64,000 bases of DNA from an uncultured Dongia sp. (GTDB lineage Bacteria; Pseudomonadota; Alphaproteobacteria; Dongiales; Dongiaceae): contig NZ_CAKZGO010000024.1 in assembly GCF_936916975.1 (NCBI RefSeq), positions 1 through 64,000 of the forward strand. The letters run 5' to 3'. This document shows positions 1 to 64,000 of this stretch, piece after piece (within the stretch, counting starts at the first letter, position 1; each line of letters starts with the position of its first letter). The translations under genes were made by a program, and so were the position numbers. The notes under the pieces were generated by a model, which saw only the letters and a program-made list of their open reading frames with translations, was not told the DNA's origin and ran no database searches.

Positions 1-1
1 G

Positions 2-778
2 CACAGCACGCTCTTCGAGGCGACCATAACCAGCGTCGGGCTCGATGCGGGGGTGCACGTCTATTGGCAGTTCTACCAGCCAAGCGCGCTGGCGCTTGCC
101 AACTACTTCCATTACGTCGCGCGCAACAAGCAGCATTTCTTCCGCTATCTGGGCGCGCTGTTCTTCACCGAGGCAAGTCTCGTCAACGTCACCGGCCGGC
201 AGAGCGCCGCCTTGCGCCGCATCTTCGGCGCGGCTGTCGATACCCGCTATTTCGACGAGCATCATCACATCGACCGCCATCACAGCCAGATGGTGCTCTC
301 CCGGCTCATTGAACCGGCCATCGCCGCCTATGGCGACCGCGCCATCGCCGGAATCCTGCGTGGCTTCGAGGAGTTCCGCTTGCTGCAGGCGGCAGCCGAC
401 CGGGATCTGCTCGACCAGATCACCTGGGCCGATGGGCTCACGCGCAACGACCCGCGTTTGACTGCCCTGCTGACGTCACCCAGTGAGACTTTTAGGGAAA
501 TGCGTGATGAACGCTCGACCACGCATATCCATCCCGACGACCGCCTGCTGCTGCTGGAAACCGGCACGATGGACTTCTTCCCTCTGGCGGGCGTCGAGAT
601 CAAGCTGCAGGCGGGCGATGTCCTGTTCATCCCGCAAGGCCGCCTGCATGGCTCGATCGTCACCTCCGAGACCTGCACCTATCATCAGCCGATCCTGACA
701 CCAGCCCAGGCGGCACCGCTCTGGCACCAGAGCCCATCTGACGATCGTTCAGCCGCCGATCGCGACGCTGCCGCATGA
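2..778 (+). CDS. Haem-oxygenase-like diiron (iron-containing redox) enzyme fused to a C-terminal cupin; 5' end outside window
   Basis: The frame is open from base 2, so the N-terminus lies upstream of the window; 258 residues are visible. The first part is helical and carries FFTEAS and the His/Asp-rich HHHIDRHH (nt 260-283), the kind of helix that supplies metal ligands in haem-oxygenase-like diiron oxidases (Haem_oxygenase_2 / PqqC-TenA fold). The last ~90 residues look like a cupin: HIHPDD, then GDVLFIPQGRLHGS. Known members of the fold oxidise or cleave small amino-acid-like substrates using O2; the substrate here is unknown. The stop overlaps the next ATG (ATGA at 775-778), so translation is probably coupled. 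The diiron assignment is inferred from motifs and neighbours. Confidence 0.72.
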   Translation, partial: HSTLFEATITSVGLDAGVHVYWQFYQPSALALANYFHYVARNKQHFFRYLGALFFTEASLVNVTGRQSAALRRIFGAAVDTRYFDEHHHIDRHHSQMVLSRLIEPAIAAYGDRAIAGILRGFEEFRLLQAAADRDLLDQITWADGLTRNDPRLTALLTSPSETFREMRDERSTTHIHPDDRLLLLETGTMDFFPLAGVEIKLQAGDVLFIPQGRLHGSIVTSETCTYHQPILTPAQAAPLWHQSPSDDRSAADRDAAA

Positions 779-2235
779 GCTGCGCCGGCCACGCCAATCG
801 GCCGTCACCCTTCGAGCTGCCGGCAGATGCTGCGCGGGCCCTGCTGGTGGAGGCGGCGGCAACGCTGACCGAGCGGATCTATAACCCGGCGACCATGACG
901 GTTGCCACCCTCGACCGCGGGATGATCGAGGCCATGCTGCCCGCCGCGCCCCCGCGCCAAGGCGGCGGAGCCACACGCCTGCGCGCGATCCTGTTCGATG
1001 AATTCCTGCCGTTGGTGCGCGACTATCGCCACCCGCTCCATCTCGGCCATCAGCGGCCCGGCCCAAGCTTTGCCAGTCTCTATGCTGATCTCGCCGCCGC
1101 GACTTTCAACCCCACCGTCACCATGTTCGAGGGCGGCCCCTATTCTGTTGCCGTCGAGGGACGGGTGCTCTCCTGGATGAAGCAGTTGGCGGGCTTTCCT
1201 GAAAACGCCGTGGCGACCCTGGTCAATGGTGGCGCCGAGGCCAATCTCACCGCCTTGCTGGTGGCGCGCGACCATGCCCTGAGCAAAGGTCATGGGCTGG
1301 AAAATCTGCGCCTGCTCGTCGGCGAACACGCGCATTACACCCTGGCGCGCAGCCGCCACATCCTCGGCCTGACGCCTGCGGCGCTGGTGACCCTCCCGGC
1401 ATGCGACGACCTCACCATGGATATAAGCGCCCTGCTCAGCCAAGTCGCATCGATCACCACGGCAGGTCAGACCGTGATGGCAATCGTCGCCAATGCCGGT
1501 TCCACCGCCAACGGCGCCTTCGATGACCTCAATGCCATCGCCGACATCGCCCAGGACTGTGGCGCCTGGCTGCATGTCGACGCCGCCCATGGCGGTGCGG
1601 CGCTCTTGAGCCAGCACCTTCGTCACAACCTTGCCGGCCTCGCCCGCGCGGATTCCACCGTCATCAATCCGCACAAGCTGTTCTTCGTGAGTGCACCGTG
1701 TTCGGTCCTGCTGTGCAACCGCCGCGCCGAATTTGCCGCCAGCCTCGCCATTGGCCTGGAGGCGGCAAGCTATGTCATTCCCGACCCCGCCGCGCGCCAC
1801 GCCACCGAGGATGGCGACGAACCCTTGCGCTGGACCATCGCCTGCACGCGTTTCTTCGCGGCCTTTCGGCTTTACGCCGCGATCTCGACCTATGGCATCG
1901 ACGGCCTGGCGGTCCGCATCGAGCATGCCTGCGATCTTGCACGTTTCCTCCACGACCATCTCGCAGGCGAGCATGATTTCGAAACGCTCTCAGTGCCCGC
2001 CTTCAACATGGTCTGCTTCCGCTACCATCCGCGCGAAACGCCAGCCCATGACCTCGACGATCTCAACCGCCACCTGCGCGCGCAGCTTGCTGCCGGGCCG
2101 GAGGCTTATCTCACCGGCTGCATGGCGCGCGGCGCCTATTGGCTGCGCGCGCAGATCATGAGCGAGCATGTCGACCGCGACTCCCTCATGGCCCTGCCGC
2201 CTTTGCTGCGCGCGCAGGCGGCCAGTTTGTCGTAA
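775..2235 (+). CDS. PLP-dependent group II decarboxylase (glutamate/aromatic amino-acid decarboxylase family)
   Basis: A 486-residue protein, normal length for group II PLP decarboxylases. Family signatures are HLGHQRPGPSFASL near residue 85, GGAEANLTALL, the cofactor aspartate in HVDAAHGG (D269) and the Schiff-base lysine in INPHKLFF (K301). Such enzymes remove the alpha-carboxylate of an amino acid in the cytoplasm; residues alone do not show which one. It overlaps the diiron-enzyme stop by four bases and is followed after 18 bp by the methyltransferase, so the genes are very probably one transcript. The enzyme could supply an amine to the oxidase or methyltransferase, or act on their product. 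The class is confident, the substrate is not. Confidence 0.85.
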   Translation: MSCAGHANRPSPFELPADAARALLVEAAATLTERIYNPATMTVATLDRGMIEAMLPAAPPRQGGGATRLRAILFDEFLPLVRDYRHPLHLGHQRPGPSFASLYADLAAATFNPTVTMFEGGPYSVAVEGRVLSWMKQLAGFPENAVATLVNGGAEANLTALLVARDHALSKGHGLENLRLLVGEHAHYTLARSRHILGLTPAALVTLPACDDLTMDISALLSQVASITTAGQTVMAIVANAGSTANGAFDDLNAIADIAQDCGAWLHVDAAHGGAALLSQHLRHNLAGLARADSTVINPHKLFFVSAPCSVLLCNRRAEFAASLAIGLEAASYVIPDPAARHATEDGDEPLRWTIACTRFFAAFRLYAAISTYGIDGLAVRIEHACDLARFLHDHLAGEHDFETLSVPAFNMVCFRYHPRETPAHDLDDLNRHLRAQLAAGPEAYLTGCMARGAYWLRAQIMSEHVDRDSLMALPPLLRAQAASLS

Positions 2236-2253
2236 CCCCAACAGGAGGCATCG

Positions 2254-3063
2254 ATGCAACCGCAGCCGATCCAGCGTGACACCGACGAAGTGAAGCTTGC
2301 CGAGATGTGGTCCATCAGCGGGCAATTGCTGCACACGCCCGACTATCGCCGCAGCCACGCCACCTTGCTGGCTGCCGCCATCGGCGATCCCGCGCACAGC
2401 ATTCTCGATGCAGCTTGCGGCACCGGCTTCCCGATGATCGAGCTCCATGATCTCGGCCACCACCAACTCACCGGCTCAGACGCCGATGCCGATCTCCTCG
2501 CCAAATTCCGCCGCGAGATCGCCACGCACAAGCCCGGCTGGCAGCCGGATCTCGTCGAAGCCAGCTGGCAGAACCTGCCGCAGAAAATCGCGCGGCAATT
2601 CGACGTGGTGCTCAATGTCGATGCCGCCATCGGCTTCATGGATAGCTGGCTGCCGGGCGAGATGCGCAGCGGTCGTGCCCAGATCTTCGCCCGCGTGGTC
2701 GAGGTGCTCTGCAACTTTCACGCCGTGACTCGGCCCGGCGGGCGCTTCTTCATCGGCCTGCAGAAGAACAACCACAAGGGCAACACCTACTACCCGATGT
2801 TCGTGGGGAGCATGCGCCTCGGTGCCGCCCAAGCCGAAGCGCATTGGCACATGACCTATGATTGGGAGACGCGGATCAAGACCTGGGTCAACATCGTCCG
2901 CCTCGATGGAGAGGAACATGCCCAGACCCGCCGCTCCTATCTCTTCGACCTCGACGAACTGGCAGGGTTTCTGGCTCAGGCGGGTTTCGCCTGCGTCGAG
3001 CGCTTGCCGACACCCGACGATCTCTACGAAGACATCCTCATTGCCCACAAGGCGCCCGCATGA
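2254..3063 (+). CDS. Class I SAM-dependent methyltransferase
   Basis: 269 residues with a clear motif I, LDAACGTGFP, at about residues 51-60, a Rossmann-like centre (FDVVLNVDAAIGFMDSW) and a C-terminal beta-rich half (RRSYLFDLDELAGFL). The general look recalls glycine/sarcosine N-methyltransferase-type small-molecule enzymes, but the acceptor cannot be read from sequence. The start is supported by a strong AGGAGG five bases before the ATG. The stop overlaps the Rieske ATG (ATGA at 3060-3063). In this cluster it probably methylates the product of the decarboxylase or oxidase (inference). Confidence 0.85.
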   Translation: MQPQPIQRDTDEVKLAEMWSISGQLLHTPDYRRSHATLLAAAIGDPAHSILDAACGTGFPMIELHDLGHHQLTGSDADADLLAKFRREIATHKPGWQPDLVEASWQNLPQKIARQFDVVLNVDAAIGFMDSWLPGEMRSGRAQIFARVVEVLCNFHAVTRPGGRFFIGLQKNNHKGNTYYPMFVGSMRLGAAQAEAHWHMTYDWETRIKTWVNIVRLDGEEHAQTRRSYLFDLDELAGFLAQAGFACVERLPTPDDLYEDILIAHKAPA

Positions 3064-3416
3064 CGGGCTATCGCTTCCTGCGCCTCGCCGCGGCTGACGA
3101 CGAGATCTGGTGCGGCGACCGGCGCGCCTTCCGCCTCGCCCCACCGGGTGAACGGCCCATGATCGTCAACGGGCGCTGTCCGCATCGCGGCGGCCCGCTG
3201 GCGCTGGGCGACTTCGATTGCGTGCGGCGGGAGTTGCGCTGCCCCTGGCATGGCCAGCGTCATGGCCTTGCCCGCCTGCAAGCGGGCGCCCTGCCGGCGA
3301 TCCGCATCGGCCGCACCTGGCTGGTCGCCCTCGCAGGCGCCCCGTCGGACGCCGAGGCGATTTGCTTTCACCGCGACGCCCCTGCCGCTATTGCCGCTCC
3401 ATCGCCCGGCAAATGA
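3060..3416 (+). CDS. Small Rieske [2Fe-2S] ferredoxin
   Basis: 118 residues. The Rieske cluster motif is complete: C40-P-H42 (RCPHRGGPL) and C61-P-W-H64 (RCPWHGQ), giving two Cys and two His ligands. The length and absence of a catalytic domain fit a soluble electron carrier of the NirD/BphF type. The ATG overlaps the methyltransferase stop and its own stop overlaps the next possible ATG. The adjacent diiron oxidase needs electrons, so this is a natural redox partner (inference). The ferredoxin reductase is not in the window. The start was chosen by overlap and because a longer upstream frame would run inside the methyltransferase gene. Confidence 0.85.
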   Translation: MTGYRFLRLAAADDEIWCGDRRAFRLAPPGERPMIVNGRCPHRGGPLALGDFDCVRRELRCPWHGQRHGLARLQAGALPAIRIGRTWLVALAGAPSDAEAICFHRDAPAAIAAPSPGK

Positions 3417-4498
3417 CCCTTTACCGCTACTCTTTGTCGTCTTTGCAAGATGATCGCAACTCGGCCGGGCATCGTATCCATGCCAGATTGCCCGGGTCGC
3501 AAGAGGAACGGTCATGGCGGGGATTTGTCTTGTCACTGCGTGCTGATCAATCGGCCACCAGCGCGCCGCGCGCACCAAGCGCGTTGCCGGGCGCGTTGCC
3601 GGGCGCGTTGCCGGATCCGGCGCGTGTCCAGCGGCAGATCGGCATGCTGCTGGTGACCGGCGCTGCCCTCGCCTGGAGTACCGCCGGCTTTTTCACCCGG
3701 GTGGTGGAGACCGATCTCTGGACCATGCTGGTCTGGCGCGGCGGCTTGGGGGCCGCGGTCCTGTTCCTGTTCATGCGTCTGCGCGACGGCCCGCGCTGCT
3801 GGCAGGTGCTGCGCCGCGCCGACGGCCCCTTCTGGATCGCCGCCATCCTCTCCGCCTTGGCGATGGTCGTGTTCATCGCGGCGCTTAACAACACGACGGT
3901 CGCCAAGGTCTCGCTGATCTATGCCGCAGTCCCCTTCGCGGCGGCGGTGCTCGCCTTCCTGCTGATGGGGGAGAGGCCCAGCCGTGCCGCCCTCATCGCC
4001 AGCACCATTGCCGCATTCGGGATCGCGATCATGGTGGCGCCTTCTTTCGTCGCCGGCGCGGGCGGCGGGTTGGATGACAATATCCTCGGCGATGGCCTTG
4101 CCTTGCTCATGACGTTCCTGATGGCGCTGATCACCGTCTATCTGCGGCGCCATCCCGGCCTGCCGATGGTGGCGGTGGGTGCCATGGCCTGCCTGCTCAC
4201 CGCGTTGATGGCCTTGCCCTTCGCGACACCGCTCAGCGTGGCGCCGCAGGATATCTTCTGGCTGGCGCTGTTCGGGCCGATCACGTCCGGCATCGGCTTC
4301 GTGCTCTATGCCAAGGGCGCGCAGATCCTGGCCTCGACCGAAGCAGCCCTTCTGGGCGCCATCGAAACACCGCTGGGTCCGCTCTGGGTCTGGTGGCTCT
4401 TCCACGAGGTGCCGGACAAGGCCACCTTGCTCGGCGGCAGCCTGATCTTCGTGACCCTGCTCATCTATATCTGGCGCGAACAGACGCGCCCCGGCTGA
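3413..4498 (+). CDS. EamA/DMT-family transporter, probable exporter for the cluster product
   Basis: An inner-membrane protein with about ten hydrophobic segments arranged as two EamA repeats, beginning near QIGMLLVTGAALAWSTAGFF. DMT members export amino acids, purines or other metabolites. The ATG at 3413 overlaps the Rieske stop (ATGA). The first ~75 residues are not membrane-like and include a 12-bp repeat coding ALPGALPGALPD, so a later start such as the TTG near 3530 is possible. As the last gene of the overlapping cluster it may export the pathway product. A second EamA gene lies at 9834-10763 and is not obviously a recent duplicate. Confidence 0.8.
   Translation: MTLYRYSLSSLQDDRNSAGHRIHARLPGSQEERSWRGFVLSLRADQSATSAPRAPSALPGALPGALPDPARVQRQIGMLLVTGAALAWSTAGFFTRVVETDLWTMLVWRGGLGAAVLFLFMRLRDGPRCWQVLRRADGPFWIAAILSALAMVVFIAALNNTTVAKVSLIYAAVPFAAAVLAFLLMGERPSRAALIASTIAAFGIAIMVAPSFVAGAGGGLDDNILGDGLALLMTFLMALITVYLRRHPGLPMVAVGAMACLLTALMALPFATPLSVAPQDIFWLALFGPITSGIGFVLYAKGAQILASTEAALLGAIETPLGPLWVWWLFHEVPDKATLLGGSLIFVTLLIYIWREQTRPG
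3581..3614 (+). repeat. 12-bp tandem repeat, just under three copies
   Basis: Unit GCGTTGCCGGGC begins at 3581, 3593 and 3605, in frame in the presumed N-terminal extension of the EamA gene, encoding ALPG repeats. Copy number could vary by slippage without shifting the frame. Confidence 0.8.
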
Positions 4499-4767
4499 AC
4501 CGGCCCAGCTGAACCGGAACCTCACCTCCGGCAATAATGCATCCGTGCAGTATCCACGCATCACTGCCGCCCAACGCGAAGCAGTTGTGCGGGTCCGATA
4601 TCGCTCGGACATCGGTTGTCATGCTGTTGTTCATCTGTGTCGGAATATGTCGGAATTCAATTAGTCATTGGCGTGAAAGACTCATCGCCTTTGCTTCTGT
4701 TCTTGCTCCCCCCAGACCATGCTGTAGCTGCAGGAGTGGATCGCCTGCAGGCAAATGGGGATCAATC

Positions 4768-5292
4768 ATGGGCGTACAATTCAGGCAGAACACAAAGGGA
4801 AATGGGGGCATCGCGGCGAAAGGCGTTGTCGCCACCATGTCCGGCGGCAAGCGGCCCGGCGACCAACAACGGCTTGGCGACAAAGGATTTGGCCTGCGCC
4901 GCGTCGCACGCCAACATGGGGAAAGCCAACACGTGGACAAACGGGCGGCTGACAATGTCACCGACGCGATGGCGACCTTGCGCGCCTTGGCGCAGGCCTA
5001 TGAGCAGGTGGCGGACTCCCTGCTGGCGCGAATTCACGATCACGGCGACGATCTGAAAGCGGCGCACACAATCAGCCGTCACCTCGACTGGGTCGGCGCC
5101 CGCGCGCAGCTGGTCGACAGCTTCATCAAGGCTGGCGATTGCGCGCTCACCTATATCTGCGCCTCGCAGGATGCGCATGACCGCCTGATGCCGCTGGTGC
5201 AGCTGGCGGCACACAACGCGGCGACACCGGGGCGGCTGCCGGTGGCCTTGTTTCTGATGGAAAAAATCGATGAGGAGTTGCGGCTGGTCTGA
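4768..5292 (+). CDS. Hypothetical protein, mostly helical
   Basis: A frame of 174 residues from the ATG at 4768. The first ~55 residues are basic and low in recognisable structure (MSGGKRPGDQQRLGDKG). From about residue 56 the protein becomes amphipathic-helical (DAMATLRALAQAYEQVADSLLARI), ending VALFLMEKIDEELRLV. The frame stays open further upstream to 4537, but that part is Cys/Ser-rich and unlike coding sequence, so an internal ATG or a GTG near 4934 is more likely the start. No family recognised. A strong terminator lies just downstream on the same strand, which supports expression. Confidence 0.5.
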   Translation: MGVQFRQNTKGNGGIAAKGVVATMSGGKRPGDQQRLGDKGFGLRRVARQHGESQHVDKRAADNVTDAMATLRALAQAYEQVADSLLARIHDHGDDLKAAHTISRHLDWVGARAQLVDSFIKAGDCALTYICASQDAHDRLMPLVQLAAHNAATPGRLPVALFLMEKIDEELRLV

Positions 5293-5352
5293 CCTGACCA
5301 GGGAATCTAGGACCTCTCTACCCCGACCAACCCTGTAACGCTGAACTCATGC

Positions 5353-5403
5353 GGGGATGGCCCCAAAGTCGCTCGTGGCGACCAGGAGCCATCCCCTTTT
5401 TCT
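5353..5403 (+). terminator. Rho-independent terminator
   Basis: The outer stem GGGGATGGC / GCCATCCCC encloses a second small hairpin (GTCGC / GCGAC) and is followed on the + strand by a run of T. It ends the hypothetical gene at 4768-5292 and abuts the stop of the convergent xthA gene. The minus-strand side lacks a T-run. Confidence 0.8.
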
Positions 5404-6204
5404 TCAGTCGATATCGACGATCACGGCGACATGGTCGCTGGGCTGGGTCCATCCCCGCATGTCTTTGAGGATCGTGGCGTGACGCACCCGCTTCGAGATG
5501 GCCGGCGTCACCCAGACATGATCCAGCCGCCGGCCGCGGTCATTGACCGTCCAATCGGCCGAGCGATAGCTCCACCAGGAGAACAGCTTGGTCGGCGCCG
5601 GCGTCACCTGGCGCACGGCATCGACCCATTTCCCGGCCTTTTGCACGGCGTTGTATTTTTCGACCTCGATCGGCGTGTGGCTGACCACAGACAGCAGCTG
5701 CTTGTGCGACCAGACATCCTCCTCCAGCGGCGCGATGTTGAGATCGCCGACCAGGATCGCCTTGCCGCTCTTCGAGGCACCCGCCTTCGTGCCCGCCAGG
5801 AAATGATCGCGCAACTCATCCAGGAATTGAAGCTTGTGGGCGAACTTCACATTGCTGTCGGGATCGGGAATGTCGCCGCCGGCCGGGATGTAGAAGTTGT
5901 GCAGCTCGACATCGCCGTCCAGCACGACATAGGCGTGGCGTGAATCGTTCTTCATGCACCAATCCCGGGGGTCCATCACCCGGAACGGAATCTTGGAGAG
6001 GATGGCCACACCATTATAGCCCTTCATGCCGTGGAAGCGGACATAAGGGTAGCCCAGCGCCTTCACCGCCTCGAGCGGGAACAGCCCGTCCTCCACCTTG
6101 ATCTCCTGCAGGCAGACGACATCGGGGCCTTCCTGCACCGTGAGCCGGCGCAAGAGGTCGATCCGCAGCCGCAGCGAGTTGATGTTCCAGGTGGCGACGC
6201 GCAT
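5404..6204 (-). CDS. xth: Exodeoxyribonuclease III (AP endonuclease)
   Basis: 266 residues, typical of XthA/ExoA enzymes of the exonuclease-endonuclease-phosphatase superfamily. Visible catalytic motifs are WNINSLR at the N-terminus, CLQEIK, GDLNIAP (Asp and Asn of the active site), RRLDHVWVT and the C-terminal SDHVAV. The enzyme cuts DNA at abasic sites and removes 3'-blocking groups in base-excision repair. It is a single gene, convergent with the upstream hypothetical gene. Start ATG at 6204 follows a GGAAC-like site. More than one paralogue is common in this class, so the exact subfamily is not fixed. Confidence 0.95.
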   Translation of the reverse strand: MRVATWNINSLRLRIDLLRRLTVQEGPDVVCLQEIKVEDGLFPLEAVKALGYPYVRFHGMKGYNGVAILSKIPFRVMDPRDWCMKNDSRHAYVVLDGDVELHNFYIPAGGDIPDPDSNVKFAHKLQFLDELRDHFLAGTKAGASKSGKAILVGDLNIAPLEEDVWSHKQLLSVVSHTPIEVEKYNAVQKAGKWVDAVRQVTPAPTKLFSWWSYRSADWTVNDRGRRLDHVWVTPAISKRVRHATILKDMRGWTQPSDHVAVIVDID

Positions 6205-6778
6205 GGGAGTTCCGTTTCAAGCTGATGACATTTGCCGCCGATGAGATCGCATGTCGACTCGCGAATGGTCTAGCTGGGTGTTGTGCGCGCGTATAGCTGC
6301 GCGGCCTCGTCAATCGCGCGGGTGAGCCACATCGGCGGCGAGTCACATCAGTGGGCGAGAATTCAGGGAATGCATGACCCAGAAAATATGAACGCCCGGT
6401 CAGGGGAGGACCGGGCGTTCGACACTCCGTGTTATCGGAGTCCGGTTACGGTGGGGGAGACCGCTTCCGGTGCAGGCGTCAGTCATTGCAACTGCCGCCA
6501 TTCGCATTGATCTTAGATGATGGTGATACACCCGAATTCAAGGGGTGGGATTCTGAAAGAATGCAATTCTGACTGTGCATCCCTGCATAACTCGGAAGTA
6601 TTTGGAATCACCGCGCGATTCCCGTGATCACATGAATATGATCAAGTTTGTCGACGCGAAAACTTGAGAAAGACATGCAGCATTCGGCAGCGGATCTCGG
6701 AGATTCTGCCGGTCCTAGGACCGAGGGCTGCCGTAAATTCCCAAGCCTTGCGCAGCCTGGTCCTACACAGCTCGGTCC
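6205..6778. other. Intergenic region with strong hairpins, no convincing gene
   Basis: 574 bp between xth and the PuuD-like gene. Short frames here have no codon or protein features of real genes. It contains a 12-bp perfect hairpin (6390-6420), a six-pair hairpin ACTCCG/CGGAGT (6424-6441) and a 14-bp palindrome CGGTCCTAGGACCG (about 6709-6722). A small RNA on the minus strand ending at the 6390-6420 hairpin is possible but unproved. Confidence 0.5.
6381..6420 (-). terminator. Probable terminator hairpin
   Basis: GAACGCCCGGTC (6390-6401) pairs with GACCGGGCGTTC (6409-6420). Reading the minus strand, the stem is followed by ATATTTTCT, a fair T-tract. It lies about 360 bp past the stop of the PuuD-like gene, so it either ends a long 3' untranslated region or a separate small RNA. 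Confidence 0.5.
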
Positions 6779-7603
6779 TTACGCAGCTTGGCCCGCGGCC
6801 TTGCGCGCAAGCTTGGCGCGACGCTCTGTCGCATAGGCGCGCGCCGCCGCCCCGAAGGCGCGGAACAACTCCATCGAATCCGGATTGTCGATGCAGCGAT
6901 ATTCCGGATGCCATTGCACGCCCATGGCAAAGCGCTTGCCCGGCACGCGCACGGCCTCGATGACACCGTCCGGCGCACGGCCCTCGACGATGAGCCCATT
7001 GCCCAACCGGTCGATCGCCTGCCAGTGCACCGAATTGATCATCGTCTCGTCGGTCTTCAGGATCTCGGCAAAGTGGCTCGCCGGTTCCAGATGCAGCTTA
7101 TGCGCCGGGGCATAGATCGCGTCATAGGGACCATCCGCCCCCCGGTGGTCGAGCTTGCCGGGCAACTCATGAATGCGGGTATGCAACGAGCCGCCCAGCG
7201 CCACGTTCAATTCCTGGAACCCGCGGCAGATGGCAAACAGCGGAATGTCGCGCGCGAGCGCCGCCCGGATCAGCGGCAGGGTGACGGCGTCGCGGCCCGG
7301 ATCCTGCGGGCTGTCATCGCGGTCGGGATCGCCATTGTAATGCTCGACCGCCACATTGCTGGGACTGCCGGTGAACAGCAGACCATCGACATGATCGAGC
7401 AGCGCCTCGACCGGCATGGCCGCCCCAAGTGCTGGATAGGACAGCGGATAGGCCCCGGACCCGTCGATGAGGGCCGTCAGGTATTTCTCGCCCACCGTAT
7501 GATAGTTCTGCCCATCGATGAACTTCACGCACATCGGCACCGCAATGATCGGCGCGTCGGCGGGCAAGGTCTGCTGCAGGCGATAGGGGGCCGGTTTGGT
7601 CAT
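6779..7603 (-). CDS. Gamma-glutamyl-gamma-aminobutyrate hydrolase family (class I glutamine amidotransferase-like, peptidase C26)
   Basis: 274 residues. The nucleophile cysteine sits in the elbow FAICRGFQELNV and the catalytic histidine/glutamate in GVQWHPEY. GLLFTGSPSNV is the typical oxyanion region. PuuD-type enzymes hydrolyse gamma-glutamyl-GABA in putrescine degradation. No other puu gene adjoins it, although a putrescine-type class III aminotransferase lies 15 kb away. The C-terminus is basic (ERRAKLARKAAGQ). Other C26 members act on different gamma-glutamyl amides, so the substrate is uncertain. Confidence 0.88.
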   Translation of the reverse strand: MTKPAPYRLQQTLPADAPIIAVPMCVKFIDGQNYHTVGEKYLTALIDGSGAYPLSYPALGAAMPVEALLDHVDGLLFTGSPSNVAVEHYNGDPDRDDSPQDPGRDAVTLPLIRAALARDIPLFAICRGFQELNVALGGSLHTRIHELPGKLDHRGADGPYDAIYAPAHKLHLEPASHFAEILKTDETMINSVHWQAIDRLGNGLIVEGRAPDGVIEAVRVPGKRFAMGVQWHPEYRCIDNPDSMELFRAFGAAARAYATERRAKLARKAAGQAA

Positions 7604-7890
7604 GTGGATAGCGTCCGCTGGCTGTTGGCTGCCTCGAATCTAGCCAGCGCCCGCCCGAACGACAACCCGCAGCCAGCGCGGGACGGCTCCCATAACTTCG
7701 CAGGTCAACTCGAGATTACAGCCTGTTACAGACCACTCAGGTTATCTGAGTTTGAGCCGTAACCCCGTCTACGGATACGTTTTTACATTTGCCGTGGACG
7801 AAATTGGGGCTCCTTTAGGCCGGCATGGTGTCGGCCGTATAGGCATCCGAACGCCGTCATGCTCATGAGTATCTGTCTTCGATGCCGGGA

Positions 7891-8268
7891 TCAGACCTCT
7901 GGTTCATGGCAAACCACTTCGATGTTGTGCCCGTCCGGACCGATGACGAACGCTGCATAATAGCTCGCGTGGTAGTTCGGGCGGAGACCCGGTGCGCCAT
8001 TGTCTTTGCCGCCCGCCGCCAGCGCCGCACGGTGGAAAGCATCGACTTGGGCGCGCGTCTCGGCCACGAACGCCAAATGAAGATGGGCCGGCTTCTCCGC
8101 GGTCTGGTACAGGCACAAGGACGCCTTCCCATTCTCCTGGCTCAGCTCGACGCCGTAGGTGGGCACCCCCTCCGAGACGACAGCCAGCCCCAGCGGTGCG
8201 AGCGCCGTGAGGAAGAATGCCTTGCTGGCGGCATAGTCGCTGACGCCGAATTTCACATGATCGAACAT
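7891..8268 (-). CDS. VOC-family (glyoxalase/bleomycin-resistance fold) protein
   Basis: 125 residues from the ATG at 8268, which follows a strong GGAGGG five to six bases upstream; an in-frame ATG 15 bases earlier lacks this. The sequence opens MFDHVKFGVSDYAASKAFF and ends FVIGPDGHNIEVVCHEP, the usual start and metal-ligand Glu region of single-domain VOC proteins. Members are metal-dependent lyases, dioxygenases or binding proteins; the substrate cannot be told. A terminator-like hairpin inside the rpmB-derived duplicate stands upstream of it. Confidence 0.85.
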   Translation of the reverse strand: MFDHVKFGVSDYAASKAFFLTALAPLGLAVVSEGVPTYGVELSQENGKASLCLYQTAEKPAHLHLAFVAETRAQVDAFHRAALAAGGKDNGAPGLRPNYHASYYAAFVIGPDGHNIEVVCHEPEV

Positions 8269-8320
8269 GAGCCCTCCTGGCATGTGTCGGCTTGTACGAG
8301 TCCGACGATGCTATGGGAAA

Positions 8321-8410
8321 CCCCCAAAGCAAAGGGCCCGCGCTTGCGCACGGGCTTTTTTAAGCTTTCCGTAGAACCGAAGGCGCTTAGACAGCAGCCC
8401 GGCCAAGGCG
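8321..8410. repeat. Degraded duplicate of the rpmB 3' end and terminator (copy A)
   Basis: This segment matches 9359-9450 in the same orientation: the CCCCCAAAGCAAA lead, the hairpin GGGCCCGCGCTTGCGCACGG, the block GAACCGAAGGCGCTTAG and a decayed version of the last rpmB codons. Most of the ~70 bp core is identical. Copy B belongs to the intact rpmB. The pair brackets the nucleotidyltransferase-like gene. Confidence 0.85.
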
Positions 8411-8496
8411 TTGGTCCATCCGGCCAGGCGGAACATGAAAGGGAACTGGCGGGGGATAAAGCCGCGGGGAATTCCGGGATGAACGCCCGTGTCCGC

Positions 8497-9219
8497 TCAA
8501 ACGTAGCCAAGGACGGCAAAAACCTGATCTGGCGATGCGATTCTGTAGGGTGGTCGCGCGACACATCGCCCGCATACCGAGGTGAGATCCTTCGAGAAAT
8601 CTGGCGTGATCAGGAGGTCGGATCGATCTGAAATCAGCGACCGCACCAGAGACGTAGCGGCATCAAACGTCGCCGGATCGGATGCCGCTCGATAGTCTGC
8701 CCATGCTTCCTCGACGTGGGGCAATGGAACCGCGTTCAACAGCAGCTCGAAATCCCGCGCATGCTTGGCAGCGACCGTAGCGCCTCGCGCAAGCTTCATG
8801 CACAGCGCCGCTGCTTTGGCGATCTGATCTTCCAGCGAAAGAACGCGAACATCGAAACCGTCGAACCTCGACAACGCCGCCCGTGACAGCGCATGGCCCG
8901 CCGCACGGAATGCATCGATCCTGACCGCGTCGGCGGGATGTACGAACTGGGCGAGAGTCTGGCCGCTCCCTGCGTTTGGATGAAGATGCATGCACAGGAA
9001 GCCTTCAGATAGCGACCGGGGTAGATTCGCAAGATCGTCTACCACGAGATCGATATCGCCAAAGCGCCGCCCGTGGGACACAAACCCCGCCGCTTCAAGC
9101 CGTGCCACCATGGCCACGCTGCCCGCCAGGGCCCACTCGCCATCCACAAGACTCAAGATGCGGCGCAAACTTTGTCCAGTTGCTGTGGCTTGGCCATCGA
9201 ACAGAGTATTGAGCTGCAT
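8497..9219 (-). CDS. Nucleotidyltransferase-fold protein (AbiEii-like)
   Basis: 240 residues from the ATG at 9219; a GTG at 9297 would give 266. Near the N-terminus are WALAGSVAMVARL and, about 20 residues later, RFGDIDLVVDD, resembling the GS...DxD core of nucleotidyltransferases such as AbiEii and related proteins. The remainder is helical (EDQIAKAAALCMKLARG...AKHARDFELLL), as in that group. No antitoxin-like AbiEi partner is adjacent. The gene sits alone between two copies of the rpmB 3' end, suggesting acquisition. Its biological role is unknown. Confidence 0.6.
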   Translation of the reverse strand: MQLNTLFDGQATATGQSLRRILSLVDGEWALAGSVAMVARLEAAGFVSHGRRFGDIDLVVDDLANLPRSLSEGFLCMHLHPNAGSGQTLAQFVHPADAVRIDAFRAAGHALSRAALSRFDGFDVRVLSLEDQIAKAAALCMKLARGATVAAKHARDFELLLNAVPLPHVEEAWADYRAASDPATFDAATSLVRSLISDRSDLLITPDFSKDLTSVCGRCVARPPYRIASPDQVFAVLGYV

Positions 9220-9358
9220 ACAGTCTGGCGCCCTATCGCAGTCGACCCACTGAAGTTGGTGCCACAGTTTGAGCGGACTTGCCACGCGTCCAGGCACTGC
9301 ACCAAGAACACCTTAGTGGACTCGCCAGGCCCTATCTCATCCCACCGGTTCCCCTGCG

Positions 9359-9450
9359 CCCCCCAAAGCAAAAGGCCCGCGCTTGCGCACGGGCCTTTTG
9401 AACTTTCAGCGGAACCGAAGGCGCTTAGGCAGCGGCCTTACCGGCAGCCT
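9359..9450. repeat. rpmB 3' end and terminator (copy B of the direct repeat)
   Basis: The intact partner of 8321-8410. It includes the last codons of rpmB, its TAA stop, the GAACCGAAGGCGC spacer and the terminator hairpin. Confidence 0.85.
9370..9399 (-). terminator. rpmB terminator
   Basis: AAAAGGCCCG (9370-9379) pairs with CGGGCCTTTT (9390-9399) around a GC-rich loop. It has T-runs on both strands, so it may act bidirectionally. It lies 25 bp after the rpmB stop. Confidence 0.8.
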
Positions 9451-9730
9451 TGGCGCCGGCCTTTTCGATCCGGCGCTTCAGGCGGCGGGCGGTGTCCGGC
9501 AGGTTCTTGTCGGCCGTGCCGATGAGATAGGCATCGAGACCGCCATTATGCTCGATCGTGCGGATGGCAGCGGTCGAGAGCTTCAGGCGGATCTGCTGGC
9601 CCAGCGTGTCCGACAGCAGCTTGGTTTCCTGCAGATTGGGCAGGAAACGGCGGCGGGTCTTGTTGTTGGCGTGGCTGACATTGTTGCCAGCCAGCACGCC
9701 CTTGCCAGTGATATCGCAACGCCGGGACAT
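9425..9730 (-). CDS. rpmB: 50S ribosomal protein L28
   Basis: 101 residues, beginning [34 protein letters not shown], the unmistakable L28 N-terminus, and ending in an Ala/Lys-rich tail typical of alphaproteobacterial L28. It is a structural protein of the large ribosomal subunit. Start ATG at 9730 follows AAGGA with good spacing. The gene is monocistronic, with its own terminator at 9370-9399. The duplicated 3' end suggests a neighbouring insertion that left the coding sequence intact. Confidence 0.98.
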
Positions 9731-9833
9731 GGCAGAATCCTTCTAATCCAAACACTTATCAAAAATAATGGGGCCGGAGATAAGGGACCTCCGGCCTGCT
9801 CGGGGCGGGTTTTACGAGCTAACCCCCTTTTCG

Positions 9834-10763
9834 TCAAGGCGATTCCGGCTGGAAACCGGTGGCTGGGGCGGGTTTCGGCCGCTTCAGGCGCAGGGCTAAC
9901 CATACCCCAAAGACCACCAGAATCCCGCCCAGGATCGCGCTCCAATCGGGCCGTTCGTCAAAGAACAGGAAACCGGCGAGGAATGCCAGCGGCAGGCTGA
10001 GGAAACTGCAGGCAGCCTTGATCCGCACCGGGGCGAGGCGCAGCACGGTAATCCCCAGCACGCCGTAAAGGGTGCCCAGCACCGCGACCCCGAACATGGC
10101 GAGATGCCCCTCCCAGGTGAGCGGCCGCCAGCCATGGATGGCAAAGGGCGCCATGGCGAGCGAGGTGAGGAGGGAGAGCCAGAACATGAGGGCCAGCACC
10201 GGCTCGTGCCGGCCGACCGAGCGCGTCATCACCAGCATGGCGCCCCAGGCGACGGCGCCCAGCAGGGCCACCAGGAGAATGGGGTCCAGCCGCCAATCCT
10301 GGAGGCCCGTCATCAGCAGGATGCCGAGGCTGGCGATAAAAAGGCCGATGGCGACGGCCCGGCTGATCCCCTCGCCGAGGAAGAGGGCCGCAAGCCCCAG
10401 CGCCACCAGCGGCTCCAGGAAGAACACGGCAACGACGACCGAGAGCGGCAGATGCGCCAGGGAATAATAGAGGCAGAAGCTCCCCACGAGATTGAGCAGC
10501 ACGCGCCCCAGATGAATCGGCCGCCAGACCGAGCCCGGCCGCACGCGCATCACGAGGAGGACGGGGATGAGCGTCATCAGTCCATAGACCCAGCGCAGCA
10601 AGGTGACCTGGGCGGCGCTGGCTTCGATCGAGGCGGCCTTGGCGAGGAGATCCATGCCGACCCCCGCGGTCACCGCCGCCAGCGCCATCACGGTGCTGCG
10701 CAACGGCGTGATGGCAAAGCCAGCTGCCAAAGTTTGTGGCGATGCTGCGGTTGATTCGTTCAT
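9834..10763 (-). CDS. EamA/DMT-family transporter
   Basis: 309 residues with ten hydrophobic segments in two EamA repeats, for example STVMALAAVTAGVGMDLLAKA and LLMTGLQDWRLDPILLVALLGAVAWGAML. It is an inner-membrane metabolite transporter of unknown cargo, probably an exporter. It is divergent from the LysR gene, 41 bp apart, and LysR regulators often control such a divergent transporter. The C-terminal tail is basic and proline-rich (LRLKRPKPAPATGFQ). Confidence 0.88.
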   Translation of the reverse strand: MNESTAASPQTLAAGFAITPLRSTVMALAAVTAGVGMDLLAKAASIEASAAQVTLLRWVYGLMTLIPVLLVMRVRPGSVWRPIHLGRVLLNLVGSFCLYYSLAHLPLSVVVAVFFLEPLVALGLAALFLGEGISRAVAIGLFIASLGILLMTGLQDWRLDPILLVALLGAVAWGAMLVMTRSVGRHEPVLALMFWLSLLTSLAMAPFAIHGWRPLTWEGHLAMFGVAVLGTLYGVLGITVLRLAPVRIKAACSFLSLPLAFLAGFLFFDERPDWSAILGGILVVFGVWLALRLKRPKPAPATGFQPESP

Positions 10764-10804
10764 CTGCGTTGACCATATCCTGGTGATATCGACATGATGC
10801 CGTC

Positions 10805-11773
10805 ATGCCCGATTCCACGGACGACCCGCAACGACCAAAAAAATTGCCTGAAGGTGCGAGGCTTAGGAAAACTGAGCCTCGGAACCTGCCATCGCTCAAC
10901 GCGCTCCGCGCCTTCGACGCCGCCGCGAGGCATCAGGGTTTCGCCCGGGCCGGTGCCGAGTTGCTTGTGTCACCGGGCGCCGTCAGCCGCCAGGTGAAGC
11001 TGCTGGAGGAGGTGCTGGGGGCGGAACTGTTCCACCGTGCGGCCCAGGGTGTCGTGCTGACTGAAGAGGGTGAACGTCTGCTGAGCCTCACCGACAGTGC
11101 CTTCGAAATCCTGGCGCAGGCCCTGCCGCAGACCGCACCGCGCGGGCCGCTCACCTGCCAGGTCTCGGCCTCGTTCTATCTACGCTGGCTGCTGCCGCGC
11201 TATCAGGCGTTCCGCACGGCGCTGCCGGAGTTGAAGCTCGACCTCGATGTTACCAGCACCGTCGCTGCCACGGGGCAGGGCGCCGACCTCTCGATCCTCT
11301 ATCACCGCTTCTCCGGCGAGGTGCCGGACGCCATGATGGCCCGCAGCGAGCGCTTGTTCCTCGACGGCTCGATCCTGGTCTGCGCGCCCTCGCTGCTCGG
11401 CCGCCGCAAGCTGCCCTTGCCGTTATCGGCACTGGCGAAGCTGCCCTTGCTGCTCAACACGTCGGATGGTTGGGATTGGCGGGCGCTGGCGGCGGCAAAG
11501 GATATGGCACCCTTGCCGCTGTCGCGGGCCGCCCGCTTCGATATCGATGACGGGGCGATCCAGGCGGCCATGGCGGGGCAGGGCATTGCCTTTGCCGAGC
11601 GGCGCTTTGTCAGCGATCTGCTGGCGCAAGGGCTGCTGGTGCGGGCGTTCGATCTGCCACCGGCCTCATTCGGCGAATACCGCCTGCATTGGCGGGGGTC
11701 CGTGGTGCGCCGGCCCGCCCTGGCACAGCTGCGCCACTGGCTGCGCAGCGAGGTCGCGAAGCAGCGCCTCTAG
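10805..11773 (+). CDS. LysR-family transcriptional regulator (GcvA-like)
   Basis: 322 residues. After a polar ~27-residue leader comes the LysR winged helix: [20 protein letters not shown], then [19 protein letters not shown]. The [12 protein letters not shown] phrasing is that of the GcvA/AmpR subgroup. The remainder is the periplasmic-binding-like effector domain. It is divergent from the EamA transporter, whose promoter it probably controls together with its own in the 41-bp gap (inference). The stop TAG overlaps the stop of the convergent chemoreceptor on the other strand, the two sharing CTAG. Confidence 0.92.
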
Positions 11774-13791
11774 GCGGAACGCTTCTGCTCGCCCCGGCTG
11801 TCACCCTGCCCCGCGGTGCTGATCAACTGGCCGAGGAACTGTTCCACCACCGTCTTCAACGATCCGGCCTGGCCGTTGACGGAACCCGCCACTTCCAGCA
11901 CGCGGTCGGAACGTTCACCCGTCGTGTCGGCGGCCGATTTCACCTCGACGATCACACTCGCCACTTCCTGTGTCTTCGCCGTGGCTTCGGTGACGTTGCG
12001 AACGATTTCCTGGGTGGCGGCGGATTGCTGGGTGACGGCGGCGAAGATGGCGCCGGTCGATTCGTTCATGCCGTTGATCACCTGGGTGATCTCGGAAATG
12101 GCGTCGGCCGCTTCCTGCGCCGTGCGCTGCACGCCGGCGATCTGCAGCTCAATCTCGGCGGTGGCCTCGGTCGTCTGATGGGCGAGGCTTTTGACCTCGG
12201 TCGCCACCACGTTGAAGCCGCGGCCCGCTTCGCCGGCACGCGCCGCCTCGATCGTGGCGTTGAGGGCCAGCAGATTGGTCTTGCCCGCGATATCGCGGAT
12301 GAGGCCCAGGACACCAGCCACCTTGCCGGCCACTTCGGTGAGGCCGTTGACGATGCGCCCGATGTCGGAGGCACGCGCGACGGCTGTCTCCGCCGTTTGC
12401 GTGGCGGTCTCGGCCTGCCGCCCGATCTCGGAGATCGAGGCCGACATTTCGGTGATGGCGCTGGCGATGGATTGCGCATTGCCGGCGGCAACCGAGGCCA
12501 GCTGCGAGACGTTTTCCGACTGGCGGCCGGAGGTTTGTGCCGCGGCGCGCATCACGGTCGATTGCTGTTCGAGATCGCCTGCACTCCCGATCATCGAGCC
12601 CACGGCGGTGACAAAGGCCTTGTCGAAATCCGCGCAGAGCGATTGGATATCACGCAACTGCACCTCGCGGCGCTGAGTCTCCGCTTGCGCGGCCGTTTCC
12701 AGTTCGATGCGTCGTGCGATGCCCTGGCGGAAGGTCTCGACCGTGCGCGCCATGCGGCCCAGCTCGTCGCTGCGCGTGGTGAGACCGACCGTAAGATCGG
12801 TGCGATCCTCGGCCAGCTGTTCCATGATGCCGGCGAGATCATTCACGGGCCGCGTCACATTGCGGCGGATGAAATAGATCGTTCCGACAATGGCCAGCAC
12901 GAACAGCACCAAGGTAATGGCAAAGGTGACGATGCGCCCGGTGACGAAAGTGTCGATGCGTGCCGTCAGCAATTCGTCGAGAGCTGCATCATTGGCATTG
13001 CCGAAGGCGACAATGGCGTCCCGCGCGGTCTTCTCGGCAGCTGTGATGGCGGCGATGTCGAGCTTCTCGGTGCCACCCGCCAATTCGCTCTTCATATAGG
13101 AAGCCGTGAAGGCGGTCAGGGCGGCACTCATCGCGTCGTAACTCTTACCCAGGCGGTCGGGCAGGATGCCGACCAGTCCAAAGCCATTATCCTTGCTGCC
13201 GTTATAGGCGGAATCCATCGAGCCGGCGGCACCGGCAACCACGGAATTGAAGCCGCCATCCAGCTTCAGGAATTCTGCGACATCGGTGATGGTGTAACTG
13301 CCGCCGGTCGCTTCCTGGTGGGCGCGGGCGTAGTTCGCGACTTCGGTGACGCGATCCATGAGGTCCGGCACCTTGAGGAGCACCAGATCCATCACATAAT
13401 AACTGTCGAGATCGGGATCGAGGATGAGGTTGGATTTATCGCCGACCCGCACGATGAGTGCTCGAATGGCCGCTGCGGCCTCCGGCACGGAACCGGCATT
13501 CAATGTTGTCTGTGCACCTTGCGCCAATTCTGCGGAAACCATGCCGTCGCCGAACTCGGTCTCGGCCGCAGCAATGGCGCTGGCGAGGCCGGCTTTGTCC
13601 GCGCCGCCGAGCAGATCGCCATGGGCTTGCCGGAGGATGCCCAGATAGCTGTTGCCCTGCGCTTCCTTGTTGCCGAAATCGATCGCGATCTGCTGCGACA
13701 TGTACAGCTCCCGGATCGTGAAGCCGACCGGCAGCAGGAAGAGGGAGATGGCCACCGCCAGCTTGGCCGCGATCCCGAATGATTTCCGCAT
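11770..13791 (-). CDS. Methyl-accepting chemotaxis protein with periplasmic sensor, HAMP and signalling domains
   Basis: 673 residues from the ATG at 13791, preceded by GGAG at six bases. TM1 lies at about residues 6-25 ([17 protein letters not shown]). A periplasmic helical domain follows, then TM2 ([22 protein letters not shown]) and a HAMP linker ([18 protein letters not shown]). The cytoplasmic signalling hairpin has the tip [20 protein letters not shown]. It controls CheA activity in response to an unknown ligand. No che genes are nearby. Antisense frames of nearly equal length are a GC-bias artefact. Confidence 0.95.
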
Positions 13792-13996
13792 CCCAATCTC
13801 CAACCATCTGAACGTTGACAGCGCTCGCATGCGCCGCTGAGAGAGATAAGGGAGCGGCCGTTAAACAGCCGTGAATCCGCCCCACCCCAATCAAACATTT
13901 GTAAGATAATTTTGGAAACTAGGACCCAGATCGTAAGAAATAGTAAATTTAAGCCAAATTCCGGCGTTTTGAGGGTCAAATAGGTGAGAATGCCGA

Positions 13997-14995
13997 TCAG
14001 CTACCCAGGAATTCCGACAAAAGGACCCGCGCAGCGGTGGCCGGGGCCATCTTGCCGGTCCCCACTTTGGCCTCGAAGGCGCCGAGCTTGGCGGCGACCA
14101 CCGGATCGGCTTTGAGGGCATCCATCAAGCTGTCGGAAAGCTCGTGCCACAGCCAGGCCTTGGCCTGGTCGCGGCGGCGGGATTTGAGTTCGCCGGATTT
14201 GGTTAGGGTTTGGGCAAAGGCCTGGGCGCGGTCCCAGATCTCGGCAATGCCGGTGCGCTTGAGGGCGGAACAGCGCAGCACTTCCGGCCGCCAGGCCTTG
14301 TGCCTGGGCTGCATCAGGCCCATGGCGTTGGCGACATCGGCGGCACTGCGCTCGGCCGCGGGTTTGAGATCGCCATCGGCCTTGTTGACCACGATGAGGT
14401 CAGCGAGCTCCATGATGCCGCGCTTGATGCCCTGGAGGTCGTCGCCACCGCCCGGCAGCAGCAACAAAAGAAAGAGATCAACCATCTCGGCCACCGCCGT
14501 TTCCGACTGGCCCACACCCACCGTCTCGACGACGATGAGGTCGAACCCCGCCGCCTCGCAGACCAGCAGCGCTTCGCGGGTGCGACGCGCCACACCGCCC
14601 AAAGTGAGGCCGGCGGGCGAGGGACGGATGAAGGCCTCCGGCGCCCGGGACAATTCCTCCATGCGCGTCTTGTCACCGAGGATCGAGCCGCCGGACACGC
14701 GCGAGGAGGGATCGACCGCCAGCACGGCGAGGCGCTTGCCTTGGCTGATCGCATATTGCCCGAAGGCTTCGATGAAGGTCGATTTGCCGACACCAGGCGG
14801 GCCGGAAATGCCGATGCGCAAGCTCTTGCCGCTTTTCGGCAGCAGCTGTTCGAGGAGCGCCTCGGCCTGGCGGCGATGATCGGGCCTGGTCGATTCAATC
14901 AGCGTGATGGCCCGGGCGAGGGCGCGGCGATCACCGGCCATGACCTTGGCGGCGTGATCGGCGGCAGTATCCTTGCCCGAGTCTTTAGCGTTCAT
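13997..14995 (-). CDS. meaB: MeaB/ArgK-type G3E GTPase (methylmalonyl-CoA mutase chaperone)
   Basis: 332 residues. Walker A GISGPPGVGKSTFIEAFG, the DKTRMEELS switch region, IVVETVGVGQSE (Walker B / switch II) and VVNKADGD (NKxD base-recognition motif) match MeaB. In known systems this GTPase protects and reloads cobalamin-dependent acyl-CoA mutases. No mutase gene is in the window. The start overlaps the stop of the upstream ABC transporter by four bases, so the two are co-transcribed. Confidence 0.95.
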   Translation of the reverse strand: MNAKDSGKDTAADHAAKVMAGDRRALARAITLIESTRPDHRRQAEALLEQLLPKSGKSLRIGISGPPGVGKSTFIEAFGQYAISQGKRLAVLAVDPSSRVSGGSILGDKTRMEELSRAPEAFIRPSPAGLTLGGVARRTREALLVCEAAGFDLIVVETVGVGQSETAVAEMVDLFLLLLLPGGGDDLQGIKRGIMELADLIVVNKADGDLKPAAERSAADVANAMGLMQPRHKAWRPEVLRCSALKRTGIAEIWDRAQAFAQTLTKSGELKSRRRDQAKAWLWHELSDSLMDALKADPVVAAKLGAFEAKVGTGKMAPATAARVLLSEFLGS

Positions 14996-16884
14996 GCAGG
15001 GACTTTACTGCCCTCGCCCGCGCCCGGCAATTCGCCCGCCAGAACTTCACGCTGGGCGGCTTCCTGTTGCCTCCGCCACATGGCGGCGTATTGGCCGGAT
15101 GCTGCCAGCAGCGCGTCATGGGTCCCTCGTTCGACGATGCGGCCGTCTTCCAGCACGATGATCTCATCGGCATCGATCACGGTCGAGAGGCGATGCGCGA
15201 TCACCAGCGTGGTGTGATCGCGCGCCACTTCGGAGAGATTGTCCTGGATCTCACGTTCGGTATGGGAATCGAGCGCCGAGGTCGCCTCGTCGAACAGCAG
15301 GATCGGTGGGTCCTTGAGGATCGTGCGGGCGATAGCGACGCGCTGCTTCTCGCCGCCCGACAGTTTCAGCCCGCGCTCGCCGACCTTGGTCTGATAGCCA
15401 TCAGGCTGGCTCCTAATGAAATCGTGGATATGCGCCAACTCGGCCGCCTGCTCGATCTGTGTCTGCGACGAGCCGGGTTTGCCATAGGCGATGTTATAGG
15501 CGACCGTGTCGTTGAACAGCACGGTGTCCTGCGGCACGATGCCGATGGCAGCGCGCAGGGATGCTTGCGTCACCGTGCGGATATCCTGCCCGTCGATGAG
15601 GATGCGCCCGGCATTCACGTCATAGAAACGGAATAGCAGCCGCGACAGGGTCGACTTGCCGGCACCGGATGGCCCGACGATGGCAAGCTTGTGCCCGGCC
15701 GGTACCGTGAAGCTGACGTCTTTCAGGATCGGGCGCCTGGGATCGTAGCCGAAATTGACATGCTCGAACCTGACCTCGCCGGCGGTGACCAGCAGCGGTT
15801 TGGCGGCAGGAGCATCGGCGATTTCGACGTCGACCCGCAGCAGGGCGAACATCGCCTCCATGTCGATCAGCGATTGTCTGATTTCCCGATAGACCGTGCC
15901 GAGGAAATTGAGCGGCAGATAAAGCTGGATGAGATAGGCGTTGACCAGCACGAAATCGCCGACCGACATATGCCCCGCAGCCGCCTGGCGCGCCGCCAAT
16001 CCCATCATCAGCACCAAGCCGATGGCGATGATGGCGGCCTGCCCGGTATTGAGCATGGCGAGCGAGGTACGGCTTTTGACGGCTGCCTTTTCATAGGCCT
16101 GCAGCGCCACGTCATAGCGCTGCGCCTCATGCTCCTCATTGCCGAAATACTTGACGGTTTCGTAGTTCAGCAGGCTGTCGACCGCCTTGGTGTTGGCGAC
16201 CTGGTCGCTTTCATTCATGTCGCGGCGATATTTGATGCGCCATTCGGTGATCTTCAGCGTGTACCAGATATAGATCGCGATGGTGGCGAAGGTGAGGGCG
16301 GCGAAGGTCCAGTCATAGAGCACCCACAGGATGACGCAGACCATGCCGATCTCGATCAAGGTCGGAAGGACATTGAACAGGACGAAGAACAGCAGGAACT
16401 CGATGCCCTTGGCACCGCGCTCGATGGCGCGGTTGAGCCCGCCGGTCTGGCGCTCGAGATGAAACTTCAGCGACAGCGCGTGGAGATGCCGGAAAGTGGA
16501 CAGCGCCACCGCGCGGATCGAGCGCTGCGCCACCTTGGCAAAGATCCCGTCGCGGAGTTCGGCAAAGGCCTGGGAAATGATGCGCGCCAGGCCATAGGCC
16601 AGCAGCAGGCCGATGGAGACGCCGGCCACCGCCGCGGCGGTGCCACCCACGGCGCCGATCTGCGGTCCCAGCGCATCGACCATGTGCTTGAACAGGATCG
16701 GCACATAGACATTGGCGACCTTGGCGATGATCAGGCACAGCACCGACAGCACGACGCGGGCACGCAGGTCCCATTGCCCCTTGGGCCATAAATGCGGCAG
16801 CAGGGCACGGAGCGCATGCATCTGAGTGTGTGGGGTATTGTCGCCTGTAGCTACGGGCGACGCGCTTTGGTGAGGGCTGGCCAT
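14992..16884 (-). CDS. ATM1/HMT1-type ABC exporter (fused permease and ATPase)
   Basis: 630 residues from the chosen ATG at 16884; alternatives at 16896 and further upstream exist and no clear ribosome site decides. An N-terminal six-helix ABC permease precedes an ATPase with Walker A GPSGAGKST, signature LSGGEKQRVAIA, Walker B ILLFDEATSALD and the H-loop VIAHRLST. The phrases NYETVKYFGNEEHEAQRYD and LNFLGTVYREIRQSLIDMEAMF are typical of Atm1/ABCB7-type proteins, which export glutathione-linked sulfur or metal conjugates across the inner membrane. It is followed by meaB with a four-base overlap. Confidence 0.92.
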   Translation of the reverse strand: MASPHQSASPVATGDNTPHTQMHALRALLPHLWPKGQWDLRARVVLSVLCLIIAKVANVYVPILFKHMVDALGPQIGAVGGTAAAVAGVSIGLLLAYGLARIISQAFAELRDGIFAKVAQRSIRAVALSTFRHLHALSLKFHLERQTGGLNRAIERGAKGIEFLLFFVLFNVLPTLIEIGMVCVILWVLYDWTFAALTFATIAIYIWYTLKITEWRIKYRRDMNESDQVANTKAVDSLLNYETVKYFGNEEHEAQRYDVALQAYEKAAVKSRTSLAMLNTGQAAIIAIGLVLMMGLAARQAAAGHMSVGDFVLVNAYLIQLYLPLNFLGTVYREIRQSLIDMEAMFALLRVDVEIADAPAAKPLLVTAGEVRFEHVNFGYDPRRPILKDVSFTVPAGHKLAIVGPSGAGKSTLSRLLFRFYDVNAGRILIDGQDIRTVTQASLRAAIGIVPQDTVLFNDTVAYNIAYGKPGSSQTQIEQAAELAHIHDFIRSQPDGYQTKVGERGLKLSGGEKQRVAIARTILKDPPILLFDEATSALDSHTEREIQDNLSEVARDHTTLVIAHRLSTVIDADEIIVLEDGRIVERGTHDALLAASGQYAAMWRRQQEAAQREVLAGELPGAGEGSKVPA

Positions 16885-17063
16885 CGGCACTGGCATCCTT
16901 GGAATTCTGGCACCCGGTAATATCGGGCGACAACATCGGGCAGCAATATCGGATCGACGGGTCGAGGGCAATTGGCGGGGCGCCGTCAATATCCCTACTT
17001 TTCAACCGATTCTGGGCCTACCACGCCTTGATTGGCCGCCGCGCCGGGTGGTAGGTAGGCAGC

Positions 17064-17738
17064 ATGCAGCAGAAAACCAAGATCGCCCCCTCCATACTCT
17101 CGGCCGATTTCGCGAAATTGGGCGCGGAAGTGGCTGCCATCGCCACGGCCGGGGCCGATTATGTCCATGTCGACGTCATGGATGGCCATTTCGTGCCCAA
17201 CATCACCATCGGCCCATTGGTCATGAAGGCGCTGAAGCCCCATGCCGCGATCCCGTTCGATGTGCATCTGATGATTGCGCCGGTCGACCCGTTCGTGGCC
17301 GAATTTGCCGCCGCCGGGGCCGACATCATCACCTTTCACCCGGAGGCGGGGCCCCATCCCCACCGCACCGTGCAGCTGATCAAGAGTCTGGGGAAGAAAG
17401 CTGGAATCTCGCTTAACCCGGCTACCTCCTTGGACGTGCTGGACTATCTGCTGCCCGATCTCGATCTGGTGCTGGTGATGAGCGTCAATCCCGGTTTCGG
17501 CGGCCAGGCCTTCATCCCCTCGGCCTTGGCAAAGATCGCCGAGATCCGCCGCCGCATCGACAAGGTGAGCGCTGCCCAGAACGGGCGCGCGATCGACCTT
17601 GAAGTGGATGGCGGCATCAATGTCGAAACGGCCAAGGCCTGTGTGGCGGCCGGCGCCGATGTGCTGGTGGCCGGGACGGCAACCTTCAAGGGCGGTTCAT
17701 CAGCCTATGCCGGCAATATCGCCGGGCTTCGAGCCTAA
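17064..17738 (+). CDS. rpe: Ribulose-phosphate 3-epimerase
   Basis: 224 residues of TIM-barrel fold. Metal ligands and active-site motifs are present: [47 protein letters not shown] and [13 protein letters not shown]. It interconverts ribulose-5-phosphate and xylulose-5-phosphate in the pentose phosphate (and, where present, Calvin) pathway. The heparinase-like gene follows after 17 bp, a neighbourhood common in Rhodospirillales. Confidence 0.97.
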
Positions 17739-17755
17739 AGGGCAAATGACAGACG

Positions 17756-19498
17756 ATGGCGGAAGGCAGCGGCACGGACGGCAAGAAAGGCGGCCAGCGG
17801 CGCGGTAATCAGCGCCCGAAACTGGTGGCGCCGCGCTTGCAGACCCTGTTCTCGTTGCCGGGCGCCCTCATCTGGCAGCGCTGCCGCCGCCGACTCATGC
17901 AGCCGGTCTATGACAGCGGCCTCTATCATGTGACGCTCGGCAAGCGCTCCGCTGGCGAGTTGCAATTGCCCTCGCCGGAACCCTGGCCGGGTGATGCGCA
18001 AGCGGGACTGCTGCTGCTCAGCGACGAATTCCGCTTCGCCGGCGAAGTGGTGCGCGGTCCCAAGCCCATCGGCAATCCGATCGGCGCCGGCACGGGCTGG
18101 CGCGAAATCGTCAACAGCTTCGCCTGGCTCAACGATCTGCGCGCCGTCGGCGGGCCATCGGCGCGCAATCTTGCCCGCCAGCTCATCATGCGCTGGATCG
18201 ACGAGAACGAGCGCTATGACGCCTTTGCCTGGCGCGCCGATATCCTGGCGGCACGGCTGCGCAACATCCTCCTCAATCATACCTATCTCGAGGTCAACAG
18301 CGACGCGCTGTTCCGCTCGCAATTGCTGCTCTCGCTCTCGCGTCAGGCAGAGCATCTCTGCCGCGCGCTGCCCGATGGCCTGGCCGGTGCTGCCCATGTG
18401 AAGGCGATCATTAGCCTGATGCTGGCCGGCCTCATGCTGCCGCGGGCTGAGAAATGGCTGGCCAAGGGGCAGATGCTGCTGGGGCCGACCTTGGCGGCAC
18501 AGATTCTTCCCGATGGCGGCCATATCGAACGCTCGCCGCATCTGATGCTGGAACTGCTGCAGCATCTCATCGATCTGCGCGACGTCTATACGTCGGCACA
18601 AGTGCTGGGCGGCCCGAAGATTCCTGACGGCCTGTCGCTCGCCATCAACAATCTGGGCTCCGTGCTCTTGATGCTGAGCCATGGCGATGCAGTCTTGGCC
18701 GGCTTCAACGACACGCCGGAGCTTGACCCGGTTCATGTGTTCCGCGTCATTGAACGCGCCGGCGACAAATTGCGCCCGCTCAACCAATTGCCGCTCACCG
18801 GCTTCCAGCGCCTGGAGCGCGGCAAGACGGTGGTGATCATGGATTGCGGCGCGCCACCGCGTCACGGCCTTGATGACCATGCCCATGCGGGCACGCTGTC
18901 ATTCGAGCTTGCCCATGACGATGAACGCATGTTCGTCAATTGCGGCGCCCATCCCTGGAGCAAGGAATGGGGCCAGGTGCAGCGCACCACGGCGGCGCAT
19001 TCGACACTCGTCGTGGACAACACCAATTCGGCCATGCTGCTGCCGCACGGTGGTTTGGCCTTGCGGCCGCAGGTCGTCACCTGCCGGCGCGAAGAGACCG
19101 ACGGCCAGATCTGGCTCGATACCTCGCATGATGGCTATGAGGAAGGCTTCGGCCTGGTGCATCGGCGCAAGCTTTATCTCTCCGCCGACGGCCATGACTT
19201 CATGGGCGAGGAACATCTGGTGGGACCTGGCGGCAATGCCTATGCGCTGCGGTTCCATCTGCATCCGCAGGTCAATGTCAGTGTGACGCAAAACGGCCAG
19301 GCGGCGTTCATCAAGATGCCCAAGGGTTCCGGCTGGCGCCTCCGCGTCGACGGCGCCGATCTGGCGCTGGCGGAAAGTGTCCATATCGGCCTCGGCGGCC
19401 AAGTCCGCCGCAGCCAACAGATCGTCGTCATCGGCACGATCGAGACCGACCAGACCGAGATCCGCTGGCTGCTGCAGCGTGAAGGCGGCAAGAAGTAA
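17756..19498 (+). CDS. Heparinase II/III family protein
   Basis: 580 residues: an alpha-barrel N-terminal half (WRADILAARLRNILLNHTYLEV, DGGHIERSPHLMLELLQHLIDLRD) and a C-terminal beta-sandwich of the heparinase II/III type (HAHAGTLSFELAHDDERMFVNCG, TTAAHSTLVVDNTNS). Family members are polysaccharide lyases, but this chromosomally conserved alphaproteobacterial branch has no established substrate; cell-envelope sugar processing is a guess. No signal peptide is evident; the N-terminus is basic and glycine-rich. It lies 17 bp after rpe. Confidence 0.9.
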   Translation: MAEGSGTDGKKGGQRRGNQRPKLVAPRLQTLFSLPGALIWQRCRRRLMQPVYDSGLYHVTLGKRSAGELQLPSPEPWPGDAQAGLLLLSDEFRFAGEVVRGPKPIGNPIGAGTGWREIVNSFAWLNDLRAVGGPSARNLARQLIMRWIDENERYDAFAWRADILAARLRNILLNHTYLEVNSDALFRSQLLLSLSRQAEHLCRALPDGLAGAAHVKAIISLMLAGLMLPRAEKWLAKGQMLLGPTLAAQILPDGGHIERSPHLMLELLQHLIDLRDVYTSAQVLGGPKIPDGLSLAINNLGSVLLMLSHGDAVLAGFNDTPELDPVHVFRVIERAGDKLRPLNQLPLTGFQRLERGKTVVIMDCGAPPRHGLDDHAHAGTLSFELAHDDERMFVNCGAHPWSKEWGQVQRTTAAHSTLVVDNTNSAMLLPHGGLALRPQVVTCRREETDGQIWLDTSHDGYEEGFGLVHRRKLYLSADGHDFMGEEHLVGPGGNAYALRFHLHPQVNVSVTQNGQAAFIKMPKGSGWRLRVDGADLALAESVHIGLGGQVRRSQQIVVIGTIETDQTEIRWLLQREGGKK

Positions 19499-19557
19499 CC
19501 TCTCCACGGTATTCCGAAATTGGATGGGGTAACACGCAGGCACTTCCGTTAAATTCT

Positions 19558-19646
19558 CGTCATGCCCGGGCTTGACCCGGGCATCCACGACTTCCTTGTC
19601 ACACGATAGAAACTCGTGGATGCCCGCACCAACCGCGGGCATGACG
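19558..19646. repeat. Palindromic intergenic repeat (CGTCATG family), copy 1
   Basis: Outer arms CGTCATG...CATGACG enclose two side hairpins (CCCGGG...CCCGGG and CCCGC...GCGGG) and the inner arms CATCCACGA / TCGTGGATG. The fold would be a long stem with two side loops. It lies between the heparinase-like gene and the enolase-superfamily gene. Similar sequences are common between alphaproteobacterial genes. Confidence 0.85.
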
Positions 19647-19672
19647 ACTGAGAAGAATGGACGAGAGCCACC

Positions 19673-20845
19673 ATGAAAATCGCCGACCTTCGCGCGACAC
19701 CGGTCAACATCCCTTTCATCGCCCCCTATCGTTTCAGCTACGGCGCGATGGCCTCGGTCACCAAGACGGTGGTGGAGCTTGTCACCGATGACGGTGTGGT
19801 GGGCCTCGGCGAAGTGGCCGATGGCGACCGGTCGGTGGATGTCATGGCACAGCGCGACAAGATCATCGGGCTCGATCTTCGGGACATCCACACGGCGGAG
19901 CGACGCATCGTGCCGGCCATGCGCTACACGCCCTGGGGCAATATTCTCGCCAGCCGCCGCGTCTTCGGCGGCATCGAGATGGCGATGTGGGATGCGCGCG
20001 GCAAGAGCGAGGGCGTGCCGCTGCACCTGTTGCTGGGTGGGGCCGTGCGGACGGAAATTCCGGTCACCGAATATTTCAGCTATCGGCTTCCAGGTAAGGA
20101 TCATCCCGGCGAGAACAGTCCGCTCGAGATCGCGCGCTATTGTGCCAGCATGATCGAGCGCTTCGGGTCGGACATGTTCGAGGGCAAGCTCGCCACGGTG
20201 GGCCTCGATGAAGAAGTCGCCATGGTGCGCGAGGTGCGCGCCGCCATCGGTGATCGGTTGCTGCGCCTGGACGCCAACGGCGCCTGGACAGTGCCCACGG
20301 CGCGGGAAGCGTTGCGGCGGCTGGAGCAATTCCACATCCATTATTACGAAGACCCGGTCGAAACCTATGAGGAGATGGTGCAGCTGCGCGGCCACACACG
20401 TGCCAATTTCTGCACCCACCTCATCGACCTGCCCGCAGCCGCGCGGTTGAAGGCGCCGGATGCCATTGTCACCAATTTGAACGAGCTCGGCGGCATTCGT
20501 CGCACGGTCGATTTCATCCGCGCCTGCGAGGCGCTCGACATCGCCTTCCGCTTCCATGCCGGCGAAACCGGCATCGGCAGCACGGCCTATCTCCAGGTCT
20601 CGGCCGCCATCGAGCATCTGCGCGAACCCAGCCAGACCATCCTGCGTTGGTACGCCGACGACGTGATCGAGGGCGGACCGCTGGTGCCCCGGGGCGGCAA
20701 GCTCCCCGTGCCGAGCGGGCCGGGGCTTGGCGTTGTCCTCGATCCCAAGGCCTTCAAGCGCTGCCACGAACGGTTCTTGAACGAGGGCGTGTTCCCGGCC
20801 GGTTCCAAGACCGAGCATTACGGCGGGTCTTTCCGGAAGGCTTGA
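19673..20845 (+). CDS. Enolase-superfamily sugar-acid dehydratase (glucarate dehydratase-like)
   Basis: 390 residues. After the capping domain (MKIADLRATPVNIPF...GGIEMAMWDARGK) the barrel carries EGKLATVGLD (lysine position), LRLDANGAW (metal Asp), YYEDPVET (metal Glu), VTNLNELGG (metal Asn/Glu strand) and FHAGETGIGS (His of the base region). The Asn and single His resemble glucarate dehydratase rather than muconate cycloisomerase. It probably dehydrates an aldarate or aldonate; the substrate is unknown. The gene splits the usual heparinase-purH adjacency and has a palindromic repeat just upstream, suggesting insertion. Confidence 0.82.
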   Translation: MKIADLRATPVNIPFIAPYRFSYGAMASVTKTVVELVTDDGVVGLGEVADGDRSVDVMAQRDKIIGLDLRDIHTAERRIVPAMRYTPWGNILASRRVFGGIEMAMWDARGKSEGVPLHLLLGGAVRTEIPVTEYFSYRLPGKDHPGENSPLEIARYCASMIERFGSDMFEGKLATVGLDEEVAMVREVRAAIGDRLLRLDANGAWTVPTAREALRRLEQFHIHYYEDPVETYEEMVQLRGHTRANFCTHLIDLPAAARLKAPDAIVTNLNELGGIRRTVDFIRACEALDIAFRFHAGETGIGSTAYLQVSAAIEHLREPSQTILRWYADDVIEGGPLVPRGGKLPVPSGPGLGVVLDPKAFKRCHERFLNEGVFPAGSKTEHYGGSFRKA

Positions 20846-20918
20846 CCGGATTCCCCTTGCCACCCTCCGACCGGCGCTTTAATCCCAGCGGCACCCTCAA
20901 GCCAGCCGGGATGACCTC

Positions 20919-22511
20919 ATGACCGCCACGAATTATCCGATCCGCCGCGCCCTGATTTCCGTGTCCGACAAGACCGGGCTTGAGGATCTGGGACGTGCCT
21001 TGGCGGCGGCACAGGTCGAAATCCTCTCCACCGGCGGCTCGGCCAAGGCACTGGCCCAGGCCGGCATTCCGGTGACCGAAGTCGCCGCCCATACCGGCTT
21101 TCCGGAGATCATGGACGGGCGCGTGAAGACCTTGCACCCCAAGATCCATGGCGGCTTGCTGGCGCGGCGTGATTCCGACGAGCATCGCCATGCCCAGCAG
21201 GTCCACGGCATTCCCGATATCGATCTGCTGGTCGTCAATCTCTATCCCTTCGCGAAGACCGTGGCCGGTGGCGGCGATTGGGATGACTGCATCGAGAACA
21301 TCGACGTGGGCGGCCCGGCCATGCTGCGCGGGGCGGCGAAGAACCATGATTTTGTGACGGTGGTGACCGATCCCGCCGATTACGCCAAGCTGCTCGCGGA
21401 AATGCAGGCGCAGGGCGGTGGCACCAGTCTCGCCTTCCGCCGTGCCTGCGCACGCAAGACCTATGCGCATACGGCGGCCTATGACGGCGCCATTGCCGCC
21501 TGGATGAGCGAGCAGGCGGCGGACCCGTTGCCGGAATCCTTTGGCATCTCCGGCACGCGGCTGCAGACGTTGCGCTATGGCGAGAACCCGCATCAGCAGG
21601 CAGCGTTCTATCGCAGCGGGCCGGCGCGGCCCGGTGTCGCCACCGCGCTGCAGCTGCAGGGCAAGGAGCTTTCCTACAACAATCTCAACGACACCGATGC
21701 GGCGTTTGAACTGGTGGCGGAATTCGATCTGCCGGCCATCGCCATCATCAAGCACGCGAACCCTTGCGGTGTGGCTGTGGCCGATGATGCGGCGCAGCTC
21801 AGCGCGGCCTACGCGCGTGCGCTGGCCTGCGATCCCGTCTCGGCGTTTGGTGGCATCATCGCGCTCAATCGCCCCTTGGATGCGGCGACGGCGACCGAGA
21901 TCGTGAAGCTGTTTGCCGAGGTGGTGATTGCGCCCGCGATCACAGCAGAGGCGCGCGCTGTGCTCGCAGCGAAACCCAATGTGCGCGTGCTGGAAACGGG
22001 TAGCCTGCCGGACCCTAAAGCCAAAGGCCTCATCGTGAAGTCGCTGGCCGGTGGGTTCCTGGTGCAGGACCGCGACGCGGCGCATATCACCGCCGCGGAT
22101 TTGAAGGTCGTCACCCAGCGCGCGCCGAGTGCGGCGGAGATCGCCGATCTGCTGTTTGCGTTCCGGGTCGCGAAGCATGTGAAGTCGAACGCCATCGTCT
22201 ATGCGAAGGATGGTGCGACGGTCGGCATCGGCGCGGGTCAGATGAGCCGCGTCGATTCATCACGCATCGCGGCGTGGAAGGCGGATGAGGCGGCGAAGGC
22301 GGCGGGCTCTGCGGAGAGCTTCGCCAAGGGATCGGTGGTGGCGTCGGACGCGTTCTTCCCGTTTGCCGATGGCCTGCTGGCGGCAGCGTCAGCGGGGGCG
22401 ACGGCGGTGATCCAGCCCGGCGGCTCGATGCGTGACGCGGATATCATCAAGGCCGCGGATGAGGCGGGCTTGGCGATGGTGTTGACCGGCGTCAGGCATT
22501 TCAGGCACTAA
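20919..22511 (+). CDS. purH: Bifunctional AICAR formyltransferase / IMP cyclohydrolase
   Basis: 530 residues, full length. The N-terminal MGS-like cyclohydrolase domain has [20 protein letters not shown] and GGLLARRD. The formyltransferase domain carries [27 protein letters not shown] and the terminal [20 protein letters not shown]. It catalyses the last two steps of IMP synthesis in the cytoplasm. It is followed by a bidirectional hairpin and the convergent aminotransferase. Confidence 0.98.
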
Positions 22512-22517
22512 GAAGCG

Positions 22518-22547
22518 CCCCTCACCCGAGAGGGTTAGGGTGAGGGG
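22518..22547. terminator. Bidirectional hairpin between convergent genes
   Basis: CCCCTCACCC (22518-22527) pairs with GGGTGAGGGG (22538-22547). It is followed on the + strand by TCTTCT, a weak T-tract. It is a short member of the CTCACCC repeat family and probably serves as terminator for purH and possibly the aminotransferase. Confidence 0.6.
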
Positions 22548-22558
22548 TCTTCTCTAAC

Positions 22559-24004
22559 TCAATCCTTGTAGTGACCTTCCGCGCGGAGATCGGCCAGCGT
22601 CGCTTCAATACCCTGACGCAGCAATGACACGAGTTCGTCCACTTCTTCCTTGTTGAGCGTGAGCGGCGGGGAGATCACGTTGAGAGCGCCCAGCGGCCGC
22701 ACGATCAGCCCCAGGCGTTCGCAATGGTCCGAGATGCGCTTGCCGATATTGACGTCATCCGGGAAGTGTTCGCGGGTTTCCTTATCCATGACGTTCTCGA
22801 CGCACATCATGAACTTGTGGCCGCGCACATTGCCGACGATCGGGAGTTCGAGCAGTGTGCGCAATTGAGCTTCGAGATAGGGCCCCATCTTCTGCACATG
22901 GCCGGGCAGGTCCTCGCGTTCCATGATGGCGATATTCGCCAAAGCAGCCGCGCAGGCGACCGGATGGCCGGAATAGGTATAGCCATTGGTGAACCAGCCA
23001 TCGGGATCGGCGGTGCTCATCGCCTCATAGATGCGGTCGGAGAAGATGCAGGCACCCAGCGGCTGGTAGCCGGAGGTGAGGCCCTTCGCTGTCACGATCA
23101 TGTCGGGGACGATGCCGAACACGTCCTCGCTGGCGAAGAAATGCCCCAACCGGCCGAACGCCGTCACCACTTCGTCGGAGATGTAGAGGATGTCGTGCTT
23201 GTGGCACAAATCCAGCGAGCGCTTGTGATAGCCCTTGGGCGGAACGATGACGCCGCCGGCACCCATGACGGGTTCGGCAAAGAAGCAGGCGATGTTGTCG
23301 GGTCCCACTTCCATGATCTTGGCTTCCAGCTCGTCGATCAGGTAATCGCAGAACTGTTGCTCGCTCATGCCCTTGCCGACACCGTTCGGCAGCACTTCAT
23401 GGGCGCGGTAGTAGTTGGGCGAGGAGACGTGGTGGATCCAGTCCTCGAGGTAGTGGAGATAGGGCGAGCGGTCGGCGGGCCTGCCGGTGATCGAGCCGGT
23501 GAGATAGGTGCTGCCGTGATAGGCGTCGGTCCGCGAGAGGATGTGCCTCTTCGACTTCTTGCCGCGCTTGGCGTGATAATAATGCGCGATGCGCACCGCG
23601 GTGTCGTTGGCGGTCGACCCGCCGCAGGTGAAGAACACCTTGTTGAGATCGCCCGGCGCCAATGAGGCGAGCTTCGCCGCGAGCTCAGCCGCCGGCACAT
23701 TGGTGGTATCGACGAACGGATTGAAGAACGCCATGCGCTGGGCTTGCGCCGCGATCGCATCGACGATCTCGCGCCGTCCATAGCCGATATTGACGCACCA
23801 CAGCCCGCCGATGCCGTCGAGATAGCGCTTGCCGGAGAGGTCATAGACATAGGCGCCCTCGGCGCGGCCCATGACGAGCGAGCCGTCCTTTTTGAAGCTG
23901 TCGAAATGGGTCCAGGGATGGACGAAATGGTCCTTGTCCTTCTGCCAGATGTCCTTCGGGTCGACCTGGTCGAGACTGGCGGCGGCGATATGGCCGGTAC
24001 CCAT
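22559..24004 (-). CDS. Class III PLP-dependent aminotransferase (omega-amino acid/polyamine:pyruvate type)
   Basis: 481 residues. The PLP lysine is in IVTAKGLTSGYQPLGA. Other class III signatures are FFTCGGSTANDTAVRIA, DEVVTAFGRLGHFF, FFAEPVMGAGGVIVPP and TYSGHPVACAAALANI. The N-terminal HFVHPWTHFDSFKKDG is typical of putrescine- or beta-alanine-pyruvate-type enzymes. It likely moves an amino group from an omega-amine to pyruvate or a keto acid. It is divergent from a TetR gene across a 93-bp AT-rich gap with a near-consensus promoter, so TetR control is likely. Confidence 0.9.
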   Translation of the reverse strand: MGTGHIAAASLDQVDPKDIWQKDKDHFVHPWTHFDSFKKDGSLVMGRAEGAYVYDLSGKRYLDGIGGLWCVNIGYGRREIVDAIAAQAQRMAFFNPFVDTTNVPAAELAAKLASLAPGDLNKVFFTCGGSTANDTAVRIAHYYHAKRGKKSKRHILSRTDAYHGSTYLTGSITGRPADRSPYLHYLEDWIHHVSSPNYYRAHEVLPNGVGKGMSEQQFCDYLIDELEAKIMEVGPDNIACFFAEPVMGAGGVIVPPKGYHKRSLDLCHKHDILYISDEVVTAFGRLGHFFASEDVFGIVPDMIVTAKGLTSGYQPLGACIFSDRIYEAMSTADPDGWFTNGYTYSGHPVACAAALANIAIMEREDLPGHVQKMGPYLEAQLRTLLELPIVGNVRGHKFMMCVENVMDKETREHFPDDVNIGKRISDHCERLGLIVRPLGALNVISPPLTLNKEEVDELVSLLRQGIEATLADLRAEGHYKD

Positions 24005-24055
24005 AATGCTTCTCCCGTGACGCGCAAAACGCGCTATTATTGAAGTCAGAAAAAT

Positions 24056-24083
24056 ATTATAGTCGTTTCAAAATTATAGTCAA
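24056..24083 (-). promoter_or_regulatory. Near-consensus sigma-70 promoter for the aminotransferase, overlapping 17-bp-spaced direct repeats
   Basis: On the minus strand TTGACT (24083-24078) is followed after 16 bases by a perfect TATAAT (24061-24056), upstream of the aminotransferase ATG at 24004. The direct repeat ATTATAGTC (24056-24064 and 24073-24081, + strand) covers both promoter boxes and could be the operator for the adjacent TetR protein (inference). Confidence 0.65.
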
Positions 24084-24097
24084 TCAAGGAAACACCG

Positions 24098-24742
24098 ATG
24101 GCCGATGGCGGCTTGCGCGCAAGGCAAAAAGAGAAGCGAAAACAAGCGATTATGGCCGCGGCAGCGCGGTTGTTCCAGGCGCAAGGATTCAATGCGGCCT
24201 CCATGGAGGACATCGCGGCGGCGGCGGAATTGTCGGTGGGGACGGTCTACAACTATTTCAAATCGAAGGCGGAGATATGCCTTGCCATCTATCAGGCCGA
24301 CCGCGACCTCGTGCACGCGGCGACCGACCGGATCATCGCCAACCCGCCGGCCGACCCGGTGCTGGCGATCTGCCGCATGATGGAGACGGATTTCGAGACC
24401 GAGGTGGGGTTCATGGACCGCGCTGCCTGGTCGGCGCTGTTCGGGGCGGCCTTCACCGACCAGTCGAGTCTCAGCAACGCCTTCGTCTCAGACGAGCTGA
24501 TGCGCGTCGATCAGTTCCGCAGGTTGCTCGGCGTATTGGTGGAGAAGGGCAGCGTCGATAAGGCTGCCGATTTGAATGCGCTGGCCGAAATGCTGGGCGC
24601 GCTCAATCTCTGGTACTTCATGCGCTGGCTGGCGGGTTTGCGCTCGGGCGATGCGGGGGCGAAGAGCGGGATTCTGGACGCCGAGTCACGCGCGACGTTG
24701 AAACGGCACGTGACGCAGTTGATGCGTGGATTCGGGGTTTAG
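24098..24742 (+). CDS. TetR/AcrR-family transcriptional regulator
   Basis: 214 residues. The N-terminal helix-turn-helix reads KQAIMAAAARLFQAQGFNAASMEDIAAAAELSVGTVYNYFKSK (given here as the family-wide pattern at residues about 15-57), followed by an all-helical ligand-binding domain. It is divergent from the class III aminotransferase and probably represses it and itself through the shared 93-bp gap. Its TAG stop directly abuts the TAA stop of the convergent PAS_5 gene with no intervening base. The ligand is unknown, possibly an amine (inference). Confidence 0.93.
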   Translation: MADGGLRARQKEKRKQAIMAAAARLFQAQGFNAASMEDIAAAAELSVGTVYNYFKSKAEICLAIYQADRDLVHAATDRIIANPPADPVLAICRMMETDFETEVGFMDRAAWSALFGAAFTDQSSLSNAFVSDELMRVDQFRRLLGVLVEKGSVDKAADLNALAEMLGALNLWYFMRWLAGLRSGDAGAKSGILDAESRATLKRHVTQLMRGFGV

Positions 24743-25267
24743 TTAAGCACCACCGGCCATCGTCCCCGGCGCAAGTTCGACCGCGAGGATGAGGATGCCG
24801 TCGACGGCCGCATCCTCGGCGCCGCCCTCCGGCCCCAGCGGCAGGAACGCCACTTCGTATTCCATGATCAGCCCGTCGCCCGATAGCAGGCGCACGCGTT
24901 CGGTATGGACGTCGCGGGCGACGGTGGCCGCATGGCAGCCCCGGTCCGGAATATGCCGGAACAAGGCGGGGTCCAGGCCTTCGCCGACATAGCCTTCATA
25001 GGCGAAGTCCTCATGGCCTAGGGCGCGGTAGATGTAATAGCTGTCCGCTGGCGTCTCACGCGCGGCATTCGCCTCGGCCAGCAGCACGCGGGGGAAGCCC
25101 GCGACCAGGGCCGCAAAATCGACATCGTCGCGGCGCGGCATCACGCGCCCCGCCCGGCACTCCGCCCAATAGAGATAGAGCTCCTGGATGTCGCCCGCCG
25201 CGTCATAGAGCCAGGCATTGGCCAGCGGGCGGGCAAGAGGCGCTGTCTCATATGATGATGTGTGCAT
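24743..25267 (-). CDS. PAS_5-domain protein
   Basis: 174 residues. IQELYLYWAECRAGRVMPRRDDVDF followed by FAALVAGFPRVLLAEA is the opening pattern of the PAS_5 family, common in alphaproteobacteria. YIYRALGHEDFAYEGYVGEG and ERVRLLSGDGLIMEYEVAFLPL complete the fold. There is no output domain, so its role is unknown; regulatory ligand sensing is only a family-level guess. It is convergent with the TetR gene, stop to stop. The upstream 300 bp are AT-rich and probably hold its promoter. Confidence 0.8.
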   Translation of the reverse strand: MHTSSYETAPLARPLANAWLYDAAGDIQELYLYWAECRAGRVMPRRDDVDFAALVAGFPRVLLAEANAARETPADSYYIYRALGHEDFAYEGYVGEGLDPALFRHIPDRGCHAATVARDVHTERVRLLSGDGLIMEYEVAFLPLGPEGGAEDAAVDGILILAVELAPGTMAGGA

Positions 25268-25716
25268 CGCCTAAAGTTCCTAATAGTTTTTCTGACCTAG
25301 AATTTGGTCCTTTCCTATCGAATTACCAGTAAGATTATTGCGTTATGAGGCATTTTAGGCGATTGCGGAGGTGTGCAGCAGGTTGGGGCTCACGGCAGAT
25401 AAAATACGTTATTTGAATGAGTTGACGCCAATGGGGATGGTAGAAAATCCGAGTTAACTCAAATAGAGTTAACATGCTGCAATGCAAGCGTCTGACACAA
25501 GATGCGTGAAAATGCGAAGCAGAAGCTGGCCTGCCCAATTCCACCTCGAATATTGCATTCGGGCACCTCAAACCCTCTCCCCTCGCGGGAGAGGGTAGGG
25601 TGAGGGGGTGGAAAGAGCGGACTCGTTGAGGGATCCCCCTCACCCCGACCCTCTCCCGCAAGGGGAGAGGGCCAGCGCCTATGAAGGCAAAGAGCGAACT
25701 CGCCACAAGCAACCCC
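25268..25716. other. Intergenic region: AT-rich part plus CTCTCCC palindromic repeat
   Basis: 449 bp. The part next to the PAS_5 start (25268-25480) is unusually AT-rich for this window and contains GTTAAC-type words (GAGTTAACTC-like, about 25452-25474), plausible promoter or regulator sites. The rest is the repeat at 25571-25671. No credible gene seen. Confidence 0.5.
25571..25671. repeat. CTCTCCC-family palindromic intergenic repeat
   Basis: A left arm with ACCCTCTCCCCTCGCGGGAG and GGGTGAGGGGG, and a right arm with CCCCCTCACCCCGACCCTC and CGCAAGGGGAGAGGG, form nested hairpins. Relatives lie at 22518, 28381 and 63086. Confidence 0.85.
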
Positions 25717-26292
25717 TCACCCCATCAGTTTCGCCAACTCCGCATATTGCAGCAGCATGATGGTCTTGGCGTCGCAGATGCGCCCGTCGGCCACCATGGC
25801 CAGCGCCTCAGAGAGCGGCATCTCCAGCACCTCGATATCCTCGCCCTCATGCGCGACCCCGCCGCCATCGCCGATGCGCGAGCGGGGCGAGTACTCGGCC
25901 ACGAAGAAGGTCAGCTTCTCGGTCACCGATCCCGGGCTCATGAAACACTCGAACACGCGGGTGGGATTGGCGACTTCGACGCCGCATTCCTCCGCCGCCT
26001 CCTTGACGATCGCCGTCTCCGGATCGTGCTCATCGAGCAGCCCCGCGCACACCTCGATCAACGGCGCGGGATGGCCGTTGGCATAGGCCGGATAGCGGAA
26101 CTGGCGCGTGAGCAGCACGGTGCCGCGCGCCGGATCATAGAGCAGGATGCATGCCCCATTGCCCCGGTCATAGGTTTCGCGCGTGCAACTCTGCCACGAC
26201 CCGTCGCGGCGCTGGATCTCGAAGGTGGTCTTCTTGAGGAGGTAATAGTCGTCAGAGAGAGTCTGGGTGGAGAGGATGCGGATGGGGGGCAT
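25717..26292 (-). CDS. Nudix hydrolase, NudK/ADP-ribose-type nucleotide-sugar pyrophosphatase
   Basis: 191 residues. The Nudix box is GLLDEHDPETAIVKEAAEEC followed by GV, with the REUxEExGU core as KEAAEECGV (Lys for the usual Arg, and Asp for the first Glu). RQFRYPAYANG and IEVCAGLLD are typical of GDP-mannose/ADP-ribose pyrophosphatases. It would hydrolyse a nucleotide-sugar or dinucleotide diphosphate bond with Mg2+. Start ATG at 26292 follows AAGGA. It is the last gene of a minus-strand run with the orphan gene and the dipeptidase (gaps of 9 and 13 bp). Confidence 0.88.
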   Translation of the reverse strand: MPPIRILSTQTLSDDYYLLKKTTFEIQRRDGSWQSCTRETYDRGNGACILLYDPARGTVLLTRQFRYPAYANGHPAPLIEVCAGLLDEHDPETAIVKEAAEECGVEVANPTRVFECFMSPGSVTEKLTFFVAEYSPRSRIGDGGGVAHEGEDIEVLEMPLSEALAMVADGRICDAKTIMLLQYAELAKLMG

Positions 26293-26301
26293 GAGATCCT
26301 T

Positions 26302-27183
26302 CTAGCCAACTCTATTGAGTACGAGGGACCCATCATCAATAGCTGCAGAGTATTCATCTGTTACACCGAGCGAGGATAACGGAATTGGATTAGTCCCCAA
26401 CGGATTGTGGATCAGGGATAAAGATATGCGATCATTGAGCATGTCTTTGCTTACCGCGCCGATTGCGGCACTGATTATCGCATACTCTTGAAGAAGAAAA
26501 TTGTCGGTACGCACAATCGCTCCATTCGAATCTCTAACGGATGGGCGAAACATTTGTTCAGCTGGCCCAAGAGTTCCGTCAGGCCGTACCGGAATACCCA
26601 TTGGGCCAATTGGCAAAACGGCCTCGACGATTCTTGGGAGGCGTGAAATTCCATTGCCGTCAACGAAGTAATCTCCCAACCCGCAACCATTTATGGCGAC
26701 GATCACGCCGTCGCCAGGTTCGACAATTCCCTTTGCCAAATATTTGGCGACAACATCCTTTTTGGTTCTAAGCACTCGGACCCACCGACATAGCATTTCA
26801 TCATGAGGCACTCCTCTTGCCTCTGCGATCCCGGGCCTTGGTTGCTCCAACCATTCCTTCGGAATGTCTACTGGCATAGGGGCAATTGCTTCTACCCAAA
26901 TTCTTTTGCCGCCAATGCGCAAAGCAAAATCGGGACCCTCTCGACCAGCTTTTTTGGTAGGCAAGTTCTCTAGCTCTATTTCGTGCAAAGTGAAATGCCG
27001 ATACAGCATTGCTTCCCATAGAGCGGAATAGATTTTCCCCAGGTCGCCTGTCGCAACTTCCCGTATCAGATTAGGCGACGCGAAACCCGATGCGCGGTAG
27101 CTACCTAACAAATCTGCAAGGTGTTCAAGATACGGCGCAGGAAAGCCCCTTGCCTTCTTCAACCCTTCCAGTAGCTCGATCAT
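26302..27183 (-). CDS. Unrecognised protein with a possible nuclease-like core; AT-richer than neighbours
   Basis: 293 residues, no confident family. About residues 83-101 read GREGPDFALRIGGKRIWVE, an Asp then a beta-strand ending in Glu, reminiscent of PD-(D/E)xK nuclease folds, but the following lysine is absent (VEAIAP), so this is only suggestive. Other parts are GDGVIVAINGCGLGDYF and an IISAAIGAVSKDML helix. Base composition and codon choice are visibly less GC-rich than flanking genes, suggesting recent transfer. It sits 13 bp after the dipeptidase and 9 bp before the Nudix gene, so it may be translated from their transcript. Confidence 0.6.
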   Translation of the reverse strand: MIELLEGLKKARGFPAPYLEHLADLLGSYRASGFASPNLIREVATGDLGKIYSALWEAMLYRHFTLHEIELENLPTKKAGREGPDFALRIGGKRIWVEAIAPMPVDIPKEWLEQPRPGIAEARGVPHDEMLCRWVRVLRTKKDVVAKYLAKGIVEPGDGVIVAINGCGLGDYFVDGNGISRLPRIVEAVLPIGPMGIPVRPDGTLGPAEQMFRPSVRDSNGAIVRTDNFLLQEYAIISAAIGAVSKDMLNDRISLSLIHNPLGTNPIPLSSLGVTDEYSAAIDDGSLVLNRVG

Positions 27184-27196
27184 CGAGTTCCAATTC

Positions 27197-28255
27197 CTAC
27201 TTCCAACACACCTCCGCCACCCGCATGAAGTTCCCGCCCATGATGGCGATGACGTCGGCGTCCTTGTAACCGTGCTTCAAGAGCCCGGCGGCGATGTCGG
27301 GGAGGCGTTCGGGGGAGACGAAGCGCAGCGTGCTGAAGTTGAACTCGGCTCCCTTGACCTTGGGCCACCAAAGGGCCGGGTCTTCGCCGGCCGGCAGGTC
27401 GCTGTGGTCCTGGTCGAAGGAATAGTCGATGCCGATGCCGACATGTGCGACCCCGATCCGCTCGACCATGTAATCGACATGCCGGATGATGGTGTCGGTC
27501 GCGATATCGGCACCCAGGAAAGGCCCGATGCCGGTGATGGCGACGATGCCGCCGGTGCGGCCCACGGCCTTGATCTGCTCATCGTCGATGTTGCGTGGGT
27601 GGTCGCACAGCGCCTTGGCGTTGCTGTGGGAGAAGACCACGGGTTTGGTCGAGACTTCCATCACGTCGAGGCTGGTCTGCTTGGCGGAATGCGAGCAATC
27701 CATGATGATGCCGACGCGGTTGATCTCCTGCACCACCTGGCGGCCCAGTTTGGTGAGGCCCTGGTTCTTGCCGAAGCAGCCGCCGGCGATCTGGTTGTCG
27801 CGGTTGTAGGCCAGATGCATCTGACGCACGCCGAGATCGCGGTAGAGGCCGAGCATCGCGAGATCGTCATCCAGCATGACCGAGCCTTCGAGGTCGAAGC
27901 CGATTGCGAGCTTGCCTTCCTTCTTGGCACGGTGGATGTCGGCGAGTGTGTCGGCCAGCACGTAATGGTCCGGGTGGCGCTTGATCCAGTCGCGGAAGCC
28001 GGCGATGACGCGGATGCATTGACTGAGCGGGTTGAAATCCATGCCGACATTGACCGAGACGTAAGTGGCACCCGCCGCCCGATGGCGTTCGAGCGCGCTG
28101 CAATCGTAATTCGGCAGCAAGGGCAGGCAGGCATGGGCATCCCAGATGACGCTGTCCATATAGAGTTGCGGCCAGTCCTTGCGGGGGAGCAAAGGCTCGG
28201 TGGCTTTGGTGCCCCTCGGATGCGGTGAGGACTGGGTTTTGGTCGGCTTGTTCAT
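27197..28255 (-). CDS. Membrane dipeptidase family protein (peptidase M19, renal dipeptidase-like)
   Basis: 352 residues from the ATG at 28255, which follows GGAGAGA; a longer frame upstream lacks such a site. Metal-binding features of M19 amidohydrolases are visible: VIWDAHACLPLL near the N-terminus (the usual HxD appears as DAH), FDLEGS (Glu), MDCSHSAKQTSLD (first His), VVFSHSNAKALCDHPRN (second His) and GIGIDYSFD (Asp). It would hydrolyse dipeptides, possibly with D-residues. No signal peptide is clear. The usual HxD motif is altered, so activity needs testing. Confidence 0.88.
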   Translation of the reverse strand: MNKPTKTQSSPHPRGTKATEPLLPRKDWPQLYMDSVIWDAHACLPLLPNYDCSALERHRAAGATYVSVNVGMDFNPLSQCIRVIAGFRDWIKRHPDHYVLADTLADIHRAKKEGKLAIGFDLEGSVMLDDDLAMLGLYRDLGVRQMHLAYNRDNQIAGGCFGKNQGLTKLGRQVVQEINRVGIIMDCSHSAKQTSLDVMEVSTKPVVFSHSNAKALCDHPRNIDDEQIKAVGRTGGIVAITGIGPFLGADIATDTIIRHVDYMVERIGVAHVGIGIDYSFDQDHSDLPAGEDPALWWPKVKGAEFNFSTLRFVSPERLPDIAAGLLKHGYKDADVIAIMGGNFMRVAEVCWK

Positions 28256-28380
28256 CGGAATCTCTCCACTTGGGCGTGGGGTGATCTTATCGGCTGTTTG
28301 GGTGAGCAGGAAGGTCAACATGGGGGCTCGGGGGTGGGGGTTGTGGTGGGTTTTTCGGATGGAGTCTTTGGGTGGTGAGA

Positions 28381-28503
28381 TCCCCCTCTCCCCGACCCTC
28401 CCCCACGTTGGGGGGAGGGGCTCACCGAGTTTGTCGCGATGGTGGCGTTCAAGCTGGCTTTAGTCCCCTCCCCCCAACGTGGGGGAGGGTTAGGGAGAGG
28501 GGG
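28381..28503. repeat. CTCTCCC-family inverted repeat with long matching arms
   Basis: The left arm (CCCCCTCTCCCCGACCCTCC ... ACGTTGGGGGGAGGGG) is the near-exact reverse complement of the right arm (CCCCTCCCCCCAACGT ... GGGAGAGGGGG), separated by ~45 bp. Each arm also folds on its own. It lies between the dipeptidase start and the ABC-transporter stop. Confidence 0.9.
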
Positions 28504-28519
28504 CCTTCCTTACTTCAGA

Positions 28520-30367
28520 TCACGCCGCTTCCTCGTCATCCTCCTCATCCACCAACCCCAGCACCTGGCGGTCGAAGAGGCGGCGGTAGATGCCGTCCTC
28601 TTTCTGGATGAGGGCGGCGTGGTTGCCTTCTTCGACGATGCGGCCCTGGTCGAAGATCAGGATCCGCTCCATCGCGCGCACGGTCGACAGACGGTGGGCG
28701 ATGACGATGGCGGTGCGGCCATGGATCAGCCGCGCCGTCGCCTCCTGGATGAGCGCCTCGGATTCCGAATCGAGGCTCGATGTGGCCTCGTCCAGAATGA
28801 GGATCGGCGCGTCAGCCAGGAACGCCCGCGCCAGCGCCACGCGCTGACGCTCGCCGCCCGACAGCTTCACCCCGCGTTCGCCGACGAGCGTCCCGTAACC
28901 CTTGGGCAGCCGCGCGATGAAGTCATGGGCGTTGGCAAGACGCGCCGCCCGTTCGATCTCCGCCAACGTCGCACCGGGCCTCGCATAGGCGATGTTCTCC
29001 GCAAGAGAGCGGTGGAACAGCACCGGCTCCTGCTGCACGAGGGCGATCTGCGAGCGCAAGCTTGACTGGTTCGCCACCGCCACATTCTGCCCATCGATGC
29101 GGATCTCGCCCGACTGGATGTCGTAGAGCCGCTGGATGAGCTTGACGAAGGTCGTCTTGCCCGATCCCGAGAGCCCCACGAGCCCTACTTTCTCCCCGGC
29201 ATGAATCGTGACCGAGAAGTCCTTATAGAGCGGCGTCGCGTGGCCGGCGTAATGGAACGTGACATTGTCGAACACGATCTCGCCATGATCGATCTCGATC
29301 GGCCGCGCCCAATAGCCGTCCTTCACACCGAACGGTGTGGCGTGGATCGCCACCAGCTCTTCCATATCGTTCACGCTACGCTGCAGGTCGCGAATGTACG
29401 AACCGATGTCGTAGAGATAGCCGTGGATCACCAGATAGGCGGTGAGCACATAGGCAACCTCGCCGGGCGTCGCTTGCCCGTTCCACCACAGATAGAGCGC
29501 CATGCCGATGATGGCGGCACGCAAGGCAAGCAACATCGCTGATTGCAGCGTGCCGTTCATCGTGCCGCGCATCCAGGTGCGCGCTGTGCGGCGGCGCCAT
29601 TTCGCGATGATGCGATCGAGCAGGCTGTCCTCGCGCGCCTCGGCGCCGAAGCTCTTCACCACGGCGTTGCAGGTGATGGCATCGGCCAAGGCACCGCCCA
29701 ACCGCGTGTCCCACTGATTGGAGAGCGAGGCTGCCGGTCCCACGAACTTCACCGACAGTGTCGCCGCCACCGCGATATAGGCGATGGCGCCCACCAGCAC
29801 GAGGAGGCCCATCATCGGCCAGTGCCAGGCCAAGAGCAGGCTCGATCCCAAGAGCACGATGACGGCGGGCATGAGCGAGAGCAGCACCGTGTCGTTGAGC
29901 TGGTCGAGCGCCCACATGCCGCGCGTCACCTTGCGCACGGTCGAGCCGCCGAAGGTGTTGGCATGCCAATCGGTCGCAAAGCGCTGCACGCGCCAGAACG
30001 ATTCCTGCAGCAGCCGCGACATGGTGCGAAGTGTGAGCTGCACGATGCCCGCGAAGGCCAGGAACCGGAACGTCACCGCGACGAAGCCCAGGCCCATGAT
30101 GCTGCCGAGTGCGATGAGCGCGCTGCGCAGGGCCGCGTCGCTATGCGGTTGGCTCACCGCATCGATGAGATGGCCGGCGAAGAGCGGGATGCAGATGTCC
30201 ATCAGCGTCGCCACCGTGATGGTGCCGCCGGTCCACAGCACCAGCGGAATCTGCCGGCGCCAATAGCCGAGCGAAAACGCAAAGACGGCAGAGAAAGCGC
30301 TGCGCCGCAGTGGTTTTTTGGATGCGCCCACCGTGGCTGTGGCGGGCGCCTGGGTTATATCGGTCAT
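28520..30367 (-). CDS. ABC exporter, fused permease and ATPase (MsbA/MDR-like)
   Basis: 615 residues. A six-helix permease (SAVFAFSLGYWRRQIPLVLW, LMPAVIVLLGSSLLLAWHW) is followed by an ATPase with Walker A GLSGSGKTTF, signature KLSGGERQRVALA, Walker B ILILDEATSSLDSES and the H-loop VIAHRLSTV. The protein probably works as a homodimer moving a lipid or drug-like molecule outward; the cargo is unknown. It stands alone, with a repeat cluster downstream. Confidence 0.9.
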   Translation of the reverse strand: MTDITQAPATATVGASKKPLRRSAFSAVFAFSLGYWRRQIPLVLWTGGTITVATLMDICIPLFAGHLIDAVSQPHSDAALRSALIALGSIMGLGFVAVTFRFLAFAGIVQLTLRTMSRLLQESFWRVQRFATDWHANTFGGSTVRKVTRGMWALDQLNDTVLLSLMPAVIVLLGSSLLLAWHWPMMGLLVLVGAIAYIAVAATLSVKFVGPAASLSNQWDTRLGGALADAITCNAVVKSFGAEAREDSLLDRIIAKWRRRTARTWMRGTMNGTLQSAMLLALRAAIIGMALYLWWNGQATPGEVAYVLTAYLVIHGYLYDIGSYIRDLQRSVNDMEELVAIHATPFGVKDGYWARPIEIDHGEIVFDNVTFHYAGHATPLYKDFSVTIHAGEKVGLVGLSGSGKTTFVKLIQRLYDIQSGEIRIDGQNVAVANQSSLRSQIALVQQEPVLFHRSLAENIAYARPGATLAEIERAARLANAHDFIARLPKGYGTLVGERGVKLSGGERQRVALARAFLADAPILILDEATSSLDSESEALIQEATARLIHGRTAIVIAHRLSTVRAMERILIFDQGRIVEEGNHAALIQKEDGIYRRLFDRQVLGLVDEEDDEEAA

Positions 30368-30827
30368 GATTTTGCCGGTGAATCCAACGACTCACCGCCT
30401 CTTATCTGTTCCGGGGAAAAGCGGGGGCTGAACGGTGACGGCGCCACAGGCGGCGAGAGTCCCGATGCAAGGCCCCGGACGCAAAGCGCCCCGGCTATGT
30501 AAAACTTGGATGGAGAAAAGTGGTCTGAGTACAGGCCGCTAAGTGGCCTGTACGATCTCGCAGGGACCTAAGAGTGGTACGGCGAGATCATCAGGCCGGG
30601 GGATGTAAATGCGAGCATGTATGTCATGCGTGCCTCCCGGCGAAAGTTGTTGAAGGCCAAACCATAACCGCCCTGCGACATTTTGGCAAGAGGGTCTGCA
30701 CACAATACGTGCAGCAACGCGTCGCGTTATGTGCAACGCAAGAGAGGCGGCCTGCGATGACCGCCTCTCGCATTATTATTATCGTGATGACCCGTGACGA
30801 CGAATTAAAAAATCGTCCATTAAAGAA
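30368..30827. other. Intergenic region with two hairpins, no convincing gene
   Basis: 460 bp between two minus-strand genes. It holds the perfect inverted repeat GTACAGGCC/GGCCTGTAC (30529-30553) and GAGAGGCGG/CCGCCTCTC (30742-30769), the latter followed on the + strand by an AT-rich stretch. Frames of 65 and 94 residues here lack supporting features. It should contain the promoter of the ABC exporter and the 3' end of the binding-protein transcript. Confidence 0.5.
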
Positions 30828-32414
30828 TCACGCAAACCACCAGCGTTCGAAGACGTAGCCGCCGTCATGGTCGTAATTGGTGTTGAGGTCGCCATGCTCG
30901 ACCTTGGTGGAATGCGCCGAGGTGAAGTTGTTGAACATCAGCACAACGATGCCGCCATCGTCGTGGAGGATCTGCTGCATCTCGGCATACATGGCGCCGC
31001 GCTTGGCTTCATCGATCTCGGCGCGGGCGGTGAGGAGCAGCTGGTTGAACTTGTCGTTCTTCCAGAAGGTGTCGTTCCAGGCGGCTTCCGCCGCATAGGC
31101 CGTCGTGAACATCCAATCGGCGGTCGGACGGCCCGACCAATAGGAGAAGCACCAGGGCTTCTTCATCCAGACCGCATCCCAGTAGCCGTCATTGGCTTCC
31201 TTGATGACGTTGATGTCGATGCCGGCCTTGGCGGCGGATTCGCGCATCAGCACGGCGGTGTCGACGGCGCCGGCAAAGGCCGCATCGGCGGCCGAGAGAT
31301 CAACCTTGAGGCTGGAGAGGCCGGCCTTCTTCAAATGGAACTTCGCCTTCTCCGGGTCATAGGCAAAGGCCGGCTCCGGCTGGGTCGCGTATTTGATCGA
31401 GGGGGCGAGCGGGTTGTCGTTGCCGGCGCGGCCATGGCCGAGCAGGATCTTTTTCACGATCTCCTCGCGGTCGATCGCCCATTTCAAGGCGAGGCGCACA
31501 TCGACATTGTCGAACGGCGCCACGCGCACATCCATCGGCGCCACGTAATGCGAGAAGCCGGTGACGTCGGTGATCTTGATCTCCGGATTGCGCTCCAGCA
31601 TGCCGAGCGTCTTGAGATCGGTGCGGTCCATGTAATCGACATCGCCGGTGAGGAGCGCGTTCTGCCGCGCCGCCACGTCGACGATCGAAAGCATCTCGAT
31701 CTCGTCGAAATAGGGGCCGTCCTTGTGGAAGTTGGGGTTGCGCTTGGCGCTGAACTTCACGCCGGGCTGATACTTGTCCATCACGAAGGGGCCGGTGCCG
31801 ATGCCGGTCTTCCAGTCGATCGTGCCGTCGGCGGCCTGGAAGATCGGCAGGTGGTAATCGGTGGTGATGTAGGGGAAGTCGGCGCTGCCGGATTTCAGGG
31901 TGAAGACCACCGTGTCCTTGCCGTCGGCCTTGATGTCCTGGATGTCTTCCAGCACGGATTTTGCCGCCGATTTGGAATTCTCGCCGCGGTGATAGTTATA
32001 GGTAGCGACCACGTCCTCGGCGGTCATGGTCTTGCCGTTGTGGAATTCGATGCCCTTGCGCAGCTTGTAGACCCAGGTCTTGGCGCCGTCCGAACCCTCG
32101 ACGCTTTCGGCGAGATCGGGCACAGCGTTGTTCTTCTGGTCGATCGAGGTGAGGCAGGAGCCGATGACGAAGCCGACATCCGCCGAGAAGGCATTGGCCC
32201 AGGTCGCCGGATCGAGGCTATCCGAGGTCTGGCCGTGGCCGAGACCCGCGCGGAACTTGCCGCCCCGCTTTGGTTCCGCGCGGGCGGCCTTGGTGAACAG
32301 GGTCTCGGCCGCGGTGACCGTGACGCCGGCCGCCAGGGCCAACTGGATGAAGTCGCGGCGGCCCATGCGGCCACGCTGCGCCAAGGATTGCATCGTCTTC
32401 AGATCCATCGACAT
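30828..32414 (-). CDS. ABC transporter substrate-binding protein, SBP_bac_5 (peptide/opine/nickel type), Tat-exported
   Basis: 528 residues from the ATG at 32414, preceded by AGAGGGGC. A twin-arginine signal is present (GRMGRRDFIQLALAAGVTV, then a cleavage-like AARA). The mature part has SBP_bac_5 hallmarks: TSDSLDPATWANAF, WVYKLRKGIEFHNGKTMTAE, GTGPFVMDKYQPG and LALKWAIDREEIVKKILLG. It binds a peptide-like ligand in the periplasm for an ABC importer. No permease or ATPase gene of that importer adjoins it, so it is an orphan binding protein in this window. The regulator gene next to it is on the same strand. Confidence 0.92.
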   Translation of the reverse strand: MSMDLKTMQSLAQRGRMGRRDFIQLALAAGVTVTAAETLFTKAARAEPKRGGKFRAGLGHGQTSDSLDPATWANAFSADVGFVIGSCLTSIDQKNNAVPDLAESVEGSDGAKTWVYKLRKGIEFHNGKTMTAEDVVATYNYHRGENSKSAAKSVLEDIQDIKADGKDTVVFTLKSGSADFPYITTDYHLPIFQAADGTIDWKTGIGTGPFVMDKYQPGVKFSAKRNPNFHKDGPYFDEIEMLSIVDVAARQNALLTGDVDYMDRTDLKTLGMLERNPEIKITDVTGFSHYVAPMDVRVAPFDNVDVRLALKWAIDREEIVKKILLGHGRAGNDNPLAPSIKYATQPEPAFAYDPEKAKFHLKKAGLSSLKVDLSAADAAFAGAVDTAVLMRESAAKAGIDINVIKEANDGYWDAVWMKKPWCFSYWSGRPTADWMFTTAYAAEAAWNDTFWKNDKFNQLLLTARAEIDEAKRGAMYAEMQQILHDDGGIVVLMFNNFTSAHSTKVEHGDLNTNYDHDGGYVFERWWFA

Positions 32415-32490
32415 CCCCAAAGCCCCTCTTTTACGGTTTGACGCCCTAGCTACGTTAGGCACCGAGTGCGGCGCCCCTCAATGTTTTTAA

Positions 32491-33360
32491 TTAGAACACC
32501 GGTGCGTCGAATGCGACAAGTCGCGGTGCCAGCAGGGCGACACCGGGCAAGTGCTGCGTCAGGAAATCCCGCACGGCGGCGGTATCGCCAGGCGTCGCAA
32601 GCCAGCAGACGAGGTGATGGCGATGGCGCTTCACGGCATGGCGCGTGAGATCAAAGAGGCTGTCGGGGCTCGCCACAGAAACCGGCGCTCTGCCATGGGC
32701 GGCCAGGACTGCTATCGCAATCTCCAGCATCTCGCCGGCACCGATGAGGGCGATTTCCGCGTCACCGCTCTCTGCGAGAAGCTGGATGAAGGCATCGCGC
32801 AAGCGGCGGTAAAGCGCCAGTCCTTGGCCGAGATAGGCGCTGGCCAAGGCCTGCACTTGGCCCAGGCCGGCATCGGTCAGCAGATAGCGATAGCCGCCGC
32901 CCTGGCCTTGGGGGCGGTCGAGCTTGAGCAGCCAGCCTTCGCGCACGGCCTGCGCGGTATAGACATTGACCACCGCCAGCGAGACGTTGAGCATGGCCGC
33001 CAACCGCCGTTGCGAAAGATGCGGATCGGCGTGATAGGCGGACAGCGTCCGCATGGCGAGCTCGCGTTCCACATGGCGCTTTTCCTGGCGGATCTTGGGG
33101 AAAGGATAAGCACCCAGCAGGTTCTCGCCGATACCGGGGCGGGTGCCGGCGGGCGGGGGTGGAGGCGGACCCATCTGCGCCAGGTAATCCAGCGCCCAGC
33201 TTTTGGCCTGGGGCAATTCGGCCTGGCCGGTGCTTTTGACCAGCGGCCGGGCGCTGCCGGGGCGGCGGAATGCCGCCTGCCAGAACCGGGTCGGGCGGTC
33301 ACAGCGCTTGAAGAGGCGCACGCTATGGCCGGCGAGGAAGATCGATCTGTCCCGCGCCAT
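32491..33360 (-). CDS. Winged helix-turn-helix transcriptional regulator with a C-terminal Rossmann-like domain
   Basis: About 289 residues from the ATG at 33360; starts at 33465 or internally (MRTLSAYHADPH) are possible. The DNA-binding part reads LSQRRLAAMLNVSLAVVN then AVREGWLLKLDRP, a MarR-like winged helix of the kind found in EPS-associated regulators. The C-terminal part (IALIGAGEMLEIAIAVLAAHG) looks like a nucleotide- or sugar-sensing Rossmann segment. The central PPPPPP stretch is a linker. It is divergent from the cytosine-deaminase-like gene and upstream of the binding-protein gene, so it may control either. Confidence 0.72.
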   Translation of the reverse strand: MARDRSIFLAGHSVRLFKRCDRPTRFWQAAFRRPGSARPLVKSTGQAELPQAKSWALDYLAQMGPPPPPPAGTRPGIGENLLGAYPFPKIRQEKRHVERELAMRTLSAYHADPHLSQRRLAAMLNVSLAVVNVYTAQAVREGWLLKLDRPQGQGGGYRYLLTDAGLGQVQALASAYLGQGLALYRRLRDAFIQLLAESGDAEIALIGAGEMLEIAIAVLAAHGRAPVSVASPDSLFDLTRHAVKRHRHHLVCWLATPGDTAAVRDFLTQHLPGVALLAPRLVAFDAPVF

Positions 33361-33372
33361 GGCCTCAAACCG

Positions 33373-33393
33373 GGTGTGTGCAAGGTGTGTGCA
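33373..33393. promoter_or_regulatory. Direct repeat GGTGTGTGCA x2, 11-bp period: candidate operator
   Basis: Two copies at 33373-33382 and 33384-33393, one helical turn apart, in the 131-bp gap between the winged-helix regulator and the divergent deaminase-like gene. The position suits an autoregulatory site. If the regulator's true start is 33465 the repeat would instead be coding. Confidence 0.4.
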
Positions 33394-33491
33394 TTTATGG
33401 CACGATAACAGAGACGATGAGTCCGGCCAAGGCAGACCAGGATATTTGTCATACGACTGAAACATAAGAACAGGGCGGCACAGGGTGGAAA

Positions 33492-34685
33492 ATGATGGCA
33501 GGCGATATTTTCGTTCGGGACGTTAGGCTGCCGAACGCAGAACGTGTCGATATCGGCATCAAAGGAGGCAAATTCGCGGAGATCGGCCCCGGCCTTGCTC
33601 CGCCGCCCGCGGCCCAGGTGATCGACGGCGCCGGCCGGCTGGCCCTGCCGGCTTTGGTCGAATCCCACGCTCATTTCGACAAGACGTTGTGGGGTCAGCC
33701 CTGGCGGCCGAACAGTGCCGGGCCCACCTTGCGCGACTATATCGACAACGAGCGCCGCATCCTGCGCGGGCTCAACGTGCCCATTGCGGCACGCGCCGGA
33801 AAGCTCATCGAGAACTGCATCGCCAAGGGCTCGCTGCATTTCCGCTGCCATATCGATGTCGATCCGGAATTTGGCCTGGCCCATGTCGAGGCGATGCTGA
33901 CGCTACGCGAGGTCTATCGCGAGATCATCACCATGGATTTCGTGGTCTTCCCGCAGACCGGCCTGCTGATCAGCCCCGGGACGGCGGCGATTATGGAGGA
34001 GGCGCTGAAGCTCGGTGTCGAGAGTGTCGGCGGGCTGGATCCTGCCGGCATCGACAACGATCCGATCCGGCATCTCGAAACCATCTTCGGCCTCGCCGAA
34101 CGCTATGGGCGCGGCGTCGACATTCATCTCCATGACAAGGGAGAGCTCGGCCTGTGGACGATCGAGCGCATCGCCGATTTCACCCAGGCGACGGGCCTGC
34201 AGAACAAGGTCGTGATCAGCCACGCCTATTGCCTGGGTCAGGCGAGCGAGGCGCGGTTGTCGAAGATCGCCGAGCGCCTCGCCGAGACCGGCATCAGCAT
34301 CATGACGACAGCACCGGCCGATACGGCGGCACCGCCGGTGGCGAGCTTGCGGGCGGCGGGCGTCAATGTCTGCATGGGGTCGGACGGTATCCGCGACGCC
34401 TGGTCACCGCTCGGCACCGGCGACATGCTCGAGCGCGCGCTGTTCCTATGCCTGCGTTTCGACTGGGCCAAGGATGATGAGCTGGCGGCGGCCTTCGATT
34501 GCGTGACGCAGGCTGGCGCCAGGGCGCTGGGCCTCGCGGATTATGGGTTGGCCGTTGGTCGCCTTGCCAACCTCGTCCTGCTGCCGGCGGAGAATATCGG
34601 CATGGCGATCGCGGAGCGCAATCGCGACCGGTTGGTCATCGCGCGGGGCAAAGTGGTGGCGGAAGGTGGCGTGTTTGGGGGTTAG
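33492..34685 (+). CDS. Cytosine-deaminase-like amidohydrolase
   Basis: 397 residues (ATG at 33492 or 33495). Amidohydrolase metal motifs: PALVESHAHFDKTLWGQPW (HxH), the HLHDKGELG His, VVISHAYCLG and CMGSDGIRDAWSPLGTGDML (Asp and the substrate region of the CodA group). CodA-type enzymes deaminate cytosine or related N-heterocycles such as creatinine or isocytosine; the exact substrate is unknown. It is divergent from the winged-helix regulator. A palindromic repeat follows downstream. Confidence 0.88.
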   Translation: MMAGDIFVRDVRLPNAERVDIGIKGGKFAEIGPGLAPPPAAQVIDGAGRLALPALVESHAHFDKTLWGQPWRPNSAGPTLRDYIDNERRILRGLNVPIAARAGKLIENCIAKGSLHFRCHIDVDPEFGLAHVEAMLTLREVYREIITMDFVVFPQTGLLISPGTAAIMEEALKLGVESVGGLDPAGIDNDPIRHLETIFGLAERYGRGVDIHLHDKGELGLWTIERIADFTQATGLQNKVVISHAYCLGQASEARLSKIAERLAETGISIMTTAPADTAAPPVASLRAAGVNVCMGSDGIRDAWSPLGTGDMLERALFLCLRFDWAKDDELAAAFDCVTQAGARALGLADYGLAVGRLANLVLLPAENIGMAIAERNRDRLVIARGKVVAEGGVFGG

Positions 34686-34716
34686 GCAGACCGCGCGTCA
34701 TGCCCGTCAACATATT

Positions 34717-34811
34717 CGTCATGGTACGCGAAGGCGTACCACCCACGAGTTGCTTTCATCGGTTGCCGACGAACTCGTGGGTGGTCGGCCTTCGCCGACC
34801 ATGACGATTTA
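34717..34811. repeat. Palindromic intergenic repeat (CGTCATG family), copy 2
   Basis: Left arm CGTCATGGT + ACGCGAAGGCGT + ACCACCCACGAGTT; right arm AACTCGTGGGTGGT + CGGCCTTCGCCG + ACCATGACG. The main arms pair and each holds a small side hairpin. The same architecture as 19558-19646 with different arm bases; nearly identical arms to 37247-37351. Confidence 0.9.
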
Positions 34812-34834
34812 GAGCGAGCGAACGAACGAACCCT

Positions 34835-35773
34835 TTACCCCCACGGACCCTTCTGACGTTCCACCGTCGAGGGAATCGACGAGCGTCGCGTCGCATGACG
34901 GGCGGTGGTCACGGGCGCCGTCCTCGCCACGCCGCCGCTTTCCATCGCCAGCAGGCGCTCGATGCGGTTGGTGACGTGGGGGTGGGTCGAGAACAGGCTG
35001 TCGCCGGCGCGGCCGTGGAGCGGGTTGACGATGAAGAGATGGGCCGAGGCCGGGTTGGCTTCGGCGGTCTCATTGTTGATGACCTCCGCACCCTGGCTGA
35101 TCTTGTTGAGCGCGCTGGCCAAGGCTCGCGGCTGGCCGCTGATCTCGGCGCCGATGCGGTCGGCTTCGTATTCGCGGCTGCGCGAGATCGCCATCTGCAC
35201 CAGCATGGCGGCAAGCGGTGCGAGCAGCATGACGACAAGGCTGCCGATGCCGCCCAACGGCGAGTTGCGGTCGTCGCGCTGGCCCATCATTCCCATGAAC
35301 ATCAGCGAATTGGCGAGCATGCCGATGGCACCCGCCAGCACCGCGGTCACCGTCATGATGAGCGAATCGCGGTTCTTCACATGGGCGAGTTCATGGGCCA
35401 TGACACCGGCGACTTCGTCCCGCGACAGCATGCGCAGGAGGCCGGTGGTGGCAGCGACCGCGGCGTTCTCCGGATTGCGCCCCGTCGCGAAGGCATTCGG
35501 CTGGTCGTTGTCGATGATGTAGACTTTCGGCATGGGCAGGCTGGCGCGCTGCGCCAGATTTGCGACGATGCCCTCAAGCTCATGGCCATCGGCCGGCTGC
35601 GCGCGGTACATGCGCAGCACGATCTTGTCCGCGTTCCAATAGGCAAAGAGGTTCATGGCCAAGGCCACGCCGAAGGCAATGACGATACCGGTCTGGCCGC
35701 CGATCACATAACCGACCGCCAGGAACAGGCCGGTCATCGCGGCCAGCAGCAAAGCAGTCCGCATGTAACCCAT
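34835..35773 (-). CDS. htpX: Membrane zinc metalloprotease HtpX (M48)
   Basis: 312 residues. Two N-terminal membrane helices ([39 protein letters not shown]), the zinc motif HELAH in [14 protein letters not shown], two further helices and the third ligand region [15 protein letters not shown]. It degrades misfolded inner-membrane proteins. The C-terminal tail is basic and serine/arginine-rich beyond the usual end. Start ATG at 35773 follows GGATGAGAG; an in-frame ATG at 35764 is possible. Confidence 0.95.
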
Positions 35774-35885
35774 CTCTCATCCGTCTCCATTCGTTGAACG
35801 AAATAACCTTAGCCGCAAGATTGTTACGGGCTCTGCGAGAATCAAGGTCTTGACGCCGGGGGGATGGATCCTATCGTCTCATCCC

Positions 35886-36047
35886 ATGAGCACAGCAGAC
35901 GACAAATCGGCCGAGAAGCCAGCCATTCCGCCCAGGAAACCGGAAAAGACCAAGGCCTCGCCGCCACCGGAATTCGGCGGCCCGACCGGCCCGGAGCCCA
36001 CCCGCTATGGCGATTGGGAACGCAACGGCAGGGTCAGCGATTTTTGA
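35886..36047 (+). CDS. SDHAF4/DUF1674-type small protein (succinate dehydrogenase assembly factor)
   Basis: 53 residues. The C-terminus GPEPTRYGDWERNGRVSDF is the diagnostic conserved block of the family. The N-terminus is a disordered Lys/Pro/Ala stretch. Mitochondrial Sdh8/SDHAF4 binds the free flavinylated SdhA subunit; the bacterial role is inferred by homology. The longer upstream frame to 35850 is not needed. It is followed by the DUF1223 gene on the same strand. Confidence 0.85.
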   Translation: MSTADDKSAEKPAIPPRKPEKTKASPPPEFGGPTGPEPTRYGDWERNGRVSDF

Positions 36048-36123
36048 GCAAAACCCCCAGTTATGCGGCCGGGCACGGGAAAGTGAGTGGCCAGGGTCGA
36101 CCCCGCGGCCTTAGGTTAAGGTC

Positions 36124-37029
36124 ATGACGCGCCACCTGTTTCAGATCGCCGCCCTGGTCGCCACCCTGGCGCTGGCCATGCTATTGCCGCCCGGCCTCGC
36201 CGCGGCGCAGAGCAGCGACAACCTGATTCAACCCTTCGCCGGTCCGACCACCTCGCCGGGTGGCGGGCCCCCCGGATTCGGCACGCCGAGCGGGCTCATG
36301 CCATCGCAACCGCCGGCCCTCACCGAACCAGCGCCGATTCTGACGCCACTTGCGCTTGAGACGCCGCCCGCACCCACCGTGGTGGAGCTGTTCACGTCGG
36401 AAGGCTGCTCGTCCTGCCCGCCGGCCAATGATTACCTGCGCGAGCTCGCCCAGCGGAAGAACCTGCTGACCCTCTCCTATCATGTCGACTATTGGGACTA
36501 TATCGGCTGGAAGGATCGCTTCGCCGATCCCAGTTCCGCCCAGCGCCAGCGCGCCTATGCCGCCGCCCATGGCAAGACCATGATCTATACGCCGCAGATG
36601 GTCATCGCGGGGGCGATCGAGACGGTAGGGTCGGACCGCAAGCTGGTCGAGAAGGCGCTGAAGGCCGCCGACCGTCGCCATGCCATGTATGCGCTGACGC
36701 TCGCCAAGGATCCCTCCGGCGGCATCCACCTTACCCTGCCGCAGGCGGCTTTGTCGGTGCCGGCCAGCCTGTGGCTGGTCACCTATATCTATGAGGATGC
36801 CAGCGACATCAGCGGTGGCGAGAATCGCGGCCGCCACATGATCACCACCAATGTCGTCCGATCTCTGCGCAAGGTCGGCATGTGGGACGGCAGCCCGGAT
36901 GACCGCCTCATCAGCCTGACGGAAGCGGAAATCGCCGCCAAGCCCGACGCCTGCGCTATCATCGCCAACGAGGCCGAATTCGGCCCGGTGGTCGCCGCCG
37001 CGGCCTGGGACTTCAAGGATCTGTGGTGA
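36124..37029 (+). CDS. DUF1223 secreted thioredoxin-like protein
   Basis: 301 residues. A signal peptide at residues 1-29 (LVATLALAMLLPPGLAAAQS) is followed by a ~55-residue Pro/Gly-rich linker and then the DUF1223 core: VVELFTSEGCSSCPPANDYL with a CxxC pair, LSYHVDYWDYIGWKDRFADP and YTPQMVIAG. The fold is thioredoxin-like and periplasmic; substrate and redox role are not established. Its stop overlaps the GTG of the small downstream gene. Confidence 0.9.
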   Translation: MTRHLFQIAALVATLALAMLLPPGLAAAQSSDNLIQPFAGPTTSPGGGPPGFGTPSGLMPSQPPALTEPAPILTPLALETPPAPTVVELFTSEGCSSCPPANDYLRELAQRKNLLTLSYHVDYWDYIGWKDRFADPSSAQRQRAYAAAHGKTMIYTPQMVIAGAIETVGSDRKLVEKALKAADRRHAMYALTLAKDPSGGIHLTLPQAALSVPASLWLVTYIYEDASDISGGENRGRHMITTNVVRSLRKVGMWDGSPDDRLISLTEAEIAAKPDACAIIANEAEFGPVVAAAAWDFKDLW

Positions 37030-37229
37030 CGGCGTTTCGCGCGACACATCGCCATTACAAGGGCGGGCTCTATCGGAAACTGTTCGACGCCACGCATAGC
37101 GAGAGCGAGGAGCTGCTCACCATCTATCTCACGTCGGACGGTCGGCCCTTCGCGCGGCCGAAGGCGATGTTTGATGGTGTGACCGATGAGGGCGTGCGGC
37201 GGTTTGAGCCGATTGAGGGCGATAAGTAG
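37026..37229 (+). CDS. DUF1653-type small protein
   Basis: 67 residues with a GTG start overlapping the DUF1223 stop (GTGA at 37026-37029); GTG at 37023 is an equal choice. The pattern HRHYKGGLYRKLFDATHSES, then YLTSDGRPFARPKAMFDG, matches the DUF1653 family, whose function is unknown. Coupled translation with DUF1223 is likely. The palindromic repeat begins 17 bp after its stop. Confidence 0.8.
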   Translation: MTAFRATHRHYKGGLYRKLFDATHSESEELLTIYLTSDGRPFARPKAMFDGVTDEGVRRFEPIEGDK

Positions 37230-37246
37230 TCGTCATGCAAATTGGT

Positions 37247-37351
37247 CGTCATGGTACGCGAAGGCGTACCACCCACGAGTTTCGTCGTCGCATACCAGAT
37301 TCATGGCAGGCAAACTCGTGGGTGGTCGGCCTTCGCCGACCATGACGATTT
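37247..37351. repeat. Palindromic intergenic repeat (CGTCATG family), copy 3
   Basis: Arms identical in sequence to the copy at 34717-34811 but with a different, longer central loop. Its right end supplies the TTA that is the stop codon of the convergent acyltransferase gene. Confidence 0.9.
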
Positions 37352-38177
37352 AGTCAGGCGCCCTGCCACTCAAAGCATTGTCGACACCCGCCGCGATCGT
37401 CTTGTAGCAATGCTGCGTCAGTTCTTTCCGGGAGCGGAAATCGCTCATCAGGACGGGCGGGTGGAATTCCACGACGACGCGGGCGCGGCCCAGACGCGTG
37501 AAGGCCCAGAGATGGCCGCCCAGGGTCATGTCGCCATACCAGGCGACATAGGCGCGGTTGCGGTAGCACATCGGCAAGGCGTTCAGCTGCGTGTAGCTGA
37601 TCGACACCGGCTGCACGGTCAGCGGTTGGCCGCGCGCTTCGCGTTCGGCGACGCTCAGCAGTGCACTGCGAAAGGGCAGGACGCTGTTGCCGTTGTTCGA
37701 CGTCCCTTCGGGAAACAGGATGAGATTGTCGCCGGCATCGAGCCGTTGCTGCAGATCGTCGCGCTGGCGGTGCGTGGTACCGCGCTTGCGGTCGACGAAG
37801 ACCGTGCGCTGCATCTTGGAGAGCCAGCCGAACACTGGCCATGAACTCACTTCGGTCTTGGCGACAAAGCTGCCTTCGATGAGGCTGCCGAAGACCGGAA
37901 TGTCGAGATAGGAGGTGTGGTTGCTGACGAACAGGGTGGGGTGGGCCGTCGACATCGTGCCCCGCTGTTCAACATCGAGCCCGATGATGCGACAGGTCAG
38001 GCGGTGATAGACGCGCGGCAGCAGGCTGCGGCCGCGACTGCGCGTCAGCAGCAGGGCAAGCTGCACGACACTGAGGCTGACCGTCAGGCTGAGATAGGTG
38101 CCAAGGCGCATGACCCCGCGCAGGCTCGATCCTTCATCCAGCTCGAAATGCCGAGCCGGCTTTCGGGGTCTAGACAT
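37350..38177 (-). CDS. 1-acyl-sn-glycerol-3-phosphate / lyso-ornithine-lipid O-acyltransferase (PlsC/OlsA family)
   Basis: 275 residues. The PlsC motifs are clear: SNHTSYLDIP (HX4D), RKRGTTHRQ and FPEGTSNNG. One membrane helix precedes them (LGTYLSLTVSLSVVQLALLL). It transfers a fatty acyl chain to a lysolipid at the inner membrane. Adjacency (19 bp) to an OlsB-like gene makes an OlsA role in ornithine-lipid synthesis likely; a plain phosphatidate role is possible. The stop lies in a palindromic repeat. Confidence 0.9.
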   Translation of the reverse strand: MSRPRKPARHFELDEGSSLRGVMRLGTYLSLTVSLSVVQLALLLTRSRGRSLLPRVYHRLTCRIIGLDVEQRGTMSTAHPTLFVSNHTSYLDIPVFGSLIEGSFVAKTEVSSWPVFGWLSKMQRTVFVDRKRGTTHRQRDDLQQRLDAGDNLILFPEGTSNNGNSVLPFRSALLSVAEREARGQPLTVQPVSISYTQLNALPMCYRNRAYVAWYGDMTLGGHLWAFTRLGRARVVVEFHPPVLMSDFRSRKELTQHCYKTIAAGVDNALSGRAPD

Positions 38178-38196
38178 GGTCAGAGTGGGGACATGT

Positions 38197-39015
38197 TCAG
38201 GAATCGCCGCCGTAATCCGGCCGCGTGTAATGCTTCATGTATTTGTCGGTGACCTCGGCGGTCACCACCACGATCGAGACATCGACCGAGCCGAATTCAT
38301 GGTCGATCACCGCGCCATCGCCGACATAGCCGGAGAGGCGCAGATAGCCCTTGATGAGCGGCGGCAGCGACGCCAGCGCCCGGCGCTCGTCGATTTCAGA
38401 GAGCGGCATCATGTTCATGTCGACATAGCGCTCAGCCACCGCCTTGGGGCGGAATTGCGGGGGCGCCAGATGGCGGTGATGGAGATAGGAAAGCGCCATG
38501 CGGTGTGCCGCGGGATCGATGCCGGGGAAACTGGCGCAACCGAACATGATCTCGACCTTGTGGAAGAGGACGTAATCGGTGATCCCCTTCCACAGCAATT
38601 GCATCGCCATCTTGTTGCGATAGGCCGGATCGACGCAGGAGCGCCCCAATTCCAGGATCTCGCCCGGCCGGTTGACCAGAGGGGAGATGTCGTATTCGGC
38701 GATGGAATAGAAGCGGCCGGCGCGACGGGCAGCCTCGCGCCGCAGCAGGCGATAGGTGGCGACGATGCCTTTGACGCCGGCGCCGCGCTTGCGGTCGACC
38801 ACGATGAGATGATCGCAATAGGGATCGAAGGCGTCGAAATCGCGGCGCACGCGGACCATCTCCGGTCCGGGCTTGGCACCCATCTCGTCATAGAACACCC
38901 GGTAGCGCAGTTCCTGCGCCGCCAGAATCTCGGCTTCCGTTTCAGCAAGGCGCGCTTCCAGGTCGCCGACAATGACTTCGACCGGCCGCTCGCGCCGGGC
39001 CGCAGCCACGATCAT
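38197..39015 (-). CDS. olsB: OlsB-like ornithine N-acyltransferase (hemolysin-like GNAT family)
   Basis: 272 residues of the Acetyltransf_5 type: LEARLAETEAEILAAQELRYRVFYDEMGA-like N-terminal block, VATYRLLRREAARR, LELGRSCVDPAYRNKMAMQLLWKGI and the SFPGIDPAAH region. OlsB enzymes transfer a 3-hydroxyacyl chain from acyl carrier protein to ornithine, forming lyso-ornithine lipid. The start overlaps the fur stop by four bases and the PlsC/OlsA-like gene follows, so fur-olsB-olsA look like one transcript. Specificity for ornithine is inferred. Confidence 0.82.
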   Translation of the reverse strand: MIVAAARRERPVEVIVGDLEARLAETEAEILAAQELRYRVFYDEMGAKPGPEMVRVRRDFDAFDPYCDHLIVVDRKRGAGVKGIVATYRLLRREAARRAGRFYSIAEYDISPLVNRPGEILELGRSCVDPAYRNKMAMQLLWKGITDYVLFHKVEIMFGCASFPGIDPAAHRMALSYLHHRHLAPPQFRPKAVAERYVDMNMMPLSEIDERRALASLPPLIKGYLRLSGYVGDGAVIDHEFGSVDVSIVVVTAEVTDKYMKHYTRPDYGGDS

Positions 39016-39527
39016 TTTTCGCCGCCCCCGGCAGGCATCGACCGCTTGGCGCGGGTCGTCCCTGTTTCGGACCCTGTCGCGTTCTGGGCGGTGCCGTCCT
39101 TGTCGATCGGCACGGCATAGAGTTCCAGCCGATGTCCAACCAGGCGATAGCCGAGCTCGGCAGCTACACCTTTTTGCAGCTTTTCGATCTGCTCGTTGGT
39201 GAACTCGATCACGCGGCCCGATTGAATGTCGATGAGATGGTCGTGATGGTCGTCCTTGGCCTCTTCATAGCGGGCGCGGCCGTCGCCGAAATCATGGCGC
39301 TCCAGGATGCTCGCTTCTTCGAACAGGCGCACGGTGCGGTAGACGGTGGCAAGCGAGATGCCGGGATCTACCTGCGAGGCGCGCTTGTGCAGCAGCTCGA
39401 CATCCGGATGGTCCTGCGCTTCCGAGAGGACGCGCGCAATGATCCGACGCTGGTCGGTCATCTTGAGGCCCTTTTCGATGCAGAGCCGTTCCAGCCTTGA
39501 TGGCACGTCCGCCTCGCCTGTTGTCAT
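39012..39527 (-). CDS. fur: Fur-family metal-responsive regulator
   Basis: 171 residues from the ATG at 39527. The winged helix includes LKMTDQRRIIARVLSEAQDHP and ISLATVYRTVRLFEEASILE. The metal-site motif is DDHHDHLIDIQSGRVIEF. The C-terminus lacks a second Cys pair and ends in a polar Thr/Gly-rich tail. In alphaproteobacteria such proteins respond to iron or manganese (Fur/Mur). It is translationally coupled to olsB (ATGA overlap). Confidence 0.92.
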   Translation of the reverse strand: MTTGEADVPSRLERLCIEKGLKMTDQRRIIARVLSEAQDHPDVELLHKRASQVDPGISLATVYRTVRLFEEASILERHDFGDGRARYEEAKDDHHDHLIDIQSGRVIEFTNEQIEKLQKGVAAELGYRLVGHRLELYAVPIDKDGTAQNATGSETGTTRAKRSMPAGGGEK

Positions 39528-39813
39528 GGTTTTCGTCAAGTTTGCGGTATCCCGAAAAAGGGGTTTAACAGGACCGGCTTGGAGGCCAGCCTATCAGGAA
39601 TCGCCTGCCCGAATCTTGGGCCCTGATCCTTGATTCTGGGTCGACGCCCTATTGTGCCTTGGTTAAGCACCCGCCGCCAAGGGCCTTACAGGGTCGCGCG
39701 GAAAAGCTGGGTGCGCAAGGGCTTAGCCGCCGCAAAACAGTTAATGCCGGGGTGAGACGGGGATTTTGTCGCCAGGGAGGTTTGGGTGGGGGTTTACGGC
39801 CGCTTTCGGGCTC

Positions 39814-40257
39814 TCAAGCGCGCCGGGCCGGACGGCGCTTGCGCCCGCCGCGGCCCAGGCCGAATTCGCGCGCCAGCGACGAGCGCTTCTTGGCGTAATT
39901 GGGCGCAACCATCGGGTAGTCGGCGGAAAGGCCCCATTTTTCGCGGTATTGCTCGGGCGTCATGTCGTAGGCGGTGCGCAGGTGGCGCTTGAGCATCTTC
40001 AGCTTGATGCCGTCTTCGAGGCAGATGAGATAATCCGGCGTGATCGATTTCTTGACCGGCACCGCGGGTTCCTTGGTTGCGGCATGGCGATCGGTCCCGG
40101 CCGAGGCGCCGGCGGTGAGGCTCTGGGTCAGGGCAGCCCGGATATCGGCGATCACCCGGGGCAGGTCACTGATCGCCACGGTGTTGTGGGAGAGATACGC
40201 AGCCACGATCTCGGTCACCATCGGCAGCAGCGGATCGTTCTTCAGCGTATCAGGCAT
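39814..40257 (-). CDS. MucR/Ros-family transcriptional regulator
   Basis: 147 residues from the ATG at 40257, which follows GAGGA; an ATG 15 bases earlier is less well placed. The Ros/MucR zinc-finger segment is DYLICLEDGIKLKMLKRHLRTAYDMT then YREKWGLSADYPMVAPNYA, with a Cys and a downstream His. Members are global regulators of exopolysaccharide, motility and cell-cycle genes, binding AT-rich DNA. The tail is very basic (GRGGRKRRPARRA). It stands alone between rimI and fur. Confidence 0.94.
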   Translation of the reverse strand: MPDTLKNDPLLPMVTEIVAAYLSHNTVAISDLPRVIADIRAALTQSLTAGASAGTDRHAATKEPAVPVKKSITPDYLICLEDGIKLKMLKRHLRTAYDMTPEQYREKWGLSADYPMVAPNYAKKRSSLAREFGLGRGGRKRRPARRA

Positions 40258-40437
40258 GGGTCCATTCCTCATGAGCGGCAGGCGGGTGCGCAGGTCCCCC
40301 CGTGCGGAAGCGGTCCGCGTACTGCATGAGGGATTAGATACTCACCACCCCCGACCTTGGCAATGAAACCAATGTTATTATTTGCCGTTCTCACACATAT
40401 TTCCACCTTATGTGACGCATTTCGCACGAATACTCAG

Positions 40438-40920
40438 CTATTCCAATGATTTCTCGAAGATAAGCGCGTCGATTTCGCCCGAATAATAGGCTTTGCGCCG
40501 CCCGCATTGCGTGAAGCCGGCGCGCTGGTAGCAGGCGATGGCGGGCTCATTGGGGGCCGCCACTTCCAGGAGGGCACGCCTTGCACCCTCCTTGCGCGCC
40601 CTTTGCAGCAAGGCTGCCAACAGTTTGCCGGCGAACCCGTGCCGCCGCTGTTCCGGCAGGATCGCCAGCAGCAGCAGCTCAACTTCATCGACGGCCCGCA
40701 ATGTCAGGCCGAAGCCGATTGGTGCGTCACCATCTGCTACGATCAGGCCGGCGGCGCCAGGCATGGCCAGGATCTCGGCGAAGGACTGGGCTGACCAGGC
40801 CCGGTCCCAGCCAGACTGGAAGCATTGCCGATGTAATTCTGCCAGCAGATCGAGGTCGAAGATTCCGGCGGGACGGAAGGAGAGATCGGGGTTGCTGTTC
40901 TCCGTCGCCGGAACGGTCAT
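40438..40920 (-). CDS. rimI: Ribosomal-protein-alanine N-acetyltransferase
   Basis: 160 residues of GNAT fold: WSAQSFAEILAMPGAAGLIV, the acetyl-CoA loop LLAILPEQRRHGFAGKLLAAL and EVAAPNEPAIACYQRAGFTQCGRRKAYY. RimI-type proteins acetylate the N-terminal alanine of S18 and lie beside tsaB in many alphaproteobacteria, as here (3-bp gap). Other GNAT specificities cannot be excluded. Confidence 0.92.
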   Translation of the reverse strand: MTVPATENSNPDLSFRPAGIFDLDLLAELHRQCFQSGWDRAWSAQSFAEILAMPGAAGLIVADGDAPIGFGLTLRAVDEVELLLLAILPEQRRHGFAGKLLAALLQRARKEGARRALLEVAAPNEPAIACYQRAGFTQCGRRKAYYSGEIDALIFEKSLE

Positions 40921-40923
40921 GCT

Positions 40924-41634
40924 TCACACTGCTTTCGGGAGCGAGACATCCGGCTCGCGCAGATAAAGCGGGGCCGGATCGTGCGCGAAACGCTGCGCCG
41001 GATCGGCGGCGAGACGCAGGATTGCCGCGGCGTCCGCTGCGGCGGCGATGCGATGTGCGGCCGCCGGTAGATCGGCTTGCCATAAATCAAGGCCATCGCC
41101 GGTGATGATGGCGGGCGCGGACGTTTCGATCAGCCGGGCGATCTCCGACATCGTCATGAAACGCGGCGCGTCGCGCAGCTGCAAATCGCTACCCAGCAGC
41201 GCCACAAACGGCTCTTCGCGGCGACTGTCGATCATGACCAGCATGTCGCCTGGATGCGCCGCGCGACTAGCAGGTGACAGCGTTGCCGCAGCGGCCTGGA
41301 AGTTGGTGATGCCGATGACCGGCTTGCCCAGTGCCAGGCCGAAGCCGCGCGCGGTCGAAAGGGCGATGCGCAGGCCGGTGAAGCCGCCGGGCCCGATACC
41401 GACCGCAAGGGCTGCGAGATCCGTCAATGCCCGTTGCGCTTCCGCCATTACCTCCGCCACCATCGGCACCAGGATCGTAGCCTGGCCATGGCGCTGCTCG
41501 ACCTTGCGCGATGCCAGCACACGCAGGCCGTCCCGGCCGATGGCGCCCAAGGCCACCGAGCAAATGGCGCCGGCAGCGTCCAGGGCGAGGATCAGGCGGT
41601 CTTCAACAGGCTGGGTCGTCGTTTCGGCCGACAT
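40924..41634 (-). CDS. tsaB: tRNA threonylcarbamoyladenosine biosynthesis protein TsaB
   Basis: 236 residues with the ASKHA-fold N-terminus LILALDAAGAICSVAL and the TsaB pattern AVGIGPGGFTGLRIALSTARGFGLALGKPVIGI. It forms the TsaBD(E) complex that completes t6A37 on ANN-decoding tRNAs. It is co-transcribed with rimI. The start at 41634 is divergent from the dipeptidase gene at 41721. Confidence 0.95.
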   Translation of the reverse strand: MSAETTTQPVEDRLILALDAAGAICSVALGAIGRDGLRVLASRKVEQRHGQATILVPMVAEVMAEAQRALTDLAALAVGIGPGGFTGLRIALSTARGFGLALGKPVIGITNFQAAAATLSPASRAAHPGDMLVMIDSRREEPFVALLGSDLQLRDAPRFMTMSEIARLIETSAPAIITGDGLDLWQADLPAAAHRIAAAADAAAILRLAADPAQRFAHDPAPLYLREPDVSLPKAV

Positions 41635-41720
41635 CTCTATCTCTTCGTGGCTGCCTCTGGTGGCGGGAGGTGCTGCAATCTGCTAAACGCGGTTTAGAAC
41701 TCTCCAGCAACGGTGGCAAG

Positions 41721-42272
41721 ATGAGCTTGGTTGAAATCACCCCCAGCGCCTATGACGTCGACATCGCGCTGGTCTACGCAACGCCTCATAATCTCAGCGG
41801 TTCCGTCATCTATACCGACCCGGTCTGCTACCTGCATGAACGGGCGGCGGAGCTGCTGAAGAAGGCCGTGCATCTCGCCCAGCCACTGGGCTTGCGCATC
41901 AAGATCCTCGACGCCTTTCGCCCCTCGGAAGCGCAATGGTGCCTGTGGAACGCCTTGCCCGATCCCGAATTCGTGGCGGACCCACGGCGCGGCTCACCCC
42001 ACACCCGTGGTGTCGCCATCGATCTCACCTTGGTCGACGACAAAGGCGTCGAGCTTGAGATGGGCACGGGCTTCGACGAAGCCATCCCGCAATCCCATCA
42101 TGCCGCAACCGACATCCCGGTCATCGCCCAACGCAACCGCTTCACCTTGCTGGGGATCATGATGGCCGCGGGCTGGGACAATTATAAGAACGAGTGGTGG
42201 CACTACCAGATGTTCAACAGCCGCGACTATCCCCTCATCGAGCAAGCGCAGCTGCCCAAGCCGATGATGTAG
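41721..42272 (+). CDS. ddpX: D-alanyl-D-alanine dipeptidase (VanX/DdpX, peptidase M15D)
   Basis: 183 residues. Catalytic motifs of the family: ILDAFRPSEAQ (Arg), GSPHTRGVAIDLTLVD (SxHxxGxAxD zinc site), MGTGFDEA and NEWWHYQMF (ExxWH, catalytic Glu and zinc His). It would hydrolyse D-Ala-D-Ala, recycling cell-wall dipeptide. No VanR/S, VanH or VanA partner is present, so a vancomycin-resistance role is not indicated. It stands at the left edge of the accessory-looking stretch. Confidence 0.93.
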   Translation: MSLVEITPSAYDVDIALVYATPHNLSGSVIYTDPVCYLHERAAELLKKAVHLAQPLGLRIKILDAFRPSEAQWCLWNALPDPEFVADPRRGSPHTRGVAIDLTLVDDKGVELEMGTGFDEAIPQSHHAATDIPVIAQRNRFTLLGIMMAAGWDNYKNEWWHYQMFNSRDYPLIEQAQLPKPMM

Positions 42273-42319
42273 CGGCCCAACCCGGCGCGGTGGTATTTTT
42301 TCAAGTCTTGCGATGAATA

Positions 42320-42526
42320 CGGATCGGCGAGATTGTCAGTGCCGTGACTGCTGCAGCAACGGAACTTCAATCGACGTCACCGGGCCTGCAGGCGGCCGCC
42401 GGCACCAGCGAAGTTGCCAACGACATCCATGGTGTCACCGAGGCATCGCAGCAGACCAGCGCCGGCTCGACCCAGGTGCTGACGGCTGCCAACGAACTCG
42501 CCGAGAACGACGCCAAGCTCAAACGG
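42320..42526 (+). pseudogene. Chemoreceptor remnant (fused start and end of a signalling domain)
   Basis: The frame reads RIGEIVSAVTAAATELQSTS, the usual beginning of an MCP signalling domain, then jumps directly to EVANDIHGVTEASQQTSAGS and QVLTAANELAENDAKLKR, its usual end. The ~200-residue middle, including the conserved tip, is missing, and the expected EVDRFL ending is replaced. After it a 14-bp unit TGCATGGCTGGGCG is repeated twice (42571-42598). No intact start or sensor part precedes it. Confidence 0.75.
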
Positions 42527-42602
42527 GTTCCTGTACACGGTGCGGAGCCCATAGGGGCGCGTGGCCGGTGTGCATGGCTGGGCGTGCATGGCTGGGCGGC
42601 GC

Positions 42603-43340
42603 TCAGGGTTCCGGTGTACCGGTCAAAGGCTGGCATTCCGTCTTCAGGACGTCGGGATAGAGATCGATGCCGCGCATCATGAATTTGAGGCGCAGGCCAT
42701 AGGACGTGATCTTGCACTCGCTGATGCTGAGCGGCACGGCGGCTGCGACATAGTCGGGGTAGAACAGGCCATAGCCATTCACCAGCGACCACAATTCGTT
42801 GAACAGCGTGGCGCGGATGCGGAAATAGAAGCTGTTCTCATCGGTGCAGGGCAGGGCATGGCAGCCCTGGACCGAGTGAACGTTCTCTTCCGGCAGGATC
42901 TCCTGGGAGTTCGTCAGATAGACGATTTCGTCGCGTTTGACGGTGGCGAAGTAGAGGCCGACATCGACGGCTAAGCCCAGCAGCGGCAGCAGGGCGAACC
43001 ACAGGAACAACAGGGTCGTGGTCAGCAACAGGCCGGCGCGGGTCTTTGAAAACTGCCGCTGCTTGAACTTGTCTTCGACATAGACAAGGCGGGCCCAAAG
43101 CCTCCGATACCAGCCGAACAGGAAATTGAGCGGCACAGCGAAGAACCCGGCCGTGGGCCGCAAGATGGTCTCATAGATCCAGATCGCCGCGACGACCACC
43201 TGGGCGATGAAGCGGCCAAAGGCGGTGAGGTCCTTGGCTGTCTTGACCTGCCACTGCCCCGCCTCTGCCCGCTCGGCCTCATAGGCGCGGTCCTCGATGC
43301 GTCGCTTCAGGCTGTCGACTTGCTTCTGCAGGTCGCTCAT
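42603..43340 (-). CDS. Unrecognised two-pass membrane protein with cytoplasmic coiled coil
   Basis: 245 residues. An N-terminal coiled coil (LQKQVDSLKRRIEDRAYEAE) is followed by hydrophobic segments at about 44-75 (FIAQVVVAAIWIYETIL) and 103-132 (LLLTTTLLFLWFALLPLLGL). The C-terminal ~110 residues have four cysteines (CHALPC, SECKI, KTECQ), suggesting disulfides in the periplasm. No family recognised. The ATG overlaps the stop of the Clp-like ATPase gene (ATGA), so it is the third gene of that operon and a likely membrane anchor or target (inference). Confidence 0.75.
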   Translation of the reverse strand: MSDLQKQVDSLKRRIEDRAYEAERAEAGQWQVKTAKDLTAFGRFIAQVVVAAIWIYETILRPTAGFFAVPLNFLFGWYRRLWARLVYVEDKFKQRQFSKTRAGLLLTTTLLFLWFALLPLLGLAVDVGLYFATVKRDEIVYLTNSQEILPEENVHSVQGCHALPCTDENSFYFRIRATLFNELWSLVNGYGLFYPDYVAAAVPLSISECKITSYGLRLKFMMRGIDLYPDVLKTECQPLTGTPEP

Positions 43341-45532
43341 CGGCTAGCTGCCTTTACCTTCTCATCCGGGTTGCTCCGCTTCACCTCGAAGCTCTGCGTC
43401 TCGGGCTTGTAGTGCAGATAGACCTCACCGCTGGCGCTGCCATCCAGGATCATGTTGACGATGATCGGCTCGACATTGGTCTGGATGAAGCCGGGCAGGC
43501 CGCGGGCGCCGATCGCCGGATCGTAATGCGCCTCGCAGAACGCCTTGAGATCGGCATCCGAGATACGGATGTGGAGGCCGTCCTGGCTGTAGGTGCGGTC
43601 CATGCCGTCGAATTCGCGCCGCACGATCTTCTCGATCGACGGCAGATCCAGGCGGTTGAAGCAGACGATGTTTTGGCGGCCCGCAAAGCGGTTGAGGAAC
43701 TCCGACCGATAGGTCTTGCCGACATCCTCCTGGGCGGCCGCACTGGCCTCGGCGAAGGTCATCGACCGGTCGAGGAAATGCGGCTGCCCGATATTCGTCG
43801 TCATGATGATGATCGATTCCGAGAACGACACGGTCCGGCCGACATTGTCGGTGAGCCGCCCGTCGGACAGGATCTGCAGGAACACGTTGAAGACGTCGGG
43901 ATGCGCCTTCTCGATCTCGTCGAACAGCAGGACGCGGATCGGGTTCTTGCGCATGGCGTTGGTCAGGATGCCGCCGGCCTCGAAACCTTCATAGCCAGGG
44001 GGTGCGCCGATGAGCCGCGAGACGGCATGCTTCTCCATGTATTCGGACATGTCGAAGCGGGTGAGCGCTTTTTCATCGTCCAGCAGCGCCTCGGCCAGAG
44101 CCTTGGCGATCTCCGTCTTGCCGACACCGGACGGTCCCATGAACATGAACGCTGCCTGCGGTTTTTCGTTGTTGCGCCGGCCGACCCGCGCCGTCTTCAC
44201 CGCATTGGCAAGCTGCGCCACGACGTGATCCTGCCCGAAGATCCGCTTCTTCAGGCCAGCTTCGAGATTGCGCAGCTTTTCCCGCTCATTCTCATTGAGC
44301 TTGCTGGCCGAGATGCCGGATATATCGGCGAATTCCTGCAGGACGATGTCGCGGGTGAGTTCGAGATGGCTGTTGATCTCCGATGTCAGGGTATCGAAGG
44401 CCGTCTTGTTCTTGGCCAGCTCCACCTGATACTTCGCGATCTGCTCCTTGATGGTGCGGACGGCTTCCGATTCGAAGCCGGCGCCGCTGCTCAGACGCGC
44501 AAAGGCGGCGATGCGGCCGGTGCTGGCCTGCGGCGGCGCATTGCCGGTATCGGTGTTGGCGGCGCGGTTCTTCTGCTCATCAAGGAGCTGTGTCGCCAGC
44601 TGCTCTTCCAGTTCCAGGATCGCGGTCTCGCCGTCGCGCTGGCGCTTGTAGAGCACGCGGATCTTTTCCTGCTTCTCGTGCCAGACAGCGCTGACCGCCG
44701 CGATCTCGGCATCCGCTGCGGCGATCTCGGTGGGCGATTTTGCGAGAGCGCGGCGGGTTTCCAAGGCCGCCAGACCAGGCGCCACACCATGGGCGTTGAG
44801 GCGATAGGTCGACAAGGCCCGGTCGAGCAGATTGCTGCTGCGTTCCGGCTGCGCCCGGTTGATGCCGCCGTCGCGCGAGCGGTATTTGCTGGTGAGCTCG
44901 ATGGCCGAGTCCACGGCTTCCGGCGCGATGCGGATCTTGTGAAAGGCGTGCAGCTGGACAGCGCTGTCCTTGACGATCTCATGGAGATCGTCGCCGACCG
45001 GTTCCTCAAGATCGATGAAGGTGAACAGCTCGCGAATGTCGGAATGGCTTTTGAGGATCAGGTCGAGATCCTCGTCGCGCGCCTCGATGATGGCCTGGGT
45101 CTTGCCCGATTTGATGGCAAGCGTCAGCGCATTAATGATATGGGTCGACCCGTTGTTGCGCGCTGCCTCGATGAGGTCGCGCATATCCTCGATGATCAGC
45201 ACGGATTCCGGCGTCCGATAGAGCGTCTTGACGATGCGGTCGATCGATTCATTGATCTTGCCGCCATCGCCCTGGCTGAACAGGGCGTCCGTATCCAGCC
45301 AGAACAGGCGTTTCGAGACGATGTCGAAGGGCGTGTTGGGGTTCTGCTTGCTGGCCTGCAGGCCGAGGCACAGCGCCGAACACCCAACGCCGCCTGGACC
45401 GACCAGCAGGACGGAGTTCGCCTTGCTGCGCACCAGGATGGCAGACAACCGTTTCAGTTCCTTGTCGCGGCCGACGAGCTTAAACTGCGGCGTCCGCGCA
45501 AGATACTCGTCGCCTCTGATGAGATGGTTCAT
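43337..45532 (-). CDS. Clp/Hsp100-like double AAA+ ATPase with degenerate first Walker A
   Basis: 731 residues from the ATG at 45532; an ATG at 45586 lies inside a hairpin and is less likely. The first AAA+ domain follows the N-terminus directly, with no Clp_N domain. Its Walker A is GPGGVGCS (Cys51 in place of the essential Lys), with Walker B VLIIEDMRD. A coiled-coil middle region (about 270-440) recalls ClpB. The second AAA+ domain is intact: GPSGVGKTE (Lys472), RVLLFDEIEKAHPDVFN, then GRTVSFSESIIIMTTNIG and a D2-small domain. It is probably a protein remodeller powered by D2 alone, serving its operon partners (inference). Confidence 0.88.
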   Translation of the reverse strand: MNHLIRGDEYLARTPQFKLVGRDKELKRLSAILVRSKANSVLLVGPGGVGCSALCLGLQASKQNPNTPFDIVSKRLFWLDTDALFSQGDGGKINESIDRIVKTLYRTPESVLIIEDMRDLIEAARNNGSTHIINALTLAIKSGKTQAIIEARDEDLDLILKSHSDIRELFTFIDLEEPVGDDLHEIVKDSAVQLHAFHKIRIAPEAVDSAIELTSKYRSRDGGINRAQPERSSNLLDRALSTYRLNAHGVAPGLAALETRRALAKSPTEIAAADAEIAAVSAVWHEKQEKIRVLYKRQRDGETAILELEEQLATQLLDEQKNRAANTDTGNAPPQASTGRIAAFARLSSGAGFESEAVRTIKEQIAKYQVELAKNKTAFDTLTSEINSHLELTRDIVLQEFADISGISASKLNENEREKLRNLEAGLKKRIFGQDHVVAQLANAVKTARVGRRNNEKPQAAFMFMGPSGVGKTEIAKALAEALLDDEKALTRFDMSEYMEKHAVSRLIGAPPGYEGFEAGGILTNAMRKNPIRVLLFDEIEKAHPDVFNVFLQILSDGRLTDNVGRTVSFSESIIIMTTNIGQPHFLDRSMTFAEASAAAQEDVGKTYRSEFLNRFAGRQNIVCFNRLDLPSIEKIVRREFDGMDRTYSQDGLHIRISDADLKAFCEAHYDPAIGARGLPGFIQTNVEPIIVNMILDGSASGEVYLHYKPETQSFEVKRSNPDEKVKAASR

Positions 45533-45570
45533 GCGTGATTCCCGACTCGCTTTTACCGATAGAGGGAGAT

Positions 45571-45596
45571 CCGGAGCGGCTTCCATGCCGCTCCGG
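45571..45596 (-). other. Perfect intercistronic hairpin
   Basis: CCGGAGCGGC / GCCGCTCCGG, a ten-pair stem with a six-base loop, lies 14 bases after the coiled-coil gene stop and before the Clp-like gene start. There is no T-run, so a processing, stabilising or partial-attenuation role is more likely than simple termination. Confidence 0.8.
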
Positions 45597-45609
45597 TAAG
45601 GTCATCGGA

Positions 45610-47295
45610 TCAGTTACCGCCAAACTTGAACGGCGAGGTCCCACCCGCAGCCGGTGCGGCAGCATTGGTCGATTCCGGCTTGTTGCCGGCGATGTCGGCA
45701 TTGGCGGCGATCGAATCCTTGACGTCGCCCTGCACGACCTCGGTCAGCTTCTTCAGCTCGTCGAGCTTGCTGCGCATTTCGGTCAAGCCCTCCTTGGTGA
45801 TGCTGGTCGCCGCGCGCACCACTTCACCATAGGAGCCGAGATCGTCGATCGCCTTGGCAAGGTCGGTGTTCTGCTCCCCGATCCCCATGGCGATGCGGAT
45901 GCTCTCCTTCTGCGCCACCTTGTTGGTGTTGTCGGCCATCAGCTGCAAGGTGTCCTTGGCCATGGCGGATGCTTCGCCAAGGGCGGCCGAGGAGACCGCC
46001 TGCAGCACGACCGAGAGCCGGTCGGCCACGCCGGAAATGCCCTGGCTGTGCATGGTGCGGGCGCGGATCGACTGCTGGTCGACCGCATCCTTCATGGTCT
46101 TGATGCGGATGGCGCCGGAGGTGAGGTCGGCATAGGTCGCCATGGTGTCGACGGCCGAGGCGTCGAGCAGGGTCATATGCTGCTCGACCGCCATGCGCTT
46201 CTGATCGCGCGTCATCTTGGCGATGGTGTCTTCTTCCGCGCCGGTGTCCTGCAGCGTATCGCGCAGTTTCAGATTGTCGCTGCCGGCGGATTTGATGCCT
46301 TCGTTCATGATGGCATATATCGTGCCCATGACATTGTTGGCATCCGCCAGGTTTTCCACCTGGTCGCCCATCTTGCCGAGATGCTGGCGGACGGCACCGA
46401 CCCGGGTCTTTGCCGTGTTGACGAAGTTGAGCGCCGAATCGACCAGATCGCGTTGGCGCTGCTTGTGATCATCCGTGCTGATGTCGAGCAATTCGCGCAG
46501 CTTCTTCTTTTGCTCCGCGAACTCGCCCATCTTGCTTTCATCGGGCACCTGCGCGTCGAGGGCGGCGATCTCGGTCCCCAGCGTGGTCAGGCGCTCGGCG
46601 ATATTGGTCAGATCAAGATCGTTCCTGGCGATCTGCTGGCGCGCTTCCTCGGTCGTGCCGCCGAAGCCGAAGAAGGACTTCTTCTCCGCCAGCGCGACAT
46701 TGTCCTGCTGCAGCGAGTTGGTGCGCGCCGTAAGGCCGGCCAGTTCCAGCTTCTTTTCCTCGCGCGACTTGTGGAGTTCCTCCTCGCGCTTGCGGTCGCG
46801 AATAATCTCCTGGAACGCCTCGACTGTCATGCCGTTGGTGCGCAGGGTATAGACCGCGTCGATGATGTCGGTCAGCGGTCGCATCTTGTTGTCGAACTCG
46901 ATCAGCGAGGTGTTGAGGTCGTCATAGACCATCTTCAGTTCGGCAAAGGTCTCGGTGTCGGTCAGGCGGATGATTTCCTGTGCCATCGCCTCGCGTTGCG
47001 ATTGCAGGTATTCCTTGAACAGCTCGAATTCCTTGATCCGTTCGCGGTTCTGTTCCTTGGTGCCCTCGAAGGTCAGCATCTTTGCGACCAGCGATTTCTT
47101 CTCCTCGGGCCGCGATTCCTCCGCGAACATCACCTTGTAGAAGGCGTTCGACTGGATGCTGGCAAAGCGCGCATCCTCTGCCGGCGCTGACGTCTTGGCG
47201 GAGGCCGCCGTGCCGGCGCGCTGGCGCACCGCCTCGGTCATCACCTCGGCGCTGGCCTTCTTGCTGCTGTATTTCGCGCTGCCACCCGTGCTCAT
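45610..47295 (-). CDS. Unrecognised long coiled-coil protein, first gene of the Clp-like operon
   Basis: 561 residues from the ATG at 47295, preceded by GGAG at six bases; the longer frame upstream is not coding-like. It is almost wholly helical, without membrane segments or signal peptide. Coiled-coil stretches include KREEELHKSREEKKLELAGL and the C-terminal MRSKLDELKKLTEVVQGDV. A glycine-rich break (KKSFFGFGGTTEEA) precedes the second half. The tail (TNAAAPAAGGTSPFKFGGN) is low-complexity and could be a flexible recruitment tag. No family is recognised; it is probably a scaffold or substrate of the ATPase. Confidence 0.78.
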   Translation of the reverse strand: MSTGGSAKYSSKKASAEVMTEAVRQRAGTAASAKTSAPAEDARFASIQSNAFYKVMFAEESRPEEKKSLVAKMLTFEGTKEQNRERIKEFELFKEYLQSQREAMAQEIIRLTDTETFAELKMVYDDLNTSLIEFDNKMRPLTDIIDAVYTLRTNGMTVEAFQEIIRDRKREEELHKSREEKKLELAGLTARTNSLQQDNVALAEKKSFFGFGGTTEEARQQIARNDLDLTNIAERLTTLGTEIAALDAQVPDESKMGEFAEQKKKLRELLDISTDDHKQRQRDLVDSALNFVNTAKTRVGAVRQHLGKMGDQVENLADANNVMGTIYAIMNEGIKSAGSDNLKLRDTLQDTGAEEDTIAKMTRDQKRMAVEQHMTLLDASAVDTMATYADLTSGAIRIKTMKDAVDQQSIRARTMHSQGISGVADRLSVVLQAVSSAALGEASAMAKDTLQLMADNTNKVAQKESIRIAMGIGEQNTDLAKAIDDLGSYGEVVRAATSITKEGLTEMRSKLDELKKLTEVVQGDVKDSIAANADIAGNKPESTNAAAPAAGGTSPFKFGGN

Positions 47296-47497
47296 TCTGG
47301 TCTCCATTTTCTTCAAGTACTTGTTTAAGCGTGAAATTATGATCAGTTCCAGCCACGGCTCGCAATCCGCGCAACGGCCAGGCCGACCCCACTGCCGCCG
47401 CACACAATAGCCAAGCTTGCGCACAATTGTAGGCAGCTATCCGACCAAATTCCAAAGATAGTTGCGTGGCGACGCTCGGAAATCCGATGTCCGGATG

Positions 47498-47529
47498 CAA
47501 AACGGGCCGATCCTTTCGGACCGGCCCGT
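47498..47529 (-). terminator. Rho-independent terminator of the PAS chemoreceptor gene
   Basis: On the minus strand ACGGGCCG...CGGCCCGT (47502-47529) is followed by TTTT (47501-47498). It lies 37 bp past the chemoreceptor stop at 47566. Confidence 0.75.
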
Positions 47530-47565
47530 ACGTCTCTGCGATATGACTTTGGGGTGGGGCGTCGA

Positions 47566-49047
47566 TCAGGCCGTCAGGGCGTGGGACGCTTCCTTCACCT
47601 TCTTGGTCGATTCATTGGCTGATTTGGTTGCTGCGGCGATGGCGACGATGCTGTCGCTGATCGATTTCACGCCATCCGCCGTCGTGTGCAGATTGGCGGA
47701 AATCTCGCGGCTGACGGTGTTCTGTTCCTCGGATGCCGCGGCGATGGCCTCGGAAATGCCGTCCATCTTGGAGATGATCTCGGAGATGAGGGCGATGGCA
47801 CCCACGGCCTTTTCAGTGGCGCTCTGGACCTGCGACACCTGCTCCGAAATCTCATCCGTCGCCCGGGCGGTTTGCGTGGCGAGACTCTTCACCTCATTGG
47901 CGACGACAGAGAAGCCTTTGCCGGCGTCCCCGGCGCGCGCTGCTTCAATGGTCGCGTTGAGCGCCAGCAGGTTGGTCTGCGAGGCAATATTGGTGATCAG
48001 ATTGACGACTTCGCCGATCTTGTTGGCAGCACCGGCGAGGCCGGCGACGACATTGCTCGTCTCCTGCGCCTGCGTCACCGCTTCGTGCGACACGTTGGAG
48101 GCATTTGTCGTCTGCCGCCCGATCTCACTGATCGACGCCACCAACTCCTCGGCACCCGCCGCGATCGCCTGTACCTTGTCTGTGGCTTCCGCTGAAGCGG
48201 CGGCGGCACTGGCGACCTGTTCATTGACCGTCGAGATGGCCATGGTCACGCTGCCCAGATCATCATCGACATGCTTGCCGATTTCGGCGCGACGCTGGCG
48301 ATCCCGCACGACTTGGGTGATGTCGGAGGCGTATTTGACGACTTTGAACGGCTTGCCGGTGAAATCGAAGATCGGGTTGTAGGACGCCTGAAGCCATAAT
48401 TCCTCGCCGCGCTTGTTGATGCGATGGAATTCGCCGGCCTGATAGTCACCGGCATTGAGCTTTGCCCAGAATTGCTTGTACTCGGCGCTGTTGCGATAAG
48501 CCGGATCGACAAACATGCTGTGATGCTTGCCCTTCACCTCATCCAGCGAATAGCCGACGGCGTTCAGAAAGTTCGCGTTGGCGGTGATGATCGTGCCGTC
48601 GAGATTGAATTGAATGACTGCCTGCGATTTGCCGATCGCGGCGATCTGGCTTTCATAATCGGCCGCCTGGGTCTTCGCAGCCGTGATGTCAGTAGCGAAT
48701 TTGACAACTTTATAAGGCTTACCAGCGCGATCCAGGATGGGATTGTAGGATGCCTGAATCCAGACCGGGCGACCGCCTTTTCCAAAGCGAAGATATTCGG
48801 CCGATTGGAATTGCCCAGCATTCAGATTGGCCCAGAAGGTGCGGTACTCCACACTCGATTTGTATTCCGGGTCGACGAAGATGCTGTGATGCTTGCCCTG
48901 TATGTCGGCCAGCGTGTAGCCCATGGCCTTCAGAAAATTTTCATTGGCCGTGATGATTGTGCCGTCTGTCTTGAATTCGATGACGGCCTGAGAGGCATCA
49001 ATCGCCTTCAACTTTGCCTTTAATTCGCTGTTTCCGCCAAACATCAT
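47566..49047 (-). CDS. Soluble chemoreceptor with two PAS domains
   Basis: 493 residues from ATG 49047 (or the adjacent ATG 49044, better spaced from GGAGG). Two similar PAS/PAC repeats follow ([19 protein letters not shown]...[14 protein letters not shown] and [19 protein letters not shown]...[14 protein letters not shown]), then a signalling domain with [20 protein letters not shown]. No membrane helix is present. Such tandem-PAS receptors sense cytoplasmic redox or ligands, often through a bound cofactor. The two PAS units are close relatives, pointing to an internal duplication. It is upstream of, and on the same strand as, the Clp-like operon but separated by a terminator. Confidence 0.94.
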
Positions 49048-49276
49048 GCCCTCCGTTTGCCGGCTATTTTTGCTGAGCAATGCTTGCGCTCTAAAACTTG
49101 CGAACTCATTAACAGTAGTGACGTGGAACGTCTTTCTCGGATAAATTAGGAAGCTGAGGCTGCCATCCAGCAACGAAATCTTGGTCGTGGGCGACTATCG
49201 GCAGAGATGCCTAGTGCGCGGACTTTAATCCGACTTCAGCTTTAATCCGACTTTGGATTGAGCCGGTAGTGCAGCC

Positions 49277-50854
49277 TTAATCCTCGCGCCCATAGATAAA
49301 CCGCCGGGCAAGCCAGCAGCCGAGCTCTATGCCGGTGACGCGGTTCGCCGTGTCGCGGGTGAAGGCGAGGGTCCAGTCGCCGGGTGGGAAGTGATCGACG
49401 CCGCGCGGGCAGGGCATGACCCAGAGGTCGCGGCCGATCGGCTGCAGCATTTCCATGCGCCCGTCGCCGAGGATGCCGGCGCAGGCGCCATAGAATGCGC
49501 CGCCCGCATCGATGATGCTTAGCTCCGCGCCGAGATCCGCGCAGTGATAGCGGCCAGCAATATCCAGCATGGCTGTACCGTCATTGGGCACGAGCAGGGA
49601 CCGCTGGTTGTCCTGCGGCCGTTCGAGCCAAAGGCCTTCGGCGCTCGGGCGGATGCGCACGCCCGATTCCTCCTGCGTGGCCGAGCCGTCGGCCTGCAGC
49701 GTGAGTTCGTCAGGACCTGTTGCATAGCGCAGCAGGACGGTGCTCGGACCCGATCCTGGACCCGATTTGCTGAGGCGGACGGACAGGCCGGTTTCCGGCT
49801 CGAGATAGGTGCCGGTCCAGGCAGGTGCCGGCAGTTCGGCCGGGCCTTCCGGCTGCGCGATGCCGAAGATCGCAGCGATCAGCTCCTTGGCGGCGTCGCC
49901 GGGGCTGGCATTGTGGTTGAACAGCACGACGACCGAGAGCCGCTCCGAGGGCATATGGAGCCGTTGGCTGCGCCAGCCGCGCAAGGCGCCGCCATGGCGG
50001 GTGGTGGTACGCCCGAACATTGTCTCCCGCGCCAGGCCGAAGCCATAGGCGGCCGGGGCACCGTCACTGAACGTCACGGGTGCTGCGAGGCGCTGATAGA
50101 GGCTGTCCGGATCATCGCGGGTGGCGTCGATATGGGTTTCCCAGGCGATCATATCGTCGAGGCTGGCGCCGATCGAGGCATCGCCGCCCGCCCAGAACAT
50201 GCCATTGACGGCGGGCCGGAAGCCGCTGGCAACGTCGCCTTCATAGCCTTCGCCGCCATCGGGCATCGCGCGCGTGTCCGCGGCGATGAAGGCCGTGTCC
50301 ATGCCGACGGGATCGAAAATGCCGGCGCGCACCAGTTCGGCATAGCTGCGCCCATGTCTTGCCTCGAGAATGTCCGAGAGAATGCGGAAATTCTGGTTGG
50401 CATAGGAGTAGCGTGTGCCGGGCGTAAATTGCAGTGCGCGCGTGGCAGCGATGAGGCGCGCCGCTTCGCGATTGCCGAAGGAAGTTTCCGCGAGCGCGCC
50501 ATGGAGCATCGCCACCGCCCAGTAATCCTGCAGGCCGGATTGGTTGTGGCAAAGCTGGCGCGCTGTCGGTGCCTTATCTTTCAACAAGGGCAGGCGCGCG
50601 GTCACGTCGGCATCGAGCGCGGAAAGATCGGGAAAGGCATCCAGCATCAGGCCGCAGGTGAACTGCTTGGTAATCGAGCATATGCGGAACAGGGTCTGCG
50701 GCGTGAAGGGAATGCGCCGTTCGGCATTGGCCCAGCCCCAGGCATGGCGGACGATCGCCTTGCCGTCCTTGAGGACAGCCACCGCGCCACCGGGACCGAC
50801 ATAGCTTTGCGGCAGAGATTGGAGAACCCGATCAAGGCGGGCGGTCAGCGACAT
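49277..50854 (-). CDS. dap: D-aminopeptidase / class C beta-lactamase-like serine hydrolase (S12)
   Basis: 525 residues. The penicillin-binding fold has CSITKQFTC (SxxK), RYSYANQNF (YxN) and TTRHGGALRG (HxG). After ~330 residues come two beta-barrel-like domains (YLEPETGLSVRLSKSG, GRYHCADLGAELSIID), the layout of Ochrobactrum D-aminopeptidase. The enzyme would release N-terminal D-residues from peptides. No signal peptide is evident, consistent with a cytoplasmic location. Start ATG at 50854 follows AGGAAAA. A general esterase-like role remains possible. Confidence 0.85.
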   Translation of the reverse strand: MSLTARLDRVLQSLPQSYVGPGGAVAVLKDGKAIVRHAWGWANAERRIPFTPQTLFRICSITKQFTCGLMLDAFPDLSALDADVTARLPLLKDKAPTARQLCHNQSGLQDYWAVAMLHGALAETSFGNREAARLIAATRALQFTPGTRYSYANQNFRILSDILEARHGRSYAELVRAGIFDPVGMDTAFIAADTRAMPDGGEGYEGDVASGFRPAVNGMFWAGGDASIGASLDDMIAWETHIDATRDDPDSLYQRLAAPVTFSDGAPAAYGFGLARETMFGRTTTRHGGALRGWRSQRLHMPSERLSVVVLFNHNASPGDAAKELIAAIFGIAQPEGPAELPAPAWTGTYLEPETGLSVRLSKSGPGSGPSTVLLRYATGPDELTLQADGSATQEESGVRIRPSAEGLWLERPQDNQRSLLVPNDGTAMLDIAGRYHCADLGAELSIIDAGGAFYGACAGILGDGRMEMLQPIGRDLWVMPCPRGVDHFPPGDWTLAFTRDTANRVTGIELGCWLARRFIYGRED

Positions 50855-50892
50855 GGCGGTTTTCCTGATTGGCGGGATTGGTGTGGAAATGC

Positions 50893-50929
50893 TCAGGCGA
50901 TTCTACTCAGGCGATATTGGTCAGGCGAT
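50893..50929. repeat. Triple 14-bp-spaced repeat of the rutE-like gene end
   Basis: TCAGGCGAT occurs at 50893, 50907 and 50921. On the minus strand each copy reads ATCGCCTGA, which in the gene is Ile-Ala-stop. The last codons are thus repeated twice more beyond the stop. Confidence 0.85.
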
Positions 50930-51520
50930 GCGGCAGGCTTCGTCGAAACCCAGGCGTGGGTTACGTGGGCGGAGGGCTGTCTTGTCGCCATAACCGATAT
51001 TGCAGATGAAGTTCGACCGCCAGGTGGTGCCGGCAAAGAACGCCGCATCGACCTTGGCCTTGTCGAAGCCGGACATCGGCCCGCAATCGAGGCCGAGGCT
51101 GCGAGCTGCCAGCATGAAATAGGCTGCCTGCAGCGTGCTGTTGCGGAAGGCGCCATCTTCAATGGCGGCCGGCTTGCCGGCGAACCAGGAGCGCGCGGTC
51201 GGATCATGGAACAGGCGTGGCATCAATTCGTAGAACTCCATGTCCATGGCGAAGATCGCAGTTGCGGGTGCTGCCATGGTCTTGGCGCGGTTGCCTTCGG
51301 AGAGGGCCGGCTCGAACGTCTTCTTCGCCTCTGCGCTGCGCACGAAGAGGATGCGCAAAGGCTGGCAATTGCCGCTGGTCGGCCCCATGCGCGCGATCTC
51401 GTAAGCCTGTTGCAGCAGGGAATCCGGCACCGGCTTGTCGAGCCATGTCGAATGCGTGCGCGCCTCGCGGAAGATGAGATCGAGGGCGGCATCGTCAAGC
51501 GCGGCAAGCTGGTCGGTCAT
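50921..51520 (-). CDS. rutE: Nitroreductase-family FMN reductase, RutE-like (malonic semialdehyde reductase)
   Basis: 199 residues. [35 protein letters not shown] and [19 protein letters not shown] match RutE-type proteins. RutE reduces malonic semialdehyde to 3-hydroxypropionate in pyrimidine catabolism; no other rut genes are here, so it may be a general reductase. The start has AGGACCTCCC upstream. It is downstream of nfu, separated by a terminator. Confidence 0.85.
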
Positions 51521-51549
51521 GTGGGAGGTCCTTGGGCTTGCTGCTGAAA

Positions 51550-51579
51550 CGAAAAGGGGCGCCGATGTGGCGCCCCTTT
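51550..51579 (-). terminator. Rho-independent terminator of nfu
   Basis: AAAGGGGCGCC / GGCGCCCCTTT, an 11-pair stem with a five-base loop (51553-51579), followed on the minus strand by a T-tract. It is 34 bp past the nfu stop and before the rutE-like start. Confidence 0.85.
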
Positions 51580-51612
51580 GATTGTAGCAACGTCGCCGCT
51601 CAGAACAACAGC

Positions 51613-52179
51613 TTAGACCGGCCGCACTTCGAGCACTTCCGGCACGTAATGGCGCAGCATGTTCTCGATGCCCATCTTCAAGGTCGCGGTCGAGCTCGGG
51701 CAGCCCGAGCAGGAGCCCTGCATGTGGAGATAGACGACGCCGTCCTCGAAGGAATGGAACACGATGTCGCCGCCATCCTGCGCCACGGCCGGGCGCACGC
51801 GGGTCTCAAGCAGTTCCTTGATCTGGATGACGATCTCGTCATCCTCGTCGCTGCTCTCGGCCGGTGCTGCCGGGCCCCCATCCGACGTCATGGCAGCCAG
51901 CATGACCGGCTGGTTGGTGGTGAAATGCTCCATGATGACGCCGAGGAGGGCGGGTTTCAGCAGCGCCCAATCCTTCTCATCCGCCTTCGTCACGGTGACG
52001 AAATCGCTGCCGAGGAAGATCCGGCGGACACCGTCGACGGCGAACAGGCGGCTTGCCAGCGGCGAGCGCTCGGCCCCTTCGGCACGGGCGAAATCCGCGG
52101 TGCCCTCAGCCATCACGGCGCGGCCCGGCAAAAATTTGAGAGTTGCCGGGTTCGGCGTCTCTTCGGTCTGGATGAACAT
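51613..52179 (-). CDS. NifU/NFU-type iron-sulfur cluster carrier
   Basis: 188 residues: an N-terminal Nfu_N domain ([20 protein letters not shown]) and a C-terminal NifU-like domain with the cluster motif [15 protein letters not shown] (CxxC) and the [15 protein letters not shown] signature. It carries and delivers [4Fe-4S] clusters to apo-proteins. It has its own terminator. In related genomes nfu is near tsaB-rimI-fur, here separated from them by ~10 kb. Confidence 0.95.
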
Positions 52180-52432
52180 GGCGGATCTCCGCTAGGATGC
52201 TGATGCTATGTGAGTCGGTCGCCAGTACTTTTCAGCACTACTGTTCCAGGACTGGCTTTCGATCTACTATAGCATGCAAGTTAGCGCGGGATGGCGCACC
52301 TTCAACCCTTATTTTGGCCCTAGGAAATCTGGGGCTTAGAGGTGGGGGCTAAAGGACCACAGTAAAAAGGTATTTGAGCCCAGAGGATGGGTCCCCATAT
52401 ACCGCCCACGCGAACTCCAATAAGGCTGAGTA

Positions 52433-53872
52433 ATGGCCACAGCACCGCAATCACAGCCCGCCGCCAACGACGACGATCTCAGTGACGGCATGCCCCGCCT
52501 AGCCAAGGGGCGTCTTGCCGGCATGCAGTCGACCCAAGCCAGCCCTGCGCTGCGTGCAGAGATCAAGGCGCGGCGCGAGGCGCCGGCCGGGGTACCCGGC
52601 GGCCCCTTCGCGGACCCGTCGATCGCACCGCCCTCGGTCACGCCGCTGGTGGCGCGGGCGCTGGCGGGTGAAGCCTGTCTCGGCTGTCCCGCGGTTGAGT
52701 CGGCTTTTCGCTGGCTGCTCGAAGAAGGCCGCTTGATTGCCGATCTTGGCGAATTGGTCACGGCGCTTGCCGCTCATCTGACCGAACATGGCTTTCCCTT
52801 GCTGCGCATTTTTGTCTCGGTCCGGACCCTCCATCCGCAGATCGCTGCCATCGGCTATGCCTGGGGTCGCGGCGATACGGTTGCCAAGCGCGTGGCGCGC
52901 GACCATGCGGTCCTTTCCAGCCAGGAATTTCTCAGCTCTCCCTTGCGCGTGCTCTATCAGGGCGACGAGCCGGAGATTCGCCGGCGCCTGACCGGCCCCG
53001 ATTCGCGCTTCGATTTTCCGATTCTCGAAGACATGAAGAAGGCCGGCGCCACGGATTACGTGATCTTCGCCGTCCGCCTGCCGGGTGGCGTGCGCTCCTC
53101 GATCTCGATCACGACCGATGCGCCGGACGGTTTCATGGATGTGCAGGTCGATGCCTTCCGCACCCTCATCCCGCTGCTCAGTCTCGTGATCGAGGCGCGC
53201 GAATGGGCCTATATCGCCCGCTCGCTCATGCATGTCTATCTGGGACAAGGGGCGGGGCAGGCGGTGCTGTCCGGCCAGATCCAGCGCGGCGATGCGCGCA
53301 CCATGGCGGCCGCCATCTGGTATTGCGATTTGCGCAACTTCACCAAGATGTCGAACGAGCTGCCGCGCGATCTCGTCATCGCAACGCTCAACGATTATTT
53401 CGACACCATCGCCAAGCCGGTCATCGAACGCGGCGGCGAGATCCTGAAATTCATCGGCGACGCCATGCTGGCGATCTTCCCGATGAGCGACGACCTCGAC
53501 CGCGATGTGAAGATCCAGACCGCTCTCGACGCGGCGATGGGGGCCCTCGACGGCCTGCGCGAGCTCAACGAATTGCGCGCCGCCACCGGCCAGGAACCGC
53601 TCAAGGTCGGCATCGGCCTTCATGCCGGCTCCGTCTCCTACGGCAATATCGGCGCCGCCCATGGCGAGGATGCGAGACTCGATTTCACCGTGATTGGCCC
53701 GGCGGTCAATCTTGCCACCAGACTTGAAGGTCTGTGCCCGCAGCTCGAACAACCGCTGCTGGCCTCACGGCAGTTCGCGTCGGTCTGCGGCTCGCGCCTC
53801 AAATACCTCGGCGCCTATCCGGTGCGCGGCTTCGACGCCCCGCAGGATGTTTTTGGTCTCCCCGCTGGCTGA
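52433..53872 (+). CDS. Class III adenylate/guanylate cyclase
   Basis: 479 residues. A non-membrane N-terminal ~280-residue region of unknown fold (AFRWLLEEGRLIADLGELV, RGDTVAKRVARDHAV) precedes the catalytic domain at about 296-470: IWYCDLRNFTKMSNELP (metal Asp), GGEILKFIGDAMLAIFP (second metal Asp), LKVGIGLHAGSVSYGNIG and DFTVIGPAVNLATRLEGLC. The pattern suggests cAMP or cGMP production; the residues that decide the base were not settled. The N-terminal region resembles those of rhizobial cyclases that act without membrane anchoring. Confidence 0.92.
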   Translation: MATAPQSQPAANDDDLSDGMPRLAKGRLAGMQSTQASPALRAEIKARREAPAGVPGGPFADPSIAPPSVTPLVARALAGEACLGCPAVESAFRWLLEEGRLIADLGELVTALAAHLTEHGFPLLRIFVSVRTLHPQIAAIGYAWGRGDTVAKRVARDHAVLSSQEFLSSPLRVLYQGDEPEIRRRLTGPDSRFDFPILEDMKKAGATDYVIFAVRLPGGVRSSISITTDAPDGFMDVQVDAFRTLIPLLSLVIEAREWAYIARSLMHVYLGQGAGQAVLSGQIQRGDARTMAAAIWYCDLRNFTKMSNELPRDLVIATLNDYFDTIAKPVIERGGEILKFIGDAMLAIFPMSDDLDRDVKIQTALDAAMGALDGLRELNELRAATGQEPLKVGIGLHAGSVSYGNIGAAHGEDARLDFTVIGPAVNLATRLEGLCPQLEQPLLASRQFASVCGSRLKYLGAYPVRGFDAPQDVFGLPAG

Positions 53873-54113
53873 AGTGATTGAGAAATTGTCTTAACTTATT
53901 TCAAGTTAAGTAACGATTCCTTCACCATAATGCTGCGACGCAATATCGCGCATTCATAAAATATTCAGATTTAACAGCTAGATATATCACCGGGCCGTCG
54001 AAATTTACGACAGCACGCAAGAATGATATTGCACTGCGGCATTTGTCAGACCTATATTAAGAACAGGTTCTGGGAGGCTGCTGAAAGAAAGTCCCAACTC
54101 AAGGAATCGTCAC

Positions 54114-54332
54114 ATGCAGCTTCTATCTTACGTCGACCTCTACCTCCGCCGCTGGCAGCGCTACGGCGAAGTGCGCCGCGAACTCGCCACTTACACCGAT
54201 CGCGAGCTCGACGACATGGGCGTCCGCCGCAGCGACATCCCGGCCATTGCCCGTGACGCCGCGGCACTGATCCAGTCCGGCAGCAGCACGCCCGCTACCG
54301 AACCGCATTTCGCCAAAGTCGCGCATTCCTGA
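54114..54332 (+). CDS. DUF1127-domain small protein
   Basis: 72 residues. WQRYGEVRRELATYTDRELDD then MGVRRSDIPAIAR is the DUF1127 (YjiS-like) core. Small arginine-rich proteins of this family influence RNA turnover and phosphate or stress responses in alphaproteobacteria; the role here is unproved. The start has AAGGA eight bases upstream and a TATATT -10-like box lies about 60 bases upstream. Confidence 0.9.
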   Translation: MQLLSYVDLYLRRWQRYGEVRRELATYTDRELDDMGVRRSDIPAIARDAAALIQSGSSTPATEPHFAKVAHS

Positions 54333-54364
54333 TCTGTGCGGCGCGAAGATGCTGACTGAATAGG

Positions 54365-55423
<1,059 letters not shown>

Positions 55424-55467
55424 TCATGATGTCGTCATCCGCGGGCCCGGCCCGCGAGGACAGGCAT

Positions 55468-56010
55468 TTATTTCGGCGCGATGGTCATGATCATCTGGCG
55501 GCCTTCGAGCTTCGGGTGGGATTCCACCTTGATCAGCTCGTCGAGCTCGGTGCGCACCTTGTCGAGGACCTTGAGGCCCAACTCCTGGTGCATCATTTCG
55601 CGGCCACGGAAGCGCATGGTGACCTTCACCTTGTCGCCTTCCTCGAGGAAGCTTTTGATCGCCCGCATCTTCACGTCGTAATCGTGAATGTCGATGCCGG
55701 GGCGCATCTTGATTTCTTTGACCTCGATCACCTTCTGCTTCTTCTTGGCTTCGTTCTTGCGCTTCTGCGCTTCATATTTGAACTTGCCGTAATCGAGAAT
55801 CTTGCAGACCGGCGGAACCGCGGTTGGTGAAATCTCCACCAGATCGAGGCCGACTTCGGCGGCCATGGTGAGCGCATCTCTGGTCGATACGACGCCGAGC
55901 ATCTCGCCGTCTTCTTTGACCAGGCGCACTTCGCGCACATTGATCTGGTGATTGACGCGGGGGCCCTTGTCTTGCGAGGGCGCGGCTTCTGAGGACGGGA
56001 ACCTAGCTAT
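55468..56010 (-). CDS. infC: Translation initiation factor IF-3 with apparent ATA start codon
   Basis: 180 residues if started at the ATA at 56010-56008. This codon has CAGGAGAAGACC directly upstream, an excellent ribosome site, while no ATG, GTG or TTG lies nearby with such a site. The only upstream ATG (56073) would add 21 residues unlike any IF-3. The protein has [35 protein letters not shown] and [14 protein letters not shown], all IF-3. Rare AUU/AUC/AUA starts on infC are known to allow IF-3 to repress its own translation. It is downstream of thrS with a 139-bp leader holding two hairpins. Confidence 0.93.
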
Positions 56011-56045
56011 GGTCTTCTCCTGTTGTGGTTTGCCAAATGTTTGGC

Positions 56046-56100
56046 CGAAAATACTGCCTCTAAGGCAGCGCACCCGCCGATCAGCTTGGATCGACGGGTG
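56046..56100 (-). promoter_or_regulatory. Two hairpins in the thrS-infC gap (possible attenuator)
   Basis: On the minus strand a large stem CACCCG(T)CGATC...GATCGGCGGGTG (56100-56071) is followed by CTGCC-TTAGA-GGCAG (56068-56054) and then TATTTTCG (56053-56046), a weak T-tract. The pair could partially terminate or attenuate between thrS and infC, or serve as the infC leader. Confidence 0.5.
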
Positions 56101-56149
56101 GGTTAAGCCTGATTATGCCAAAGAAACCCTCAGTTGAGCAAGCTGCGGT

Positions 56150-58081
56150 TCAAGCGGCCCGGTCGAGGGGTGACTTCGCTTCTGCAGCAAGTGTCGTGAC
56201 AGCTTCGTCGATGGTGAAGGTTTTCTGTCCTTCTTCGCCCAAGCGACGAATGGCCACAGTGCCGGCTTCCTCGTCGCGCTTGCCGACCGCAATGATGACC
56301 GGGACCTTGGCGAGCGAATGTTCGCGGACCTTGTAATTGATCTTTTCGTTGCGATAGTCGGTTTCGACGCTGAGACCGGCGGCTTTCAGCTTCTTGGCCA
56401 GGGCCTCGGCATAGGGCTCGACATCGGAGACGATGGAACACACCACCACTTGTGTCGGCGCCAGCCAAAGCGGGAATTTGCCGGCATGATGCTCGATGAG
56501 AATGCCAACGAACCGCTCCAGCGAGCCGAAGATCGCCCGGTGCAGCATCACCGGCCGATGCTTCTGTCCGTCCTCACCGATATAGGCAGCATCCAGCCGT
56601 TCTGGCAGGACGAAATCGCATTGCAGGGTCCCGCATTGCCAGTCGCGGCCGATCGTGTCGCGCAGCACGAATTCCAGCTTGGGCCCATAAAAGGCGCCTT
56701 CGCCGGGGTTGAGCGTGTAGCTGAGGCCGGCGGCCGTGGTCGCGGTCTTCAGCGCATCCTCGGCCTTGTCCCAGGTCGCATCGGCGCCGGCGCGCTTTTC
56801 CGGACGGTCGGAGAACTTGACCATCACGTCCTCGAAGCCGAAATCCTTGTAGACCGAGAGCAGGAAGTCGCAGAACGCCTTGGTTTCGCCGACGATCTGA
56901 TCCTCGGTGCAGAAGATATGCGCGTCATCCTGCGTGAAGGCGCGGACACGCATGATGCCGTGGAGCGCGCCAGAGGGTTCGTTGCGATGGCAGGCGCCGA
57001 ATTCCGCCATGCGGATCGGCAGGTCGCGATAGCTCTTGATGCCCTGGCGGAAGATCTGCACATGGCCCGGGCAGTTCATCGGCTTCAAGGCGAGCTGCTT
57101 CTCCGGATTCTCGTCATCGGGAATGACGAACATCGCCTCGCGGAATTTTTCCCAATGGCCCGACTTCTCCCAGAAGGAGCGGTCGAGGATCTGCGGCGTC
57201 TTCACTTCCTCATAGCCGTTGATCTCGAGACGGCGGCGGATATAGCTCTCCAGCTTGCGATAGAGACGCCAGCCCTTCGGGTGCCAGAAGATGGCGCCCA
57301 CGGCTTCTTCCTGCTGATGGAACAGATTCATCTCGCGGCCCAGGCGGCGATGGTCGCGCTTTTCCGCTTCTTCCAATTGGAGGAGATAGGCAGCAAGCTG
57401 CTTCTCATCCGACCAGCAGGTGCCGTAAATACGCTGCAGCTGCGGGTTATTTGCATCGCCCCGCCAATAGGCGCCGGCCACCTTCATCAGTTTGAAAGCC
57501 TTGCCCAGCTTGCCGGTCGAGGGGAGATGCGGACCCACGCAGAGGTCCAGCCAGTTGCCCTGGCGATAGATCGAGATGTCTTCATCGGCCGGAATCTCGC
57601 CGATCCATTCCGCCTTGAAGCGCTCGCCGATCGTCTTGAAATATTCGACCGCCTGGTCGCGCGTCCAGATCTCGCGCGTGATGACCTCGTCGCGATCGAC
57701 GATCTCCTTCATCTTCTTTTCGATGGCCGTGAAATCTTCCGGGCTGAACGGCTCGTTGCGGAAGAAGTCGTAATAGAAGCCGGTCTCGGTCGACGGACCA
57801 AAGGTGATCTGCGTGCCCGGAAAGAGTTCCTGGATCGCCTCGGCCATCACATGGGCGCAGTCGTGGCGCAGCAGCTCCAGCGCATCGGTATGGGTTCGGG
57901 TGACGATCTCGACCTTCGCATCCGACGCGATGAGTGTCGAAAGGTCGCGGACCTTCCCGTCGAATTTGATGGCCAAAGCCGCCTTGGCAAGGCCGGGCCC
58001 GATGGAGGCGGCAAGCTCGGCACCCGTGACGGGTCCCGGGAACTCGCGCTTCGCGCCATCCGGCAGCGTGATCGTCAGCAT
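56150..58081 (-). CDS. thrS: Threonyl-tRNA synthetase
   Basis: 643 residues with TGS ([20 protein letters not shown]), editing ([19 protein letters not shown], HxxxH), catalytic ([24 protein letters not shown], zinc Cys; [20 protein letters not shown]) and anticodon-binding ([23 protein letters not shown]) domains in order. It charges tRNA-Thr. It is the first gene of the thrS-infC unit, and no operator-like tRNA mimic was identified in the leader. Confidence 0.98.
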
Positions 58082-58207
58082 GACACCCTACAAAACCATT
58101 GTTTTCAGTGATTCCGGGCCGAAATAGCCACGGAACGCGGGACTTTAGGGGGATTCGCTATCGTGTCAAGGATCGGGCGCCGGGGATCGGCGGGGGGCTG
58201 GGTTGCG

Positions 58208-59710
58208 TCAGGAGGTCGTCGCGCGGCCGCTCAACGGACCTTTGCTGCGGCCGGCCGCCGGTTCCAGCAGATCCGAGCTGGTTTCTTCCGCGAGGGCCGT
58301 GCCAGCCAGCGGCAAGACAAGGGTGAACCTGGCCCCGCCGCCGGGATTGTCACTGATGCGCAAGGTGCCGCCATGGGTTTCGGCGATGCGCTGGGCGATG
58401 GCAAGGCCCAGGCCCGCACCGCCGCCGCCGGGTGAATCGCTACCCGGGGAATTTCTGGGACCGTCCCGTTTCTGGCGCCGCGTGCCCTGCCAGAAGCGGC
58501 GGAACAGCATTTCGCGTTCCTCCGCCGGAATGCCGGGGCCGCGGTCGCTCACCGTGACGCTGCCCAGGGGATCGACGCTGATTTCGACCTCGGTCTCGAC
58601 GGCGGTAAAGCGCAACGCGTTCTCGACCAGATTGCGCACCGCCTGGTGGATCGCATCCTGATTGCCGCGCACGAGCACCGGTTGCTCGGCGCCGCTCACT
58701 CCCACCGTGCGATGGCGGCGGATGGCGAGCGGGGCGAACAAGGCAGCGAGGTCTACGGCGATATCGGCAAGGTCGGCCGTTTCTTCGGGCGTGATGGTCA
58801 GCGATTCAAGTTGCGCCACGAGGAGCAGCTGGTTGACGAGGCGGGTCATGCGTTCGACATCGCTTTTCAGCGCCTCGGTGCCCTGGCTGCGCGGCAGCGT
58901 GTCGAGATGCGCCGAAAGAATGGCGAGCGGTGTGCGCAGTTCATGCGCGGCATCGGCCAGGAAATCGCGCTGCGCCTGGAAGCCGCGATCGAGCCGGTCG
59001 AGGGCACGGTTGATGGCGAGCACCGGCAATTGCAGTTCGGCGGGCAATTCCTCGGTCGGCAAACGCAGGCCGGTCTGCTGGGGGCTGATGCGGGCGGCCA
59101 GGCGGCGCAGGCGTTCCAGCGGTTTCAAGGCCGAGCGCAAGGAGAGCGTCAATGCCAGCACCAGCACGAGCAGCAGTGGCACACCCACCGGCACGAATTC
59201 ACCCAGCCATTCATAGGCCAGCGCATAGAGACCGGAATCCGTCGGCGTATCGACATCGGCGATTTCCAGGATCACCGGCTGCTCGTCGATCTGCAAGGCG
59301 ACGGCGATGAGATAGATGTTGTCCTCGGTTGCTCTGTCGATGCGCCAGGTGAGATTGTAGCTGCCGGGCGGCATGCCGATGACGCTGCGTGCTGCGGACA
59401 TGCCGGCAATCGCGTGCAAGGTCTCAGGATCGCCACCGCGCGCAACTTCGCTGCCATCGGCGCGGCGCACCACGAAGGCCTTCTCGTCGGTCATCTGCAC
59501 GTCGCCGATCTGCCAGTCGCCGTCGGCGCCGAGATGTATGTGGGGCCTCACCCAATCGATGTAGTCGAGCAGGCTGTCGGTCGGCAGTTCGGTATCGTCG
59601 GTGCGCGAGAGGATGAAGGTGGCAAGGCCGGTCAGCAGAAAGGCAAAGATGAACACGCCGAGGAGGCGCACAGTGAGGCGTGATTGCAGCGATGAACCGA
59701 TCCGGGCCAT
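58208..59710 (-). CDS. Sensor histidine kinase of a two-component system
   Basis: 500 residues. TM1 at about 9-29 (VRLLGVFIFAFLLTGLATF) and TM2 at about 178-199 (VGVPLLLVLVLALTLSLR) flank a ~145-residue periplasmic sensor. Then a short HAMP-like linker, the H-box DAAHELRTPLAILSAHLD, N-box DAIHQAVRNLVENALRF, G1 VSDRGPGIP and G2 GGGGAGLGLAIAQRI. The stimulus is unknown. It lies 37 bp after its response regulator. The C-terminus has a serine/glycine-rich tail. Confidence 0.94.
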   Translation of the reverse strand: MARIGSSLQSRLTVRLLGVFIFAFLLTGLATFILSRTDDTELPTDSLLDYIDWVRPHIHLGADGDWQIGDVQMTDEKAFVVRRADGSEVARGGDPETLHAIAGMSAARSVIGMPPGSYNLTWRIDRATEDNIYLIAVALQIDEQPVILEIADVDTPTDSGLYALAYEWLGEFVPVGVPLLLVLVLALTLSLRSALKPLERLRRLAARISPQQTGLRLPTEELPAELQLPVLAINRALDRLDRGFQAQRDFLADAAHELRTPLAILSAHLDTLPRSQGTEALKSDVERMTRLVNQLLLVAQLESLTITPEETADLADIAVDLAALFAPLAIRRHRTVGVSGAEQPVLVRGNQDAIHQAVRNLVENALRFTAVETEVEISVDPLGSVTVSDRGPGIPAEEREMLFRRFWQGTRRQKRDGPRNSPGSDSPGGGGAGLGLAIAQRIAETHGGTLRISDNPGGGARFTLVLPLAGTALAEETSSDLLEPAAGRSKGPLSGRATTS

Positions 59711-59747
59711 GGGCGTTATCTAGCGCCTGTTAGGGTGCCGGGTCCAG

Positions 59748-60425
59748 CTAGCCGGTGTGGTCCATGACCATGTAGCCGACGCCGCGCACGGTATGGAGAT
59801 TGATGTCGGCGCCGAGCGAGCCCAGCTTCTTGCGCAGGCGCGAGACCAGCACCTCAAGCGCGTTCGAGCCCACTTCGTCGCTGTAGCTGTAGAGCCCTTC
59901 CTCGATCGCGCCGCGGCTGATCACCTTGCCCGGACGACGCAGCAGGATCTCCATGAGGGCGAGTTCTCGCCGCGTCAGCGTCGCCGACTTGCCGTCGATC
60001 ATGAAGCTTGGCCCCACCGTGTCGAGACAGATATTGCCGAGCGTCAGCTGGACGCCGAGGGCAGCGCCCGGACGACGCAGCAGCGCCTTCACCCGTGCCA
60101 CCAATTCCTCCATGGCGAAGGGCTTGGCGAGATAGTCGTCGGCCCCGGCATTGAGGCCACCCACCCGGTCGCTGAGGCCATCGCGGGCGGTGAGGATCAG
60201 TACCGGCGTGCGGTCGCCGGCAGCGCGGCGGTCTTTCAATAGGGTGAGGCCGTCGCCATCGGGGAGGCCCAGATCAAGGATCACCGCATCGAACCGGCTG
60301 GCATCGAACGCGGCCGCCGCCTCGGCAAAGGTGCCGACCCGGTCGACGGCAAAGCCGGCGTCGACCAGACCCTTTTCCAGGAATTCGGACAGGCGGTCAT
60401 TGTCTTCGATCAGCAGCAGGCGCAT
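59748..60425 (-). CDS. OmpR-family response regulator
   Basis: 225 residues. The receiver domain has LLIEDNDRLSE (acidic pair), AVILDLGLPDGDG (phospho-Asp), LILTARDG and DYLAKPFAMEEL (Lys). The C-terminal winged helix has LTRRELALMEILLRRPGKVI and EVLVSRLRKKLGSLGADI...VRGVGYMV. It is transcribed with the histidine kinase behind it. Two CTGACA repeats 11 bp apart just upstream may be its own binding sites. Confidence 0.95.
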   Translation of the reverse strand: MRLLLIEDNDRLSEFLEKGLVDAGFAVDRVGTFAEAAAAFDASRFDAVILDLGLPDGDGLTLLKDRRAAGDRTPVLILTARDGLSDRVGGLNAGADDYLAKPFAMEELVARVKALLRRPGAALGVQLTLGNICLDTVGPSFMIDGKSATLTRRELALMEILLRRPGKVISRGAIEEGLYSYSDEVGSNALEVLVSRLRKKLGSLGADINLHTVRGVGYMVMDHTG

Positions 60426-60471
60426 GGGCGTTCTTTCGGAGAATTCGGTCGCGACAAGTTATTGTCAGCCA

Positions 60472-60488
60472 CTGACAGGAACCTGACA
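60472..60488. promoter_or_regulatory. CTGACA direct repeat, 11-bp period: candidate response-regulator site
   Basis: CTGACA at 60472-60477 and 60483-60488 (with an inverted TGTCAG at 60464-60468 nearby), in the gap between the divergent response-regulator and hrpB genes. OmpR-family proteins bind direct repeats of this spacing. On the minus strand it sits about 50-60 bases before the regulator start. Confidence 0.4.
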
Positions 60489-60548
60489 AGACATGCCTCA
60501 TGCCATTTTCCGTGTCGGCATCGGTAGTTAGGTGATATCCAAGGCTGT

Positions 60549-63053
60549 ATGAGCCAGCCTCCCCACAAGAAGATTGCGAAATTCGACCCGGATCTGCCGA
60601 TCGCAGCCTTGCTGCCGCGGATCGTGGAATCGCTGGCGGCCGGGCCCAATCTGGTGCTCGAAGCCCCACCCGGTGCCGGCAAGACCACCCAGGTGCCGCT
60701 GGCTCTGCTCGACGCGGCCTGGCGCGGCGACGGCAAGATCATTGTCCTCGAACCGCGCCGTCTCGCAGCGCGCGGGGCGGCGCATCGGTTGGCGGCCCAT
60801 TTGGACGAGGCGGTGGGTGGCATTGTCGGCTACCGCGTGCGGCTCGACCGCAAGATCGGCTCCACGACGCGGATCGAATGCGTCACCACCGGCCTCTTCC
60901 TGCGGCAATTGCAAGGCGATCCGGAATTGAAGGGCATCGCCGCCCTGGTGTTCGACGAGTTTCATGAACGCAGTGTCGAAGCCGATCTCGCTTTGGCCTT
61001 CGCCCTCGAAGCGCAGGCGAGTCTGCGTCCCGATCTCCGGCTCGTCGTCATGTCGGCGACGTTGGATGGTGCTGCCATCGCGCAACTGATGCCGGGCGCC
61101 CAGCGTCTCACCAGCGAGGGGCGCGCCTTTCCGGTGACGACCCATCATCTCGGTGACGACAGCAACACCTGGATCGAGAAGCAGATGGCGTCCGCGATCC
61201 GCCAGGCGCTGCGCGACGAGACCGGCGACATCCTGGCGTTCCTGCCGGGCCTTGCCGAGATTCGCCGCACGGAACGCGAACTGGGCGGGATGGGGGACGC
61301 CATCGTCTTGCCGCTGCATGGCGATCTGCCCTTGGCCGAACAGGAGCGCGCCATCCACGAAGACGCGCAAGGGCGCCGCAAGATCGTGCTGTCGACCAGT
61401 ATTGCCGAAAGTTCGCTCACCATCGCCGGCGTCCGCATCGTGGTGGATAGCGGGCTGCGCCGCGTGGCGCGGTTCGATCCGGCAACCGGCATGACGCGGC
61501 TGGTTACCACCAAGGTGGCGCTGGCCAATGCAGATCAGCGTCGCGGCCGCGCCGGGCGGTTGGGGCCGGGCAGCTGCTACCGGCTGTGGAGCGCCAACAG
61601 CGAACGTGCCCTCAGCCTGCAGCCGGCGCCGGAGATTCTGGAAATCGACCTGGCACCACTGGCGCTGGAACTCGCCGCGTGGGGAATCGACGATCCGGCA
61701 AGCCTTGCTTTGCTCGATCCGCCACCGCCTGCCGCGCTTGCGCAGGCGCGCGAACTGCTGCGCGAACTGGGTGCTCTCGATGTCGGCAATCGGATCACCG
61801 CCCATGGCCGTGCCATGGCGGAACTGGGATTGCATCCGCGCCTGGCGCATATGCTGATCATTGCCAAAGCACGTGGACTGGGGGCGCTGGCCTGCGATGT
61901 CGCGGCGTTGTTGAGCGAGCGCGATATTATCTCAGGTTCCGGTCGGGGCGCCGATCTTGGGCAGCGCCTGGAAATGCTGGCGTCGGGCGGTGGCGACCGC
62001 AACGCGCGGTCGCGCATTCAGCAGGCGGCCAAGGATTGGCGCCGGCAACTTGGTATCGGTCCCGAACAGAGCACCAGTCGATCTGCCGCCGGCGGTATCG
62101 TGGCACTCGCCTATCCCGATCGTCTGGCGCAGCAGCGCGGTGGCCAGGGCCAGTATCGGCTGGCCTCGGGCCGCGGCGCCGAACTCAGCCTCGAAGACCC
62201 CCTGTCGCGCGAGCCTTATCTGGCAGTGGCGACGTTGGACCAGGGCCAGAAATCCGCGCGCATCTATCTGGCGGCACCGATCACGCTGGGGGAGATCGAG
62301 GAGGATTTCGCCGACCTCATCCGGACCATGCAATCCGTGACCTGGAACGCGCGGACCGAGATCGTCGAGGCAAAGCGCGAGCGCCGCCTGCTCGCTCTCG
62401 TGCTGGAAGAAAAGCCGCTGCAGAAACCGGACGTGGAGTTGCTGCGCGCGGCGATGCTGGATGGTGTTCGCCAGATGGGCCTGGGCAGCTTGCCATGGTC
62501 GGCGGCAACCAAGACATTGCGTGCCCGCGTCGCGTTCCTGCGGCGCGTGCTGCCGGAAAAAGATTGGCCGGACTGGTCGGATGAGGCACTCCTCAACAAT
62601 CTTGCCGATTGGCTTGGGCCGCATCTTGATAGCGTCTCCCGGCGAGCGCATCTCGATCGCATCGATCTTCACGCGGCCCTCACCGACAGTCTCGACTGGC
62701 AGCAACGCCAAGCGCTGGACAGCTTGGCACCGACGCATCTCGATGTCCCTTCGGGCTCGCGCGTGCCGCTTGATTACGACAGCGGTGATCAACCGGTGCT
62801 GGCCGTGCGTCTCCAGGAAATGTTCGGCGCCACCGAGACGCCTCGCCTTGCCGGCGGCCGGGCGCCTGTTCTGCTCCATCTGCTCTCGCCAGCACGACGG
62901 CCGGTGCAGGTGACGCAGGACCTCACCAGCTTCTGGTCCAATGCCTATAAGGCGGTGAAGGCGGATCTGAAGAGCCAGTATCCGCGGCATTACTGGCCGG
63001 ACGATCCACTGGTGGCGGAACCGACGGCGCGGGCGAAGCCAAGGCCGCGGTAG
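60549..63053 (+). CDS. hrpB: ATP-dependent RNA helicase HrpB
   Basis: 834 residues, full length for the family. Helicase motifs: EAPPGAGKTTQVPLAL (Walker A), LVFDEFHERSVEADLA (DEAH-type box as DEFH), VMSATLDG, STSIAESSLTIAGVR and QRRGRAGRLGPG. The C-terminal HrpB-specific region ends YPRHYWPDDPLVAEPT. It is a DEAH/RHA-type RNA helicase of unsettled cellular role. The start ATG has AAGGCTGT upstream. It is divergent from the response regulator. Confidence 0.96.
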   Translation: MSQPPHKKIAKFDPDLPIAALLPRIVESLAAGPNLVLEAPPGAGKTTQVPLALLDAAWRGDGKIIVLEPRRLAARGAAHRLAAHLDEAVGGIVGYRVRLDRKIGSTTRIECVTTGLFLRQLQGDPELKGIAALVFDEFHERSVEADLALAFALEAQASLRPDLRLVVMSATLDGAAIAQLMPGAQRLTSEGRAFPVTTHHLGDDSNTWIEKQMASAIRQALRDETGDILAFLPGLAEIRRTERELGGMGDAIVLPLHGDLPLAEQERAIHEDAQGRRKIVLSTSIAESSLTIAGVRIVVDSGLRRVARFDPATGMTRLVTTKVALANADQRRGRAGRLGPGSCYRLWSANSERALSLQPAPEILEIDLAPLALELAAWGIDDPASLALLDPPPPAALAQARELLRELGALDVGNRITAHGRAMAELGLHPRLAHMLIIAKARGLGALACDVAALLSERDIISGSGRGADLGQRLEMLASGGGDRNARSRIQQAAKDWRRQLGIGPEQSTSRSAAGGIVALAYPDRLAQQRGGQGQYRLASGRGAELSLEDPLSREPYLAVATLDQGQKSARIYLAAPITLGEIEEDFADLIRTMQSVTWNARTEIVEAKRERRLLALVLEEKPLQKPDVELLRAAMLDGVRQMGLGSLPWSAATKTLRARVAFLRRVLPEKDWPDWSDEALLNNLADWLGPHLDSVSRRAHLDRIDLHAALTDSLDWQQRQALDSLAPTHLDVPSGSRVPLDYDSGDQPVLAVRLQEMFGATETPRLAGGRAPVLLHLLSPARRPVQVTQDLTSFWSNAYKAVKADLKSQYPRHYWPDDPLVAEPTARAKPRPR

Positions 63054-63085
63054 TTGAGGAGCCGAAATTTCGGGTCTGCGTCTGC

Positions 63086-63201
63086 ACCCCTCTCCCCGCG
63101 GGGGTGTGGGGGGCGCGCAACGCGCGGGGGGGCGGGGGATCTCTCAATGAGTCCGCGCTTCCCACCCCCTCACCCTGACCCTCTCCCGCGAGGGGAGAGG
63201 G
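63086..63201. repeat. CTCTCCC-family palindromic intergenic repeat
   Basis: ACCCCTCTCCCCGCGGGGGT on the left and CCCTGACCCTCTCCCGCGAG + GGGAGAGGG on the right, with a GC-rich middle (GCGCGCAACGCGCGG). It lies between hrpB and the convergent GNAT gene and may also act as their terminator. Confidence 0.8.
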
Positions 63202-63223
63202 AATGAGTTTTGGTCGGCAGGGC

Positions 63224-63991
63224 TTATGCTTCGGCCCCGCGCCAATACCGATACCGATACAGCTCCCGCGTAAGGCCCATGCCGCGGTAGAGTTTCTGCG
63301 CAACCGTGTTCTGCGCTTCGACCTGCAGGCACACGCCGGTGGCGCCCTGTTCGATCGCCCAGCCCATCAAGGCACCCAGCACACGGCTGGCATAGCCCTG
63401 GCCACGCAATACCTTCGCTGTGATCACCGATTCCAGGCACAGCAAGCCATCATGCAGCGCGCCATAGGCCATGGCGGCGGGTGCGCCGTCGATGCGGAAC
63501 ATCAGGAAGGCGGCCGGCACCTGGAGCTGTGCAAGGATCGCGCGGTAGCTTTGCCGGCGCGTCTGGTTGTGGCCCTGCAGATCCGACATCGCGGTGAGCC
63601 AGATATCCGTCGGGTGCGCATCTATCGCGACATCAGGGTCGCGCCGCATCGGCATGGGGTAGAGATCGCCATAGAGCGTGATGGTCTCGCCTTCCGGCAG
63701 ATAGCCGCGCGCACTGAACTGCGTTTCAATCTCGGGCGCGAGCAGCGTGGGTATGCGGAAAATCGCCGGCAAATCCTCCGCAGCGTACCGCGCTTCCGCC
63801 GCATCGATCAGCGCACCAATCTCGCCGGTCACGGCGCGCAGCGGATTGGCCGAATTGGCGCGGCGGCTGTGGCCGGCGGCAAAGCGCAGCACCCAATCAC
63901 CTAGGACCTCTTCGGTCAGGGACGGCCAGGCCTTGCGGCAGGTCTCCTCGACCCGCCAATTCAAATCAAAACCATTCGAGGCGTCGCTCAA
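63224..63991 (-). CDS. GNAT-family N-acetyltransferase
   Basis: 255 residues. The C-terminal GNAT domain has LESVITAKVLRGQGYASRVL (acetyl-CoA loop), AIEQGATGVCLQVEAQNTVAQKLYRGMGL and the ending LYRYRYW. The N-terminal ~130 residues (WPSLTEEVLGDWVLRFAAGH) form a second, diverged GNAT-like half. The substrate is unknown. The gene is close to the window edge but complete, starting with ATG at 63991. It is convergent with hrpB. Confidence 0.88.
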   Translation of the reverse strand: MSDASNGFDLNWRVEETCRKAWPSLTEEVLGDWVLRFAAGHSRRANSANPLRAVTGEIGALIDAAEARYAAEDLPAIFRIPTLLAPEIETQFSARGYLPEGETITLYGDLYPMPMRRDPDVAIDAHPTDIWLTAMSDLQGHNQTRRQSYRAILAQLQVPAAFLMFRIDGAPAAMAYGALHDGLLCLESVITAKVLRGQGYASRVLGALMGWAIEQGATGVCLQVEAQNTVAQKLYRGMGLTRELYRYRYWRGAEA

Positions 63992-64000
63992 GTTCCGTGA

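Follow-up and report, generated by a model that had tools for sequence, protein, structure and literature searches.

A trio of genes encoding a long helical protein (CC), a ClpB-like ATPase and a membrane protein (MEM) is chiefly a jumbo-phage module and is rare in bacterial chromosomes. In the window (the whole 64,000-nucleotide stretch of DNA analyzed here), ORF analysis places the trio on the minus strand in the order CC gene, ATPase gene, MEM gene (Table 1). Judging from sequence comparison, these are real genes inherited together as one unit. Every one of the 15 viral contigs that carry CC has the same genes in the same order and on the same strand, as do the other bacterial copies over the extent of their contigs, which upholds the view of the sequence-only reading that they form an unrecognized three-gene operon. 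We tentatively propose, with somewhat less than even confidence, that the trio is a membrane-tethered Hsp100 remodeling machine of jumbo phages, probably acquired and retained by an alphaproteobacterial lineage. Its probable action is to remodel a protein assembly located at the inner membrane. The part of this proposal that is read from sequence is that the trio is one unit and that its ATPase has kept the motor motifs of its D2 ring, lost those of D1 and lacks an N-domain. A literature search found no description of the trio.

Gene layout and occurrence in viruses

The ATPase and MEM genes overlap by ATGA (43340-43337), as had been claimed. The claimed gap of 77 bp between the CC and ATPase genes holds for an ATPase start at 45532, and becomes 23 bp if translation begins at an ATG 54 bases further upstream (45586). 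The Met at 45532 aligns with the start chosen for relatives, whereas a GGAG precedes the upstream ATG and the shorter gap is closer to the 24-25 bp found in three bacterial relatives; both starts therefore stay candidates. Long ORFs of 708 aa (43412-45538, plus strand) and 551 aa (45535-47190, plus strand) lie opposite the ATPase and CC genes and are probably by-products of high GC content. Searches of Pfam, NCBIfam and PADLOC gave matches above cut-off, or otherwise noteworthy, for the ATPase alone. For CC (two sub-threshold Pfam matches) and MEM, no family scored above cut-off in these three collections, in agreement with the sequence-only reading, which recognized no family for either protein.

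Table 1. Coordinates of the trio genes and of the features discussed in the text
Feature	Position in window	Strand	Basis or remark
Helical ("coiled-coil") protein CC, 561 aa	45610-47295	-	ORF; 21 members aligned
ClpB-like ATPase, 731 aa	43337-45532	-	ORF and profile matches
ATPase from alternative upstream ATG, 749 aa	43337-45586	-	ORF
Membrane protein MEM, 245 aa	42603-43340	-	ORF; 19 members aligned; no family matched
Degenerate D1 Walker A, GPGGVGCSA (Lys to Cys)	45374-45400	-	Alignment
Intact D2 Walker A, GPSGVGKT	44114-44137	-	Alignment
CC, most hydrophobic 19-residue stretch, residues 427-445	45961-46017	-	Overlaps most conserved block (421-440)
CC, C-terminal tail motif SPFKF, F556 invariant	45622-45636	-	Alignment
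CC, weakly TelA-aligned stretch, residues 291-529	45709-46425	-	hhalign
MEM, strong hydrophobic (transmembrane) segment, residues 110-128	42957-43013	-	Present in 10/10 members examined
MEM, C-terminal OB-fold-like domain, residues 131-240	42621-42950	-	Predicted structure comparison

Using tblastn, CC was detected in two of 50,697 phage records, both of them Agrobacterium jumbo phage Atu_ph07, which also encodes an ATPase (gp492) 52% identical to that of the window and a MEM (44%). The gp492 protein has been named ClpB, one of seven Clp-like proteins of the phage, and the accessible part of that report does not discuss its CC and MEM neighbors (PMC6102473).

A scan of viral sequences with the CC of the window alone found no relative, and profile scans of IMG/VR yielded 15 distinct CC contigs of 24-608 kb. 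This set includes Atu_ph07, its IMG/VR copy being counted once, and two contigs first found via MEM. CC, ATPase and MEM occur in the same order and on the same strand in 15/15, a count that includes a contig ending inside MEM (L084) and is partly non-independent because L082 and L083 are near-copies. The neighborhood search proposed by the sequence-only reading found that the triplet recurs wherever CC is found in viral contigs. The second CC profile scan contributed ten of the 15 contigs as new, with the trio in all ten (L084's MEM being cut), and searching with D1 of the ATPase alone returned 14 contigs, every one within the 15. Six of the seven contigs from a MEM scan were likewise among them; the other is a 40-kb contig starting inside the ATPase gene (L089, cut inside the ATPase, was excluded from the 15). 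No orphan trio genes were found in the CC, D1 and MEM scans of viral sequences, although orphans may be missed because the scan patterns were built from known members and the CC-only scan found no viral relative. In Atu_ph07, L021 and L077, 1.1-2.6 kb separates two of the trio genes, indicating that the genes need not be packed into a tight operon. Between CC and the ATPase, the L021 contig has a 402-aa ORF (L021:9635-10843, plus strand) that matches phrog_31813 only weakly (E 0.00066). Terminase (PF03237) was present in 3/5 and 6/11 of the virus records searched, and the seven without it are all shorter than 125 kb. A comparison of neighbors at 20 loci, in which greedy ORF picking swapped CC for a longer antisense ORF in three, found no further family common to more than five loci. 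Jumbo phages have hundreds of genes of unknown purpose, and the trio gives some of these unassigned genes a defined three-protein set, together wherever found. This phage habitat, like the loss of the D1 catalytic residues and the probable periplasmic domain of MEM described below, had escaped the sequence-only reading.

Bacterial copies and their descent

The bacterial carriers are the window genome, one congener and four other genomes. When 84,980 species genomes were searched with a pattern-based method, five loci were identified, in Taklimakanibacter lacteus, an Aestuariivirga, a Rhizobiales bacterium and two MAGs. The trio was found in 2/17 genomes of the window's order, both in its genus (2/7), and in 1/385 genomes of the class and 1/398 of the phylum, the window's own genome each time. 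Two contig entries, L012 (one of the five loci) and G007:C299 (congener), are equally long (23,832) and were taken as one contig. As far as the contigs extend, the other bacterial copies have the same genes, order and strand. With tblastn, none of 72,556 plasmid records was found to contain CC.

In the window's genus, the trio occupies a variable slot between genes for an M15 dipeptidase and a nitroreductase (window 42270-50923; counterparts in G002-G006, L062-L066). The slot is empty in G005, where no more than 5 bases separate the aligned flanks, and is occupied by other genes in G002, G003, G004 and G006; the contig of the congener stops before it. A prophage or plasmid origin of the window copy was rejected, since no phage family was found among ten neighbors scanned, there was no plasmid match and the GC content (0.60-0.62) is close to that of the surroundings (0.63). 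Just downstream of the trio (42317-42526, plus strand) lies a remnant of a methyl-accepting chemotaxis protein, an internally deleted C-terminal signaling part, which is a sign of past rearrangement. It was recognized by eye against a 705-aa receptor-like frame of the same genome (G000:C4, locus L093), with a DNA match too; tblastn with the neighboring receptor of the window did not find it. A beta-lactamase/D-aminopeptidase domain-B protein is encoded at 49277-50854 (minus strand) near the D-Ala-D-Ala dipeptidase gene, so that two D-peptide enzymes lie in one neighborhood.

The habitat in phages, the patchy distribution within the genus, the variable accessory slot and the presence of a membrane protein would all suit an anti-phage or superinfection-exclusion system, used by phages against competitors and by bacteria for defense. 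The ATPase also matches PADLOC models of the candidate defense system PDC-M37B (E 1.2e-39) and of DolB (E 1.6e-26). However, these matches are limited to about 180 residues of the D2 AAA domain and PADLOC matches neither CC nor MEM, for which reason the PADLOC anti-phage systems were rejected as assignments. In addition, the ten scanned neighbors are ordinary enzymes, regulators and one receptor, and the Taklimakanibacter, Aestuariivirga and Rhizobiales copies (three Hyphomicrobiales genomes) have upstream surroundings in common, unlike a fast-moving defense island. We therefore regard a defense role as unlikely.

Phylogenetic trees place the bacterial copies in one clade among long phage lineages, both for the ATPase (4 rows, support 99/100) and for CC (6 rows, support 100/99). 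This pattern suggests that the trio was likely captured from a phage in a single event by an alphaproteobacterial lineage that kept it, a history that is likely rather than proven because the outgroup attaches to the ATPase tree at an unresolved fork. The dN/dS values of the closest bacterial pair are 0.03 for CC, 0.06 for the ATPase and 0.14 for MEM, and those of the window against L011 are 0.27-0.41. Such low values indicate purifying selection and hence that the trio is kept for a function in bacteria, where it can be studied outside the phage. Against this stands L014, a MAG contig of 2.5-fold coverage in which the ATPase lies in two frames (L014:1659-3808), due either to sequencing error or to decay.

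The three proteins

Profile matches confirm that a Clp-like (Hsp100) ATPase is encoded beside the helical and membrane proteins. The ClpB match spans D1 to the end of the protein, starting at residue 37 of the 749-aa form and at profile position 175; because it begins past the N-domain, this domain is absent. An insert of varying length separates the two rings, at the position of the M-domain in ClpB. Nineteen ATPases were compared, with L014 (two frames) and L012 (cut) excluded. The Walker A Lys of D1 is missing in 19/19, with Cys, Arg, Val, Ala, Thr or Ile in its place, and the Walker B Asp-Glu of D1 is present in 0/19. In contrast, both Walker motifs of D2 are intact in 19/19, and the D2 pore loop retains Tyr or Phe. 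The known ClpP-docking loop motif was not seen in the nine members inspected, and membership among the ClpA/ClpC protease unfoldases was rejected on these grounds. Given what Walker and pore-loop motifs are known to mean for ATPase function, the conservation pattern reads as that of an unfoldase with one working ring (D2) and no protease; D1 might still bind nucleotide. An Hsp100 with a permanently disabled ring would offer a natural test of the role of D1 beyond ATP hydrolysis. The ATPase also matches phrog_4871 ("ATP-dependent protease"), the phage Clp family of the PHROG library.

The span of the ClpB-type match and the insert at the M-domain position could mean that the trio is simply a disaggregase operon, in which a ClpB variant clears aggregates and CC is an adaptor. 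The absence of an N-domain, the loss of the D1 motifs in every member and the varying length of the inter-ring insert argue against this. So do the linkage of the ATPase to CC and MEM wherever it is found and the fact that the window genome encodes other AAA_2 proteins. The score against the ClpB equivalog TIGR03346 (406.7 bits vs a cut-off of 1232.1) is likewise far too low for the ClpB disaggregases, membership in which was rejected on this score and, judged by sequence, on the missing N-domain and D1 motifs. We regard an ordinary disaggregase operon as very unlikely.

The AlphaFold model of CC, which like that of MEM is of intermediate confidence, consists of nearly all long helices (mean pLDDT 68.8, pTM 0.45). 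The protein is acidic (net charge -12 to -22), and its hydrophobic peak begins at residue 405-427 in 21/21 members. All 21 also have a Phe in the C-terminal tail, behind a variable, unconserved linker that follows the last helix. It is usually preceded by Pro (by Ala in two members and by Ser in one), and as a rule one of the next three residues is aliphatic or aromatic. Pro/Ala-Phe occurs in 30% of shuffled CC tails, so that the argument for the tail rests on its fixed position and on the invariant Phe. Unfoldases usually grip disordered termini, and we therefore read the tail as a putative handle for the motor. The earlier suggestion that the helical protein is the substrate of the motor thereby gains a possible point of attachment, although the partner bound by the tail could instead be MEM or another molecule. 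Structural matches to STAT, CorA and tripartite pore-forming toxins (VIA Z to 12.4) were rejected because such scores are common for long helices, and hits to PDB chains obtained with the CC profile (best E 0.0078) covered short stretches only and were disregarded.

A TelA-like string spotted by eye in CC was the beginning of another possible link, namely that CC may be a very remote relative of TelA. Using 21 CC and 25 TelA sequences (7 phage TelAs included), hhalign aligned full-length CC with TelA over 215 collinear columns (probability 10.6%, P 0.0029), with a score of 32.3, whereas none of 100 block shuffles scored above 28.5. The C-terminal half of CC, which was chosen after a first look at the data, gave a probability of 21% (P 0.001) and a score of 32.1 vs 28.2 at most in 100 block shuffles. 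Among the 50 matches listed for the CC model against viral structures (Foldseek), three are named as TelA-like, tellurite or toxic anion resistance proteins (E 0.0075, 0.028 and 0.053). TelA is present in 161 phage records, many of them from jumbo phages, and in three of the seven loci opened (L068-L074) the genes after it encode a second tellurium or vWA protein along with a membrane protein and one of the TerD type; the other four have no such gene set by annotation. What makes the lead interesting is that TelA is frequent in phage records and can adjoin proteins of these types. It would make the trio a stress-resistance module parallel to the phage Ter module, with CC as a diverged TelA, MEM standing for TerC and the Hsp100 replacing vWA/TerD. 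However, the hhalign probabilities are low, falling to about 1% or less in runs with 2 and then 18 TelA sequences (from 19 loci, L048 having given no usable ORF), and when 11 CC sequences were used, 3/100 shuffles beat the full-length score. The best whole-sequence E value from hmmsearch was 0.076, with no match in the reverse direction, and TelA (PF05816) was not among the 25 Pfam families listed, out of 29, for 11 members at E values up to 1. Helical proteins readily match one another, and the window genome has no match to TerD. A Ter-like role is, in our estimation, doubtful.

Nineteen MEM sequences were aligned, with L084 (cut) and L012 excluded. The description of MEM as a two-pass protein stands in part: the strong hydrophobic segment recurs in all members examined, but an earlier, weaker segment passes a mild threshold in only 5/10. 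The region between the segments is basic: residues 60-105 of the MEM encoded in the window include 9 Lys/Arg but 2 Asp/Glu. The predicted C-terminal domain (pTM of the AlphaFold MEM model, 0.52) most closely resembles a structure with a VIA Z score of 7.5 (3.1 Å over 89 residues), a value below the tool's caution level. The matches listed by VIA are mostly OB-fold proteins, and the best Foldseek match had an E value of only 0.15. Cys209 and Cys236 are invariant (19/19), while Cys160 and Cys165 are both present in 15/19 and both absent in 4/19, two of the four being near-copies. This paired presence and absence suggests two disulfides and therefore a periplasmic location for the domain, which is probable on sequence grounds; a basic region inside the cell fits this topology. 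Identification of MEM as CysZ/EI24 was rejected since just two of ten members matched (best E 8.5e-6) and the other eight did not.

Proposed mechanism and comparison with known systems

In the remodeling machine that we favor, MEM would span the inner membrane with a disulfide-bonded, OB-fold-like domain in the periplasm, and at its cytoplasmic face it would recruit both the ATPase and CC. The helical CC would act as a scaffold or form a polymer, and the D2 pore would grip it by the C-terminal tail that bears the Phe motif. ATP hydrolysis would then pull on CC and disassemble or reshape its assembly without proteolysis. The role in phages might be to shape or protect the host envelope during infection, which is the weakest step, and in bacteria the trio would serve the cell in the same way. 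A more specific version, drawn by analogy with ESCRT-III/Vps4, has CC forming a coat around MEM that is cyclically disassembled via its tail to remodel the host envelope, the machine having been captured once by bacteria for their own envelope; we consider this version quite unlikely. Several parts of the trio are open to direct tests: D1 without catalytic residues, the intact D2, the tail motif and the probable periplasmic domain.

The sequence-only reading would have been refuted by profile hits assigning the trio to a known system such as type VI secretion or tellurite resistance, and no such hits were obtained. The window genome has 0 matches to the sheath protein VipB and 0 to TerD, and the ATPase scores 337.4 bits against the ClpV profile vs a cut-off of 884.95; membership in both systems was rejected accordingly. 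Comparison with these and other systems nevertheless brings out several likenesses. ClpB and Hsp104 likewise have two AAA domains, an inter-domain insert and an aromatic D2 pore loop, whereas the trio ATPase is without an N-domain and D1 catalytic residues and has CC and MEM as partners. ClpV (TssH) of type VI secretion is an Hsp100 motor acting on the VipA/VipB sheath, and the likeness lies in such a motor having a partner for disassembly encoded beside it, as proposed for the trio. The phage Ter module (TelA, vWA, TerC, TerD) shares the jumbo-phage habitat, a long helical and a membrane protein and the weak CC-TelA alignment, but it is the trio that has an Hsp100 motor, in a genome with no match to TerD. 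In the Vps4/ESCRT-III system, an AAA motor acts on a client that is helical, linked to the membrane and equipped with a tail motif at its C-terminus; this is a likeness by analogy, with no sequence relation claimed, the trio motor being an Hsp100 and MEM having no counterpart there. The combination of parts in the trio matched no system tested, while an Hsp100 motor with a dedicated client is a known kind of system.
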